From Arthrobacter sp. SLBN-83 (GTDB taxonomy: Bacteria > Actinomycetota > Actinomycetes > Actinomycetales > Micrococcaceae), in contig NZ_VFMX01000001.1 in the NCBI RefSeq assembly GCF_006715285.1, forward strand, positions 3,534,001 to 3,598,000: 64,000 nt of DNA, in the 5' to 3' direction. Made by a program: the position numbers and the translations under genes. The notes under the pieces are model-generated. The model was not told the DNA's origin. It searched no databases and saw only the letters and a program-made list of their open reading frames with translations. The first letter of the stretch is position 1, and each line of letters opens with the position of its first letter. This document shows, piece by piece, positions 1 to 64,000 of this stretch.

Positions 1-1248
1 GATGCCGGGGACACCGGGCTCGACGCCGTGGTCCTGAAAGTGCAGCGCCCCGGCATCGGGGCCATAGTCGACGTCGACCTCGCCGCGCTCCGCAAGGTGG
101 CCGGCTGGCTCAGCCACATCCGGCTCGTGTCGCGCAGGGCCGACATGCCGGCCCTCGTGGAGGAATTCGCCCAGACCAGCCTCCAGGAAATCGACTACCT
201 GCACGAGGCCGTCAACGCAGAGCGTTTCGCCGCGGACTTCGCCGGCGATGACCGCGTGGAGGTTCCGGGCGTGGTGTGGGAGCGGACCACCCGCCGCGTG
301 CTGACCCTCGAGGACGTGACGGCCATCAAGATCACAGACGTACGCGCGCTCCGGGCCGCCGGCATCGATCCCGCCGAGGTTGCGCCGGTGTTCGCGTCCA
401 TCATGTTCGACCAGCTCTTCACCAACGGCTTCTTCCACGCCGACCCCCACCCGGGAAACATCTTCGTGACCCCGGTCCCGCCAGGAACAGGGGAACTTGC
501 ATGGAAACTGACGTTCATCGACTTCGGCATGATGGGGGAGGTAACAGCCTCCACCCGCAGCGGGCTGCGGAAGCTGCTGATCGCCGCCGCCGCACGCGAC
601 GGCAAGGGACTTGTTGCAGCCATCAACGATGTGGGCGTTTTGATGCCGTCAGCCGACAGCGCGGGGCTGGAGCGGGCCATGACACAGCTTTTTGCCCGCT
701 TCGGCGGAATGGGCTTTGCCGAGTTGCGCGAAGTGGACCCGCGGGAGTTCCGCGATTTTGCCGTTGAGTTCGGCGACGTGGTCCGCTCACTGCCGTTCCA
801 GCTGCCGGAAAACTTCCTGCTGATCATCCGGGCCATGTCCCTGACATCCGGGGTCTGCAGTGCCCTCGATGAACGGTTCAACCTGTGGGATTCGGTGGAA
901 CCCTACGCGGCGCAGCTGCTGCGGGACGAGCGCGGCAACGTGGTGCAGGATGTGGCCCGGCAGGCTGTCGACGCCGCCGCCGTGGCCTTCCGCCTGCCCC
1001 GCCGGCTGGACGCCCTGGCCACACGGATCGACGAGGGATCACTGCAGGTGGCCGTCCCGCGGCTGGAGCGGCAGGGTGCCCGGCTGGAAAGGGCCGTGCG
1101 CCGCTCGGCCTCCGCCGTCGTTTTCGGCGCGCTGCTGCTCGCCGGCGCGATCGTCCGCGTCGACGACCTCGCGCTAAGCAATGTACTGATGGCAGCATCG
1201 GCCTTGCCGCTGCTGCACGCGCTGTGGGTGGGGCGCCGGGGGCGTTAA
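1..1248 (+). CDS. ABC1/UbiB (AarF) family atypical kinase, 5' end missing
   Basis: The reading frame is open from the first base of the window, so the N-terminus lies upstream; at least 415 codons are visible. The protein shows atypical-kinase signatures: VLKVQRPG (the lysine region), HADPHPGNIFV (catalytic loop) and FIDFGMMGEV (the DFG metal-binding motif). A hydrophobic C-terminal stretch (roughly the last 45 residues) suggests one or two membrane segments. The family (UbiB/COQ8/ADCK) consists of ATP-binding proteins that support isoprenoid-quinone biosynthesis at the membrane; in actinobacteria the quinone would be menaquinone. The exact substrate is not known from sequence. It is a healthy ORF cut only by the window edge. 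Family call is firm; role is inferred. Confidence 0.9.
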   Translation, partial: DAGDTGLDAVVLKVQRPGIGAIVDVDLAALRKVAGWLSHIRLVSRRADMPALVEEFAQTSLQEIDYLHEAVNAERFAADFAGDDRVEVPGVVWERTTRRVLTLEDVTAIKITDVRALRAAGIDPAEVAPVFASIMFDQLFTNGFFHADPHPGNIFVTPVPPGTGELAWKLTFIDFGMMGEVTASTRSGLRKLLIAAAARDGKGLVAAINDVGVLMPSADSAGLERAMTQLFARFGGMGFAELREVDPREFRDFAVEFGDVVRSLPFQLPENFLLIIRAMSLTSGVCSALDERFNLWDSVEPYAAQLLRDERGNVVQDVARQAVDAAAVAFRLPRRLDALATRIDEGSLQVAVPRLERQGARLERAVRRSASAVVFGALLLAGAIVRVDDLALSNVLMAASALPLLHALWVGRRGR

Positions 1249-1353
1249 AGCCCGTGCCGCCGTCGGGCGTACCCTAGGGATGGCCTGTCCGGCCGCCGCC
1301 ATCAAACCTGTCGCCACCGAAACCGTCGACGCCACAGCCCAGGGAGCTTCGCC

Positions 1354-2103
1354 ATGCAAGACACCGCCACCGGACTCCGCCCGCTCACCGTGGTGCGGCA
1401 GGACGTCTCCCTTGGTGCGGGCCGCGACCTCGAATTTGGCCTGGAGCTGCTGGCCAGGGCCAGGAGTGGCGGGATCGGGCCCACCCTGCGGCTGTACCGG
1501 CCGGCCCCCACCGTGGCGTTCGGACAGCGGGACACCCGGCTGCCCGGCTTCGATGCCGCAGCCCGGGCCTGCCGGGAAAACGGATTTGAACCCCTGGTCC
1601 GCAGGGCGGGGGGACGCGCTGCCGCCTACCACCAGGGCACGCTGGTGGTGGATCATATCGAACCGGACGCCGATGCCGTCGCCGGGTCCAAGGCGCGCTT
1701 CGGCTACTTTGGCGAACTCTTTGCGACGGCGCTTCGAAGCGTGGGGGTGCAGGCGGCGGTGGGCGAGATCCCGGGGGAGTACTGCCCCGGGGAATTCAGC
1801 GTGCACGGCACCGACCCGAAGGACGGCTCACGGCGCGTGAAACTGGTGGGAACTGCCCAGCGGGTGGTGTCCGGCGGATGGCTGTTCAGCTCCGTCATTG
1901 TGGTGGAGGATTCGGCCCCGATCCGCAAAGTCCTCACGGACAGCTACGCGGCACTGGGCCTGGACTGGGACCCTGCCACCGCCGGTGCGGCCAATGACCT
2001 GGTGCCCGGCCTGGACGTGGCAGCTGTTGAGCAGGCCCTGCTGGAAACGTATGCGGGCCATGCCGCCCTGGAAACTGCCTCGTTCAGCAGCCTGGGGGCA
2101 TGA
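1354..2103 (+). CDS. Lipoate/octanoate protein ligase-like protein (LplA/BPL fold)
   Basis: A 249-residue protein with hallmarks of the biotin/lipoate A/B protein ligase fold: a TLRLYRPAPTVAFGQRD opening, an RRAGGRAAAYHQGTLVVD block matching the family RRxxGG...H segment, and a lysine in VKLVGTAQRVV that matches the conserved catalytic Lys. Such proteins attach or transfer lipoyl or octanoyl groups to E2 and GcvH proteins in the cytoplasm. At about 250 residues it lacks the C-terminal accessory domain of E. coli LplA, so it may be a lipoyl/octanoyl transferase (LipM/LipL type) rather than an ATP-dependent ligase. The ATG start is preceded by AGGGAG. It converges on the mycoredoxin gene. No other lipoate gene is nearby. 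Confidence 0.8.
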   Translation: MQDTATGLRPLTVVRQDVSLGAGRDLEFGLELLARARSGGIGPTLRLYRPAPTVAFGQRDTRLPGFDAAARACRENGFEPLVRRAGGRAAAYHQGTLVVDHIEPDADAVAGSKARFGYFGELFATALRSVGVQAAVGEIPGEYCPGEFSVHGTDPKDGSRRVKLVGTAQRVVSGGWLFSSVIVVEDSAPIRKVLTDSYAALGLDWDPATAGAANDLVPGLDVAAVEQALLETYAGHAALETASFSSLGA

Positions 2104-2148
2104 CCCGCAAAGAGTTGTACGGCGGGCGCCGCAGGTGGATGTAACCGA

Positions 2149-2406
2149 TCAGGCGGCCAGGCGGGTCTTGACCTCGGCAGCAGACGGGTTGGTGGCTGCG
2201 GTGCCGTCCGGGAAAAGGACGGTGGGAACGGTCCGGTTGCCGCCGTTCAGCTGCTCCACGAGCTCCGCGGTGCCCTCCACCTCTTCGATGTTGATTTCGT
2301 TGTAGCCGATGCCCTGCGCATCGAGCTGCTTCTTCAGCCGGTTGCAGTAGCCGCACCAGGTGGTGGAAAACATGGTGATGGTGCCGGATTCGGGAGTGAA
2401 GTCCAC
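2149..2406 (-). CDS. Mycoredoxin / glutaredoxin-like thiol protein
   Basis: An 85-residue thioredoxin-fold protein with the redox motif CGYC (in TTWCGYCNRLK), followed by a TVPTVLFPDG segment holding the cis-Pro and a C-terminal NPSAAEVK helix. Mycoredoxin-1-type proteins of actinobacteria reduce mycothiol mixed disulfides on proteins, replacing classical glutaredoxin; the motif and size fit that group. It is cytoplasmic with no signal peptide. It is transcribed divergently from the HMCES-like gene across about 130 bases. The mycothiol partnership comes from the family and lineage, not from anything seen directly here. Confidence 0.85.
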   Translation of the reverse strand: MDFTPESGTITMFSTTWCGYCNRLKKQLDAQGIGYNEINIEEVEGTAELVEQLNGGNRTVPTVLFPDGTAATNPSAAEVKTRLAA

Positions 2407-2538
2407 AGGGAGCTCCTATACGTCGCTTGGAAGGTTTCCTTACGTTCAACCGTAGCGCGGTCGCCGGTATTCCCCCGTCCCGCAGTGCCTGGGCGGCGTT
2501 GGATGACAGTTTATGGCGGCCGGTGGCAAGCTGGTGCC

Positions 2539-3300
2539 ATGTGTGGACGCTACGTAATGGCTCGTGCCGTGGGGGACCTCCTTGCTGAGTTCGACGCCGA
2601 ACTGGAGGATGAGGTGAGCATTCCGCCGTCATGGAATGTGGCGCCCACCGACGCCGTCGCCATCGTGCTGGAGCGCGTGAAGGAGGGCGACGCCGGGCCC
2701 AGGCAGGTGCGGCAACTGCACGTGGCCCGGTGGGGCCTGGTCCCGTCCTGGGCGAAAGACGTGAAAATCGGGTCCAGCATGATCAACGCGCGGAGCGAAA
2801 CAGTGCTGGAGAAACCCGCGTTCCGGAAAGCGGTACAGTCCCGGCGCTGCGCAGTCCCGGCCGACGGCTACTACGAATGGAAGCAGGGCTCCGGGAAGTC
2901 CAAACAGCCGTACTACGTGCACCCGGGCCAGGACCACGGTCTTGTTTTCGCCGGCCTTTATGAATGGTGGAGGGACCCGTCCGTGCCCGAGGGGGAGCCG
3001 GGCCGCTGGCTGCTGTCCACCTCCATCCTCACCGCTGACACGCCCCCGCCGGGGACCGAATCCACCATCTTTGGGAAGCTGACGGAACTGCACGACAGGG
3101 TGCCCCTGCCCATGGACCAGGCCACCATGGAAGCCTGGCTGGACCCCCAGGCCGATGATGCAGCCGGGCTCGTGGACCTGGTGCGGTCCCGGGTCAAGGA
3201 CGCCGCCGCCCATTGGCAGGTTGAGTCAGTGGGCAAGGAAGTGGGCAACGTCCGGAACAACGGCCCGGAACTTATCCGACCTGTGGAGGCACTGTTCTAG
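2539..3300 (+). CDS. SOS-response-associated peptidase / HMCES (YedK) abasic-site shield
   Basis: A 253-residue SRAP-domain protein. The start is set at the ATG giving MCGRY because the family needs Cys2 exposed at the processed N-terminus; an upstream in-frame GTG at 2485 would add 18 residues and bury it. Other active-site positions are visible: the Asn in INARSE, the Glu in YYEW and the His in ELHDRVPLPM. HMCES/YedK forms a thiazolidine cross-link through Cys2 to abasic sites in single-stranded DNA, protecting them from cleavage. The gene lies about 2.4 kb from dnaE2, another damage-tolerance gene. No clear LexA box was seen in its own upstream region. Confidence 0.92.
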   Translation: MCGRYVMARAVGDLLAEFDAELEDEVSIPPSWNVAPTDAVAIVLERVKEGDAGPRQVRQLHVARWGLVPSWAKDVKIGSSMINARSETVLEKPAFRKAVQSRRCAVPADGYYEWKQGSGKSKQPYYVHPGQDHGLVFAGLYEWWRDPSVPEGEPGRWLLSTSILTADTPPPGTESTIFGKLTELHDRVPLPMDQATMEAWLDPQADDAAGLVDLVRSRVKDAAAHWQVESVGKEVGNVRNNGPELIRPVEALF

Positions 3301-3325
3301 CAGCCCAGCTCAATGAACCCTGCCT

Positions 3326-3748
3326 TCACACGGTGACCGTGCCGTCGTCGTCCACTGCCCAGGTGGGGTTGTAGGCCACTTCCCAGCGGAAGCCGTCGGG
3401 GTCGGCGAAGTACCCCGTATAGCCGCCCCAGGGCTGGGTGACCGGCTCGGCGATGATGGCAGCGCCCGCAGCTGCTGCCTCCTCCATCACCCTGTCCACA
3501 TCAGCCGGACTTGCCACGTTGTGGCTGAGGGTGATGCAGGGGACGCCGGACGGAGGATTGGTGCCTGCTTCGGCCTGCATCTGGCGTGCGTCCCAGAGAG
3601 AGAGCACCAGGCCGTGGTTCACCTGGATGAACAGCACCTCCCCGGCCGCCTCCCGGTGGACCGGCCAGCCGAGGCCGTCAACATAGAAGGCGCGCGAATC
3701 CGCAACGTTGCGGACACCGAGGGAGATAAAGTCGACTCTGGGCTCCAT
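3326..3748 (-). CDS. VOC (glyoxalase/bleomycin-resistance) superfamily protein
   Basis: A 140-residue, single-domain vicinal-oxygen-chelate protein: an N-terminal DFISLGVRNVADSRAFYVDGLGW strand-helix unit and a C-terminal GYTGYFADPDGFRWEVAYNP module typical of the family. These proteins bind a metal with paired beta-alpha-beta-beta-beta units and act as lyases, dioxygenases or antibiotic-binding proteins, so the substrate cannot be told from sequence. It starts only 19 bases from the divergent chorismate mutase gene and ends 25 bases from the convergent HMCES-like gene. Confidence 0.85.
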   Translation of the reverse strand: MEPRVDFISLGVRNVADSRAFYVDGLGWPVHREAAGEVLFIQVNHGLVLSLWDARQMQAEAGTNPPSGVPCITLSHNVASPADVDRVMEEAAAAGAAIIAEPVTQPWGGYTGYFADPDGFRWEVAYNPTWAVDDDGTVTV

Positions 3749-3767
3749 GCTTCGATACTGTCAGACG

Positions 3768-4088
3768 ATGGCGACAATTCAAGGAAACGACAGGGATGCC
3801 CGGGCCGACAAGGAACAGCTCGCGGCCGTCCGGATTGCCGTTGACGAGGTGGATGAGCAGATTGTCACCCTCATCGCACGCCGCGAACGGCTGATCAGGA
3901 TTGCCGGAACCCTCAAGGGCGATGACGCCGAGGTGCGCGCCCCCGGACGGGTGGAGCGCATCATTGAGCACGTCCGTTCCGCGGCGGAGAAAAAGGACAT
4001 CGACCCGGACATCGTGGAGTCAACCTACCGGGCCATGATCTCCGCGTTCATTGAACTTGAACTGCGGATCCACAAAGAAAACAGCTGA
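3768..4088 (+). CDS. Chorismate mutase (AroQ class)
   Basis: A 106-residue all-helical protein. The AVRIAVDEVDEQIVTLIARRERLI stretch is the first long helix of AroQ-fold chorismate mutases, carrying the substrate-binding Arg, and the C-terminal YRAMISAFIELEL helix closes the active site. It converts chorismate to prephenate for Phe/Tyr synthesis in the cytoplasm. The ATG at 3768 is chosen because the ORF extension further upstream would overlap the divergent VOC start. No Shine-Dalgarno is visible, and a GATACT box lies about 9 bases before the start, so a very short or absent leader is possible. It stands alone, far from the aro cluster at 46-50 kb. Confidence 0.88.
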   Translation: MATIQGNDRDARADKEQLAAVRIAVDEVDEQIVTLIARRERLIRIAGTLKGDDAEVRAPGRVERIIEHVRSAAEKKDIDPDIVESTYRAMISAFIELELRIHKENS

Positions 4089-4101
4089 CCTTTAAAGTGT
4101 T

Positions 4102-4132
4102 GGTGGAGGTGGCCTAAAGAGCCTCCTCCACC
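4102..4132. terminator. Hairpin between convergent chorismate mutase and unknown gene
   Basis: Arms GGTGGAGGTGGC (4102-4113) and GCCTCCTCCACC (4121-4132) pair over 12 bases with one mismatch around a 7-base loop. The right arm and loop contain the stop and last codons of the minus-strand gene. It is suited to ending transcription from both sides, although the T-run is weak. Confidence 0.5.
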
Positions 4133-4503
4133 GGCACGCCGTGCTGGAACTCCCGTCCGTCCGCCTCGCTGAAGGCAGAGATGACATGTCCCTTCCCCAG
4201 GCCATCCAGCGCTGACAGGGGAAAGCTCCCGGTAATGCTGTTGTCCGAATGGGACACCCCGGACAGGTCGTAATCCTCCTCGACCCCCTGGTCCCGGTTG
4301 AACGAGTAGCAGGCGATTGCCTCCCCGTTCATGAATTCAATGCACAGCCGCCGCTGGAATGAATAGTCCGGCGAGGCTCCCATCAACCCCACCACGTAGG
4401 CGCCGGATTCCGGAATGGCGCCGTCGATATCGAACGTGGCAAGGATGGTGGAGTCCTGGGCCTTGATGCTTGCCTGCTTGAGGAGTGCGTCATCGGTACT
4501 CAT
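4114..4503 (-). CDS. Conserved hypothetical protein, 129 residues
   Basis: I do not recognise a family. The ATG at 4503 (MSTDDALLKQ) is preferred over an in-frame start 12 codons upstream. The protein is soluble and acidic, with no signal or membrane segment. It has an alternating hydrophobic pattern (STILATFDIDG, AYVVGLMG, RRLCIEFMNGEAIACYSF, DNSITGSFPLSAL) that looks like a small beta-rich domain. It faces the chorismate mutase gene tail to tail. Its start lies about 80 bases from the LexA-type box that precedes the DUF6504-dnaE2 pair, so it could share damage-responsive control; this is inference only. Confidence 0.6.
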   Translation of the reverse strand: MSTDDALLKQASIKAQDSTILATFDIDGAIPESGAYVVGLMGASPDYSFQRRLCIEFMNGEAIACYSFNRDQGVEEDYDLSGVSHSDNSITGSFPLSALDGLGKGHVISAFSEADGREFQHGVPVEEAL

Positions 4504-4583
4504 GCCAACATCCTGCTCCCTGCCGCACGCTCCGTCCACCCCCGCCTATGTTTTGCTGCGGAGGCGGCGTAGACTGGCAGCAT

Positions 4584-4599
4584 TCGAATACATGTTCGA
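4584..4599. promoter_or_regulatory. LexA (SOS) box upstream of DUF6504-dnaE2
   Basis: TCGAATACATGTTCGA matches the actinobacterial/Bacillus-type LexA consensus TCGAAC-N4-GTTCGA at 11 of 12 fixed positions. It lies 36 bases before the GTG of the DUF6504 gene. The 9-mer TTCGAATAC also occurs twice as a direct repeat (4583-4591 and 4595-4603). It fits the known SOS induction of dnaE2 cassettes. Confidence 0.8.
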
Positions 4600-4634
4600 A
4601 TACTTAATCCAGGTTTACCGTCCGGGGAGGCGCC

Positions 4635-4985
4635 GTGGGCATGTTCAGCGAGTCCGTTGACGTGGTGTGCTCCGCTGCAGGCCAGCCGGAATCCCTCACC
4701 TGGGCAGGCGGGTCCTACACGGTCTGCGCAGAACCTGTCCGGTGGTACGAACGCAGGCAATGGTGGGCGGAGGACGCCAGGGCTCCCTTGGGAAGCGGAC
4801 AGGGCGTGGTGGACCACGAAATCTGGCGCATCCAGGTGGTCCCCGACCGGAAGCCATCCCGTTCCGGTGATTTCAATGATCCTGGCGGCCCAGAACCACT
4901 CACCCTGGACCTGTCCCGCCACATCCCCAGCGGCCGGTGGCGGCTGCTGCGGATCCATGACGCGCTACGCCCCAGAACTGCTTGA
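4635..4985 (+). CDS. DUF6504 family protein, dnaE2/imuB-associated
   Basis: A 116-residue protein rich in Trp and Arg (WYERRQWWAED, EIWRIQVV, SGRWRLLRIHDAL). This pattern matches the small DUF6504 proteins that sit beside imuB and dnaE2 in actinobacteria; their biochemical role is unknown. The GTG at 4635 has GGGGAGG four bases upstream; an ATG two codons later is also possible. Its TGA overlaps a TTG in the dnaE2 frame, so the two genes are translationally close and probably cotranscribed from the LexA-controlled promoter. No imuA or imuB gene is next to it here. Confidence 0.7.
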   Translation: MGMFSESVDVVCSAAGQPESLTWAGGSYTVCAEPVRWYERRQWWAEDARAPLGSGQGVVDHEIWRIQVVPDRKPSRSGDFNDPGGPEPLTLDLSRHIPSGRWRLLRIHDALRPRTA

Positions 4986-4996
4986 AACAGAACAGC

Positions 4997-7900
4997 ATGA
5001 GCTTCACCCACCTTCACGTTTCCACAGCATTCAGCGCCCACTACGGCGTCTCCTGGCCGGAGGAGCTGGCCATGGCAGCCGCCGCGGACGGGGCCACTGC
5101 CCTTGCCTGCACCGACAGGGACGGCCTGTACGGCACCATAAAGCACCTCAAGGCCTGCATGGCTGCCGGCATCGATCCCATTGTGGGGGTGGACCTGGCA
5201 GTCTTTGACGACGACGGCGATCACCGCACGCAGGTCGCCGGACGGGTGGTGGTGCTGGCCAGGGGCAACAACAACGGTGCAGGGTACCGTGCGCTTTGCC
5301 GCCTGGTTTCCGACGCCCATGCCAGGACTTCGGGGAAGGCCGGGGGAGCGGTGCCCGCGGCAGTCACCCGCGCTGAACTTGCCTCCCGCACCCTGGACCT
5401 CCAAACCCTCAAACCGGTGCTGACTGTCCTGCTCGGCCCTGACTCCGACGTCGGCCGGGCCATGGGCGGGCGGCGGTACCTGCGCCCCCGGACCCTGTTC
5501 AAGCAATGGATCGATGCCATGCCCGCGGGAACAGTGGTGGCGGAAATCGTCTCCCAGCTCAGCGCACCGGGTACCCCGTTCAGCACTGCCCATGCCGTCC
5601 GCATGCTCAGGCTGGCCGAGGAACACCATGTACCAGCCATCCTCACCAATGCGGTCCGCTATTGCGCTGCCGATGGAGCCCCAACTGCCGATGTCCTGGA
5701 CTCTGCCAGGACCTTGAAGTCCCTGCCGGAACTGGCAGGGGAGCCGCTGCTGCAGCCTACCGGGCAGGGGTGGTTGAAATCCGGGGAGCAGATGCTGGCA
5801 CTGGGGAAGGAGATCATTTCCGCTGCAGGTTATGGCGCCGCGGACCTCAAGCAGCTGATGGCCCAGACCGAGGCGCTCGCCGATCTCTGCCGGATCCATC
5901 CCACCACAGATATGGGGTGGAAACAGCCTGTGGTCCCTGAGGCATCAGTCATTGGCATCGACCAGGATCCGCACGCCGAACTCATCCAGCGCTGCCACGC
6001 GGGAATCGGCAGGCGGTTCCCCGGTGTCAGCGGGAAGGCAGAGAGGGACATGCTGCTTCGGCTGGACCATGAGCTGGGCATCATCAACAACCTCGGTTTC
6101 TCTTCCTACTTCCTCACGGTGGCGGAGGTATCCCGAATGATCCAGGACATGGGGGTCAGGGCGGCTGCCAGGGGATCGGGGGCCTCCAGCCTGGTCAACT
6201 ACCTGATCGACGTCAGCCATGTGAACCCCCTCCAGCACGACCTCATTTTTGAACGGTTCCTATCCAACGACCGCGCCACCCTTCCGGACATCGACATCGA
6301 CGTCGAAAGCGCTGAACGCCACAACGTCTACCGGCGGATCTTCGAGCGGTTCGGATCCGAACGGGTCACCCTGATGAGCATGCAGAACGGATACCGGGCG
6401 CGGGGGGCAGTGCGCGACGCCGGGCTGGCGCTGGGGATGGACGACGGCGAGGTAGGGGAGATCGCAAAGCAGCTGTGGCGGTTCTCGGCGCGGAAGTTCC
6501 GTGAGGCGCTGCAGGAAAAGCCAGAGCTGCGGGAGTTCGCCGGCCGGGTTGAACAGCGCGATGCCGATGGCAACCAGCAGCTGGACCTGCTGGTGGACCT
6601 GACCGAACGCCTGGACCGGCTGCCCCGCCACATCTCCATGCACCCATGCGGGGTGATCCTGGGCGATGCCACGCTCCTGGACCGCACCCCGGTCCAGCCA
6701 AGCGGCCTTGGCCTGCCCATGAGCCAGTTCGATAAACATGACATGGACCCCATGGGCATGCTCAAACTCGATGTCCTGGGTGTCCGCATGCAAAGCGCCA
6801 TGGCTTTCGCGGTCCGGGAGATCATCCGCATCCACCCCACCAAAAAGGACGTGGTGGCAGCGGGAGGGCACCCGGTGGGACCCGACGGCACCGGGCCGGA
6901 CTACATTGCAGGGGACGGCCGGATCGACCTCAATGCCGTCCCCCTTGACGATGAACCAACCTACGAACTGATCAGGAGCACGCACACCCTGGGCTGCTTC
7001 CAGATTGAATCCCCCGGGCAGCGGGAACTGATCGGCAAGATGGCGCCCCGGGAATTCAACGACCTCATCATCGATATCTCCCTGTTCCGCCCCGGGCCGA
7101 TGAAATCGGACATGGTGCGGCCCTTCCTGGAACACCGCCACGGATTTGCCCCTGAGGTGTATCCGCACCCCGACCTCAAACCCGTGCTGCAGGAAACCCA
7201 TGGGGTCACGGTCTTCCACGAACAGATCCTGAAAACCCTCGACATCATGACCGGATGCGGGCTGGCCAAGGCCGACGAGTTCCGCAGGGCGTTAAGCAAC
7301 GAGGTGGGGGAAGCGCAGGTGGAGGAATACTTCCGGCGCCACGCAAAGGCCAAGGGGTACACCCCCGAGGTAGTGGACAAGGTATGGGGGACGTTGAAGT
7401 CCTTTGCCAGTTTCGGCTTCTGCAAGGCCCATGGCGCTGCCTTCGCCGTTCCCACCTACCAGTCCGCCTGGCTCAAAGCACACCATCCCGAAGCTTTCCT
7501 GGCAGGCTTGTGGGAGCACGATCCCGGGATGTATCCCAAACGGCTTCTGGTGGCCGAAGCCCGGCGGCTGGGCATCCCCATCCTTCCCCTGGACATCAAC
7601 AGGAGCAAAGCCGAGTACCGGGTGGAGCGGATCGAATTTGGCAAGGACACCGGCAAGCTGGGAATCCGGCTCAGCCTGAACGGGATCTACGGACTGTCGG
7701 CCGCCGAATTGAAGCGCATCGTGGCCGGGCAGCCCTATGATTCGCTGGCTGACCTTCGGGCGCGCTCGCGGCTTAGCAAGCCGAGCATCCGGCGCCTTGC
7801 CCAGCTGGGTGCCTTTGATTCCCTGCACCGGGAAGCAGGAGGCCCGGCAAACCGGGCGGATTTGGTGCAGCACCTGCAGCAGCTCCAAACCGCCAACGGA

Positions 7901-8488
7901 AACCGCAAAGGCGTGGAGGTGCTGGAAGGTCAGCTGGCCCTTCCCCTGGGCGACATCGAACTGCGGAACATCAAGCCCGGGCTCCCCGCCCCCACGCTGG
8001 TGGAAAATGTCAGGGCAGAACTGGACCTCATGGCCGTCGATGTCAGCACCCACCTGATCGACAGCCACCGGCCGCTGCTGGAAAGGCTGGGAGTCACCAC
8101 AGCGGATAAGCTCCTCGGCCTGCGCAACGGAACGGAAGTGCTGGTGGCAGGAGTGCGAGTCGCCACCCAAACGCCTCCCATGCGCGGCGGCAGGAGGGTG
8201 GTGTTCATCAGCATCGACGACGGCACCGGCTGCGTGGATTCGGTCTTCTTCCACGAGGCCCAGGAAAGTGCCGGGCCGCTCCTGTTCGGCACCCGCCTGC
8301 TGCTGATCCGCGGCACCACCCGCAGGACCGGACCCCGTGGCATCAGCATCAGTGCGAGCATGGCATGGGACCTCAGCAGGACAGAGACCTTGCCCTTCCC
8401 AGAGTCCGCGACGGCGGGCGGCGGAGACGTGTCCCATCCGCTGGATGGCATCAGCAGGACATTGGCGATCACTGGTTTCAACGGGTGA
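4997..8488 (+). CDS. dnaE2: Error-prone DNA polymerase III alpha, DnaE2
   Basis: A 1163-residue C-family polymerase. The N-terminal PHP domain begins FTHLHVSTAFSAHYG. The palm aspartates are visible in PDIDIDVE (around residue 430) and LKLDVLG (around residue 590), followed by the finger region (SLFRPGPMKSD, HEQILK), a helix-hairpin-helix region (GIYGLSAAELKRI) and a C-terminal OB fold (VLVAGVRVATQTP). The length of about 1,160 and the SFTHLHV start separate it from replicative DnaE1. It performs mutagenic translesion synthesis, normally with ImuA' and ImuB, under LexA control. The ATG at 4997 fits family starts; a TTG at 4982 overlapping the previous stop is the alternative. Confidence 0.93.
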   Translation: MSFTHLHVSTAFSAHYGVSWPEELAMAAAADGATALACTDRDGLYGTIKHLKACMAAGIDPIVGVDLAVFDDDGDHRTQVAGRVVVLARGNNNGAGYRALCRLVSDAHARTSGKAGGAVPAAVTRAELASRTLDLQTLKPVLTVLLGPDSDVGRAMGGRRYLRPRTLFKQWIDAMPAGTVVAEIVSQLSAPGTPFSTAHAVRMLRLAEEHHVPAILTNAVRYCAADGAPTADVLDSARTLKSLPELAGEPLLQPTGQGWLKSGEQMLALGKEIISAAGYGAADLKQLMAQTEALADLCRIHPTTDMGWKQPVVPEASVIGIDQDPHAELIQRCHAGIGRRFPGVSGKAERDMLLRLDHELGIINNLGFSSYFLTVAEVSRMIQDMGVRAAARGSGASSLVNYLIDVSHVNPLQHDLIFERFLSNDRATLPDIDIDVESAERHNVYRRIFERFGSERVTLMSMQNGYRARGAVRDAGLALGMDDGEVGEIAKQLWRFSARKFREALQEKPELREFAGRVEQRDADGNQQLDLLVDLTERLDRLPRHISMHPCGVILGDATLLDRTPVQPSGLGLPMSQFDKHDMDPMGMLKLDVLGVRMQSAMAFAVREIIRIHPTKKDVVAAGGHPVGPDGTGPDYIAGDGRIDLNAVPLDDEPTYELIRSTHTLGCFQIESPGQRELIGKMAPREFNDLIIDISLFRPGPMKSDMVRPFLEHRHGFAPEVYPHPDLKPVLQETHGVTVFHEQILKTLDIMTGCGLAKADEFRRALSNEVGEAQVEEYFRRHAKAKGYTPEVVDKVWGTLKSFASFGFCKAHGAAFAVPTYQSAWLKAHHPEAFLAGLWEHDPGMYPKRLLVAEARRLGIPILPLDINRSKAEYRVERIEFGKDTGKLGIRLSLNGIYGLSAAELKRIVAGQPYDSLADLRARSRLSKPSIRRLAQLGAFDSLHREAGGPANRADLVQHLQQLQTANGNRKGVEVLEGQLALPLGDIELRNIKPGLPAPTLVENVRAELDLMAVDVSTHLIDSHRPLLERLGVTTADKLLGLRNGTEVLVAGVRVATQTPPMRGGRRVVFISIDDGTGCVDSVFFHEAQESAGPLLFGTRLLLIRGTTRRTGPRGISISASMAWDLSRTETLPFPESATAGGGDVSHPLDGISRTLAITGFNG

Positions 8489-8625
8489 GCCCGCAGTTTT
8501 TGTGGGGCGTACCTGCCGTGCGCCGCGTTGGTCGGCCCGACCGGAACCGATAGCATTGACGGTGGCTGGCTGTGGTCCCCGTATGCCACAAGCTATGAAG
8601 CCACAACTTTGAATAGGAGACACCC

Positions 8626-10635
8626 GTGTCAGATGCCCAGCAGATCACCCTTCTCGTCGATGGCGAAGAGACCAAGGTGACTACCGGGACAACCGGTGCG
8701 GAACTCTTCTTTGAGCGCCGTGACGTTGTGGTTGCCCGCGTTAACGGCGAACTGAAGGACCTGGACCAGGAGCTTCCCGAAGGCGCCGAGGTGGAAGGCG
8801 TCACCATTGATTCGCCCGACGGCCTTAACGTCCTGCGCCACTCCACCGCCCACGTCATGGCACAGGCCGTGCAGCAGCTGCGTCCCGACGCCAAGCTCGG
8901 CATCGGCCCCTACATCACCGACGGCTTCTACTTCGACTTCGACGTTGCCGAGCCTTTCACCCCCGAGGACCTCAAAACCCTCGAAAAGATGATGCAGAAG
9001 ATCGTCAACCAGAACCAGAAGTTCGTGCGCCGCGTCGTCACCGAGGACCAGGCCCGCGAAGCGATGAAGAACGAGCCCTACAAGCTCGAACTGCTCGGCA
9101 AGAAGAACGACGCCGCCGAGGCCGGGGAAGGCGTGAACGTCGAGGTGGGTGCCGGTGACATCACCATCTACGACAACGTGGAACGCAAGGAAGGCACCAC
9201 CGTCTGGTGCGACCTCTGCCGCGGCCCGCACCTGCCCAACACCAAGCTCATCTCCAACGCCTTCGCCCTGACCCGGTCGTCGTCGGCCTACTGGCTGGGC
9301 AACCAGAAAAACCAGCAGCTGCAGCGCATCTACGGCACCGCCTGGCCCACCAAGGACGCCCTGAAGGCCTACCAGGAGCGCATCGCCGAGGCCGAACGCC
9401 GCGACCACCGCAAGCTGGGCTCCGAACTGGATCTGTTCTCCTTCCCGGACGAGCTCGGTTCAGGCCTGCCCGTCTTCCACCCCAAGGGCGGCATCATCCG
9501 CAAGGAGATGGAGGACTACTCCCGCCGGCGCCACGTCGAAGCCGGCTACGAGTTCGTCTACACCCCGCACATCACCAAGGGGCACCTCTACGAGGTCTCC
9601 GGCCACCTGGACTGGTACAAGGACGGCATGTTCCCGGCCATGCACGTGGACGCTGAACTCAACGAGGACGGCACCGTCCGCAAGCCCGGCCAGGACTACT
9701 ACCTGAAGCCGATGAACTGCCCCATGCACAACCTCATCTTCCGCTCCCGCGGCCGGTCCTACCGCGAACTGCCCCTGCGGCTCTTCGAATTCGGTTCGGT
9801 CTACCGATACGAAAAGTCCGGTGTGGTGCATGGCCTCACCCGTGTCCGCGGCATGACTCAGGACGACGCCCACATCTACTGCACCCGCGAACAGATGAAG
9901 GATGAGCTCACCAAGACCCTCAACTTCGTCCTGGACCTGCTCAAGGACTACGGGCTGAACGACTTCTATCTGGAACTGTCCACCAAGGACCCGGAAAAGT
10001 ACGTCGGCGATGACGCCACCTGGGAGGAAGCCACCAAAACCCTTGCCGAGGTGGCCCAGGAGTCCGGCCTGGAACTTATGCCGGACCCGGGTGGAGCTGC
10101 GTTCTACGGTCCGAAGATCTCCGTGCAGGCCAAGGACGCGCTGGGCCGTACTTGGCAGATGTCCACCATCCAACTGGACTTCAACCTGCCCGAACGCTTC
10201 GAACTGGAGTTCCAGGCCGCCGATGGCAGCCGCCAGCGCCCCGTGATGATCCACCGCGCACTGTTCGGCTCCGTGGAGCGGTTCATGGGCGTCCTCACCG
10301 AACACTACGCCGGTGCGTTCCCCGCCTGGCTGGCGCCGGTCCAGGTGGTGGGCATCCCTGTTGCCGAAGCGTTCAACGAGTACATGTTCGACGTCGTCGA
10401 CCAGCTCAAGGCCGCTGGGATCCGTGCAGAGGTGGACACTTCGTCCGATCGGTTCCCCAAGAAAATCCGTACCGCCAGCAAGGACAAGATCCCGTTCGTG
10501 CTGATCGCCGGCGGCGACGACGCGGAAGCAGGCGCGGTGTCGTTCCGCTTCCGGGACGGAAGCCAGGACAACGGCGTACCGGTGGAGGAAGCCGTCAAAC
10601 GGATTACCGACGCCGTCCGCAACCGGACCAGCTAG
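8626..10635 (+). CDS. thrS: Threonine--tRNA ligase
   Basis: A 669-residue class II synthetase with all expected domains: N-terminal TGS domain (residues 1-65, ITLLVDGEE), the editing/SAD domain with [10 protein letters not shown], the catalytic core with the zinc/threonine Cys in MNCPMHN, and motif 3 near [16 protein letters not shown]-terminal anticodon-binding domain follows ([12 protein letters not shown]). It charges tRNA-Thr in the cytoplasm. The GTG start is preceded by TAGGAGA. A GGTCGG-C-CCGACC hairpin lies in the 137-base leader but no T-box is visible. The order thrS - HIT gene - pgsA matches the M. tuberculosis Rv2614c-Rv2612c block. Confidence 0.97.
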
Positions 10636-10653
10636 CCGAACGGAAGCAGCACA

Positions 10654-11241
10654 GTGCAGGAGAACACAGGCGCAGGTTATCCAGGCGATGACGGCGTTAC
10701 CGACGATTTTGCCCTCGCCGGTGTCCCAGACGCCTTCCAGCGCCTGTGGACTCCGCACCGCATGGCCTACATCAAGGGCGGGCAGCACCAGTTCAAGAAC
10801 GAGAACGACTGCCCGTTCTGCGTGGGTCCAGGCCGCACCGACGAAGAGGCCCTCATCGTCCACCGCGGCCGGACCTGCTACGTGGTGCTCAACCTTTTCC
10901 CCTACAATCCGGGCCACCTGCTGGTCTGCCCGTACCGGCACATCCCGGACTACACAGACCTCACGGTGGAAGAAACAGCAGAATTCGCTGACCTGACCCA
11001 AACGGCCATGCGGGTGCTGCGCAAGGTCTCCAATCCGGGCGGTTTCAACCTGGGCATGAACCAGGGAGTGGTTGGGGGTGCCGGAATCTCAGCGCACCTC
11101 CACCAGCACATCGTTCCGCGGTGGGGCGGGGACGGCAACTTCTTCCCAATCATTGCCCAGACCAAGGCCATCACCCAGACCCTCGATGAGGTCCGTCAGC
11201 AGGTGGCCGACGCCTGGCCCGGGGAGTCGGATGCTGAATAG
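10654..11241 (+). CDS. HIT family hydrolase/phosphorylase (Rv2613c-like)
   Basis: A 195-residue histidine-triad protein with the catalytic motif HLHQHIVPRW, an NDCPFCVG segment near the N-terminus, and the nucleotide-binding stretch FPYNPGHLLVCPYRH. The M. tuberculosis counterpart in the same position (Rv2613c) is a diadenosine tetraphosphate phosphorylase, so this gene likely clears Ap4A-type nucleotides made by aminoacyl-tRNA synthetases, including the thrS product next door. The GTG start at 10654 lies 18 bases after thrS. Its 3' end overlaps the pgsA start by 11 bases, which suggests coupled translation. The activity is inferred from homology and position. Confidence 0.88.
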   Translation: MQENTGAGYPGDDGVTDDFALAGVPDAFQRLWTPHRMAYIKGGQHQFKNENDCPFCVGPGRTDEEALIVHRGRTCYVVLNLFPYNPGHLLVCPYRHIPDYTDLTVEETAEFADLTQTAMRVLRKVSNPGGFNLGMNQGVVGGAGISAHLHQHIVPRWGGDGNFFPIIAQTKAITQTLDEVRQQVADAWPGESDAE

Positions 11242-11854
11242 GCATGCCCGCGGCTTCTTTACCGCGGTGTTTACCCCGCTGGCCCGCTGGCTCCTGAAGA
11301 TCGGTGTTTCCCCGGACGCGGTGACCATTCTTGGCACTGCAGGGGTTGCGGCGGGAGCCCTCGTGTTCTACCCTCTGGGGCAGCTCTTCTGGGGCACCCT
11401 CTTCATCACGGCGTTCATCTTTTCCGATGTCCTGGACGGCATCATGGCCCGCATGCAGGACGTGAAGAGCCGCTGGGGGAACTTCCTCGACTCCACCCTG
11501 GACCGGATCGCCGACGGCGCTCTTTTCGCCGGCGTTTCCGTCTGGTTCTTCACCGGCGGCAACAACACCGCCATCGCCGTCTCCGCCCTGCTGTGCCTTG
11601 TCCTGGGCATGGTGGTTTCCTACGCCAGGGCCAAGGCCGAATCACTGGGGTTCACCGCAAACGTGGGCATCGCAGAACGTGCCGAACGCCTGGTATCCGT
11701 CCTGGTGGTCACCGGCCTGACCGGCCTGGGGCTCCCGCCGGTGGTCCTCCTGGTGACGCTGGTCCTCCTTGCCGTGGCGAGCCTCGTCACGGTGGTGCAG
11801 CGCATCGTCTCAGTCCGCCGGCAGGCGCTGGCGGAACCCACGCCCGCTGATTAA
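11231..11854 (+). CDS. pgsA: CDP-alcohol phosphatidyltransferase (PgsA/PIP-synthase-like)
   Basis: A 207-residue integral membrane enzyme. The family signature D-x2-DG-x2-AR-x8-G-x3-D-x3-D is complete in DVLDGIMAR...GNFLDSTLD, with the metal-binding aspartates intact. About six hydrophobic segments follow the family layout. In M. tuberculosis the gene at this position makes phosphatidylinositol phosphate from CDP-diacylglycerol and inositol-1-phosphate; the same product is likely here, but phosphatidylglycerophosphate or cardiolipin synthesis cannot be excluded. The ATG at 11231 was chosen because the longer frame upstream lies wholly inside the HIT gene. Mannosyltransferase genes that follow in mycobacteria are absent. 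Confidence 0.88.
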   Translation: MLNRHARGFFTAVFTPLARWLLKIGVSPDAVTILGTAGVAAGALVFYPLGQLFWGTLFITAFIFSDVLDGIMARMQDVKSRWGNFLDSTLDRIADGALFAGVSVWFFTGGNNTAIAVSALLCLVLGMVVSYARAKAESLGFTANVGIAERAERLVSVLVVTGLTGLGLPPVVLLVTLVLLAVASLVTVVQRIVSVRRQALAEPTPAD

Positions 11855-11885
11855 GCATGATTAAGCCGGGCGCGCGGCGGGGGAC

Positions 11886-11896
11886 TAGTATATAAG
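11886..11896 (+). promoter_or_regulatory. Probable -10 region of the pdxS promoter
   Basis: TAGTATATAAG is the only strongly AT-rich stretch in the 137-base gap before pdxS and contains overlapping TAnnnT-type hexamers. It predicts a leader of about 90 bases. No clear -35 and no PdxR-type regulator gene were seen. Confidence 0.45.
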
Positions 11897-11991
11897 TGCC
11901 CGGTCAAGGGACCCGGCAACCCGTGCGTGCACCCCCGGCAGCTGCCGCCGCATGCCCGGCGAAGATCATCTGTCTACCCATAGGGGTTTTT

Positions 11992-12918
11992 GTGTCTACA
12001 CCTGATGTAAGCAACGAGGCCGGTTCGTCCGCGAACAGCGTCACGGGCAGCAGCCGCGTGAAGCGTGGCATGGCCGAGATGCTCAAGGGCGGCGTCATCA
12101 TGGACGTCGTCAACGTCGAGCAGGCCCGCATCGCCGAAGACGCCGGTGCCGTGGCGGTCATGGCGCTCGAGCGCGTCCCGGCCGATATCCGCGCCCAGGG
12201 CGGCGTGTCCCGCATGTCCGATCCCGACATGATCGACCAGATCATCGATGCCGTGTCCATCCCGGTCATGGCCAAGGCCCGCATCGGACACTTCGTCGAG
12301 GCCCAGGTCCTGCAGTCCCTCGGCGTTGACTACATCGACGAGTCCGAGGTCCTGACCCCGGCCGACTACATCAACCACATCGACAAGTGGAACTTCAAGG
12401 TTCCCTTCGTCTGTGGTGCCACCAACCTCGGTGAGGCCCTGCGCCGCATCAATGAGGGTGCGGCCATGATCCGGTCCAAGGGCGAGGCCGGGACCGGGGA
12501 CGTCTCCAACGCCACCGGGCACATGCGCAAGATCCGCTCCGAGATCGCCAAGCTCTCCTCCCTGCCCGAGGACGAACTGTACGTTGCGGCCAAGGAACTG
12601 CAGGCACCGTACGAACTGGTCAAGGAAGTTGCCGCAGCCGGCAAGCTCCCCGTCGTGCTCTTCACCGCAGGCGGCATCGCCACCCCCGCTGACGCGGCCA
12701 TGATGATGCAGCTCGGCGCGGACGGCGTCTTCGTCGGCTCCGGTATCTTCAAGTCCGGCAACCCGGCCCAGCGCGCCGCCGCCGTCGTCAAGGCCACCAC
12801 CTTCTACGACGACCCCGACGTCATCGCCAAGGCCTCCCGCGGGCTGGGCGAAGCCATGGTGGGCATCAACGTCGACGAGATCCCCCAACCGCACCGCCTC
12901 GCCGAACGCGGCTGGTAA
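11992..12918 (+). CDS. pdxS: Pyridoxal 5'-phosphate synthase, PdxS subunit
   Basis: A 308-residue TIM-barrel enzyme with highly conserved PdxS sequence: [17 protein letters not shown], the [15 protein letters not shown] loop, the Schiff-base Lys of VMAKARIGH, and [11 protein letters not shown]. With PdxT, which supplies ammonia, it condenses ribose-5-phosphate and glyceraldehyde-3-phosphate into PLP. The GTG at 11992 ([11 protein letters not shown]) is the sensible start because the upstream in-frame extension is proline/alanine-rich and non-conserved. The gene is followed by a strong terminator. Its partner pdxT is almost 6 kb away rather than adjacent. Confidence 0.97.
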
Positions 12919-12962
12919 CTCTCTCCTCGCGTCTTCTTTGGGCGCCTTGGGTTCTGTAACTG

Positions 12963-13012
12963 ACGACGCCGGTTCCTCACCTCTTCTTGGTGGGGGACCG
13001 GCGTCGTTCTTT
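12963..13012 (+). terminator. Intrinsic terminator of pdxS
   Basis: Stem arms ACGACGCCGGT (12963-12973) and ACCGGCGTCGT (12997-13007) are perfect complements, extended inside by further pairing (CACC with GGTG), and followed by TCTTT. Strong Rho-independent terminator. Confidence 0.85.
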
Positions 13013-13014
13013 AA

Positions 13015-13076
13015 CATCGACTGCTCCGTAACGGCCCTTTTAGAGGCTCAAAACGGCGTTTACGGAGCAATCGATG
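13015..13076. repeat. Long imperfect palindrome, REP-like
   Basis: Left arm 13015-13031 and right arm 13060-13076 are 17-base inverted repeats with one mismatch (core TGCTCCGTAA / TTACGGAGCA); further inside, TTTT faces AAAA. It sits between the pdxS terminator and the stop of the convergent peptidase gene. It has no T-run for the minus strand, so it looks more like a repetitive palindromic unit than a plain terminator. Confidence 0.55.
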
Positions 13077-13079
13077 GGG

Positions 13080-15092
13080 TTAATCCAGGCCGCGGCGCTT
13101 AAGGAGGGGCTCGAGCCGCGCCTCGCGGCCCCTCAGTTTGCGGAAGGACTCCAGGGGGTCGCGGCTGTTGCCGCGGCTTAGGAGCTCCTGGCGGAAGCGT
13201 TCGCCGTTGCCTCTGGTGAGGCCGCCGTTCTCCGTGAACCAATCCACCGTCTCGGCGTCCAGGACCTCGCTCCAGATGTAGGAGTAGTACCCGGCCGCGT
13301 ATCCTGCCCCCGCGAAAATGTGCTGGAAGTAGCCGGTCCGGTACCGCGGCGGGATCAGCGGATGGGCGATACCTGCCGCGGCGAGGGCCTTGGCTTCAAA
13401 CTCCAAGGCATCGTCCGGCACTTCACCCGGCTCCAGCGTGTGCCAGGCGAGGTCGAGGAGGGCTGCGCCCAGGTACTCGGTGGTTGCGAAGCCTTCGCCC
13501 CACAGCCGGGATGCGTTGAGCCGGTCCACAATGTCCTGCGGAAGCGGCTCGCCCGTGACGTGGTGGTGGGCGTAGTGGGACAGCACCTGCGGCCACATGA
13601 TCCACATCTCGTTGACCTGCGAGGGGTACTCCACGAAGTCCCGCGGCACAGTGGTGCCGGAGAAACGGGGATAGGTGACGTTGGAGAAGAGGCCGTGCAG
13701 GGCGTGGCCGAACTCGTGGAACAGGGTCCGCAGTTCGTCCAGGGTGAGCAGCGTCGGCTCTCCCGCGGGCGGTTTGGAAATGTTGAGCGTGTTGATCACC
13801 ACTGGCTGGGTGCCAAGCAGGGAGGACTGGTCAACCAGTGAGTTCATCCACGCGCCGCCCCGCTTCGACTCACGCGCATAATAGTCGCCGAGGAACAGGC
13901 CCAGGCTGGTGCCGTCCTCATTTCGGACTTCCCAGATGCGCACGTCAGGATGGTAGGCCTTGAGATCTGCCCTCTCCTGGAAGGTGATGCCGTACAGCGA
14001 CGTGGCGGCAAAAAACACGCCGTCGGTAATGACCCGGTCCAGTTCGAAGTAGGGGCGCAGGGCCTGCTCGTCGACGTCGTATTTCTCCCGCCGCACCTTC
14101 GCGGAATAGTAGGCCCAGTCCCATGCTTCCAGCGGGTGGCCGGCAACCTCGGCCAGGGCTGCAGCCTCGGCGTCCGCGTTTCGGACAGCCGCCGGCGCCA
14201 TCCGGCTGAGCATGGCCTGGACTGCCTCGAAGTCCGGGGCCGTCTGGCGGTCGGCCACCAGTTCGGCGTAGTTGGTGAAGCCCAGCAGCTGCGCCTTTTC
14301 CGCCCGCAGCCCGGCCATTTCCCTGGCCAGGTCCAGGACATTCAGGCTCCCGCCGTCACTGCCCCTGGCCACCGATGCTTCGAACAGCCGACGGCGGACG
14401 TCCCGGTTTTCGAGCGAGGCGAGGGCCGGCTGGTTGCCGGGTTGGATCAGGGTGAGCAGGTATTTGCCGTCGTGCCCGGCGGCGCGGGCAGCTTCCGCGG
14501 CGCTGGCGACGTCATCGGCGGGCAGGCCCGCCAGGTCATGGGCGTCCTCCAGCAGGAGGGCCGCGGATTTCATTCCCTCTTTGACGCGTTGGCCGAACTC
14601 GGTGCCAAGCCGGGCCAGCCCGGCGTTGATGGCCCGCAGGCGCTCTTGGCCCGGACCGTCCAACTGGATGCCTGACTGGCGGAACTCCCTGAGGTACTCG
14701 TCCACCAGCCTGACTGATTCGGGATCATGGCCGGCCGTATTGATGGCTGCAAAGCGCTCAAACAGTCTCCTGTTGAGGTACACCTCGTCCTGGTGGGCGG
14801 AAAACCGCGGTGACAGCACGGTTTCCAATTCCCTGATCTGCTCAGACGCGTCCGCCGACACCAGGGTGAAGAATGCCGCCGCTGCCCGGTTCAGGAGTTG
14901 TCCGGAGCGTTCCATCGCGAGGGCCGTGTTCTCGAACGTGGCCGGTTCGGCGTTCGTCGCGATGGCCCGGATTTCGTCCAGGTGCCTGGCGAGGCCCGCT
15001 TCGATGGCCTCGCCGTACTGCTCCGGCGTGAGCACCGTGAACGGTGGAAGGCCATAGGGCATGGGACTGGCGGTGAGGAGGGGGTTCGTCAT
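13080..15092 (-). CDS. M3 family metallopeptidase, peptidyl-dipeptidase Dcp-like
   Basis: A 670-residue zinc peptidase with the HExxH motif in LFHEFGHALHG and a downstream glutamate region (FVEYPSQVNE) typical of M3 enzymes (thimet oligopeptidase / Dcp). No signal peptide is visible, so it is probably cytoplasmic and degrades short peptides, releasing C-terminal dipeptides if truly Dcp-like; oligopeptidase A activity is the alternative. It is a single gene, convergent with pdxS and divergent from the ferric reductase-like gene. Start at ATG 15092 (MTNPLLTASPMPYG). Confidence 0.9.
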   Translation of the reverse strand: MTNPLLTASPMPYGLPPFTVLTPEQYGEAIEAGLARHLDEIRAIATNAEPATFENTALAMERSGQLLNRAAAAFFTLVSADASEQIRELETVLSPRFSAHQDEVYLNRRLFERFAAINTAGHDPESVRLVDEYLREFRQSGIQLDGPGQERLRAINAGLARLGTEFGQRVKEGMKSAALLLEDAHDLAGLPADDVASAAEAARAAGHDGKYLLTLIQPGNQPALASLENRDVRRRLFEASVARGSDGGSLNVLDLAREMAGLRAEKAQLLGFTNYAELVADRQTAPDFEAVQAMLSRMAPAAVRNADAEAAALAEVAGHPLEAWDWAYYSAKVRREKYDVDEQALRPYFELDRVITDGVFFAATSLYGITFQERADLKAYHPDVRIWEVRNEDGTSLGLFLGDYYARESKRGGAWMNSLVDQSSLLGTQPVVINTLNISKPPAGEPTLLTLDELRTLFHEFGHALHGLFSNVTYPRFSGTTVPRDFVEYPSQVNEMWIMWPQVLSHYAHHHVTGEPLPQDIVDRLNASRLWGEGFATTEYLGAALLDLAWHTLEPGEVPDDALEFEAKALAAAGIAHPLIPPRYRTGYFQHIFAGAGYAAGYYSYIWSEVLDAETVDWFTENGGLTRGNGERFRQELLSRGNSRDPLESFRKLRGREARLEPLLKRRGLD

Positions 15093-15259
15093 GGGGTAAA
15101 CCTTTCACAGCGGGGCACGCTTCTCAATCACCGCGAGTGGCGGCGTCCTCCCAGCCGGCATCCCTACAATTGCCGCTAGGGAGTCCGGCCAGGACTGCAA
15201 CCAGTGCGCCCAGCAGGGCAAACGCCCAGTTCGGGTAATGACGAAGGAGACCGGGGCCC

Positions 15260-16633
15260 ATGACCAAAGGTGGCACGAGGCCCGGGACAGCCGTCCTGGG
15301 CATACCGTTACGGTGGCTGGGACCGGGCGTGGTCATGGTGCTCGTGGCCGCGTATGGCATTTTCTGGTACCTGGCGCGTCCGGAAAACGAGTCCGTTACG
15401 GGCTACGTGGGGCAGCTCTTCGGGGGCGAGTCCGTGCTGCTGTATTCGATCGCACTGGTGCTGGTCAGTACGCTTCCCCTTGTCGAGCCTGTTTTCGGCG
15501 GCATTGACCACGCCGCCATCTGGCACCGCAGGGCGGCGATTACGGCGACTATCTTGCTGCTGCCGCACATCGAACTCGCCGCCAACCCCGAGGCCACCAG
15601 CCTGGGAAAGACCTTGGCCGTGATGGCCATTTGCGGCCTGGCAGCGCTGATGGTGTGGGCAATCCTGCCGCGATGGCGCACCATGCTTCCGGCACCCATC
15701 CGGCGGCTGGTGGTCATCGCGCTGCAGTCCAAGCCGGTCCAGGTGGCGGCCCGCCTGCTGGGCGGCTACGAGCGGTGGCGGGGCTTCCACCGCCTGACCG
15801 GCCTGTTCCTGGCGGCCGGATTCCTGCACGGCCTGCTCGATGCCAGCGCATTCGAAGCTGTGCCCGCACTGCGGTGGAGCTACGTGGCCATCGGCGGAAC
15901 AGGCCTGGCTTTCTATGCCTACCGGGAACTGCTGGCGCGCCGCTTCCTGCCGCATCACGACTATCAGGTGGCAGGAGTCCGGCCGGTTGCTGCCGACCTG
16001 GTGGAAGTAGCACTGCGTCCGTTGGGACGGCCATTGGCCTTTAAGCCCGGCCAGTTCGCCATGGTCTACCTCGAAACCGCCGACGGCTGGCAGCGGCACC
16101 CCTTCTCCATCTCAGGACCTACCCCGGAGGGTGGAATCAGCATCACGGTGAAGGCGTTGGGCGACCACACAACCAAGCTTCCCGATGTGGTCCAGCCAGG
16201 CATGCCGGCGGTTGTGGGTGGTCCCTACGGCCGTTTCGACCGGCACCGCGGCACTGCACACCAGGTCTGGATTGCGGGAGGAGTGGGAATCACGCCATTC
16301 CTCAGCTGGCTGCGGGCCCTGGATGCGGAGCCCCGCCGGGAACTGGAGGAAGAGGTGCACTTCTTCGTCACCTCGGCAGGACGCTCCCCGTTCGCTGACG
16401 AGATTACCGCCGTCGCGGGGAAGCATCCCCGGCTTACCGTGCATCTGGTGGACACCGCGGCCGACGGCAGGCTCACCCCGGAAGCGGTCCTCGCCTCAGT
16501 GGGCACCGAACCGCGCCGGCTGTCGGTGTTCATGGGCGGTCCGGACGCCATGCTTCGGCAGTTCCGGAAGGCCTTCCAGGCGGCGGGCGTTCGCCGGGCC
16601 AACATCCACCGGGAGTATTTCCAGTGGCGTTGA
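15260..16633 (+). CDS. Ferric-reductase-like transmembrane flavoprotein
   Basis: A 457-residue two-part protein. The N-terminal half has about six membrane segments with histidines placed as in ferric reductase/NADPH-oxidase heme domains (HRRAAITATILLLPHIEL, FHRLTGLFLAAGFLH). The C-terminal half is a ferredoxin-reductase module: FAD motif WQRHPFSISG, GGPYGRF, NAD(P)-binding WIAGGVGITPF and a terminal EYFQWR. It would pass electrons from cytosolic NAD(P)H through FAD and heme across the membrane; the acceptor (iron, oxygen or another) is unknown. GGAG precedes the ATG. The gene stands alone and ends in a small hairpin. Confidence 0.87.
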   Translation: MTKGGTRPGTAVLGIPLRWLGPGVVMVLVAAYGIFWYLARPENESVTGYVGQLFGGESVLLYSIALVLVSTLPLVEPVFGGIDHAAIWHRRAAITATILLLPHIELAANPEATSLGKTLAVMAICGLAALMVWAILPRWRTMLPAPIRRLVVIALQSKPVQVAARLLGGYERWRGFHRLTGLFLAAGFLHGLLDASAFEAVPALRWSYVAIGGTGLAFYAYRELLARRFLPHHDYQVAGVRPVAADLVEVALRPLGRPLAFKPGQFAMVYLETADGWQRHPFSISGPTPEGGISITVKALGDHTTKLPDVVQPGMPAVVGGPYGRFDRHRGTAHQVWIAGGVGITPFLSWLRALDAEPRRELEEEVHFFVTSAGRSPFADEITAVAGKHPRLTVHLVDTAADGRLTPEAVLASVGTEPRRLSVFMGGPDAMLRQFRKAFQAAGVRRANIHREYFQWR

Positions 16634-16643
16634 GGCGCCACTG
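16622..16643. terminator. Hairpin spanning the ferric-reductase-like stop codon
   Basis: CAGTGGCG (16622-16629) and CGCCACTG (16636-16643) form a perfect 8-bp stem whose 6-base loop holds most of the TGA stop. It lies in the convergent gap before gatD and has no T-run, so it is a weak terminator or mRNA-end structure. Confidence 0.35.
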
Positions 16644-16719
16644 AAGCGGCCCAGTCCCGGGACCGGATCACTCCAGGGAGCGGTCAGTCCGGATGCGATC
16701 CCGCAGAAGCCCTCGCAGC

Positions 16720-17475
16720 TCAGCGGGGGCGGCGGGCAGCGTGCTCCCGGGCCAGGACCGCATAGGTGTCGTCCGGATGGCCGGGGGAGAAGCTGCCGAA
16801 CTTTCGTTCCGCGGCGGTACGGATGAGGAAGTCCGCGATGGCCGGATTCTTGGGCAGCAGCGAGCCGTGCAGGTAGCTGGCAACGATGTTGCGGTAGCGG
16901 GCGCCCTCATGGCCGTCGCTGCTGTTGTTCCCTGTTCCCTTGGCCACGGTGCCGAGGGGACGGACCCCGTCGCCCAGCGTCGTCTGGCCGCTGTGGTTTT
17001 CGTAGCCCAGGACTTCGCCGAACTCCGTGGTTGAAACTTTGACGTTGCCGATCAGCCGCTCGTCGGTGCCGTGCGTTTCCACGTTCAGGACGCCGATACC
17101 GGGGATGACAGAGCCCGTGCGGGTTTTGAAGAACCGTCCGAAGAGCTGGTACAGGCCGCAGATGACCAGCATGGGCGCACCGTCTTCTGCCAACTCCTTG
17201 AGTTCGCCGGCCCGGGCCTGCAGGTCGTCCTGGATCACCAGCTGGCCGCTGTCCTGGCCGCCGCCGCCTACGATGATGTCCACGCCGTCAGGGAAGGGAT
17301 CGCCAACGTTGTACTCGAGCAGTTCCGGGGTGTACCCGTGCCACTGGATGCGGCGCTGCAGGACCAGCGCATTGCCCCAGTCGCCATAAATGTTCATGTC
17401 GCGGGGATAGAGCTGGACCACGCGGAGGGTGCCCTTGGACCCGCCGTCCGCCGCCGCTGCTTGTGCCGGATTCAC
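16720..17475 (-). CDS. gatD: Lipid II isoglutaminyl synthase, glutaminase subunit GatD
   Basis: A 251-residue CobB/CobQ-like class I glutamine amidotransferase. The nucleophile is Cys106 in LVICGLYQLFG and the catalytic His is His203 in YLHGSLLPKNP. GatD supplies ammonia to MurT, which amidates the D-glutamate of the lipid II stem peptide to D-isoglutamine, needed for efficient cross-linking. The start is the GTG at 17475, which overlaps the murT stop as GTGA; the longer upstream frame lies inside murT. The pair is therefore translationally coupled. Confidence 0.93.
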   Translation of the reverse strand: MNPAQAAAADGGSKGTLRVVQLYPRDMNIYGDWGNALVLQRRIQWHGYTPELLEYNVGDPFPDGVDIIVGGGGQDSGQLVIQDDLQARAGELKELAEDGAPMLVICGLYQLFGRFFKTRTGSVIPGIGVLNVETHGTDERLIGNVKVSTTEFGEVLGYENHSGQTTLGDGVRPLGTVAKGTGNNSSDGHEGARYRNIVASYLHGSLLPKNPAIADFLIRTAAERKFGSFSPGHPDDTYAVLAREHAARRPR

Positions 17476-18791
17476 GAGACAACCTCCACGGTGGTGATTT
17501 TGGACAGCTCGCGGCGGATGGCCAGCATCGCCGTGTAGGTGCAAAAGATCCGCTTCGGCTTGCCCCGGCCTTCCCTGACGAAGGCTGCCAGGGCGGCGGG
17601 GATCTCCGTTTCCACTGCTCTGAGGGGAACCTGGTCGTACTGCAGCCGCAGCGCCATGTCATAGGCCCGCGACCCGGTGATCATGTCCACGCCGCCCTCC
17701 CGGAGGGAATCGAACTCCACGTCCCAGAGCCAGGACATGTCGCGGCCGTCAGCGTAGTTGTCATTGATCGCGATCATGGTGGCGTAACCGCCGGCAGGGA
17801 ATGACTTCAGGCCAAGCCGGAAGCCGCTGGGGTTCTTCACGAGTACCAGGTCCAGCGGCTGGCCGTCCACGGTAAGGCTTTCACCGCGGCCAAAGGCGGG
17901 GGCCACCTTGGACAGCGCCTCGAGCAACGTGGCGTGGTCCGCCGTGGCGGCACCCGCGCCGCAGATGCTGCGGGCAAGGGTCAGGGCCGCAGCCGCATTG
18001 AAGATGTTGTACACGCCGCGCAGCTTCATCGCCGTGGTGACCCTACCGCCGTCGTACTCAAACTCGGCGCTGTCCGCGCCCACCTTTCGGAGCACGACGT
18101 CGGCAGCCGGCTTTTCCGGCAGGCCCGCCGGGGCGGGGCTCCCGGGAGCAGCCCGCATGTCGTCGTCGTTGGGAAAGGTCCCCAGCAGGGAGTCGTCAAG
18201 GCCGAAATACTTGACCTCCTGGCCCGTCAGGGTGTCCGCGATGCGTGCCACCCGCGGATCCTCACGGTTGAGGACCACGGTTCCGGTGGTCTTGGCGGCG
18301 ATGTGCTGCAGGAGCTGGGCGGTCTTGTCGATCTCGCCAAAACGGTCCAGCTGGTCGCGCAGCACGTTAAGGAGCAGGCAGTACCGGGGCGGGACACTGT
18401 TCACGAAATGGACTGCGTGGGCTTCGTCGAGTTCCAGGACGGCAATGTCCGCGTCCAGCCTGCCGCGCCAGTCCACTTCACCGAGGAGGGCTGCCGCCAC
18501 GCCGCGCGTGAAGTTGCTGCCGGTGCGGTTGGTGAAGACCTTCAGGCCCTGGCTTTCCAGCAGTTCCACCACCATTTTGGTGGTGGTGGTCTTGCCGTTG
18601 GTGCCGCTGACTACCGCCACGCCGTGGGGCAGGGTGGTGAGTGTCCGCCGCATGAACCCGGGATCGATTTTCTCGACCACCAGGCCCGGCAGGGCGGACC
18701 CGCCGCCCCGCAGCCGGGACACCCTGCGGACCAGCTTGCCGAGCGGAACACTGTAGAAGACCATGTTTTGAATATATCCCAGCAGCGGCAT
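17472..18791 (-). CDS. murT: Lipid II isoglutaminyl synthase, Mur-ligase subunit MurT
   Basis: A 439-residue Mur-ligase-like protein: ATP-binding loop [12 protein letters not shown], middle domain motifs [12 protein letters not shown] and VLNREDP, and the C-terminal DUF1727 domain with [19 protein letters not shown]. It activates the D-Glu carboxylate of lipid II with ATP for amidation by GatD ammonia. The Cys4 zinc ribbon that S. aureus MurT has in its middle domain is not seen; the matching region is [11 protein letters not shown] with no CxxC pair. The ATG at 18791 has AAAGG four bases upstream; ATG 18764 ([10 protein letters not shown]) fits homologues and is the alternative. Confidence 0.93.
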
Positions 18792-18824
18792 GCAACCTTT
18801 GCCGGCAGCACGCCGGCGGCGTCG

Positions 18825-18848
18825 ACCATACGGCCCGGGCCGTATGCT
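18825..18848. promoter_or_regulatory. Divergent murT/pdxT promoter with 20-bp palindrome
   Basis: CATACGGCCCGGGCCGTATG (18827-18846) is a perfect palindrome. Its two ends form the start of opposing -10 elements: TATGCT (18843-18848) for pdxT and, on the other strand, TATGGT (18830-18825) for murT. The pdxT ATG lies 7 bases after its -10, so the pdxT message may be leaderless. Confidence 0.6.
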
Positions 18849-18854
18849 GGAAAG

Positions 18855-19565
18855 ATGACAAACCCCCCATCTGCTGCCCAGGCGCGCGTGGGGTCAGGCC
18901 TGAAAATCGGCGTGCTGGCCCTCCAGGGCGACTTCCGTGAGCACCTGCGTGCCGCGGAAGCGACCGGCGCCCAAGCCGTTCCCGTGCGCCGCCCGGAGGA
19001 ACTCGACGGCCTGGACGGCCTCATCATTCCGGGTGGCGAATCCACCGCCATCGATAAGCTGGCCCGGGCCTTCGACCTTGCCGACCCCCTCCGCAAATAC
19101 ATCGGCGAGGGCCTGCCCGTATACGGCTCCTGTGCAGGCATGATCCTGCTCGCGTCCGATATCGCGGATCCGGCAACCGATCTATCCGGTGCGCCCCAGC
19201 AGACCTTCGGCGGCCTTGACATCACTGTCCGCCGCAACGCCTTCGGCCGCCAGCGCGAGTCCTTCGAAACCGACCTGGACTTCAAGGGCCTGGACTTCAG
19301 TGCCACGGAATCGGGCGTGGATCCGGTGCATGCCGTCTTCATCCGCGGCCCTTGGGTGGAGCGGGTCGGGGAAGGCGTGGAGATCCTCGCGCAGGTGGAA
19401 CCGGCAGAGCCCGGCCAGGCTTCCCACGCCGCCCAGCTGCCCGGGGCGGCTAGAATTGTGGCAGTGCGTTCCGGCCAGCTGCTGGCCACCTCCTTCCATC
19501 CGGAAGTGACCGGCGAAAAACGCGTACACGAACTTTTTATCCGAATGATCAGAGGAGAAGCGTAA
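18855..19565 (+). CDS. pdxT: Pyridoxal 5'-phosphate synthase, glutaminase subunit PdxT
   Basis: A 236-residue class I glutamine amidotransferase. The sequence shows [13 protein letters not shown], the IIPGGEST loop, the nucleophile Cys in [12 protein letters not shown] and the His-Glu pair in [10 protein letters not shown]. It hydrolyses glutamine and channels ammonia to PdxS for PLP synthesis. The ATG at 18855 is chosen by homology; the frame stays open far upstream only because it runs antisense to murT. A TATGCT box ends 6 bases before the ATG. It is separated from yebC by only a few bases, as in M. tuberculosis. Confidence 0.96.
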
Positions 19566-19568
19566 AGC

Positions 19569-20324
19569 ATGTCAGGCCACTCCAAATGGGCTACGACCAA
19601 GCACAAAAAAGCCGTCATTGACGCCAGGCGTGCAAAGTCCTTCGCCAAGCTGATCAAGAACATCGAAGTTGCCGCCCGCATGGGTGGACCCGACATGGCC
19701 GGCAACCCCGGCCTCGAACTGGCTGTGACCAAGGCCAAGAAGACCTCGGTTCCCAACGACAACATCGACCGCGCCATCAAGCGTGGCGCCGGCCTTACCG
19801 GCGAAGTGGTGGACTACACCGAAATCATGTACGAGGCCCGCGGCCCGCAGGGTTCTGCCCTCCTCATCGAGTGCCTTACCGACAACAAGAACCGCGCAGC
19901 TTCCGAGGTCCGCCTGGCCATCTCGCGCAACGGCGGCACCATTGCCGACCCCGGTTCGGTCAGCTACCTCTTCACCCGCAAGGGCGTGGTGAACCTGCCC
20001 AAGAACGGCCTGAGCGAGGACGACGTCCTGATGGCCGTCCTGGATGCCGGAGCCGAGGAAGTCAAGGACAACGGGGAGACCTTCGAGATCCACTCGGAGC
20101 CCGGCGACCTGCAGGCCATCCGTGAAGCGCTGAAGGAAGCCGGCATTGAATACGACACGGACGAAGTTGAGTTCGTGCCCTCGATGCAGGTGGAGCTGGA
20201 TGTTGACGGCGCCCGCAAGTTCCTGAAGCTGGCCGATGCCCTCGAGGACCTCGACGACGTCCAGAACGTGTACAGCAACGCCGACCTCAGCGACGACGTC
20301 CAGGCCGCCCTGGAATCCGAGTGA
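19569..20324 (+). CDS. YebC/PmpR-family DNA-binding/translation-related protein
   Basis: A 251-residue protein with the diagnostic N-terminus [15 protein letters not shown] and conserved blocks [24 protein letters not shown] and [14 protein letters not shown]. YebC-family members have been described as transcriptional regulators and, more recently, as factors easing translation of proline-rich stretches; which applies here cannot be told from sequence. It starts 3 bases after pdxT and precedes ruvC, the same order as in Mycobacterium. Confidence 0.95.
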
Positions 20325-20389
20325 CGTTCCACCTTGCCCGCTAGTCCGCAGGAGCTGGGGCCGGGGTCCCCGGCCGGAGCGGAGTACAA

Positions 20390-20968
20390 GTGACCCTCCG
20401 TGTCCTGGGCGTTGATCCCGGCCTCACCCGTTGCGGTATTGGCGTGGTGGATGTGGAACGGAACCGGCGCGCCAGCATGGTGGCCGTCGGCGTCGTGGGC
20501 ACGTCCCCGGACGAGACCCTCGACCGCCGGTTGCTGGTGATCGCCACAGCCATCGACGAGTGGCTGGACCGCTACGAGCCGGAGGTCCTCGCCGTCGAAC
20601 GCGTTTTCTCGCAGCTCAATGTGAGCACGGTGATGGGGGTGGCCCAGGCCTCCGGCGTGGTAATCGCTGCGGCGGCCCGGCGGGGAATCCCGGTTGCCCT
20701 GCACACGCCGTCGGAGGTAAAGGCAGCTGTCACCGGCAGCGGATCCTCCAATAAGGAGGCGGTGACCAAGCTGGTCACCAAGATTCTCCGGCTGGACGCC
20801 CCTCCGCGCCCCGCCGATGCGGCCGACGCGCTGGCTCTGGCCATCACGCATGCGTGGCGCGCCGGTAGCGGTGCCGCCGTGGCCACGACCGGCCCCGGCA
20901 ACTCATCCCTGACGCCTGCCCAGCGTGCGTGGGCCGAAGCGGAGGCGAAGGCGCGCCGCGCACGCTGA
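20390..20968 (+). CDS. ruvC: Holliday junction endonuclease RuvC
   Basis: A 192-residue RNase H-fold nuclease. Four acidic catalytic residues are visible: Asp in [10 protein letters not shown], Glu in VLAVERVF and two Asp in [11 protein letters not shown]. It cuts Holliday junctions symmetrically after RuvAB branch migration. The GTG start gives [13 protein letters not shown]-terminal extension of about 25 residues is rich in Ala and Lys/Arg. It heads a ruvC-ruvA-ruvB order but has an 89-base gap before ruvA. Confidence 0.96.
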
Positions 20969-20993
20969 TTGTCCCTGCCGCTTGCTAGGGTAT

Positions 20994-21009
20994 TCGTAGA
21001 TATGTTCGG
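20994..21009. promoter_or_regulatory. Possible degenerate LexA box before ruvA
   Basis: TCGTAGATATGTTCGG matches the TCGAAC-N4-GTTCGA consensus at 9 of 12 fixed positions, with the right half nearly intact. It lies 48 bases before the ruvA start, in the only sizeable gap of the ruv cluster. SOS control of ruvAB is known in other bacteria. Confidence 0.45.
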
Positions 21010-21057
21010 ATAGCCGGGCCCCGCCCTTGGGGCCCGCAGTACCACGGGAGCCCGGCC

Positions 21058-21702
21058 TTGATCAGTTTCCTCCGCGGAACGGTAGCGCACGTTGGCCTGT
21101 CAACGGCCGTGATTGACCTCAACGGCGCCGGGATGAGCGTGTACGCCACCCCGCAGACCCTCAGCCGCCTCCGCGTCGGTGAAGAGGGAAAGGTGTTCAC
21201 CTCGCTGATCGTGCGCGAGGACTCCCTCACGCTCTTCGGGTTCGCGGACGACGACGAGCGTGAGGTTTTCGAGATCCTGCTGAGCGTCAGCGGCGTCGGC
21301 CCCCGGCTTGCCCTCGCCGTCCTGGCCGTCCACGATCCCGAGGCCATCCGCGTGGCGGCGCATACGGGAGACAGCAAGACCTTCACCAAGGTCCCCGGGA
21401 TCGGTCCCAAGGTCGCGGGCAGGATTGTCCTGGAGCTCGCAGGAAAGCTCGTTCCGCAGGGAACCGCGCCCGCTGCCGGGGCCGGCACCCCGGCCGAAGC
21501 CGCCTGGAAGCCCCAGGTGGTGGCCGCCATGACCAGCCTGGGCTGGTCCGAGAAGGACGCCTCCGCCAGCATCGACAAAGCGCTGGCCGACGAACCCGAA
21601 GTGTCCTTCCGCGGCAACGTTCCCGAGATCCTCCGCACCACGCTCCGGTGGCTGGGCCAGGACGGCGCCCGGGCCGGCAACCGTGTAGGCACCCGTGGCT
21701 GA
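21058..21702 (+). CDS. ruvA: Holliday junction branch-migration protein RuvA
   Basis: A 214-residue protein with N-terminal OB fold ([12 protein letters not shown]), two helix-hairpin-helix motifs ([12 protein letters not shown] and [15 protein letters not shown]) and a C-terminal RuvB-binding domain ([14 protein letters not shown]), joined by an Ala/Gly/Pro linker. RuvA tetramers hold the four-way junction for the RuvB motor. The start codon is TTG at 21058, set by homology. Its 3' end overlaps ruvB by 8 bases. Confidence 0.95.
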
Positions 21703-22780
21703 ACCCTCACTGGTTGCCGCGGGGGAGGAGCCGGAAGAGCGCGCCATTGAGGCGGCGCTGCGGCCCAAGAACCTGGACGACTTTGTTGGCCAGCACCGGG
21801 TACGCAAGCAGTTGTCCTTGGTGTTGCAGGCCTCCCGGATGCGCGGGCGCACTGCGGACCACGTGCTGTTCTCAGGGCCGCCCGGCCTGGGCAAGACCAC
21901 CCTCGCCATGATCGTGGCGGCCGAGATGAACGCCCCGCTGCGCCTCAGCAGCGGACCTGCCATCCAGCACGCCGGCGACCTCGCGGCCATCCTGTCCTCG
22001 CTCTCCGAAGGCGAGGTCCTGTTCCTCGACGAAATCCACCGCATGTCCCGGCCCGCCGAGGAAATGCTCTACATGGCCATGGAGGACTTCCGCGTCGACA
22101 TCGTCGTGGGCAAGGGTGCCGGCGCCACCGCGATTCCACTGGAACTGCCGCCGTTCACCCTGGTAGGTGCCACCACCCGTGCCGGTTTGCTGCCGGGGCC
22201 GCTGCGCGACCGGTTCGGCTTTACCGGGCACCTTGAGTTTTACTCGGTTCCCGAGCTGGAACTGGTCCTGCGCCGATCCGCCGGCCTGCTGGACCTGAAG
22301 GTCAATTCCGCCGGATTCGCTGAGATCGCAGGCCGTTCCCGCGGTACGCCACGTATCGCCAACCGCCTGCTGCGCCGTGTCCGGGACTGGGCGCTGGTGC
22401 ACGGCATCGAACAAATCGACGCCAGGGCCGCTTCCGCTGCCCTGGACATGTATGAAGTGGACAAGAAAGGGCTGGACCGGCTGGACCGGGCCGTCCTGGA
22501 GGCCCTCATCACCAAATTCGGCGGCGGCCCGGTGGGCCTTTCCACCCTCGCCATTGCCGTGGGCGAGGAAACCGAAACAGTGGAAACCGTCGCCGAACCC
22601 TTCCTGGTCCGCGAAGGCCTGCTGGGCCGGACACCCCGCGGCAGGATCGCGCTGGCGCCCGCATGGACGCATCTGGGCTACGCCATCCCGTCCAACGTGT
22701 TTGCGCAGGAGCAGCTGGACCTCTTCGAGCCCGGCGGGGACGCTTCCGCAGCAGGGGAATGGGCCCCGGAGGGCCAGTAG
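21695..22780 (+). CDS. ruvB: Holliday junction branch-migration ATPase RuvB
   Basis: A 361-residue AAA+ motor. Walker A is [12 protein letters not shown], Walker B is [10 protein letters not shown], sensor 1 is LVGATTRAG, and the arginine finger lies in PLRDRFGF. The C-terminal winged helix includes [17 protein letters not shown]. It drives branch migration of junctions held by RuvA. The GTG start overlaps ruvA, so both are expressed together. Confidence 0.97.
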
Positions 22781-22980
22781 CAGGCTCCCTTCAGCTTTTC
22801 CCTTTAGACTGGTATGACGCCCGGCACGTTCGGGTCTTTGTTTCGCGGGTGGCCCTGACGCCCCCGTCGCTTGGGGAAGGAAAAGTCAGGCCCTCTGCCT
22901 GCATCACCAGCCCGCCCCGGCCGAAGCGAAGCCGACGTCGCTGGAAAACCAGCTGTACCAGAAAAAGAACGGAATTCCCC

Positions 22981-23397
22981 TTGGATCCAATGTCAATTCT
23001 CCTGTTCGTCATGCTCGGCGTGTTCATCTTCATGATGTTCCGCCGCAACAAGAAGACGCAGCAGCAGCAGGCAGAGCTCCAGTCGAAGTTTGGCCCGGGC
23101 GTGGAGGTCATGACCAGTTTTGGCCTTTTCGGCCGGATCGTGGACATCGACGAGGCCGATAACAAGGTCACCCTTGAACTTTCCCCCGGCAACCTGGCCA
23201 CGGTCCACCGCCAGGCCGTCACCAAGGTCATCGAGCCTGCCGTGGAAACCCCCGCCGAGCCCGCCGCTGCTTCCCCAGTGGTACCGGACGATGCTTCCTC
23301 CCTCACCACCCCCGAGACCGGAAGCACCGCCACCGGCGCGGAGACTCCGGAAGAAACCCTGAAGCGCCTCAACGACGAGGGCAAGAAGGACAGCTAG
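22981..23397 (+). CDS. yajC: Preprotein translocase auxiliary subunit YajC
   Basis: A small protein with one N-terminal membrane helix (SILLFVMLGVFIFMMF), a positively charged RRNKKTQQQQ stretch and the conserved GVEVMTSFGLFGRI cytoplasmic domain, then an acidic Ala/Pro/Thr-rich tail. YajC associates with SecDF at the Sec translocon. A TTG at 22981 with GGA ten bases upstream, or the ATG at 22990, could be the start. The 200-base gap after ruvB holds a TAGACT -10-like box at 22805 but no other clear feature. Confidence 0.92.
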   Translation: MDPMSILLFVMLGVFIFMMFRRNKKTQQQQAELQSKFGPGVEVMTSFGLFGRIVDIDEADNKVTLELSPGNLATVHRQAVTKVIEPAVETPAEPAAASPVVPDDASSLTTPETGSTATGAETPEETLKRLNDEGKKDS

Positions 23398-23435
23398 GCC
23401 CGCTGGCCCCTCTCCTCCCTCTACCGCTGCGGACC

Positions 23436-23469
23436 ACCGCCGGCGCGGGCCACAGCCTGCGCCGGCGGT
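23436..23469. other. Strong hairpin between yajC and secD
   Basis: ACCGCCGGCGCGGG (23436-23449) pairs with CCTGCGCCGGCGGT (23456-23469): 14 bp with one G-U and a 6-base loop. No T-run follows, so it could be an mRNA-processing or attenuation structure that sets yajC against secDF levels. Confidence 0.5.
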
Positions 23470-23497
23470 TCCTCCGCGAATAAGAGAAAGATCGACA

Positions 23498-25255
23498 ATG
23501 GCACGAACTGGCCGCAATAAGCCGGGGCTCCGCGTCCTGGTCTGGCTCGGCGTACTCCTGGCGGCTCTGACCGCCGTCCTGGCCGGCGGCACCATCGCCG
23601 GACAGGCCAGCTGGGCACCCAAACTTGCCCTTGACCTTGAGGGCGGCACCCAGATGATCCTCGCCCCCAAGGTGGAGGGCGGATCGGACATCAACGAGCA
23701 GCAGCTCAACCAGGCCGTGGCGATCATCCGCCAGCGCGTTGACGGCTCTGGCGTCTCCGAGGCCGAAATCAGCACCCAGTCCGGGCGCAACGTGGTGGTC
23801 AGCCTTCCCGGCACGCCCTCCGCCGAAACCCGGAACTTGATCCAGGCCTCCGCCGACATGAACTTCCGCCCCGTCCTGCTGAACGGCGACGGCGCAGCAG
23901 TGCCCCCGGAGAAGCAGACTCCAGAGGACCAGCTGCCCAAGCCGACTGCCGCCCCGGCCAACAGCAGCGACACCAACTGGATCACGCCAGAGATCTACAA
24001 GCAGTTCGAGGCATTGGACTGCAACAGCGCCGCCGCCGAAAAGTCGCAGCGGTCAGATCCCACCAAGCCGCTTGTCACCTGCGAGCCTGCCACCGACAAG
24101 TCCCCGGCGATCAAATACATCCTGGGTCCCGTGGAGGTTAAGGGCAGCAACATCGTCACGTCCAGCTTCCAGCTGCAGCAGGGCGCCCAGGGTGCGGTGA
24201 CCAATGACTGGGCCGTCAACATCCAGTTCGACGCCGACGGTACCGCGAAGTTCAAAGAGGTCACCGAGCGCCTGAACCAGTTCTACACGGCCGCCGGCGG
24301 GCAGTCGGGCAGCGACCCCAAGGCGCAGTTCGCCATCGTCCTGGACGACCAGGTCATCTCCGCGCCACGTGCGCTGGCCGTCATCACCGACGGACGTCCG
24401 CAGATCACCGGCGGGTTCACCGAGCAGACCGCCAAGGCGCTGTCCGACCAGCTGAAGTTCGGCGCCCTTCCCATCAGCTTCGACATCCAGAGCGAACAGC
24501 AGATTTCCGCCACCCTGGGTGGGGAGCAGTTGCGCATGGGCCTGTTGGCCGGCCTGATCGGGCTCCTGCTCGTGGTGGTCTACTCGCTGTTCCAGTACCG
24601 TGCCCTGGGCTTCGTCACCATTGCATCCCTGGTAGTGGCCGGTGCACTCACCTACCTCGCCATTGCCATTCTCGGTTGGACGGAAAACTACCGCCTGTCC
24701 CTTGCAGGCGTCGCGGGCATTATCGTGGCCATCGGCCAGACGGCCGACTCGTTCATCGTCTACTTCGAACGCATCCGCGACGAACTGCGTGAAGGGCGCG
24801 GCCTGGTCTCCGCCGTCGAAAACGGCTGGAAGCGGGCCAAGCGCACCGTCCTGGCCTCCAAAGCGGTCAACCTGCTGGCCGCGCTGGTCCTCTACTTCGT
24901 TGCCGTGGGCAACGTGCGCGGGTTCGCCTTCACCCTGGGGCTGACCGCCATCGCCGACCTCATCGTGGTGTTCATGTTCACCCACCCCACGCTGCAGCTC
25001 TTGGCCCGCACCCGCTTCTTCGGAGAAGGCCACAAGTTCTCCGGCCTGGACCCCGAACGCTTGGGCGCGGCGCCGCTGTACCGCGGTGCCGGGCGGATCC
25101 GGACCCCGGAGGACCGGCCTGTGGTGGTCCGCAGCAAGAACACCGGCGCGGCGGCCGAGGCCGAGCGCCGCATGACCATCGCCGAACGGCGCCTGGCAGA
25201 AAAGCAGGAACAGCTGGCTGGCTCGTCCAAGACCTCCGCAAAGGAGAACAAGTAA
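23498..25255 (+). CDS. secD: Protein translocase subunit SecD
   Basis: A 585-residue RND-type membrane protein: one N-terminal helix, a large extracytoplasmic domain opened by LALDLEGGTQMIL and containing IIRQRVDGSGVSEAEI, and a C-terminal bundle of five helices (RMGLLAGLIGLLLVVVYSLF and after). SecDF uses the proton gradient to pull exported proteins out of SecYEG. The extracytoplasmic domain has a longer insert (DGAAVPPEKQTPEDQLPKP and after) that is Pro/Ser-rich. A charged cytoplasmic tail of about 70 residues ends the protein. Its stop overlaps the secF ATG (TAATG). Confidence 0.96.
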   Translation: MARTGRNKPGLRVLVWLGVLLAALTAVLAGGTIAGQASWAPKLALDLEGGTQMILAPKVEGGSDINEQQLNQAVAIIRQRVDGSGVSEAEISTQSGRNVVVSLPGTPSAETRNLIQASADMNFRPVLLNGDGAAVPPEKQTPEDQLPKPTAAPANSSDTNWITPEIYKQFEALDCNSAAAEKSQRSDPTKPLVTCEPATDKSPAIKYILGPVEVKGSNIVTSSFQLQQGAQGAVTNDWAVNIQFDADGTAKFKEVTERLNQFYTAAGGQSGSDPKAQFAIVLDDQVISAPRALAVITDGRPQITGGFTEQTAKALSDQLKFGALPISFDIQSEQQISATLGGEQLRMGLLAGLIGLLLVVVYSLFQYRALGFVTIASLVVAGALTYLAIAILGWTENYRLSLAGVAGIIVAIGQTADSFIVYFERIRDELREGRGLVSAVENGWKRAKRTVLASKAVNLLAALVLYFVAVGNVRGFAFTLGLTAIADLIVVFMFTHPTLQLLARTRFFGEGHKFSGLDPERLGAAPLYRGAGRIRTPEDRPVVVRSKNTGAAAEAERRMTIAERRLAEKQEQLAGSSKTSAKENK

Positions 25256-26271
25256 TGTCAGGCTTCGCCACTTTCGGCAACGAGCTTTACTCGGGCAAGC
25301 GCTCCTACGACTTCGTCGGCGCCAAGAAGATCTGGTTCATCATCGCCGCGGTGGGCGTGGCGCTGTCCATCATCATTCCGTTGGCCAAGGGCGGCTTCAA
25401 CCTCGGCATCGAGTTCCGTGGCGGCTCTGAATTCACCGTCTCCAACGTCAAGACCACCGATGCCACCATCGGTGAGAAAGCCGTCACCGATGTTGTGTCC
25501 GGCAGCGTACCCCGTGTGGCAAACGTGGCCGGCAACACCATGCGCATCCAGACGGACAAACTTACGGATGACGAGACCCTCAAGATCAAGCAGGGCCTCA
25601 CCAGCGCCTATGGCGTTACGGACAACGAGGTGACATCCACGTTCGTCGGCCCCACCTGGGGTGCTGACGTGACAAAGCAGGCGCTGATCGGCCTGGTGGT
25701 ATTCGTGCTGCTCGCGGCGCTCCTCATGGCCCTCTACTTCCGCACCTGGAAGATGTCCCTGTCGGCGCTTGCCGGCATGGCGGTGACCATGTTCATCACC
25801 GCCGGGGTCTACGCCCTGAGCGATTTTGAGGTGACTCCGTCAGCCATCATCGGTTTCCTGACCGTGCTCAGCTACTCCCTGTACGACACGGTGGTGGTCT
25901 TCGACAAAATCCGCGAAAACACGTCCGGCATCGACGCGTCCACGCGCCGGACCTTCGCTGAGGAAGTCAACCTGGCGGTCAACCAGACGCTGGTGCGCTC
26001 CATCAACACCATGATGGTGGCCATCCTCCCTGTGGGGGCCATCCTGTTCATCGGGGCCGGACTCCTGGGCGCAGGAACCCTGCGCGACCTGTCCCTGGCA
26101 CTGTTCGTCGGGATCCTGATCGGTACGGCGGCTACCATCTTCGTGGCCGCACCGATGTACGCCTGGCTCCGCCAGGGCGAACCGGACTTGGTCAAGCAGG
26201 CGCGGCGCGTCCAGCAGCGCCGCGCCGGGGCAGCAGAGCGGTCAGCTCCGGCAGCGCCGGCGAAAGCCTGA
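25255..26271 (+). CDS. secF: Protein translocase subunit SecF
   Basis: A 338-residue partner of SecD with the same topology in shorter form: first helix, FNLGIEFRGGSEF motif, then five helices with SYSLYDTVVVFDKIREN near the fourth. It completes the SecDF export motor. One base is shared with the secD stop. The C-terminus is Arg/Ala-rich. A GC-rich hairpin follows 52 bases later. Confidence 0.96.
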   Translation: MSGFATFGNELYSGKRSYDFVGAKKIWFIIAAVGVALSIIIPLAKGGFNLGIEFRGGSEFTVSNVKTTDATIGEKAVTDVVSGSVPRVANVAGNTMRIQTDKLTDDETLKIKQGLTSAYGVTDNEVTSTFVGPTWGADVTKQALIGLVVFVLLAALLMALYFRTWKMSLSALAGMAVTMFITAGVYALSDFEVTPSAIIGFLTVLSYSLYDTVVVFDKIRENTSGIDASTRRTFAEEVNLAVNQTLVRSINTMMVAILPVGAILFIGAGLLGAGTLRDLSLALFVGILIGTAATIFVAAPMYAWLRQGEPDLVKQARRVQQRRAGAAERSAPAAPAKA

Positions 26272-26323
26272 CCGGCAACCGCGGAGCCTGGCGGGCAGCC
26301 GCAGGCAGCTGTAAAGCCATCAA

Positions 26324-26358
26324 GGGCCGGGTGACGCAGACCATGCGTCGCCCGGCCC
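26324..26358 (+). terminator. GC-rich terminator hairpin after secF
   Basis: GGGCCGGGTGACGCA (26324-26338) pairs with TGCGTCGCCCGGCCC (26344-26358) over 15 bp with one G-U and a 5-base loop. The T-run is poor (CTGACTATTCT), as is common in high-GC actinobacteria. Confidence 0.7.
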
Positions 26359-26437
26359 TGACTATTCTGTCCCGGTTATAAAAGTGGCCGCCCGGAGGAA
26401 TAGACTGGGTAATTAAAACGTGGTGAGGGGTGCTTCA

Positions 26438-28828
26438 TTGGAAGAACGTTCGGCGTCGGCGCCAACGGCACAGGAAGAAAAGAATCCTGCCGGTGTACAA
26501 GCCGGTGCGGCAGCGCCCGCGCGCCCTGGTTCCCTGGTTCCTGTTGACAACTCAGGATCCCGCGCCACGTTCCCCGGCCGCCGTGAGCGCACCCGTTCCC
26601 GCCTTGCCCGCCTCACCGGCCGCGGCACCGCCACTTACTCTCCCATTCTTGAGCCGCTGCTCCGCACGGTCCGCGCCAACAATCCCAAAGAGGACTTCGA
26701 CCTCATCCAGCGCGCCTTTGACGTAGCGGAACGGAGCCACCGCGGGCAGAAGCGCAAGAGCGGGGACCCGTACATCACCCACCCGGTGGCCGTGGCCACC
26801 ATCCTCGCTGAACTCGGCCTCAGCGGCACCACGCTGGCTGCAGCGCTGCTGCACGACACCGTGGAAGACACTCCATACACGCTTGCTGACCTGAAACGGG
26901 ACTTCGGGCCGGAAGTAGCCATGCTTGTGGACGGCGTCACCAAACTGGATAAGGTCAGCTTCGGCGAGGCTGCCCAGTCGGAGACCGTACGCAAAATGGT
27001 CGTGGCCATGGCCAAGGACATCCGCGTCCTGATGATCAAACTGGCGGACCGGCTGCATAACGCCCGCACCTGGCGTTTCGTCTCCGCCGAATCCTCGGCG
27101 CGCAAGGCCCGGGAAACCCTGGAAATCTTCGCGCCGCTGGCCCACCGCCTGGGCATGAACACCATCAAATGGGAGCTCGAGGACCTGTCCTTCGCGGCGC
27201 TTTATCCCAAGGTGTATGAGGAGATCGTCCGGATGGTGGGGGACCGTACCCCCGAGCGGGAAAAAAGCCTGGGCGTTATCCGCGACCAAATTACCGAGGA
27301 CCTTCGCGGCGCCAAGATCAAGGCCACGATCACCGGCCGGCCCAAGCACTACTACTCCATCTACCAAAAGATGATTGTCCGCGACAAGGACTTCGACGAC
27401 ATCAACGACCTCATGGGCGTCCGCGTCCTGGTGGACTCTGTCCGGGACTGCTACGCCGCCCTGGGCATCATGCACTCGCGCTGGAACCCGCTGCCCGGCA
27501 GGTTCAAGGACTACATCGCGATGCCGAAGTTCAACATGTACCAGTCCCTGCACACCACGGTGATCGGGCCCGGCGGCAAGCCGGTGGAGATTCAGATCCG
27601 TACGCATGAGATGCACCGCCGGGCCGAATACGGCGTAGCGGCCCATTGGAAGTACAAGGACCAGCCCAACCGCACCGCCGTCGGTCCCGGGAGCCCCCGC
27701 GACGGCGACATGGGATGGCTGCGGTCCCTGGTGGACTGGCAGCAGGAGACGTCGGATCCCGGGGAGTTCCTGGACTCGCTCCGCTTCGAAATCAACGCCC
27801 GCGAAGTGTTCGTCTTCACCCCCAAGGGCGAAGTCATGGCCCTGCCGGCCGGATCAACGCCGGTGGACTTTGCCTATGCAGTCCACACCGAGGTGGGCCA
27901 CCGCACCATCGGCGCCAGGGTCAACGGCAAGCTGGTCCCGCTCAACAGCGAACTGAACCATGGCGACTGGGTGGAGATCTTCACCTCCAAAGCGGAAGGC
28001 GCCGGGCCCAGCCAAGACTGGCAGCACTTCGTCAAGAGCGCCAGGGCACGCAACAAGATCCGGCAGTGGTTCAGCAAGGAACGCCGCGAAGAGGCGATCG
28101 ACCGCGGCAAGGAGCTGCTGACCCGCGCCATGCGGAAGCAGAACCTTCCGTTGCAGCGGCTGATGACGCACGAGGCCCTGGCCGCCGTTGCGGAGGAGTT
28201 CAAGTACGCCGACATCTCCGGCCTCTACGCCGGGGTGGGCGACGGACACACGTCCGCGCAATCGGTCATGGAGAAGCTCATTGAAAGCCTTGGCGGCAAT
28301 GAGAGTGCCGATGATGACGTCGAAGAGGTCAGCATCCCCACCCAGGTCACCAAGGCGCGCTTCTCCGACTCCGGTGTTGTGGTCCGTGGTGTAGGCGACG
28401 TCTGGGTCAAGCTGGCCCGCTGCTGCACGCCGGTTCCGCCGGACCCGATCCTTGGCTTCGTGACTCGGGGCTCCGGCGTTTCCGTTCACCGGACCGACTG
28501 CACGAACATTTCGGACCTCAAGGACCAGCCGGACCGGATCGTGGACGTGGACTGGGCGCCGACGCAATCCAGCGTGTTCCTGGTGGAAATCCAGGTGGAG
28601 GCCCTGGACCGGAAATCGCTGCTCTCCGACGTGACGCGGGTTCTCTCGGACAACCACGTCAACATCCTCGCGGCCAGCGTCCACACCTCCACGGACCGGG
28701 TGGCCATCTCAAAGTTCGCTTTCGAGATGGGTGACCCGAAGTACCTCAGCCACGTCCTGAGCGCCGTCCGGCGCATCGACGGGGTCTTCGACGTCTACCG
28801 CACCACCGGGAACAAGCGCCGGAGCTAG
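26438..28828 (+). CDS. rel: Bifunctional (p)ppGpp synthetase/hydrolase Rel
   Basis: A long RelA/SpoT homologue of about 796 residues. Order: N-terminal HD hydrolase domain with HDTVEDTPY, synthetase domain with [13 protein letters not shown] and [14 protein letters not shown] domain ([14 protein letters not shown]), a zinc-finger/conserved-cysteine segment with [10 protein letters not shown], and a C-terminal ACT domain. An intact HD motif argues that it both makes and degrades the alarmone in response to starved ribosomes. The TTG at 26438 is preferred because GAGGGG lies 7 bases before it; a GTG at 26420 in frame is the alternative. Its last 120 bases overlap a convergent ORF. Confidence 0.95.
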
Positions 28829-29482
28829 CCGGGCAAGCTTTTCCAAGGCCGCCCGCTTGTGCGGCACCCGGGGCGTTGCCTCGATGGCCCGGACCAGGAG
28901 ACGCAGCTTCACGTCCTGCTGCGGCCGTGCCAGCAGCCCGGCGAGGGCGGGCACGGCGCGCTCCGGTTCCACATGAAGGGCGATATCGAGGGCTGTCCGC
29001 AACGGGCTGGACACCATCAGCCCGCCTAGGCTGATTACGTCGAACGGGCCCAGCTTCACTTCATGCAACGTACAGCCCCGCGTATTCCGCAGGCTGGATA
29101 CCCTGCGCTTGGCGTCCACCAGCAGCGCAAGGCGGTCAGGTTCCGCCGCGCAGCCGTAGATCCAGGCGGCCGTCATCCGCCCCGCAACAACGCGCTGCCG
29201 TATTGCCGCCGGTACGGCCCCTGCCGCTGCCCGTGCGCGAAGCTGTGGGGACGCAGGGATCCCCGGGAGCGTGTAGCCGTGCTGATGGAAGCGGGCCAGC
29301 AGGCCGTCTGCGGCGAGGGACTGCAGTTCCGGACCGGCGAAGGGGCCGCCGGGAGCGTAGAGTTCCGGAAAGCGGGGCCCTGCGGCGGCGTCCGCCCCGC
29401 TTTCCTGGCAACCCGCACGGGAAGCATGCGTGCGGGCTTCCTTGCCCGGGCCGGCGGCGGAGGGAGTCGGAGGAGTGGCCAT
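28709..29482 (-). CDS. AbiEi-antitoxin-like protein, orphan
   Basis: A 257-residue protein. The middle ([52 protein letters not shown]) resembles the C-terminal domain of AbiEi/type IV antitoxin-like proteins, which share the pattern TSxLRTxxDLA. No N-terminal winged helix is obvious, and no AbiEii nucleotidyltransferase toxin is adjacent, so a toxin-antitoxin role is doubtful. The last 40 residues are encoded antisense to the rel ACT domain, are acidic and look unconserved; the true domain probably ends before them. Family assignment moderate, function unknown. Confidence 0.55.
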
Positions 29483-29515
29483 AGCCCCATCCTGCCCGGG
29501 CGCCCTTAAACAGCA

Positions 29516-29557
29516 CAGGCCCCGCCCGGGTTATGTGGATAACCGGAACGGGGCCTG
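29516..29557 (-). terminator. Nested hairpin, terminator of the DUF349 gene
   Basis: Outer arms CAGGCCCCG (29516-29524) and CGGGGCCTG (29549-29557) enclose an inner hairpin GGTTAT (29529-29534) / ATAACC (29539-29544). Read on the minus strand the structure follows the DUF349 stop and leads into TGCTGTTT. The inner loop region holds TTATCCACA on the minus strand, a perfect DnaA-box 9-mer. Confidence 0.65.
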
Positions 29558-29579
29558 CGCCCGTCAGCCTAAAGGTTGT

Positions 29580-31091
29580 TCAGGACAGCTCGCTGGCCGA
29601 ACGCTGGATCTGGTCGAGCCAGGCCTGCCGGGCTTCGAGGGCTTCCTGCGCAGCCTTGATCTTGCGCTGGTCGCCGCTCTTCTCTGCCTTGGCGAGGTCT
29701 TCCTGGAGCCCGGCGATGGCGGATTCCAGCTGTGACAGTGCGCTGTTGGTGCGTGCCTTGCGCTCCGGGTTGGATCGCTGCCACTGCTCTTCCTCGGCGT
29801 GGCGCACGGCGTCCTCCACCTTCCGCAGCCCGGCCTCGATCCGGCCCATGTCCGCCCGCGGCACCTTGCCGGCCTCTTCCCAGCGGTCACGGATGGACTG
29901 CAGGGCCTTCTTGGCCGCAGCGAGGTCCTTCACCGGAAGGATCGTGTTGGCCTCGGCCAGCAGTGCTTCCTTCACCGTGAGGTTCGCCGCGTATTCCTGG
30001 TCGATCTCGTCGTTTGCAGCCTGGCGCGACGTGAAGAAGACGTCCTGCGCGGCGCGGAAGCGTGCCCAGAGCGCGTCGTCGTCCTTGCGGCTGGCCCGGG
30101 GTGATGCCTTCCACTGGTCCATCAGCCGGCGGTATTCGCCGGCGGCGAAGCCCCAGTCCGTGGACGAGGACAGGGCTTCGGCTTCCGCGATCAGCTTCTC
30201 CTTGGCGGCCTTGGCCGCCGAGTTGTTGCTGTCCAGCTGGGAGAAGTATGCCCTGCGGTGGCGGTCAAAAACCGTCCGGGCAGCACGGAAACGCTTCCAA
30301 AGGGCGTCCTCGTTGCTGCGGCCCAGCCGCACGCCGCTCTTCTGGGCTGCCTTCCAGTTCTCGAAAAGCTCGTTCATCCGGGCACTGGAAGTCTTCCACT
30401 GGGTCTGAGCAGGATCCTGGCCTGAAATCTGCTCCGCCTCGGCAACAATGGCTTCACGTGCTGCCAGCTCGGAGGCCCGCACGGCGTCGTGCTCGGCCTT
30501 TTCTGCTTTTTCCAGCTCCGTGATCTGGCCGGACAGCTTATCCAGGCGCGCCTCGGCAGAGCGGAGGTCACCCACCATGTTCCGCTCGGCAAGCTGCTCA
30601 CGCAGGTGCGTCACCGTCTTCTGCATGTCCGTGCTGGGTGCCTTGGAGCTGACCCGCTGTTCCAGCAGCACGATCTGCGCCACGACGTCGTCGTACTTCC
30701 GCGCGAAGTACAGGAGGGCTTCGTCGTCGCTGACCCCCGGGTACTGTCCCACGGGGTGCTCGCCGTCGTCGATCTTCAGGTAGACGTGGCCGTCGCCCTC
30801 CACCCGGCCCCATTTGGACGCCTCGGCGACCGAGGTGCTGGGGGCAGCGGGAGCCGGTGCGGCTGCGGGTGCGGCGGCTGCAGGCTTGGGCCTGGAGGCG
30901 AAAGCGGCTGGAGACGGTGCAGACGGCCGCGGCCCGGGAGCTGGCGCAGGTGCCGTTGGCGCTGCGGGAGCCTCGGGTGCGGCAGGAGACTGCTCGGCAT
31001 TCGCATCAGGACCGGTACCTTCGCCGGTGGCGGGAGCCGCCGTTTCGGTCAGGTCTGTTGCTGTTTCGTCGGATTTCTGACTGTCTGTCAC
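29580..31091 (-). CDS. DUF349 repeat protein
   Basis: A 503-residue protein with an N-terminal 110-residue low-complexity region rich in Ala, Pro and Ser, then mostly alpha-helical sequence with DUF349 repeats. The repeats are recognised by paired copies such as ALWKRFRAARTVFDRHRRAYF and ALWARFRAAQDVFFTSRQ. No enzyme motif or membrane segment is visible; coiled coil is likely. DUF349 proteins are widespread in actinobacteria and their function is not settled. The GTG at 31091 starts the gene. It follows the cyclophilin gene on the same strand with a 65-base gap. Confidence 0.85.
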   Translation of the reverse strand: MTDSQKSDETATDLTETAAPATGEGTGPDANAEQSPAAPEAPAAPTAPAPAPGPRPSAPSPAAFASRPKPAAAAPAAAPAPAAPSTSVAEASKWGRVEGDGHVYLKIDDGEHPVGQYPGVSDDEALLYFARKYDDVVAQIVLLEQRVSSKAPSTDMQKTVTHLREQLAERNMVGDLRSAEARLDKLSGQITELEKAEKAEHDAVRASELAAREAIVAEAEQISGQDPAQTQWKTSSARMNELFENWKAAQKSGVRLGRSNEDALWKRFRAARTVFDRHRRAYFSQLDSNNSAAKAAKEKLIAEAEALSSSTDWGFAAGEYRRLMDQWKASPRASRKDDDALWARFRAAQDVFFTSRQAANDEIDQEYAANLTVKEALLAEANTILPVKDLAAAKKALQSIRDRWEEAGKVPRADMGRIEAGLRKVEDAVRHAEEEQWQRSNPERKARTNSALSQLESAIAGLQEDLAKAEKSGDQRKIKAAQEALEARQAWLDQIQRSASELS

Positions 31092-31156
31092 CGCTAAAAG
31101 TCTTTCGCTTGGAGGGAAATACTCACGTACTCACCGTGCCAGTCCGGCCCGGCTTC

Positions 31157-31975
31157 CTACTTCAGAGAAAACGAGTCTATCGTGACTGGTTGTTTTGGCG
31201 CGCCGTCCGTGTCGCTGGCTCCCGGCGTGATTCCTGCGGCCGCGATGGTGGTGACGACGTCGAGCCCGGAGGTCACCTTTCCTACAACGGTGTAGCCCCC
31301 GGCGGCGTCGGCCGGGATGACCGTGTCCTTGTAGACAATGAAGAACTGCGTTCCGTTGCCGTACGCGTTGTTGCCCGTGCGGGCCACTGCGATGGTGCCG
31401 GCAGGGTATGTGTTGTCGGCCGGGGTGTTCTCCAGCGGACCCCACGTGTAGTTCGGGTCGCCCTGGCCGTCTCCCTTGGGGGAGCCGCACTGCAGGACGC
31501 CGAACTTGTCTGCCGTGGTGAGGCGATGGCACGTTTTGCCGTTGAAGTAGCCTTCGTCACTCAGGGACTTGAAGACGGCGGCCGCCTGCGGGGCCTTGGT
31601 CCCGTCCACTTCCACGCCCAGCGGGCTGCCGTTCAGCAGCAGCTGGCCGGAGAACGTCTTGCCGGCCGCCGTGTCCGCAGCAGGGATGTTCGGCCCGTTG
31701 GTCGCCGGCGCGGACGGTGTGGGGGAGGAGCTCGCTGAAGCGGACGGTTCCGTCAGCCCCGCCTGCGCAGCAGCGTATTCGTCCTCCGTGGGATTGCCGG
31801 CGAAAGCTGTCAGTTGAAGGACGACGGCGAGCACCACCGCGGCGGCCCCGGCACCGGCTGCCACGAGGTTGTCGCGCTGCCGCCGCTTTTCCTGGCCGCG
31901 CCGGAGCTCACGCTTGGCTTCCATTTGCTGGATGCGCCGTTTTGTTTCGCGTGCACTGCGTGAACTGGCCGCCAA
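31157..31975 (-). CDS. Membrane-anchored cyclophilin-type peptidyl-prolyl isomerase
   Basis: A 272-residue protein: a basic N-terminus (RRIQQMEAKRELRRGQEKRRQ), one membrane helix (NLVAAGAGAAAVVLAVVL), a Ser/Pro/Ala linker and a cyclophilin domain with KTCHRLTTADKFGVLQCG, NAYGNGTQFFIVY and VVGKVTSGLDVV. It likely assists folding of exported proteins at the outer face of the membrane. The catalytic-site Phe-His-Arg triad of typical cyclophilins reads Cys-His-Arg here. The TTG start has a strong GAGGAGG six to seven bases upstream. Confidence 0.9.
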   Translation of the reverse strand: MAASSRSARETKRRIQQMEAKRELRRGQEKRRQRDNLVAAGAGAAAVVLAVVLQLTAFAGNPTEDEYAAAQAGLTEPSASASSSPTPSAPATNGPNIPAADTAAGKTFSGQLLLNGSPLGVEVDGTKAPQAAAVFKSLSDEGYFNGKTCHRLTTADKFGVLQCGSPKGDGQGDPNYTWGPLENTPADNTYPAGTIAVARTGNNAYGNGTQFFIVYKDTVIPADAAGGYTVVGKVTSGLDVVTTIAAAGITPGASDTDGAPKQPVTIDSFSLK

Positions 31976-32058
31976 GGGTCCTCCTCATCGTCGGGCTGCT
32001 GGTGCCCGGCGGTTGGCCGCAGGGCGCAGGTGTCAGGGGCCAGGCTTCGCGGGTCCGC

Positions 32059-32114
32059 TGCATTAGAGATGCACACGGATGACGCATAAACTGGCTGCCG
32101 CACATAGTTTATGC
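32059..32114. promoter_or_regulatory. AT-rich inverted repeats in the cyclophilin/hisS intergenic region
   Basis: A perfect 9-bp repeat GCATAAACT (32084-32092) / AGTTTATGC (32106-32114) with a 13-base loop, preceded by TGCAT (32059-32063) / ATGCA (32069-32073). It lies between divergent genes in otherwise GC-rich DNA. Promoter/operator role is likely but unproven. Confidence 0.45.
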
Positions 32115-32205
32115 ATGGCTGGCTGTGCTGCCGCCGCATGCCACCTTTGAGGGGCGCGGGCCGGCAGTTCCGGCGCCCCTTCCATTCCTAAGGAGAACCT
32201 TCCCC

Positions 32206-33576
32206 ATGGCACGCACCGCCTCCCTGTCCGGATTCCCCGAGTGGCTTCCCGAGGAGCGGCTGGTGGAGCTGCATGTGCTCGATACCCTGCGCAGGGTATT
32301 TGAACTGCACGGGTTTGGCTCGATCGAGACCCGTGCCGTGGAAACGGTGGGCCAACTGCTCCGCAAGGGGGAGATCGACAAGGAAGTATACGGACTCAGC
32401 CGGCTGCAGGAGGATGAGAGCGAAAACCCCGTCAAGGGCGGAAAGGCCGACCCGAACGCGCTTGCCCTGCACTTTGACCTGACGGTTCCGTTCGCCCGGT
32501 ATGTCGTGGAGAACGCCGGCTATTTGTCCTTCCCGTTCCGCCGCTACCAGATCCAGAAAGTGTGGCGCGGCGAGCGGCCCCAGGAAGGGCGGGCCCGCGA
32601 ATTCACCCAGGCAGATATCGACGTGGTGGGCGACGGCGAGCTTCCCTTCCGCTACGACGTCGAGATTGCGCTGGTCATCGCCGAGGCACTCAGCGCACTG
32701 CCCATCCCCGACTTCCGCCTCCGGATCAACAACCGCAAGCTCGCGGAAGGCTTCTACCGCGGCATCGGACTCGACGACACCGCAGGCGTGCTGCGCAGCA
32801 TCGACAAGCTGGAGAAGATCGGCCCCGAAAAGGTCGCAGAGCTGCTGAAAACAGAGCTGGGCGCCACGGATGAGCAGGCAGCCAAGGCCCTCCGGTTGGC
32901 CGCCATCCGCACCGAGGACACCTCCTTCGTGGCCCAGGTCCGGGCCCTGGGCGTCAGCAACGAACTCCTTGATGAAGGCCTGGACGAACTTGAGCAGGTC
33001 ATCGATGCCGCCGTCCAGCGGGCACCGGGGAAGGTCCTGGCGGACCTCAGCATCGCCCGCGGCCTGGACTACTACACGGGCACCGTGGTGGAAACCGTCC
33101 TGGTGGGCCACGAACAGCTGGGCTCCATTTGCTCGGGCGGCCGCTACGACGCCCTGGCGTCCAAGGGCAACCGCAAGTTCCCGGGTGTCGGCCTCTCCAT
33201 CGGCGTCACCCGCCTGGTGTCGCGGATCCTGAGCCAGGACCTGGCCAGGGCCTCCCGTTCAGTTCCCACCACCGTCCTGGTGGCCCTGAACCATGACGAC
33301 AGTTGGGGAGCGGCCCAGGACGTCGCCGCCCTGCTGCGGAGCCGGGGGATCCCCACCGAGGTTGCGGCCAAGGCAGACAAGTTTGGCAAGCAGATCAAGT
33401 TTGCTGACCGGCGGGGCATCCCCTTCGTGTGGTTCACGGAGGAAGACGGCACCCACCAGGTCAAGGACATCCGCACCGGCGAGCAAGTGCTTGCTGCCCC
33501 CGAAACCTGGATGCCGCCGCTGGAGGACCTGACCGTTCAGGTTGAAATAACCGCGCCCGCACCCGCCTCGGTATAG
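32206..33576 (+). CDS. hisS: Histidine--tRNA ligase
   Basis: A 456-residue class II synthetase: motif 1 region with KEVYGLSRLQEDES, motif 2 around FRRYQIQKVWRGERPQEGR, the His-specific ARGLDYYTGTVVE block, SGGRYDAL, and a C-terminal anticodon-binding domain (VLVALNHDDSWGAAQDVAALL). It charges tRNA-His. The ATG at 32206 is chosen because AAGGAG lies ten bases upstream; the longer open frame from 32125 is non-conserved. It converges on the permease gene with 28 bases between. Confidence 0.95.
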   Translation: MARTASLSGFPEWLPEERLVELHVLDTLRRVFELHGFGSIETRAVETVGQLLRKGEIDKEVYGLSRLQEDESENPVKGGKADPNALALHFDLTVPFARYVVENAGYLSFPFRRYQIQKVWRGERPQEGRAREFTQADIDVVGDGELPFRYDVEIALVIAEALSALPIPDFRLRINNRKLAEGFYRGIGLDDTAGVLRSIDKLEKIGPEKVAELLKTELGATDEQAAKALRLAAIRTEDTSFVAQVRALGVSNELLDEGLDELEQVIDAAVQRAPGKVLADLSIARGLDYYTGTVVETVLVGHEQLGSICSGGRYDALASKGNRKFPGVGLSIGVTRLVSRILSQDLARASRSVPTTVLVALNHDDSWGAAQDVAALLRSRGIPTEVAAKADKFGKQIKFADRRGIPFVWFTEEDGTHQVKDIRTGEQVLAAPETWMPPLEDLTVQVEITAPAPASV

Positions 33577-33604
33577 CCCGGGGGCTTACGGCCGGGGCTG
33601 GTAC

Positions 33605-34858
33605 CTACTGCAGGGGCTGGCGCTGCCGGAAGCGCAGCACCAGCCAGCGCCCGGCCACCCCCGCCGCGAGGACCGCCGCCATGGTCAGGGCGGATGCGGC
33701 CGGCAGGGTGAAGGCAAGTACCACGCACCCCAGGAATCCAACAGCGTTGAGCCAACGCGGAGCGTAGCCGGGGTGCGCCGCGAGCGTGTAGGCGGACGCA
33801 TTCGCAATCGCGTAGTACATCAGCACGCCGAAGCTTGAAAAGCCCACCACGGTCATCACGTCGGTGGTCAGCAGGAGCAGGATGACGACGGCGGCCACGG
33901 CCAGTTCCGCGACGAAGGGAACGGTGTGGGTGCCGCCCACCTTTGCCAATGGTCCGGGAAGGTCCCGTTCCCTCGCCATGGCCAGCGTTGTCCTGCCCAC
34001 CCCGGTGATCAGTGCGAGAAGGGAGCCCAGGCATGCGGCGGCCGCTCCGGCCTGCACCAGCGGCGCGCCCGCGGCCAGGCCGGAGTCCAGCACCGCGTCC
34101 AGCAGGGGCGTCCGGGTGGCGGCAAGCCGGTCGCCGAGGTGGGCGGGCAGGAGCAGGGCCAGCACCAGATAGATTATGAACGCTGCTGCCAGGGCTGCGA
34201 GGATGGCCCGTGGTATGGCCCGGGCAGGGTTCCTGACTTCTTCGCCCAAGGTGGCGATCCTGGCATAGCCGGCGAAGGCGAAGAACATCAGTCCGGCGGC
34301 GGGCAGGACACCGCCTGCACCGGCCGACGGAGCCCCTGCCGTTTCCGTCGCCGGGTGCGGCCCCAGCACTGCTGCGACGGCAACGAAAACCAGTGTTGCC
34401 AGGACCATGCACAGCAGGATCCGGGTCAGCAGGGCGGTCCTGGTAATGCCCAGCAGGTTGACGCCGGTCAGCACCACGACGGCGGCGATGGCCACCGGAA
34501 CAGCGAAAGCCGGAGCCACGTAGCTGCCGAAGGTCAGCGCCATGGCCGCGCAGGACGCCGTCTTGCCCGTCACGAAACCCCAGCCGGCCAGGAAGCCCGG
34601 CCATTCGCCCAGTTGTTTCCGGCCATAAACATATGTTCCGCCGCTGGTGGGGTATTTAGCGGCGAGGGCTGCGGAAGCCACGGCATTGCAGTAGGCCACG
34701 ACGCCGGCAACCACCACGGCCAGGACCAGCAGGTTACCGGCCAGGGCGGCGGCGGGGGCGAACACCACAAAGACGCCCGCACCCAGCATGGAACCCAGTC
34801 CAATGGCGGTGGCATCAAAGGTTCCGAGCCGTCGTTGCAGCTGCTGCGGTTCGCTCAT
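33605..34858 (-). CDS. APC-superfamily amino-acid permease
   Basis: A 417-residue polytopic membrane protein with about 12 hydrophobic segments. The first helix carries GLGSMLGAGVFVVFAP, the unwound substrate-binding stretch of APC transporters, and TFLKP-type loops are replaced by YPTSGGTYVYGRKQLG. It would import (or exchange) an amino acid or amine using an ion gradient; the substrate is unknown. The ATG at 34858 (MSEPQQLQRRLG) has GGAAAGGGA upstream; the frame further upstream overlaps aspS and its leader. Confidence 0.87.
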   Translation of the reverse strand: MSEPQQLQRRLGTFDATAIGLGSMLGAGVFVVFAPAAALAGNLLVLAVVVAGVVAYCNAVASAALAAKYPTSGGTYVYGRKQLGEWPGFLAGWGFVTGKTASCAAMALTFGSYVAPAFAVPVAIAAVVVLTGVNLLGITRTALLTRILLCMVLATLVFVAVAAVLGPHPATETAGAPSAGAGGVLPAAGLMFFAFAGYARIATLGEEVRNPARAIPRAILAALAAAFIIYLVLALLLPAHLGDRLAATRTPLLDAVLDSGLAAGAPLVQAGAAAACLGSLLALITGVGRTTLAMARERDLPGPLAKVGGTHTVPFVAELAVAAVVILLLLTTDVMTVVGFSSFGVLMYYAIANASAYTLAAHPGYAPRWLNAVGFLGCVVLAFTLPAASALTMAAVLAAGVAGRWLVLRFRQRQPLQ

Positions 34859-34896
34859 GCGGCGGCAGTCCCTTTCCAACGGGTAAACTCGGACGG

Positions 34897-34915
34897 GATC
34901 GTTCCCGCAACGATC
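34897..34915. promoter_or_regulatory. Palindrome in the permease/aspS divergent promoter region
   Basis: GATCGTT-cccgc-AACGATC is a perfect 7-bp inverted repeat with a 5-base centre, directly followed by CATATT, a possible -10 for aspS. Position and symmetry suggest a repressor site or a short hairpin; no regulator gene is nearby. Confidence 0.4.
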
Positions 34916-34955
34916 ATATTGAACTTCCCACTGTTTTCCCGCAGAAAGGCGTGCT

Positions 34956-36755
34956 GTGCTGCGCACACATGACCTCGGATCCCTTCGCTCCGAGCACATT
35001 GGACAGACCGTAACCCTGGCCGGCTGGGTGGCCCGCCGTCGTGATCACGGTGGTGTGGCATTCGTGGACCTGCGCGACGCTTCCGGCGTGGCGCAGGTGG
35101 TGGTCCGCGAGGAAGAAGTGTTCCATGGGCTGCGCAACGAGTACGTCCTGCAGGTCACGGGCACGGTGTCCCGGCGTCCGGAGGGCAACGAAAATCCTGT
35201 GCTGGCTACCGGCGAGATCGAGGTCATCGCCGAGGACGTCACCATCCTCAACACCTCCGACCCGCTGCCGTTCCAGATCGACGAGCATGTGGAGGTCGGC
35301 GAGGAGGCACGCCTCAAGCACCGCTACCTGGACCTGCGCCGTCCCGGCCCCAGCCGCAACCTGCGCCTGCGCTCCGAGGCAAACCGGGTGGCGCGCGAGC
35401 TGCTCCACCAGGAGGGCTACGTTGAGATCGAGACGCCCACGCTGACGCGCTCCACGCCGGAAGGCGCCCGTGACTTCCTGGTTCCGGCACGCCTGGCCCC
35501 GGGTTCCTGGTACGCCCTGCCGCAATCACCGCAGCTTTTCAAGCAACTGCTGCAGGTGGGCGGTTTCGAGAAGTACTACCAGATTGCCCGTTGCTACCGG
35601 GACGAAGACTTCCGGGCGGACCGGCAGCCGGAATTCACGCAGCTGGACATCGAGGCCAGCTTCGTAGACCAGGACGACATCATCCGGCTGGGCGAAAACA
35701 TCGTCAAGGCGGTATGGCAGCTCATCGGAGTCGACATTCCCACGCCCATCCAGCGGATTACGTACGCCGACGCCATGGCCCGGTTCGGCTCGGACAAGCC
35801 TGACCTTCGCTTCGGCCAGGAGCTCACCGAGCTGACGGAGTTCTTCAAGGACACCAACTTTGGTGTGTTCAAGGCGCCATACGTAGGCGCCGTGGTGATG
35901 CCGGGCGGAGCCTCACAGGCGCGCCGCACCCTGGACGCCTGGCAGGAATGGGCCAAGCAGCGGGGCGCCAAGGGCCTGGCGTACGTGCTGTACAAGGAAG
36001 ACGGCGAACTCGCCGGTCCCGTGGCCAAGAACCTCACCGACATCGAGCGCGCCGGCCTGGCCGACGCGGTTGGCGCCAAGCCGGGCGACTGCATCTTCTT
36101 CGCTGCAGGCGCGAAGACCCCGTCGCGTGCCCTGCTGGGTGCTGCCCGCGTGGAGATCGGCCACCGCACCGGCTTGATCGATCCCACCGACTGGGCGTTC
36201 TGCTGGGTGGTTGACGCTCCCATGTTCGAGCCTGCAGCCGCCGCGGTCGCCTCCGGTGATGTCGCCGTCGGTGGAGGGCATTGGACGGCCGTCCACCACG
36301 CCTTCACCTCGCCCAAGCCGGAATTCCTGGACACCTTCGACAAGGACCCCGAGTCGGCGCTGTCCTACGCCTACGACATTGTCTGCAACGGCAACGAAAT
36401 CGGCGGCGGCTCCATCCGTATCCACCAGCGTGAAGTGCAGGAGCGCGTCTTTGAGCTGATGGGCCTGGACAAGGAGGACGCGCAGACCAAGTTCGGCTTC
36501 CTGCTCGAAGGCTTCAAGTATGGCGCACCTCCGCACGGCGGCATCGCGTTCGGCTGGGACCGCGTTGTCTCGCTGCTGGCTGGCGTGGAGTCGATCCGCG
36601 ACGTCATCGCCTTCCCCAAATCCGGCGGCGGCCACGATCCCCTCACCGAGGCTCCGGCCCCCATCACGCCGCAGCAGCGCAAGGAAGCAGGCGTTGACTT
36701 CAAGCCGGAGGCCAAAAAGCCCGAAGAGAAGAAGAAGCCCGAAGACAAGCAGTAG
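34956..36755 (+). CDS. aspS: Aspartate--tRNA ligase
   Basis: A 599-residue bacterial-type AspRS: N-terminal OB anticodon domain ([23 protein letters not shown]), motif 2 with [20 protein letters not shown], the inserted GAD domain in the middle, and motif 3 [14 protein letters not shown]. The C-terminus carries an extra Lys/Pro/Glu-rich tail of about 20 residues. It charges tRNA-Asp and, if no AsnRS exists, also tRNA-Asn for later amidation; the genome outside the window would decide. GTG start with GAAAGG six bases upstream. Confidence 0.95.
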
Positions 36756-36781
36756 TACCCGCTGCCTGAGGCCGTGACAGT

Positions 36782-36817
36782 GCAGGAGGTTCCCCGGTCC
36801 GCCGGGGAACCTCCTGC
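36782..36817 (+). terminator. Perfect 16-bp hairpin after aspS
   Basis: GCAGGAGGTTCCCCGG (36782-36797) and CCGGGGAACCTCCTGC (36802-36817) pair perfectly around a 4-base loop. No T-run follows. The arms hold AGGAGGT and ACCTCCT, so a Shine-Dalgarno-like sequence is sequestered. Confidence 0.7.
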
Positions 36818-36838
36818 CGTTAAGGAAGGAGGAGCCCG

Positions 36839-37660
36839 ATGGATATCCCTAAGCCGGCACCCCTGGAGGTTGAATCCGCCATGCTCGAGTCCGCCATGGA
36901 CGCCGCGTGGCCGGCCTTGGAACGGCACACTGCCGGTGGCTGGGTCCTCCGGGCAGCCGCCGGCGTAACCCAGCGGGCCAACTCGATCTGGCCGAGGGGT
37001 GCCGCCCGCCACTCGGCTGAAGATCTTCCCGCGCTGCTCCGCCAGGCCCGGACCTGGTACCGCAACCGCCGGTTGCCGGTCATCTTCCAGCTGTTTGACG
37101 GCCCCGCTGCGACGGAACTGCACGGACTTCTTGACGCGGAAGGCTTTACCCGACAGTCCGGGACCCTGGTCATGACCCGCAGCGCCGCCACGCAGGAGCC
37201 CGCCTCTGCGGCCACGCGGGCCACCCCGGCTGTGGAACTCTCACCGGATCCATCGGAGGATTGGCTACAGGTCTGGTGGCAGGTGGACGGCCGCGGTGGA
37301 GAGGACGCCAGGGCCGTCGCCCGGAAGATCCTTGAAGGCTGCCCCTCCGTCTACGCCCTGGTGAGGGACCACGAGGGGCGGCCCGCCGCCGTCGGACGCC
37401 TTGCGGTTCCCGCAGGCAGCAACCAGGGCGGCCTTTACTGCATGGCTACCCTGCCGGAAGCGCGCCGTCGCGGTTTTGCCTCAGCGATCCTCGAGTCGCT
37501 GCTGCAGGCCGGCAACCATCGGGGCGTGACAGGCTTCTGGCTGCTGGTGACCGCAGCGAACCACGGCGCGCAGGAGTTGTACTCCAACGCCGGGTTCCAG
37601 GAAGCCGGCCGCTACCTCTACCGGCAGGAACGCCCCCGCCGGGCACCCACCGGCTGCTGA
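36839..37660 (+). CDS. GNAT-family N-acetyltransferase
   Basis: A 273-residue protein. The C-terminal half has the acetyl-CoA-binding GNAT core: LYCMATLPEARRRGFASAILESLLQ (motif A with RRRGFA) and FWLLVTAANHGAQELYSNAGFQEAGRYLYR (motif B). The N-terminal half is a degenerate GNAT-like or accessory domain (PALERHTAGGWVLRAAAGVTQRANS). The substrate is unknown. AAGGAAGGAGGAG precedes the ATG, a very strong ribosome site. It converges on the acVLRF1 gene with only four bases between stops. Confidence 0.88.
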   Translation: MDIPKPAPLEVESAMLESAMDAAWPALERHTAGGWVLRAAAGVTQRANSIWPRGAARHSAEDLPALLRQARTWYRNRRLPVIFQLFDGPAATELHGLLDAEGFTRQSGTLVMTRSAATQEPASAATRATPAVELSPDPSEDWLQVWWQVDGRGGEDARAVARKILEGCPSVYALVRDHEGRPAAVGRLAVPAGSNQGGLYCMATLPEARRRGFASAILESLLQAGNHRGVTGFWLLVTAANHGAQELYSNAGFQEAGRYLYRQERPRRAPTGC

Positions 37661-37664
37661 ACCG

Positions 37665-38348
37665 TCATGGCCAAGTCCGCGACCCGGCCGGATCCGTTAC
37701 CGTGATCCGCACCGAGCAGGCGTCGGCTGCGGCCTTCTTCAACACGGCTGCCCGGGGTTCGTGCACGTCGAGGTATGCCAGGCGGGGGAGCAGCGCATAG
37801 TTCCGGAGGGCCGGTTCTTCGAGGACCAAGTCAGCCAGCGTCCTGTCGCCGCCCGGGACCAGGTATTCGAAGGCCTGGCCCGCGAACACCATTCCTGCCT
37901 GCTCGGCCACGGCAGCGACCAGGACATCCGCCTGGTTGGAACGCCGGCGGGCGAAGCGCTGCTGGGACTGGCCGCCCGCGGCGGTGCGCGACTGGACGTA
38001 CCGGGTCCCCGCCTTGGCGGCGAGCAGCAGGCCCTCACGTGCCACACCGACGCCGTAACCGCCCCGCCGGACCAGCAACAGTCCCAGCGTGCGGGGCTGG
38101 GAGGCAAGGGCAGCCAGCCGCTCCAAGGGGCCGTCGCCGCGTCCGGGCCGTCCGTCTGCCGGCCACGGCGCCTGCAGGAGGGCTTCGGCGCCGTCGGCCG
38201 CCACAAGGCGGAGGCCGTCGTCGTCATCCTGCAGCCGGTACCCGCGGTGCGAGGCCCCGAACCGTTCAACCCAGCCCGCCAGCCGGGCGCCTGACACGAA
38301 GGCGGTCCGGACGGAGGGTGGACCGCCGGCAGAAGCAGGGGCAGGCAT
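37665..38348 (-). CDS. acVLRF1-family release-factor-like peptidyl-tRNA hydrolase
   Basis: A 227-residue protein of the actinobacterial VLRF1 group, related to the Vms1/ANKZF1 release-factor domain of eukaryotic ribosome quality control. The diagnostic loop TAAGGQSQQRFARRR carries the GGQ-like Gly-Gln expected to reach the peptidyl-tRNA bond, preceded by GGYGVGVAREGLLLAAKAGTR. Family members are predicted to free nascent chains from stalled large subunits; the bacterial role is not worked out. AAAGGA lies six bases before the ATG. It is transcribed divergently from rarA. Confidence 0.8.
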   Translation of the reverse strand: MPAPASAGGPPSVRTAFVSGARLAGWVERFGASHRGYRLQDDDDGLRLVAADGAEALLQAPWPADGRPGRGDGPLERLAALASQPRTLGLLLVRRGGYGVGVAREGLLLAAKAGTRYVQSRTAAGGQSQQRFARRRSNQADVLVAAVAEQAGMVFAGQAFEYLVPGGDRTLADLVLEEPALRNYALLPRLAYLDVHEPRAAVLKKAAADACSVRITVTDPAGSRTWP

Positions 38349-38401
38349 GGGGAATCCTTTGGGCGGAGAAAGCGGGGGTTGACTCGAAGTAGCCTATCTA
38401 T

Positions 38402-39886
38402 GTGGATGATCTCTTCGGCAACGGGCCGGATAATGACGACGAGGACGGTCCCGTCGCCGGGGCAGGCGCCGGTTCCCGGGGCAACAGCGCACGGGGCCAG
38501 GGTTCGCCCCGGAGCCCCCTTGCCGTACGTATGCGGCCGCGCACCCTTGACGAGGTCGTGGGCCAGCAGCACCTGCTCGGCCAGGGTTCACCGCTGCGCC
38601 AGCTGGCAGCCGGGGCAGGCGCTGACGCAGCCGGCCCTGCCGGGCCCAGTTCGCTTATTTTGTGGGGTCCGCCTGGCACCGGCAAGACCACGCTGGCGCA
38701 CGTCATCGCCCGCGGTCCCGGCCGCAAGTTCGTGGAACTGTCCGCCATCACAGCAGGCGTCAAGGATGTCCGCCGGGTGATGGACGACGCCCTGACCGCC
38801 CGGGATCTGTACAAAACCACGACGGTGCTGTTCCTGGACGAGATCCACCGTTTCAACAAAGCCCAGCAGGACGCCCTGTTGCCCGGGGTCGAAAACCGCT
38901 GGGTGGTCCTGGTGGCCGCCACCACGGAAAACCCTTCCTTCTCCGTGGTCTCGCCGCTGCTCTCCCGCTCGTTGCTCCTGACGCTCAAACCCCTGACCGA
39001 CGCTGACATTGAAGGCCTGCTGGTGCGGGCCGTGGAGGATCCGCGGGGGCTGGGCGGCAAGGTCCGGCTCAGCGACGAAGCGCTGGAGCACCTGGTCCGG
39101 CTCTCGGGCGGAGATGCCCGCAGGGCCCTTACGGCTTTGGAGGCCGCGGCGGGCGTCGCTTTCGGTGACGCGGACGACGTCGGGCGTTCCGTGGGGGAGG
39201 AAGGCGCACCGGGTGAGCCGGTCACCGAAGCCCCGGTCACCGGGGAACCGGTCGTTGTGGAGCTGCGGCACACCGAGCGCGCCCTGGACGCAGCTGCCGT
39301 CCGTTACGACCGCGCCGGCGACCAGCACTACGACGTGGCCAGCGCCTTCATCAAGTCCATCAGGGGCTCGGACGTCGATGCTGCCCTGCATTACCTGGCC
39401 CGGATGCTCGAGGCGGGGGAGGACCCCCGGTTCGTTGCCCGCCGCATCGTCATCTCGGCGGCGGAGGACGTGGGCATGGCCGACCCCACTGCGTTGCAGA
39501 CCGCCGTGGCGGCGGCCCAGGCGGTTCAGTTGATCGGCATGCCGGAAGGCCGGATCATCCTGGCCGAAGCCGTGGTCCACCTGGCCACCGCGCCAAAGTC
39601 GAACGCAGCCTACATGGGCATCAACAAAGCGATCGCCGATGTCAGGGCAGGCCTCGGCGTCGGCATTCCCGCCCACCTGCGCGACGCGCACTATCCGGGC
39701 TCCAAGCAGCTGGGCCATGGCGTGGGCTACAAGTACGCCCACGACGCCCCGCACGGCGTGGCAACCCAGCAGTACCCGCCGGATGACCTGGTAGGCCGCG
39801 ACTACTACCAACCCACGGGCAACGGTGCTGAACGGGACATCGCCCAACGGCTGGAGCGCCTGCGGAAGATTGTCCGGGGCAAGTAA
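38402..39886 (+). CDS. rarA: Replication-associated recombination protein A (RarA/MgsA)
   Basis: A 494-residue AAA+ ATPase of the clamp-loader clade. Walker A is [12 protein letters not shown], Walker B is [10 protein letters not shown], sensor 1 is [11 protein letters not shown], and the conserved C-terminal oligomerisation domain ends [18 protein letters not shown]. It acts at stalled replication forks. An insert of about 50 residues between the lid and C-terminal domains ([16 protein letters not shown]) is Pro/Val-rich. There is no Shine-Dalgarno; TAGCCT at 38390-38395 lies 6 bases before the GTG, so a leaderless message is likely. Confidence 0.93.
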
Positions 39887-39900
39887 TGGCATGGTAAGCT
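39870..39900 (+). promoter_or_regulatory. Probable rpsD promoter
   Basis: TTGTCC (39870-39875) and TAAGCT (39895-39900) are separated by 19 bases, and the -10 has an extended TGg. Transcription would start near 39906, giving an rpsD leader of about 150 bases, long enough for S4 autoregulation. Confidence 0.45.
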
Positions 39901-40055
39901 GAATCTTTGTCTGGCAAGGCGCGGACGCAAAATCTCCCCAATTTACGTTGGACAGGTTATGCCCTGCGCCCAGTAGCAAAAGGCAGCGGTTGGCCGATGC
40001 TCTCCATCGTGGAGGCCAGTAACACTGACACACCGCAGATATTGGAAGGACACAA

Positions 40056-40682
40056 GTGGCTAACAACACTCGTGCTCGCCGTCAGGCCCGCCTCTCGCGG
40101 TCCCTCGGCATCGCTCTGACCCCCAAGGCCGCCAAGTACATGGAGCGCCGCCCGTACGGCCCCGGTGAGCATGGCCGTGCCCGCAAGAAGCAGGACTCCG
40201 ACTACGCCGTTCGCCTGCGCGAAAAGCAGCGTCTGCGCGCCCAGTACGGCATCCGCGAAGCACAGATGACCCGTGCCTTCGAAGAGGCCCGCCGCACCAA
40301 GGGCCTGACCGGTGAAAACCTCATCGAACTGCTCGAAATGCGCCTTGACGCCCTGGTCCTGCGTGCCGGCTTCGCCCGCACCATCGCCCAGGCCCGCCAG
40401 CTGGTTGTGCACCGCCACATCATGGTTGACGGCGTCCGCGTTGACCGCCCGTCGTTCCGGGTCGGCGAGGGCCAGCTGGTCCACGTCCACAGCCGCAGCG
40501 AAACCATGGTTCCGCTCCAGGTTGCCGCAGCCGGCGCCCACCGCGACGTCCTGCCTGCCGTTCCGGCCTACCTGGACGTCAAGCTGGAGGCCCTGCAGGC
40601 ACGCCTGGTGCGCCGCCCCAAGCGCTCCGAGATTCCGGTGACCTGCGAAGAGCAGCTCGTCGTCGAATTCTACGCACGCTAA
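40056..40682 (+). CDS. rpsD: 30S ribosomal protein S4
   Basis: A 208-residue S4: N-terminal ANNTRARRQARLSRSLG, ERRPYGPGEHGRARKK, and the S4 RNA-binding domain (MRLDALVLRAGFARTIAQARQLVVHRHI). It is a primary 16S rRNA-binding protein that nucleates 30S assembly. The N-terminal region has no CxxC zinc ligands, so it is the zinc-free form. GTG start after GGAAGGA. It is a standalone gene, not in the alpha operon, with its own promoter and a strong terminator. Confidence 0.97.
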   Translation: MANNTRARRQARLSRSLGIALTPKAAKYMERRPYGPGEHGRARKKQDSDYAVRLREKQRLRAQYGIREAQMTRAFEEARRTKGLTGENLIELLEMRLDALVLRAGFARTIAQARQLVVHRHIMVDGVRVDRPSFRVGEGQLVHVHSRSETMVPLQVAAAGAHRDVLPAVPAYLDVKLEALQARLVRRPKRSEIPVTCEEQLVVEFYAR

Positions 40683-40699
40683 ATCCCAGCAGCGTATCC

Positions 40700-40733
40700 A
40701 AAGAAGCCCGTGGCAAGCGCCGCGGGCTTCTTT
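40700..40733 (+). terminator. Intrinsic terminator of rpsD
   Basis: AAAGAAGCCCG (40700-40710) and CGGGCTTCTTT (40723-40733) are perfect complements with a GC-rich 12-base middle. Classic terminator with T-run. Confidence 0.92.
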
Positions 40734-40827
40734 GTATGTAAGGTACTTGGGGGACATCTGCGCAACGGGCCTTCCGTGCATGCCGCGGATGGGGCCCCAC
40801 CACGGAATTTCGAGGAGATGAACGTCT

Positions 40828-41202
40828 ATGTCTGGTGGCGATATTGCCGGCCTGATCGCTGCCGGGGTGTTCGCGCTCCTGGTCCTGTTGCTTGCGGTCC
40901 CCATCCTGAAGCTGGGGAAGGTCTTTGACGAGATGCGGACCACCATCCGGTCCCTCAGCGACGGCGCCACGCCCCTGATGGATGAGGTCACCGCCACCGT
41001 GTCCACCACCAACCAGCAGTTGAAGAAGGTGGACGGCATCTCGTCCAACGTTTCGGACGCGTCCGCCAACATCTCCGCCCTGTCCTCGCTGGTTGCCGCC
41101 ACCGTGGGTTCCCCGTTGATCAAGGTTGCGGCATTCAGCTACGGCGTGCGCAGTGCCTTCGCCAATCGCCGGAAGCCCGCTGCAGGCCGCCGCAGCCGCT
41201 AG
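40828..41202 (+). CDS. DUF948 membrane protein
   Basis: A 124-residue protein: an N-terminal membrane helix (IAGLIAAGVFALLVLLLAVPILKL), then a helical coiled-coil-like region with heptad-type spacing (TTIRSLSDGATPLMDEVTATVSTTNQQLKKVDGI) and a basic C-terminus. It fits DUF948, a methyl-accepting-like coiled-coil family of unknown function. GGAG lies upstream of the ATG. It is followed within 16 bases by a second small membrane protein and then alaS, an order common in actinobacteria. Confidence 0.85.
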   Translation: MSGGDIAGLIAAGVFALLVLLLAVPILKLGKVFDEMRTTIRSLSDGATPLMDEVTATVSTTNQQLKKVDGISSNVSDASANISALSSLVAATVGSPLIKVAAFSYGVRSAFANRRKPAAGRRSR

Positions 41203-41218
41203 ATTCGAAAAGAAGACC

Positions 41219-41449
41219 ATGAAAAGAATTGTGTGGATGGGAATCGGCGTGGCCATTGGTGTCATCGCCTTCCGCAAAGTCAGCCAGGCGCAGTCCAGCC
41301 TCGGCCCGGAAGGCATGAACCGGGCAGTGGGCCGGCTGGCCGACAGCGTCTATGACTTCGCCGACGCCGTACGGGCAGGGATGCGCGAACGTGAAACCGA
41401 CCTGAGGACCGCCCTTGGCATCGAGTCCGCAGAAGTGGTCCGCCGCTAG
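41219..41449 (+). CDS. DUF6167-like small membrane protein
   Basis: A 76-residue protein with one N-terminal hydrophobic helix (RIVWMGIGVAIGVIAFR) followed by an amphipathic segment (GMNRAVGRLADSVYDFADAVRAGMRERE). The ATG at 41219 is chosen; the upstream in-frame extension lies inside the DUF948 gene. Function unknown. It sits between the DUF948 gene and alaS, as in many actinobacteria, and is probably cotranscribed. Confidence 0.75.
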   Translation: MKRIVWMGIGVAIGVIAFRKVSQAQSSLGPEGMNRAVGRLADSVYDFADAVRAGMRERETDLRTALGIESAEVVRR

Positions 41450-41574
41450 CCCGGACGGGCATTGCTCCGGCAGCCAGACAACAACCGGCAGGAACCCGAT
41501 CCGGGAACCGGCCACTTGAACGAAATATCCGTGCCGCCCGCCGGCGCGGACCAAGAAGGGTAAGAAAACAGCTC

Positions 41575-44253
<2,679 letters not shown>

Positions 44254-44260
44254 CTCCACG

Positions 44261-44860
44261 ATGACCAATCCTGTTGCTGCCGGCGGCTACCCCCAGGGCG
44301 TCAAACTGGGGGTGGACGTCGGCACCGTCCGGGTAGGGGTCGCCATTTGCGACCGTGATTCGATCCTTGCCACGCCCTACAAGACCCTCGACCGGAACGC
44401 GAAGAAGAACTCGGACGTCCGCGTCATCGCGAAACTGGCGGAGGAACTGGGGGCTGTGCAGGTTATCGTTGGCCTGCCCAGGACCATGAAGGGCGAGGAA
44501 CACGCCTCAGCCAGGATGGCCACGGACTACGCGTTGCTGCTGGCTGCCGAGTTTTCCAGCCGCGGCCTGGCGGTCCCGGTCAACCTGGTTGACGAGCGCC
44601 TCAGCAGTGTCACGGCCCACCGGAACCTGCACGAAGCTGGCATGAGCAGCAGGGACCACCGTAAAGTAGTTGATCAGGTCGCGGCGGCGGGTATTCTTCA
44701 GCACGCCATCGACATGCAGAAAGCCAGGGGAGCGGATGTCGGCTCACGCGTGACAGCGCCATCCCCGTCCGTGGACCTGGGGGCCGGTGGGGTGGACGAA
44801 CCAGTCCGCGCCGCCCCCGCAGACACGGCCCGATTTTCAGATAATGGAAGGCAACAGTGA
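44261..44860 (+). CDS. ruvX: RuvX/YqgF-type pre-16S rRNA nuclease or Holliday resolvase
   Basis: A 199-residue RNase H-fold protein: GVDVGTVRVGVAICD (first catalytic Asp), VIVGLPRTMKGEE and VNLVDERLSSVTA (catalytic Glu region), and a final Asp in HRKVVDQVAA. Family members process the 5' end of 16S rRNA (E. coli YqgF) or cut junctions. The last 50 residues are a low-complexity extension beyond the usual family length. The ATG at 44261 is seven bases after alaS. Its TGA overlaps the mltG GTG. Confidence 0.9.
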   Translation: MTNPVAAGGYPQGVKLGVDVGTVRVGVAICDRDSILATPYKTLDRNAKKNSDVRVIAKLAEELGAVQVIVGLPRTMKGEEHASARMATDYALLLAAEFSSRGLAVPVNLVDERLSSVTAHRNLHEAGMSSRDHRKVVDQVAAAGILQHAIDMQKARGADVGSRVTAPSPSVDLGAGGVDEPVRAAPADTARFSDNGRQQ

Positions 44861-46491
44861 GCCCTGCCAACATTGATGACACCTCCGGCCCGCTGGGCAC
44901 TGGGGTCCAGCGGCCGCTGACCCGCAAGGAACTGCGCGCCCGGGAAAAGACCCTCAACACCGGGGGCCACAACGCCGTGCCCGAACAGGCCTACGAAACC
45001 GGCGACGTTCCGCCGCCACCGGCCGCACCACCTGCCGCAGCTTCTCCGGAAGCCGCTTCCACCTTCGCTCCGCTTCCCGGCGCCGGTGACCTTCCGGCGG
45101 CACCGCAAACGCCCCCGTCCATCCAGGACGAACAAACCGCGCATGCTTCCCACGGAGAAGACCACCACGAAGCGCCGGTGGCTGACCAGCAGCACGACGC
45201 CGGCCAGCACCACGGGAACGCCCCTCACCACCACGCCGATGAGTACCGGGACGCCCACCCCGACGACGTCCCGCAATATTCGGACGACGTCCACTATGAG
45301 CACCAAGAGGCCCACATCCACGATGAAACGGACGTCCACGACTACCACCATGAGTCCCATCCTGAACCAGGCCATCCGGACCCGGTCGCAGGGATCCTTC
45401 CGGCCGCGTCCACCGAGGTAGTGAAACGTCCCTCAAAGAAGGTCCGCCGCCGTCGGAGGCTGCTGGCCCTTTTCCTGACGCTCGTTGTCTTCGTGGCGGC
45501 GGTGGCCGTAGGCGCCCAGTTCCTCAAGCCCCTCCTGGGCAGCGGCAAGCCCGCGGACTTCCCCGGCCCCGGTACGGGTGAGGTCCGTGTGACCGTCGCC
45601 AGCGGCGAGGGCACCAGGTCCGTTGCATCGGAGCTGGAGAACCAGCGCGTCGTGGCCAACGCGGATACCTTCATGCAGGCGTTCCATGCCTCGGGCGCAA
45701 CTCTTTCCCCGGGCGACTACGTCTTCAAGACCGAGATGAAGAACGCGGATGCTGTCAACGTCCTTGCCGGCAAAGACAAGTCCAAGGTTATTTACTTCGC
45801 CCTGAGCGCCGGCCTTCGCATCAATGAATCCCTCCAGGCGATCTCCGAGGGGTCCGGCGTCTCCATCCAGCAGCTGCAGGCGCTCAGCAACCAGCCCGCC
45901 CAGTTTGGCCTGCCCGCCAACGCGAAGAATCTGGAAGGCTACCTGCAGCCGGGCGAGTACCGCTTCCCGCTGGGTACTCAGGCCAAGGACATCCTGCAGG
46001 CGCTGGTGAAGGCCACCACCGACGAGCTCGTCTCGCAGGGCATTACGGACCCCGCCAAGCAGTACCAGGCCGTCATCGTGGCGAGCATTGTCCAGGCCGA
46101 GGGCGGCCAGGCCGACTACGGCGACGTTGCCGGCGCCATCTACAACAGGCTGAAGCCGAACGACCAGACCGGCGGCTTCCTGCAGGTTGACTCCGCCGTC
46201 ACGTACGGGCTGGGCACCCGCAGCTTCAACTTCACCGATGAGCAGCGCAAGGACAAGTCCAACCCGTACAACACCTACGCGAACCCCGGGCTGCCCCCAG
46301 GCCCCATCGGATCTCCCGGCAAGACCGCCATCGACGCGGCAGCCAAGCCAAAGACCAACGATTACCTGTACTGGGTGACCGTCAACCTGGACACCAAGGA
46401 AACCAAGTTCGCCAAGACCCTTGCTGAACACAACGCCTACGTGGAGCAGTACAACGCCTGGTGCCAGGCAAACGCGGGCCGCTGCACATGA
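44857..46491 (+). CDS. mltG: Endolytic murein transglycosylase MltG
   Basis: A 544-residue protein in three parts. The cytoplasmic N-terminus (about 195 residues) is Pro/Ala-rich and then strikingly His/Asp/Glu-rich (HHHADEYRDAHPDD, HYEHQEAHIHDETDVHDYHH). One membrane helix follows (LLALFLTLVVFVAAVAV). The extracytoplasmic YceG domain carries the catalytic Glu in VQAEGGQADYG and the YNTYANPGLPPGPIGSPG signature. MltG cuts nascent glycan strands and sets their length. The GTG start overlaps the ruvX stop; the TGA overlaps the aroE ATG. Confidence 0.93.
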   Translation: MSPANIDDTSGPLGTGVQRPLTRKELRAREKTLNTGGHNAVPEQAYETGDVPPPPAAPPAAASPEAASTFAPLPGAGDLPAAPQTPPSIQDEQTAHASHGEDHHEAPVADQQHDAGQHHGNAPHHHADEYRDAHPDDVPQYSDDVHYEHQEAHIHDETDVHDYHHESHPEPGHPDPVAGILPAASTEVVKRPSKKVRRRRRLLALFLTLVVFVAAVAVGAQFLKPLLGSGKPADFPGPGTGEVRVTVASGEGTRSVASELENQRVVANADTFMQAFHASGATLSPGDYVFKTEMKNADAVNVLAGKDKSKVIYFALSAGLRINESLQAISEGSGVSIQQLQALSNQPAQFGLPANAKNLEGYLQPGEYRFPLGTQAKDILQALVKATTDELVSQGITDPAKQYQAVIVASIVQAEGGQADYGDVAGAIYNRLKPNDQTGGFLQVDSAVTYGLGTRSFNFTDEQRKDKSNPYNTYANPGLPPGPIGSPGKTAIDAAAKPKTNDYLYWVTVNLDTKETKFAKTLAEHNAYVEQYNAWCQANAGRCT

Positions 46492-47348
46492 GCCTGCGGG
46501 CTGCCGTCCTGGGCCACCCGATCAGCCACTCAAAATCCCCGGCCCTGCACCTCGCGGCCTACGGGCAACTGGGTGCGGGCATCAGCTATACGGCCATCGA
46601 TGTCACCGAGGAGCTGCTGCCGTCGTTCATGCGCCAGATCCGGCACCAGCCGGGCTGGCGCGGGCTGTCCGTGACCATGCCGCTTAAGACGGCGATGCTG
46701 GACGAGGTGGACGAGGTACGGGGAGTGGCCCGCACCCTGGGCGTCGTGAATACCGTGACGTTCGAGGACACCGCCGATGGGGTTAAAACGGTGGGCTCCA
46801 ACACGGACGTGACCGGCATCGTCAACGCGCTCTGCCATGCCGGCTCTGCGGCCGCGCCCTCAGCCGTCATCCTGGGCGGCGGCGGGACGGCGGCCTCTGC
46901 CGTCGCTGCGCTGAAGGAACTCGGCACCGAAACGGTCCAGGTCTTTGTCCGGGATGCGTCCCGCACTGCAGACGTCCGTGCGGCTGCCGAAAGCCTGGGG
47001 ATGGCCCTGCAGGTCCGCTCCCTTGCCGCGGCCGCCCGCCCTACGGCGGAAGCCGACGTCGTAATCTCCACTCTGCCGCCGCGCGCGGCAGACGGACTCG
47101 CCGCGGAAATCGCCGCGCTCAAGACCGCGACCCCGGGTGTGCTGCTGGACGTGGCTTACGACCCCTGGCCCAGCCTCATTGCCTCCGTATGGCAAGCCGG
47201 CGGGGGCCGCGTGGTGCCCGGGCTGGAGATGCTGCTGTACCAGGCCGTGGAGCAGGTGCGGCTTTTCACCCGCCGCGGTGAAGACGTTAATGCAGCTGTC
47301 ATAGATGTGATGTGTGACGCAGTCGGCCTTGCCCGGCGGGCGTTCTGA
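46488..47348 (+). CDS. aroE: Shikimate dehydrogenase
   Basis: A 286-residue enzyme: substrate-binding [13 protein letters not shown], catalytic Lys in VTMPLKT, NTD in GSNTDVTG, the nucleotide-binding [12 protein letters not shown] and a terminal [12 protein letters not shown]. It reduces 3-dehydroshikimate to shikimate with NADPH. The ATG overlaps the mltG stop (ATGA); the longer frame from 46461 lies inside mltG. Paralogous quinate dehydrogenases share the motifs, but the aro cluster supports AroE. Confidence 0.93.
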
Positions 47349-47374
47349 CCGCCCTACGTGGCAGGATGGAAATT

Positions 47375-48570
47375 ATGCGTTGGTTGACTGCCGGTGAATC
47401 CCATGGTCCGGCTCTGATGGGAATTATTGAGGGCGTCCCCGCCGGTGTGGAAATCACCAGCGGCCACATCGCAGACTCCCTGGCCCGCCGCCGCCTCGGC
47501 TACGGACGCGGCGCGCGGATGAAGTTCGAGCAGGACGTCGTGACCATCCTCGGTGGTGTGCGGCACGGCCTGACCCAGGGCGGTCCCGTCGCCATCCAGG
47601 TGGCGAACACCGAATGGCCCAAATGGGAGCAGATCATGTCCGCTGATCCCGTGGACCCGGAACTGCTCGCCGACCAGGCCCGCAACGCGCCTCTGACCCG
47701 CCCGCGCCCGGGCCATGCGGACTTCACCGGCATGCAGAAATACGGCTTCGACGAGGCCCGCCCCGTGCTGGAACGCGCCAGCGCCCGGGAAACCGCCACC
47801 CGCGTGGCGCTGGGGACCGTAGCCGCACAGTTCCTCAAGCACCTCGGCATCGAGCTGGTCAGCCACACGGTGTCCATCGCCAGCGTGACGGTGCCGGAAG
47901 GCCGTCCGCTGCCCGTGCCCAGTGATGTCATCGCCCTGGACACGGATCCCCTGCGCTGCTTCGACCGTGAAACCTCTGACGCGATGGTGGCCGAGGTGGA
48001 CGCCGCCCACAAGGAAGGCGAAACCCTGGGCGGCGTGGTGGAAGTCCTGGCCTACGGACTCCCGCCGGGACTGGGCAGCTACGTCCACTGGGACCGCCGC
48101 CTGGACGCCAGGCTGGCAGCTGCCCTCATGGGGATCCAGGCCATCAAGGGCGTGGAGGTTGGCGACGGTTTCCTGACCGCAGCACGCCGCGGCTCCGCTG
48201 CCCATGACGAAATCCTCCGCGACGGCGAAGGCCGGATTGTCCGGGCCAGCAACCGCGCCGGCGGCATCGAAGGCGGCATGAGCATTGGCGACGTTCTCCG
48301 GGTCCGGGCAGCCATGAAGCCCATCGCCACGGTGCCCCGCGCCCTGCGGACCATCGACGTGAGCACCGGCGAGCCGGCCAAGGCGCACCACCAGCGCTCG
48401 GACGTGTGCGCAGTCCCGGCCGCCGGAGTGGTGGCCGAGGCCATGGTGGCCCTGGTCCTCGCCGAAGCGGTCATCGAGAAGTTCGGCGGTGACTCGGTGG
48501 CAGAGACCGCACGCAACATCAAGGGCTACCTGGACAGCATCCCGGCATCCCTGGACTCGATCGGCCAGTA

Positions 48571-48571
<1 letters not shown>
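47375..48571 (+). CDS. aroC: Chorismate synthase
   Basis: A 398-residue FMN-dependent enzyme with the family signatures [30 protein letters not shown] and [26 protein letters not shown], and the C-terminal [18 protein letters not shown]. It converts EPSP to chorismate. The ATG at 47375 ([11 protein letters not shown]) fits family starts; an ATG three codons upstream is possible. It ends with TAGTG shared with the aroK start. Confidence 0.96.
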
Positions 48572-50227
<1,656 letters not shown>

Positions 50228-50228
<1 letters not shown>

Positions 50229-50746
50229 TGCAGGGCGACATGAGCGGCACCGCTGACTGGCCCGAAGCCGGCTTTCCTGGAATCCGCATCAATCCGGACA
50301 CGCTGCAGCCGCAGATCGTCAACGAGGACGTGGTCCGGGAAACCCTGGCCGCCTCCACGGATCCGGCTGACCAGATCTTCGTGCTGCTGGTGGAGGGCCA
50401 TGCGTCCGAGGCTGCCGAGCTGCTGGCCGAAGCCCGGTTCAAGGATCCGGAATCGTTCCTCCTGCGCATCTTCGAAGCAGAAGTGCTGAGCGTCAGCCAC
50501 CGAATGGACCGCGCTGTTGGCCTGTTCCGTCAACTCCTTGCCGAGGCGCACGGCACTCCGGGGGAGGCTCTGGCCCTCCAGTACCTGGGCAGGGCACAGT
50601 ACGCGGCCGGACAGACCTCCGCTGCGGTTGAATCCTTCTCCAAGGCACTGGACCTGCGGGTGGCGCAGTCGGCCGACGCCGCCCAGATCTACTCGTCCAC
50701 CGTGGCGCTCCAGCGGGCCAGGGACGTCCTGGACCTCGCCTGCTGA
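50228..50746 (+). CDS. TPR-like hypothetical protein after aroB
   Basis: A 172-residue soluble helical protein. Helical pairs such as EGHASEAAELLAEARFKDPESFLLRIF and LQYLGRAQYAAGQTSAAVESFSKALDLR fit tetratricopeptide repeats, the latter having the A-Y-G...A spacing. No enzyme motif, signal or membrane segment. The ATG overlaps the aroB stop (TGATG); an internal ATG at 50240 is an alternative. It is the last gene of the alaS-aro transcription unit and precedes the efp promoter. Function unknown. Confidence 0.8.
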
Positions 50747-50790
50747 GTCCGCAACCAGAGGCTGCGGACAGGCTGCCCGGTATTTACCGG

Positions 50791-50796
50791 TAGAAT
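50791..50796 (+). promoter_or_regulatory. -10 element of the efp promoter
   Basis: TAGAAT is a good match to the actinobacterial housekeeping -10 (TAnnnT). The predicted start near 50803 gives a leader of about 117 bases before efp. No convincing -35. Confidence 0.5.
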
Positions 50797-50919
50797 GGTT
50801 GTTGGAATTTTTGCATCCACGCGATTTTTGACAAACACGTGCAGGCGGGCCGTTGCGGCGTGCCCGCCCGGCATACAGCATCTGACCACGCGGCCAGACA
50901 AAGAAACCAGAGGAAACCA

Positions 50920-51483
50920 GTGGCAACCACTAACGACATTAAGAACGGAACGGTCCTGAAGCTCGAGGGCCAGCTCTGGAACGTCATCGAATTCCAGCAC
51001 GTCAAGCCCGGCAAGGGCGGCGCCTTTGTGCGGACCAAGATGCGCAACGTGATGTCCGGCAAGGTTGTCGACAAGACGTTCAACGCCGGGCTGAAGATCG
51101 AGACCGCCACCGTTGACCGCCGTGACTACCAGTACCTGTACCAGGACGGCGCGGACTTCGTGTTCATGGACACCTCGGACTATGACCAGATCACCGTCTC
51201 CGGTGCCACGGTAGGCGACGCCACCAACTTCATGCTTGAGAACCAGATGGTCAACATCGCCATCCACGACGGCACCCCCCTCTACATCGAGCTGCCGCCG
51301 AGCGTTGTCCTCGAAATCACCTACACCGAGCCGGGCCTGCAGGGTGACCGCTCCTCCGCAGGCACCAAGCCCGCCACCCTGGAAACCGGCTACGAAATCC
51401 AGGTCCCGTTGTTCATCGAAAACAACACCCGGGTTAAGGTGGACACCCGCGACGGCAGCTACCTGGGCCGGGTCACCGACTAG
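50920..51483 (+). CDS. efp: Elongation factor P
   Basis: A 187-residue three-domain protein. The tip loop of domain I reads PGKGGAF, with Lys32 at the tip, and the C-terminal domain has [33 protein letters not shown] rescues ribosomes stalled at polyproline. No EpmA, EpmB or EarP modification gene is in view; in Corynebacterium the PGKG-type EF-P is reported to work unmodified. GTG start after GAGGAAA. Its stop overlaps the nusB GTG. Confidence 0.96.
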
Positions 51484-51893
51484 TGAGCGCCCGCGGTAAA
51501 GCCCGCAGCAGGGCACTGGATGTTCTTTTCGAAGCGGAGCAGCGCTCTGTTTCGGCGTTCGACGTGCTCCGCGCACGCCGGGAAAAGACCGACCAGGTGG
51601 TCAACCCCTACACCCTGGAAATCGTCGAAGGAGTGCTGTCGCAGCAGGCAGCCATCGATGAGTTCCTGGAGACTTACTCGCAGGGCTGGAGCCTGGAGCG
51701 CATGCCGTCCGTGGACCGCATCATCCTGCGCATCGGCACCTGGGAGCTTCTTTACAACGACGATGTCCCGGACGGCGTGGCGGTCAGCGAGGCAGTTGCG
51801 CTGGCCAAGACTTTGTCCACGGATGAGTCCCCGCAGTTCATCAACGGCCTCCTGGGCCGGCTGCAGCAGCTGAAGCCTTCGCTGCTGGCCTGA
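51483..51893 (+). CDS. nusB: Transcription antitermination factor NusB
   Basis: A 136-residue helical RNA-binding protein: ARGKARSRALDVLFEAEQR at the N-terminus, VDRIILRIGTWELLY and the C-terminal VAVSEAVALAKTLSTDESPQFINGLLGRL. With NusE it binds boxA in rRNA leaders and prevents early termination. TAG/GTG overlap with efp. It is followed by a strong two-way terminator. Confidence 0.95.
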   Translation: MSARGKARSRALDVLFEAEQRSVSAFDVLRARREKTDQVVNPYTLEIVEGVLSQQAAIDEFLETYSQGWSLERMPSVDRIILRIGTWELLYNDDVPDGVAVSEAVALAKTLSTDESPQFINGLLGRLQQLKPSLLA

Positions 51894-51932
51894 GGCTTCT
51901 TCTCCGCGGGACAAACAACCTGCAGGACCAAC

Positions 51933-51963
51933 AAAAGAACCCCGCCGCTGGCGGGGTTCTTTT
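51933..51963. terminator. Bidirectional terminator between nusB and prsW
   Basis: AAAAGAACCCCGCC (51933-51946) and GGCGGGGTTCTTTT (51950-51963) pair perfectly over 14 bp around a 3-base loop. A-run on the left and T-run on the right make it work on both strands for these convergent genes. Confidence 0.93.
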
Positions 51964-51983
51964 GCGTTGGCCGCAAAGACGGG

Positions 51984-53264
51984 TTACGCGGCCACGGACG
52001 CCCGCAGCGCCAGGATCCGCTGGAGCTGCAGCCTTTCCTCGGCCTGGTGGAGGGGCACGTCGCGTCCGCTCAGGATCCGCTGGCGGGTATTGGCCAGCTG
52101 GGTGGCCGCCTTCAGGAACTGCTTCATCTGCTGCTTCCTGCCCGCACTGGCCGCCCATGCCAGGGCTGTCCGCCGGCCGCCGCGGGTGGCCAGCAGCTGC
52201 ACCTCGGCCGGCGTAAACCAGCCCGCGGCGGAATACTCCAGCAGGCGCTGGCGGGTGAGGCGTTTCTCGGCCACCCGCAGGAAGATGATGCCGGCCACTG
52301 CCAGCACGAAGATCGGCACCTGGACCACGATGTAGTCCAGCAGGAATCCCTGGCCCATGCTGTTCCACCTGTTGTGCAGGAACATGGCCGGCAGCAGGCC
52401 CACGAAGAACGCGCCGATCGACGCGCCGGTGTGCCAGCGCCTGGCGGCAAAGCCCATGATGAGGCCGGTGGTGCCGGTAAAGATCGCATGGGCGAAGGGG
52501 GACATGACGCCGCGCAGGAAGAAGATCTGGGCGAAGTCGCTGGCCGGCGACGCCGATTCAGCGATAGCCCGCCCGAAATAGAGGATGTTCTCGGTGAAGG
52601 CGAACCCGCCGGCGATGGTGAAGGCGAACACCACGCCGTCCACCGGCCCGTCGAACTGGCGCCGGGCCGCCAGCAGGAGGATGAGCAGGCCCAGCGACTT
52701 GGCGAACTCCTCGACAATGGGTGCCTGCACGGTGGCCATATAGGTCTGCAGGTCAGGCTGGTCCGTGAACTGGAAGACGATCACGAAGAACGGCTGGATC
52801 AGCAGCGTCACGGCAACGGACACTGCGGCGCCCCACGTGAAAGCAAAAAACAGGAGCCGCTTGGGTTCCGGCTCCCACCTGTCAATGATGTGCACTGCCG
52901 TCAGCACCACAGCAAGCGGGACCAGGGACGCCAGGAAACCAATCAGGAACCCCGCCGCCCCGGTATTGGACAGAAGGAACGGCACCACCAGGAACAGGCT
53001 CAGGAAAGCCAGCACGCCGCCGGCAACGCTCAAACCAAGCAACCCGCTGCGGGCCCGCGAACCCTGCAGCACTGTTCCCTGCGCCTGCGGGGGAACCATG
53101 CCCGCCAGCGGCCCGCCCTGGTGCCCCGGCGCCGCCCGGTAGTGTTCCGGCTGCACCTGCCCCATCCAGCTTGGATTCGCCTCCTGCGGCAGGGGCGGCC
53201 CACCGGCGCCGCGGTAGGGGTCGTCGGGAGGTCCGGATGAAGGGTGCTGCGAATACATCGGCAT
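51984..53264 (-). CDS. PrsW-family intramembrane metalloprotease
   Basis: A 426-residue protein: a cytoplasmic Pro/Gln-rich N-terminus of about 70 residues, then about eight membrane helices. The family motifs are present: EEFAKSLGLL (EExxK), GFAFTENILYFGRA (FxxxEN) and FAHAIFTGTTG (HxxxT/G). PrsW proteases cut anti-sigma factors or other membrane proteins; no sigma/anti-sigma pair is adjacent, so the target is unknown. A C-terminal cytoplasmic region of about 90 residues is basic. It faces nusB tail to tail and pyrR head to head. Confidence 0.88.
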   Translation of the reverse strand: MPMYSQHPSSGPPDDPYRGAGGPPLPQEANPSWMGQVQPEHYRAAPGHQGGPLAGMVPPQAQGTVLQGSRARSGLLGLSVAGGVLAFLSLFLVVPFLLSNTGAAGFLIGFLASLVPLAVVLTAVHIIDRWEPEPKRLLFFAFTWGAAVSVAVTLLIQPFFVIVFQFTDQPDLQTYMATVQAPIVEEFAKSLGLLILLLAARRQFDGPVDGVVFAFTIAGGFAFTENILYFGRAIAESASPASDFAQIFFLRGVMSPFAHAIFTGTTGLIMGFAARRWHTGASIGAFFVGLLPAMFLHNRWNSMGQGFLLDYIVVQVPIFVLAVAGIIFLRVAEKRLTRQRLLEYSAAGWFTPAEVQLLATRGGRRTALAWAASAGRKQQMKQFLKAATQLANTRQRILSGRDVPLHQAEERLQLQRILALRASVAA

Positions 53265-53420
53265 ACCCGAAAGCCTAAGCGGGGGCTCCCGCGCCGCAAA
53301 GGAAGCGGCCTTGGTTTCCGTCCGGCGCTCCGTGGGATGTGACCAGCAACGCGTTGGTCCGGGGCCGGGCGCGGCAGGACCGTGTGGTAATTTTGAACAG
53401 CAATCATTCCTTTTTTAATT

Positions 53421-53436
53421 CCGTCCTGTGAGGCGG
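53421..53436 (+). promoter_or_regulatory. PyrR-binding RNA loop in the pyrR leader
   Basis: CCGUC-CUGUGA-GGCGG forms a 5-bp stem (one U-G) with a CNGNGA hexaloop, the known PyrR recognition element. It ends 5 bases before the pyrR Shine-Dalgarno (GGGGAG, 53442-53447). PyrR bound with UMP could block ribosome entry, as described for Mycobacterium smegmatis. Confidence 0.75.
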
Positions 53437-53454
53437 GGAAAGGGGAGACGAGCG

Positions 53455-54042
53455 TTGACATCTGTCACCAGCGCACCGGTTCCAGCCAGGGTTGTCCTCA
53501 GCCAGGCGGACATTGACCGGGCCCTCACTCGTATCGCCCACGAGATCCTCGAAGCCAACAAGGGTTCCCAGGACCTGGTCCTACTGGGCATTCCCCGCCG
53601 CGGTTACCCGCTGGCTGTCCGGCTCGCGGAAAAAATCGCCGCCGCGGACAACACCGTTGATGCCGCGGCCATCGTAGGGCAGCTCGACGTCACCATGTTC
53701 CGCGACGACCTTTCCCATCAGGGGACCCGCCCGCCGTACCCCACCAGGCTGCCGCGGACCGGCATAGACAACAAAGTGGTTGTCCTCATCGACGACGTCC
53801 TGTACTCCGGCCGCACCATCCGTGCCGCCCTGGACGCGCTCGTGGACCTCGGCCGGCCGCGCATCGTCCGGCTTGCCGTCCTGATCGACCGGGGCCACCG
53901 CGAGCTTCCCATCCGCGCGGACCACGTGGGCAAGAACCTGCCCACGTCCTCCGTTGAAAAGGTCAGGGTCCGGCTGGAAGAGACGGATTCCTCCGACGGC
54001 GGAAGCCCGGTCAACGAAGTCGTGATCGAGGGGGGCGCGTGA
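53455..54042 (+). CDS. pyrR: Bifunctional pyr operon RNA regulator / uracil phosphoribosyltransferase
   Basis: A 195-residue type I phosphoribosyltransferase: [27 protein letters not shown], and the PRPP loop [18 protein letters not shown]. It binds pyr mRNA to lower pyrimidine synthesis when UMP is high, and may salvage uracil. The TTG at 53455 is preferred since GGGGAG lies 7 bases before it; the GTG at 53428 sits inside the RNA loop. It heads the pyr operon. Its TGA overlaps the pyrB GTG. Confidence 0.94.
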
Positions 54043-55064
54043 AACACCTCCTGTCCACCGAGGACCTCAGTCTTTCGAACGCCATCCGCATCCTGGACAC
54101 CGCCGAGGAGATGTCGGCCGTGGGGGAGCGGGAAGTCAAGAAGCTCCCCGCCCTGCGTGGCCGCACTGTGGTCAACCTCTTCTTCGAAGACTCCACCCGC
54201 ACCCGGATATCCTTTGAAGCGGCAGCCAAGCGGTTGTCGGCCGATGTCATCAACTTCGCCGCCAAGGGATCGTCCGTCTCCAAGGGCGAGTCCCTCAAGG
54301 ACACCGCCCAGACGCTGTCCGCAATGGGTGCGGACGCCGTCGTGATCCGCCACTGGGCGTCCGGCGCGCCCCACCGCCTCGCAGCCACCGACTGGATCGA
54401 CGCTGCAGTCATCAACGCCGGCGACGGCACCCACGAACACCCCACCCAGGCCCTGCTCGACGCCTTCACCATGCGCCGCCACTGGGCCCGGCTCTCGGGT
54501 ACGGGCTCCGAAGGGACCGATCTCAAGGGCATGCGGGTGGCCATCGCAGGCGACGTGCTCCACTCCCGCGTGGCGCGCTCCAACGTCTGGCTGCTCCGTA
54601 CCCTTGGTGCGGAAGTCACCCTGGTGGCCCCGCCCACGCTGCTGCCGGTCGGCGTCGACAAGTGGCCCTGCAGCGTCAGCTATGACCTTGACCAGACCCT
54701 GGCCAACGGCGTCGATGCCATGATGATGCTCCGGGTCCAGGGCGAACGCATGAACGCGTCGTTCTTCCCCAGCACCCGTGAATACTCCCGCCGATGGGGC
54801 TTCGACGACAACCGGCTGCGGGCCCTGGACGACCTTGGCATGACGGACACCATCATCATGCACCCCGGGCCCATGAACCGGGGCCTGGAGATCAGCGCCG
54901 CCGCCGCCGACTCGCCCCGTTCCACCGTCCTGGCGCAGGTCCGCAACGGCGTGTCCGTGCGGATGGCCGCGCTGTACCTGCTGCTCTCCGGAGACACCCG
55001 GGAACCAGCCGCACACCGGGCACCGGCCTACGCCGCCGCCCCTTCCCCCAAGGAGAGCAACTGA
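54039..55064 (+). CDS. pyrB: Aspartate carbamoyltransferase, catalytic subunit
   Basis: A 341-residue enzyme with the carbamoyl-phosphate-binding motif [41 protein letters not shown] and [11 protein letters not shown]. It makes carbamoyl aspartate from carbamoyl phosphate and aspartate. No PyrI regulatory subunit gene is near, as in other Gram-positives. The GTG overlaps the pyrR stop; the TGA overlaps the pyrC ATG. An Ala/Pro-rich C-terminal tail of about 25 residues is extra. Confidence 0.96.
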
Positions 55065-56404
55065 TGGCAGCCAACACCGGAACGTACCTGATCCAAGGCG
55101 CAGCCATCCTGGGCGGCGAGCCCGCGGACCTGCTGATCCGCGACGGCATCATCGCCGAGATCGGCCATGACCTGTCCGCGGATGGCGCCACCGTCATCGA
55201 CGCCGCCGGCCTGGTGGCGCTGCCCGGCATGGTGGACGTCCATACGCACCTCCGCGAACCGGGCCGCGAAGACGCCGAAACCGTGGAAACCGGCACCCGG
55301 GCCGCGGCGCTGGGCGGCTACACTGCCGTGCACGCCATGGCTAACAGCACCCCGGTGGCCGACACCGCCGGCGTGGTGGAACAGGTCTACACGCTGGGCC
55401 TTGCAGCCGGCTGGGTGGACGTCCGCCCGGTCGGTGCCGTCACCGTCGGCCTCGCAGGGGAGCAGCTGGCTGAATTGGGCGCCATGGCCGATTCCCGCGC
55501 CCGGGTCCGCATGTTCTCCGACGACGGCATTTGCGTCCACGACCCGGTGCTCATGCGCCGCGCCCTCGAGTACGTCAAGGCGTTCGACGGCGTTGTGGCC
55601 CAGCACGCGCAGGAACCCCGCCTCACCGCCGGGGCACAGATGAACGAAGGCGATGTCTCCGCCGTCCTCGGTCTGACCGGCTGGCCCGCCGTGGCTGAGG
55701 AAAGCATCATCGCCCGGGACGTCCTCTTGGCCCAGCACGTGGGCTCCCGCCTGCACGTGTGCCACGTGTCCACGGCCGGCTCGGTGGAGATCATCCGCTG
55801 GGCCAAGGAGCGCGGAATTGACGTCACGGCGGAGGTCACCCCGCACCACCTGCTGCTGACCGACGACCTGGTGCGCAGCTACGACCCCGTGTTCAAGGTC
55901 AACCCGCCGCTGCGCACCGACGCCGACGTCCAGGCATTGCGTGCGGGGCTGGCGGACGGCACGATCGACGTTGTGGGTACCGACCACGCGCCGCACCCCA
56001 GCGAGCACAAGGAATGCGAGTGGGCGCAGGCTGCCATGGGCATGACCGGGCTGGAAACCGCCCTGTCCGTGGTCCAGCACGCCATGATCGAAACCGGCCT
56101 GATGACCTGGGCTGACTTCGCCAGGGTCACTTCCACCGCTGCCGCGAAGATTGGCCGCCTGGCTGACCAGGGCCGCCCCATCGAGGCCGGGGAACCGGCC
56201 AACCTGATCCTGGTTGACCCGGCGGCACGTTGGACGGTGGACCCCTTCCAGATGGCCACCATGGGCCGCAACTCCCCGTTCAAGGGCAGGGAGCTGCCGG
56301 GCAAGGTGGTGGCCACCTTCTTCAAGGGGCACCCCACCGTCCTGGACGGTACCCTCAACACCCCGCACCCGGAAGCCGGCGCAACCCCGGCGGGCGCTGC
56401 CTGA
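55064..56404 (+). CDS. pyrC: Dihydroorotase
   Basis: A 446-residue amidohydrolase, class I type: zinc ligands in DVHTHLREPG, HAQEPRLT and VCHVSTAGS, and the catalytic Asp in VGTDHAPHPS. It closes carbamoyl aspartate to dihydroorotate. The ATG at 55064 overlaps the pyrB stop; a longer upstream frame lies in pyrB. Its stop overlaps the ATG of the small membrane protein. Confidence 0.95.
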   Translation: MAANTGTYLIQGAAILGGEPADLLIRDGIIAEIGHDLSADGATVIDAAGLVALPGMVDVHTHLREPGREDAETVETGTRAAALGGYTAVHAMANSTPVADTAGVVEQVYTLGLAAGWVDVRPVGAVTVGLAGEQLAELGAMADSRARVRMFSDDGICVHDPVLMRRALEYVKAFDGVVAQHAQEPRLTAGAQMNEGDVSAVLGLTGWPAVAEESIIARDVLLAQHVGSRLHVCHVSTAGSVEIIRWAKERGIDVTAEVTPHHLLLTDDLVRSYDPVFKVNPPLRTDADVQALRAGLADGTIDVVGTDHAPHPSEHKECEWAQAAMGMTGLETALSVVQHAMIETGLMTWADFARVTSTAAAKIGRLADQGRPIEAGEPANLILVDPAARWTVDPFQMATMGRNSPFKGRELPGKVVATFFKGHPTVLDGTLNTPHPEAGATPAGAA

Positions 56405-56922
56405 TGGACAAGATCCTTCCCGGACTTGCCATGCTGGCGGTTGTTGCCGTCGTCTTTGTCCTCCTCGCCGTTGGCTGGCGCAACCGCCTGAAGCGCCAGT
56501 CCGACGTCGAGCAACTGCCCCAGGTGCCTGCCGCACCCGGTGAGCCAACCGCCGCTGCCGACGGGCAGTACGTTGCCACCACCACGTCAGGCGACTGGCT
56601 TGACCGGATCGCGGTTCATGGGCTGGGCATCCGCACCAACTCCACCCTGGAGGTGTACCCGCACGGGGTCCTCTACAGGCGGTCCGGGGCACCTGCGCTC
56701 TACATCCCCGCAGCTTCCCTCACCGGTGTCCGGCAGGACAGCGGGATGGCAGGGAAGTTCGTGGAAAAGGACGGCCTGCTGGTGCTCGCGTGGATGCATG
56801 GCGCCCATGAACTGGACACCGGCTTCCGGACCCGCCGCGCGGCGGACAAAGACGTGCTGTACCAGGCCCTTCAGGATTTGATTTCGTCAGCCCCAGCGGC
56901 TGGTGCCACCAGTGGAAAGTAA
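56404..56922 (+). CDS. Membrane-anchored PH-like protein of the pyr operon
   Basis: A 172-residue protein with an N-terminal membrane helix ([18 protein letters not shown]) and a beta-rich cytoplasmic domain ([46 protein letters not shown]) resembling a bacterial PH domain. The same position between pyrC and carA holds Rv1382 in M. tuberculosis. No enzyme motif; function unknown. It overlaps pyrC by one base and lies inside the operon, so it is made with the pyrimidine enzymes. Confidence 0.8.
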
Positions 56923-56926
56923 GACA

Positions 56927-58203
56927 GTGAAAGCGAATACATTGACAGCAACCACCTCCGCTCCTGTATCGGCCCCAGCTGCGCTGGTTCTCGAAGACGG
57001 GCGCATTTTCCGCGGCACCAGCTACGGTGCCACGGGCACCGCCCTGGGCGAGGCCGTCTTTGCCACCGGCATGACCGGCTACCAGGAAACCATCACCGAT
57101 CCGTCCTACGCCCGCCAACTGGTGGTGCAGACGGCGCCGCACATCGGCAACACCGGTGTCAATGATGACGACGCCGAGTCCCGGCGCATCTGGGTGGCGG
57201 GCTACATCGTCCGCGACCCCGCACGCCGCCCCTCCAACTGGCGCTCCGAGCGCTCCCTGGACGAAGAGCTGGTGGCGCAGGGCATCGTTGGCATCCAGGG
57301 CGTGGACACGCGTGCCATCACCCGGCACCTGCGCGAGCACAAGACCATGCGCGCCGGCATCTTCTCCGGTGAGGCCGCCCAGGTTACGGACAAGGAACTG
57401 GTCGACGCCGTCCTGGCCAGCGCCCCCATGGAGGGTTCGCGCCTGGCCGAGGAGGTCAGCGTTGATGAAGCCTACGTGGTTGAACCGAAGGACCACGGCT
57501 GGGACGGCGAGCCCCGCTTCACCATCGCGGCCATCGACCTCGGCATCAAGGCCATGACCCCGGTCCGGTTCGCCGAGCGCGGCGTCCGCGTCCACGTGCT
57601 CCCCGCCACCGCCACCCTGGAAGACGTCAAGGCGGTCAATCCGGACGGGTTCTTCATGTCCAACGGCCCCGGCGACCCCGCCACTGCCGACGCGCAGGTC
57701 AAGCTGCTGCGCTCGGTCCTGGACGAAAAGCTGCCCTACTTCGGCATCTGCTTCGGGAACCAGATCCTGGGCCGGGCACTGGGCTTTGGCACCTACAAGC
57801 TCCGCTACGGCCACCGCGGCATCAACCAGCCCGTGATGGACCGCCGCACCGGCAAGGTGGAAATCACCTCCCAGAACCACGGTTTCGCCGTGGACGCCCC
57901 GCTGGACGGCGCCACCCAGGCACCCGAGGAGCGCTACGGCCGCGTGGAAGTAAGCCATGTCAGCCTGAACGACGACGTCGTGGAAGGCCTCGCCTGCCTC
58001 GACATCCCGGCGTTCTCCGTGCAGTACCACCCGGAAGCGGCGGCGGGACCCCACGATGCCGCCTACCTGTTCGACCGCTTCATCGAACTGATGGAAGGCA
58101 CCCGCGACGGCCGGACGGCCAACCTGTCAAAGGAACCGGTGGACTCCGCCCACTCCGCCGGCGCTGAACACAAAAACGACAACAAGACTGAGGACAAGAA
58201 GTA

Positions 58204-58204
<1 letters not shown>
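56927..58204 (+). CDS. carA: Carbamoyl-phosphate synthase, glutaminase subunit
   Basis: A 425-residue protein: N-terminal CarA domain ([32 protein letters not shown]) and a C-terminal class I amidotransferase with the nucleophile Cys in [14 protein letters not shown] and the His-Glu pair in [13 protein letters not shown]. It feeds ammonia from glutamine to CarB. GGAAAG lies seven bases before the GTG at 56927; a GTG at 56912 is less likely. The stop overlaps the carB ATG. Confidence 0.95.
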
Positions 58205-61510
<3,306 letters not shown>

Positions 61511-61518
<8 letters not shown>

Positions 61519-62386
61519 GCAGGTTCCCGGTACGCCTGCACACGACGCCGTCCGGGAGTCCTTCGGCTCCCGGCTCGGCGCGGCCATGGCCGCCCGCGGC
61601 CCGCTGTGCGTGGGCATCGACCCGCACCCGGCGCTGTTGAAGGGCTGGGGACTGGACGACGACGCCGCCGGGCTGAGGCGGTTTTCCCTCACCGTCCTGG
61701 AGGCGGTGGCTTCGCTCGCTGCCGCGGTCAAGCCGCAGGTGGCGCTGTATGAGCGTCACGGATCTGCGGGCATGGCGGTGCTGGAGGAGGTCCTGGCCAC
61801 CGCGCGGGACGAATCGGTTCTGACCATCGCCGATGCCAAGCGTGGAGACATTGGGTCCACCATGGCTGCCTACGCCGACGCTTGGCTCCGTGATGAGTCC
61901 CCGCTGGCGGCCGATTCCGTCACGCTCAGCCCCTACCTTGGGTTTGAGTCGCTGCGTCCTGCGCTTGACCTGGCGGCAGCCACCGGCCGCGGTGTGTTTG
62001 TGCTGGCCCTGACCTCCAATCCGGAGGGCGCCTCCGTCCAGCATGTGGGCGGAAAGGATTCCGTGGCCCGCAGGATCACTGCAGCAGCGGCTGCCGAGAA
62101 CTCGCGGTATGCAGGGAGCCTTGGGTCCGTGGGCCTGGTGGTCGGCGCCACCGTTGGCAGCGCGCTGGCGGACCTGGACCTGGACCTTGCGGCCGTCCGC
62201 GGTCCCATCCTGGCGCCCGGGCTCGGGGCGCAGGGGGCTACGCCGGCGGATCTTCGGGCCACCTTTGGTGCTGCCTACCCGCTGGTCCTGGGAACGTCCA
62301 GCCGCGACATCCTGTCGGCCGGGCCGGAGGTCAGCGGCCTGCGTGAGGCTGCCCTGCGGACCTTGGAGGGGCTGCGGGGACAATAG
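61511..62386 (+). CDS. pyrF: Orotidine 5'-phosphate decarboxylase (type 2)
   Basis: A 291-residue TIM-barrel enzyme of the longer PyrF type seen in mycobacteria. Catalytic Lys/Asp lie in [12 protein letters not shown]; other blocks are [22 protein letters not shown] and [15 protein letters not shown]. It makes UMP from OMP. The ATG at 61511 overlaps the carB end. It is the last pyr enzyme of the cluster; the dihydroorotate dehydrogenase and orotate phosphoribosyltransferase genes are not in the window. Confidence 0.95.
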
Positions 62387-62406
62387 CCTGCAATTGCCCC
62401 GATGCA

Positions 62407-62435
62407 TTGATTCACGGTGCACCAGAGGGTAGTTT
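62407..62435 (+). promoter_or_regulatory. mihF promoter
   Basis: TTGATT (62407-62412) and TAGTTT (62430-62435) are spaced by exactly 17 bases, a good vegetative promoter, and predict a start near 62442. It allows mihF expression apart from the pyr operon. Confidence 0.6.
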
Positions 62436-62444
62436 CAGGACAGG

Positions 62445-62466
62445 TCCAAGGGCGGCCGCCCTTGGA
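62445..62466. promoter_or_regulatory. 22-bp perfect palindrome in the mihF leader
   Basis: The palindrome has 9-base arms TCCAAGGGC and GCCCTTGGA around GGCC (whole element self-complementary, including a NotI site). It lies about 3 to 25 bases after the predicted mihF start point, so it may be an operator or a 5' mRNA hairpin; it could also end pyr transcription. Confidence 0.5.
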
Positions 62467-62496
62467 TGAAATCCGCCGACTTCGGGGGTGTCCGTG

Positions 62497-62814
62497 ATGG
62501 TCCTGCGACCTTTATCTGCGTCTGAACGGGCCGATGCCCTGGGCAAGGCGGCAGCAGCCAGGGCCACCCGGGCCGCCGCCAAGGAAAGCCTTCGGAACGG
62601 CGACAGGTCCGCGGCGGACATCATCAGCTCGGCCTTGGAGGACGACGCCCTGGCCCGCATGAAAGTCTCCGAGCTGCTCGAAGCCCTTCCCGGCATCGGG
62701 AAGGTACGGGCCGCCGCGATCATGCAGCAGCTGGGCATCGCAACGTCCCGCAGGGTCAGGGGCCTGGGCGTCCACCAGCGCCGGGCGCTGGTAGATTTTA
62801 TAGACGAGCATTGA
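62497..62814 (+). CDS. mihF: Integration host factor, actinobacterial type
   Basis: A 105-residue basic, helical protein with the family blocks LRPLSASERADALGKAAAAR, MKVSELLEALPGIGKVRAAAIM (helix-hairpin-helix type) and SRRVRGLGVHQRRAL. It is a nucleoid protein that binds and bends DNA, found first as the host factor for mycobacteriophage L5 integration. The ATG at 62497 has GGGGG eight bases upstream; GTG 62488 and 62494 are alternatives. Order pyrF-mihF-gmk-rpoZ-coaBC is typical of actinobacteria. Confidence 0.92.
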   Translation: MVLRPLSASERADALGKAAAARATRAAAKESLRNGDRSAADIISSALEDDALARMKVSELLEALPGIGKVRAAAIMQQLGIATSRRVRGLGVHQRRALVDFIDEH

Positions 62815-62834
62815 GGCAGGCAGCGCCTGTCTTT
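62815..62834 (+). terminator. Short terminator-like hairpin between mihF and gmk
   Basis: GGCAGGC (62815-62821) pairs with GCCTGTC (62825-62831), 7 bp with one G-U and a 3-base loop, followed by TTT. It begins right after the mihF stop, so it may limit read-through into gmk. Confidence 0.45.
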
Positions 62835-62859
62835 CCCCCAACTGCGGCAAAAGGAATAC

Positions 62860-63453
62860 GTGAGCAAGAAACCTGGACTGACAGTCCTCGCAGGTCCGAC
62901 GGCTGTTGGCAAAGGCACCGTGTCCACCTACATCCGTGACAACTACCCCGAGGTGTGGCTTTCCGTCTCAGCCACCACCCGCGCTCCCCGGCCTGGGGAG
63001 GTGGACGGCGTTCACTACTTCTTCAAGTCCAAGGAGGAGTTCGAGCAGCTCATTGCGGACGGTGAACTCCTGGAATGGGCGGTGGTCCACGGCCAGAACA
63101 CTTACGGCACCCTGAAGAGCACCGTCAACCGGGCCATCGCCGAAGGTCGGTCCGTGCTGCTGGAGATCGACCTGCAGGGCGCCCGCCAGGTCAAGGCAGC
63201 CGTCCCGGACGCCCAGTTCGTCTTCCTCGCACCGCCCACCTGGGACGAAATGGTCCGCCGGCTGGTGGGCCGGGGCACAGAAACACCGGAAGAACAGCAG
63301 CGGCGCCTGGAAACCGCTAAACTGGAACTTGCTGCTGAACCGGAGTTCGACCACACCGTCATCAATGACGACGTCCGCCGGGCAGCGGACGAGCTTGTTT
63401 CACTCATGGGGCTGACACCGCATCCACACCTGCCGGAACCGTCAGCACGCTAG
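62860..63453 (+). CDS. gmk: Guanylate kinase
   Basis: A 197-residue P-loop kinase: [19 protein letters not shown]-binding [21 protein letters not shown], and the [14 protein letters not shown] Walker B region. It phosphorylates GMP to GDP. The GTG at 62860 has AAGGAA five bases upstream. Followed by rpoZ at 15 bases, the usual bacterial gmk-rpoZ pairing. The gene also links nucleotide supply to the (p)ppGpp system in general. Confidence 0.95.
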
Positions 63454-63468
63454 GAATTTGGAGAATCC

Positions 63469-63729
63469 GTGTCCACGAACCTTGAAGGCATCATCAACCC
63501 GCCGATCGACTCGCTGCTCGAAGCAGCCGATTCCAAGTACGGCCTGGTGATCTTCGGTGCCAAGCGCGCTCGTCAGATCAACGCCTACTACGCCCAGCTG
63601 CACGAGGGCCTGTTCGAATACGTCGGACCCCTGGTCGACACCAAGCTGAACGAAAAGTCGCTCTCGATCGCACTGCGCGAGATCAACGAAGGCAAGCTGG
63701 TTTCCACGCCGATCGAAGCCGCAGAGTAA
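63469..63729 (+). CDS. rpoZ: RNA polymerase omega subunit
   Basis: An 86-residue protein with the omega core [34 protein letters not shown] and a C-terminal [15 protein letters not shown]. It helps assemble the beta' subunit of RNA polymerase. GGAG precedes the GTG. It sits between gmk and coaBC as in most actinobacteria. Confidence 0.96.
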
Positions 63730-63767
63730 ACCTGCCGCTGAACTGACTTGCTGTTGACGGAGGTCAC

Positions 63768-64000
63768 GTGCGCATAGTCCTCGGAGTCGGGGGAGGGATT
63801 GCCGCCTACAAGGTGGCATCGCTCCTCCGGCTTTTTACTGAAGCCGGCCATGACGTCACCGTGATTCCCACGGAGGCGTCAACGCGCTTCATTGGAACCG
63901 CCACCTGGGAAGCGCTGTCCGGCAACCCGGTAAGCAACAGCGTTTTCGATGATGTGCACCTGGTCAACCACGTCCGGCTTGGACACGAGGCCGACCTCGT
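63768..64000 (+). CDS. coaBC: CoaBC phosphopantothenoylcysteine decarboxylase/synthase, 3' end missing
   Basis: Only the first 77 codons are in the window. They show the flavoprotein decarboxylase (CoaC) start RIVLGVGGGIAAYKVASLL, a VTVIPTEASTRFIG segment, and a His in LVNHVRLGHEADLV near the catalytic histidine position. The full protein makes 4'-phosphopantetheine from phosphopantothenate and cysteine for CoA. GGAGG lies five bases before the GTG start at 63768. Cut by the window edge, not broken. Confidence 0.92.
   Translation, partial: MRIVLGVGGGIAAYKVASLLRLFTEAGHDVTVIPTEASTRFIGTATWEALSGNPVSNSVFDDVHLVNHVRLGHEADL

What the first reader, a model, noticed from the sequence alone, without database searches (positions are those of the whole stretch)
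37665..38348. acVLRF1: a bacterial relative of the Vms1/ANKZF1 ribosome-rescue release factor
The loop GGQSQQRFARRR and surrounding strands match the VLRF1 fold of eukaryotic quality control. It is next to rarA, with rel, efp and rpsD elsewhere in the window. How actinobacteria use it, and whether it works with RqcH or Pth, is little studied.
Basis: partly seen in the sequence, partly recalled or inferred. Interest (0 to 1): 0.5.

Follow-up and report, generated by a model that had tools for sequence, protein, structure and literature searches.

The report
Vms1-like release factor in Pseudarthrobacter
This soil-bacterium gene encodes a small relative of the enzymes that cut a half-made protein off a stuck ribosome; the family is already named but apparently untested, and its relatives show which amino acid probably does the cutting and suggest a link to oxidative stress.

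Summary
A 227-aa ORF lies on the minus strand at 38348..37665 and matches acVLRF1 in Pfam (1.3e-40) and NCBIfam (5.5e-73), a family named in 2019. The AlphaFold model (pLDDT 90) is an eRF1 domain-2 fold (Z 14.3); among the listed matches only Vms1 also covers its N-terminal part.

At least 7-10 Q/W changes are needed on every bootstrap tree. The Gln two residues on (Q129) is kept in 191 of 191 readable loops and is the likely catalytic residue. (2) No RqcH over cut-off in 393 class genomes, 115 of which have acVLRF1. (3) In 60 of 115 genomes acVLRF1 lies after SUF genes and/or before an ABC-F gene, always on the same strand; in one family it precedes superoxide dismutase in 19 of 20 genomes. 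But SUF-ABC-F synteny also occurs without acVLRF1, and the window genome has neither neighbour beside it. Peptidyl-tRNA hydrolysis is inferred, not shown.

The parts
37665..38348 (-). acVLRF1 gene, 227 aa
   Evidence: ORF; PF18859 1.3e-40; NF041024 5.5e-73 over residues 14-218
38103..38315 (-). N-terminal extension, residues 12-82, small beta-rich domain in place of the stop-codon domain
   Evidence: AlphaFold secondary structure; structural alignments to Vms1 start at residue 16-17, those to eRF1 at about 84
37701..38093 (-). eRF1 domain-2-like (RNase H fold) catalytic domain, residues 86-216
   Evidence: PF18859 residues 86-216; human eRF1 Z 14.3, 128 residues, rmsd 2.7
37941..37976 (-). catalytic loop and start of the basic helix, GGQSQQRFARRR, residues 125-136
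   Evidence: sequence; invariant G125 G126 S128 Q129 Q130 R131 F132 A133 R134 R135 R136 in the 36-row alignment
37962..37964 (-). codon of Q129, proposed catalytic glutamine (the Gln of 'SQ')
   Evidence: Gln in 191 of 191 readable loops among 194 non-redundant sequences, counted without presupposing it; in print the motif is GGxSQ (PMC6514570)
37968..37970 (-). codon of Q127, the Gln of 'GGQ', replaced by W, R or S in relatives
   Evidence: non-redundant rows: Q 114, W 73, R 3, S 1, no readable loop 3, of 194
38402..39886 (+). context only: rarA, divergent neighbour
   Evidence: MgsA_C 9.8e-71; on the opposite strand in 65 of 66 Arthrobacter-group loci
36839..37660 (+). context only: GNAT acetyltransferase, convergent, 4 bp apart
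   Evidence: Rv0428c_C 2.4e-24, Acetyltransf_1 1.8e-12; relative on the opposite strand in 46 of 66 Arthrobacter-group loci

Best explanation
acVLRF1 is a stop-codon-independent ribosome-rescue release factor. It keeps only the eRF1 middle domain plus a Vms1-type N-terminal extension. It enters the peptidyl-transferase centre of a stalled ribosome or a free 50S-peptidyl-tRNA particle, led by the basic helix RFARRR, and its GGxSQ loop hydrolyses the P-site peptidyl-tRNA ester. The working glutamine is most likely Q129 (the 'SQ' Gln, comparable to Vms1 Q295 in GGSQ), not Q127 of 'GGQ'. It works without RqcH, as an extra to tmRNA-SmpB. In the window genome ArfB was not found either, so of the rescue hydrolases searched for here it is the only one found there. 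Ancestrally it seems to be tied to stress physiology, as it sits after the SUF operon, before an ABC-F gene, or before superoxide dismutase in many relatives. Shown: family, predicted fold, loop conservation, absence of RqcH in the sample, gene neighbourhoods. Inferred: hydrolysis, the identity of the catalytic residue, the ribosomal substrate, the stress link.
For: Family profiles. AlphaFold pLDDT 90.3, pTM 0.82; eRF1 Z 14.3; Vms1 6r84 Z 9.8 over residues 17-219, 171 aligned. Strict GG-x-S-Q with the following R/F/A/R/R/R invariant in 36 rows; Q129 in 191 of 191 readable loops. Purifying selection in both the Q and W clades, median dN/dS 0.18 and 0.15 over 10 and 9 hand-picked Arthrobacter-group genes. 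RqcH over cut-off in 0 of 393 genomes, acVLRF1 in 115 of the same 393. Own genome: SmpB and tmRNA present; ArfB profile best 8.8e-9, two matches, probably RF1/RF2. SUF upstream in 42 and ABC-F downstream in 48 of 115 genomes, no best hit in another order or orientation. SOD (PF00081, PF02777) downstream in one family, 19 of 20 within 250 nt. In print, Vms1 Q295L is strongly impaired and deleting S294, which makes GGQ, abrogates function (PMC5989216 passages).
Against: I found no activity, ribosome-binding or phenotype data. The loop aligns without a gap to archaeal aRF1 GGQSAQRFAR, where the first Gln lines up with Q127. Two relatives lack the loop in frame (L067, L245), so loss is tolerated, or the gene is decaying there. 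The fold is shared with Balon-type hibernation factors (Z 10.5). The SUF-ABC-F block exists without acVLRF1 in 20 of 27 assessable acVLRF1-negative genomes, so ABC-F need not be a partner. 55 of 115 genomes, the window's included, have neither SUF nor ABC-F within 6.5 kb. ArfB is not complementary: 103 of 115 acVLRF1 genomes also have it.
Confidence: 0.68

Rival explanations
1. Non-catalytic ribosome binder: like Balon or Dom34 it occupies the A site/PTC of idle or stalled ribosomes and protects or splits them without hydrolysis.
For: Same fold as Balon (Z 10.5); a natural W at the canonical Gln in 73 of 194 rows and two natural loop deletions; SUF and SOD neighbourhoods suggest stress.
Against: In print, most baeRF families lack the Gln and vary in loop length, family 10 being an exception (PMC6514570 passages); here the GGxSQ loop has Gln at position 129 in 191 of 191 readable loops. 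The own genome already has a separate Rv2629/Balon-like protein (L002; under the NCBIfam cut-off, over the Pfam baeRF_family2 one).
Confidence: 0.15
2. Q127 of GGQ is catalytic as in aRF1; proteins with W, R or S there are catalytically dead side branches.
For: Gap-free alignment with archaeal aRF1 GGQS.
Against: The Arthrobacter-group W clade has dN/dS 0.15, no weaker constraint than the Q clade (other W clades not measured). At least 7-10 Q/W changes are needed in each of 1000 bootstrap trees of 55 rows, odd for repeated death and rebirth. Position 129 stays Gln in both types.
Confidence: 0.12
3. It acts off the ribosome, as a Pth-like hydrolase of dropped-off peptidyl-tRNA, or as an RNase H-fold nuclease tied to rarA.
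For: Standalone small protein; rarA on the opposite strand in 65 of 66 Arthrobacter-group loci; RuvC-like folds appear at Z about 8.
Against: No RarA was found within 6.5 kb of acVLRF1 outside family f1 or in the 14 named loci outside the Arthrobacter group. The loop and basic helix are those of ribosomal release factors. The RuvC Z of about 8 is near the background that the tool describes, against 14 for eRF1.
Confidence: 0.05

Closest known systems
acVLRF-1 family (PF18859, NF041024; Burroughs and Aravind 2019, PMC6514570)
   Same: Profile matches over both cut-offs, GGxSQ loop, no stop-codon domain, short N-terminal extension
   Different: No difference found; this is a member. Added here: Q/W exchange at x, SUF/ABC-F/SOD neighbourhoods, no RqcH in the class sample
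Vms1/ANKZF1 (eukaryotic RQC release factor; PDB 5whg, 6r84)
   Same: eRF1-like domain plus N-terminal extension (residues 17-219 align); a serine-glutamine pair in the loop (GGSQ in yeast Vms1, GGxSQ here)
   Different: One more residue in the loop; no profile match by sequence; no RqcH/Rqc2 relative in the class sample; too short for the zinc finger and ankyrin repeats
Archaeal aRF1 / eRF1 domain 2 (PDB 4af1, 1dt9)
   Same: Best fold match (Z 14) and best sequence match (4af1, 1.7e-8); collinear GGQS loop
   Different: No stop-codon or C-terminal domain match; TIGR03676 24.4 bits against a cut-off of 234.7
Balon / Rv2629 hibernation factors (baeRF families)
   Same: Fold, Z about 10; profile cross-match
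   Different: A separate 378-aa paralogue in this genome is the baeRF_family2 protein
ArfB
   Same: Proposed role: codon-independent rescue by a small standalone hydrolase
   Different: Unrelated fold (recalled); co-occurs with acVLRF1 rather than replacing it

Membership tests
acVLRF-1 (PF18859/NF041024) | profile scores over curated cut-offs | tested here: met
   139 bits against 27.1; 245.1 against 125
acVLRF-1 (PF18859/NF041024) | GGxSQ catalytic loop | tested here: met
   GGQSQ at residues 125-129
acVLRF-1 (PF18859/NF041024) | no stop-codon or Pelota domain, short N-terminal extension | tested here: met
   227 aa; Pfam finds no domain over its cut-off outside the catalytic region; order of elements in the model
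acVLRF-1 (PF18859/NF041024) | peptidyl-tRNA hydrolase activity (the NCBI product name) | not testable with these tools
   needs a biochemical assay
VLRF-1 clade / Vms1-like | eRF1 domain-2 fold | tested here: met
   predicted model: Z 14.3 to eRF1, 9.8 to Vms1
VLRF-1 clade / Vms1-like | N-terminal extension shared with Vms1 | tested here: met
   6r84, 6r87 and 5whg align from residue 16-17 with 165-173 residues, rmsd 4.6-4.7; eRF1 rows start near 84; moderate Z, by fold only, and the tool warns that this part is barely tested
Eukaryotic-type RQC release factor | acts with an Rqc2/NEMF/RqcH protein | tested here: not met
   PF05833 over cut-off in 0 of 393 class genomes, own genome without a match
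Eukaryotic-type RQC release factor | Cdc48-binding VIM motif | not tested
   not searched for
Canonical aRF1/eRF1 | aRF1 equivalog profile over cut-off | tested here: not met
   TIGR03676 24.4 bits against 234.7
baeRF family 10 | PF18854 over cut-off and the best-scoring family | tested here: inconclusive
   61.8 bits, over its 27.1 cut-off, but PF18859 scores 139 on the same region

The most novel reading that the evidence does not exclude
Actinobacteria run an RqcH-free counterpart of the Vms1 step. acVLRF1 releases peptides from stalled ribosomes under oxidative or iron-sulfur stress (SUF operon, SOD), with the neighbouring ABC-F as an Arb1-like helper. Its chemistry uses the Gln of GGxSQ, with the canonical GGQ glutamine dispensable and repeatedly exchanged with tryptophan in evolution.
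Probability: 0.22. Interest if true: 0.68.

Novelty: new member of a known kind. Interest (0 to 1): 0.42.

Why it matters
No listed title or abstract in my paper searches reports an assay of a bacterial VLRF-1 protein. If acVLRF1 hydrolyses peptidyl-tRNA, it would show a Vms1-type release step in bacteria outside RQC. The natural GGQ/GGW exchange is a ready-made experiment on which glutamine of the eRF1-superfamily loop does the chemistry, and the SUF/SOD neighbourhoods give a concrete condition (oxidative or iron stress) in which to look for a phenotype.

Tried and rejected
RqcH partnership: rejected for this class sample. The 25 weak PF05833 matches all lie at profile positions 161-283 and none passes the cut-off.

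acVLRF1 as a replacement for ArfB: rejected. 103 of 115 acVLRF1 genomes have ArfB against 164 of 278 others, a positive association (ArfB absence taken as best E above 1e-20, 126 genomes, close to the tool's 128 below cut-off). It is not corrected for phylogeny.

ABC-F as a dedicated partner: weakened by my own control. I chose 35 of the 278 acVLRF1-negative genomes by hand; the orthologue is present in 35 of 35 and its midpoint lies 5.6-13.7 kb downstream of that of sufB on the same strand in 20 of the 27 where both are on one contig. What remains in favour: in family f83 ABC-F is near acVLRF1 in 15 of 17 genomes, 14 of them without SUF nearby, and within 250 nt in 14; likewise in the one genome each of f74 and f100.

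Mobile-element origin: no phage record matches, and one record of the plasmid collection does (Nonomuraea, 11.9 Mb, so effectively a chromosome). Chloroflexota members were not sampled.

Genomes matching NF041024 below its cut-off (11, 36) were left out as probable baeRF-type proteins. Rows dropped: the 218 loci hold duplicates of one gene and were reduced to 194; the 153-row tree thinned Arthrobacter-group Q rows from 51 to 13 and left out the 3 rows without a readable loop; the 55-row tree left out R and S rows and rows 66% or more identical to a kept row of the same state.

My gene caller for GC-rich DNA gave spurious ORFs and missed acVLRF1 in many loci, so the neighbourhood counts rest on tblastn with reference proteins, best hit of each per region; the SOD link was first seen with the caller and then checked by tblastn and Pfam. 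Several regions end at a contig end, so the counts are lower bounds.

Full report
Observation. The interval holds a 227-aa ORF on the minus strand, 38348..37665, with ATG start. The plus-strand frame has an internal stop. The loop GGQSQQRFARRR is residues 125-136. Pfam gives acVLRF1 PF18859 at 1.3e-40 (residues 86-216) and, on the same region, baeRF_family10 at 1.2e-16. NCBIfam gives NF041024, 'acVLRF1 family peptidyl-tRNA hydrolase', at 5.5e-73 over residues 14-218. The gene would be named automatically today. The genome is a single 4,415,912-bp contig. The closest relatives listed are in Pseudarthrobacter and Arthrobacter, 89% and 88% identity for the best two.

What is in print. 'acVLRF1' occurs in no paper of the library and 'VLRF-1' in one: Burroughs and Aravind 2019, PMC6514570, of which I read passages and the outline. 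They define acVLRF-1 (actinobacteria/chloroflexi), give the motif GGxSQ, note the loss of the stop-codon domain and a short N-terminal extension, and say that bacterial VLRF-1 members stand alone without other RQC parts. The 12 of 16 passages shown for 'ABC', 'operon', 'gene neighborhood', 'Fe-S' and 'SUF' contain no SUF or ABC-F neighbourhood for acVLRF-1; figures and supplements were not available to me. No listed title or abstract reports an assay of a bacterial member (one search lists 20 of 74 papers). Of the papers I did not open PMC11317155, PMC8786322 and PMC12453390.

Structure. AlphaFold on 36 window and relative sequences gives pLDDT 90.3, pTM 0.82; residues 121-130 average 60 and are coil up to 127, and a long helix starts at 128. 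Foldseek's best matches are eRF1. VIA-align gives human eRF1 Z 14.3 over residues 84-212. Vms1 scores lower (6r84 Z 9.8, 5whg Z 8.5) but aligns from residue 16-17 to 219 with 165-171 residues. So among the listed matches only Vms1 rows cover the N-terminal part; the tool warns that this part is barely tested. By sequence the profile finds archaeal aRF1 (4af1, 1.7e-8) and no Vms1.

Which glutamine. In 36 aligned sequences G125, G126, S128, Q129, Q130 and R131-R136 are invariant and Q127 is not. Counted without presupposing it, position 129 is Gln in 215 of 215 readable loops of 218 loci, 191 of 191 in the 194 non-redundant sequences. Position 130 varies (Q, R, H, K). In the 194, x of GGxSQ is Q 114, W 73, R 3, S 1, and 3 lack a readable loop: two in-frame loop losses (L067, L245) and one assembly gap (L068). 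The codons are CAG/CAA against TGG, and the Arg rows use CGT, CGA and CGC. On a 153-row tree built without that column the fewest Q/W changes are 9; with all states 12, against a mean of 54 and minimum of 42 in 200 label shuffles. Deep branches of that tree are weakly supported. On a careful 55-row tree the count is 8, and 7-10 in all 1000 bootstrap trees. dN/dS medians are 0.15 (W, 36 pairs) and 0.18 (Q, 45 pairs) in hand-picked Arthrobacter-group genes, so those W proteins are not decaying. In Vms1 the essential Q295 sits in GGSQ, and converting it to GGQ by deleting the Ser abrogates function (PMC5989216 passages). I infer that Q129 is the catalytic Gln and that x is a tolerant, mostly two-state position.

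RqcH, ArfB and trans-translation. In one sample of 393 class genomes, NF041024 is over cut-off in 115, NFACT_N/RqcH in 0 and ArfB in 265. The RqcH controls ring in 11 of 14 genomes, 10 over cut-off, Bacillus subtilis among them, so the profile works. 12 of 115 acVLRF1 genomes lack ArfB, including the window's own, against 114 of 278 without acVLRF1. The own genome has SmpB and tmRNA. In a wider phylum sample 6 of 296 are over cut-off.

Neighbourhoods. For all 115 genomes (114 fetched regions, plus the window), tblastn with reference proteins, midpoints within 6.5 kb, finds SUF genes upstream on the same strand in 42 (8 families), the ABC-F downstream on the same strand in 48 (9 families), both in 30, either in 60 (10 of 23 families), and no best hit in another order or orientation. 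Over the whole fetched stretches, the SufT to acVLRF1 gap is between -60 and 250 nt in 18 of 43 loci with a SufT hit (two more overlap by 67 nt), acVLRF1 to ABC-F is 250 nt or less in 16 of 52, and in family f85 a superoxide dismutase follows within 250 nt in 19 of 20 (start codons chosen by rule). The reference SufC, SufS and SufU pass NCBIfam cut-offs; the 'SufT' has the PF01883 Fe-S assembly domain over its cut-off but no NCBIfam model over its own; the SOD has both Fe/Mn-SOD domains. Independently, 11 of the 14 named loci outside the Arthrobacter group have SufT on the same strand. The ABC-F has ABC_tran twice plus ABC_tran_Xtn and matches NCBIfam 'ribosomal protection-like ABC-F', the own-genome orthologue over the cut-off (393 against 380), the query from L156 just under it (374). 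Control: the SUF-ABC-F block also exists without acVLRF1 (20 of 27 assessable negatives). In the window genome the ABC-F orthologue (73% identity) lies about 22 kb from sufB, and both are about 175-200 kb from acVLRF1; the neighbours there are rarA and a GNAT gene. So the stress link is a family-level inference and is not visible at this locus. PMC8012679 (passages) says that eukaryotic tailing is terminated by Vms1/ANKZF1, perhaps helped by the ABCF protein Arb1, and that termination in bacterial RQC is unknown; the PDB title of 6r84 shows Arb1 with Vms1 on 60S.

Verdict. An already named gene family. The added value is a sharp prediction (Q129, not Q127), the lack of RqcH in the class sample, and conserved neighbourhoods that point to oxidative or iron-sulfur stress.

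Noticed in passing
L002:1072-2208 (own genome, contig position about 1302 kb): A second eRF1-superfamily protein in the same genome: 378 aa, baeRF_family2 1.9e-43 and Rv2629 hibernation-factor family 2.6e-57 but below its cut-off (194.6 against 320); probably a Balon-type protein.
   Followed up: partly
L067 and L245: acVLRF1 genes of two Arthrobacter-group genomes that keep the frame but lack the catalytic loop: a real loss of catalysis, decay, or an assembly error.
   Followed up: no
20 loci of family f85, for example L162:6718-7389: Fe/Mn superoxide dismutase downstream of acVLRF1 on the same strand, within 250 nt in 19 of 20 genomes of that family.
   Followed up: partly
35 hand-picked acVLRF1-negative genomes: An ABC-F gene lies 5.6-13.7 kb downstream of sufB on the same strand in 20 of 27 assessable genomes: an old actinobacterial synteny whose reason is unclear.
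   Followed up: partly
   Followed up: no
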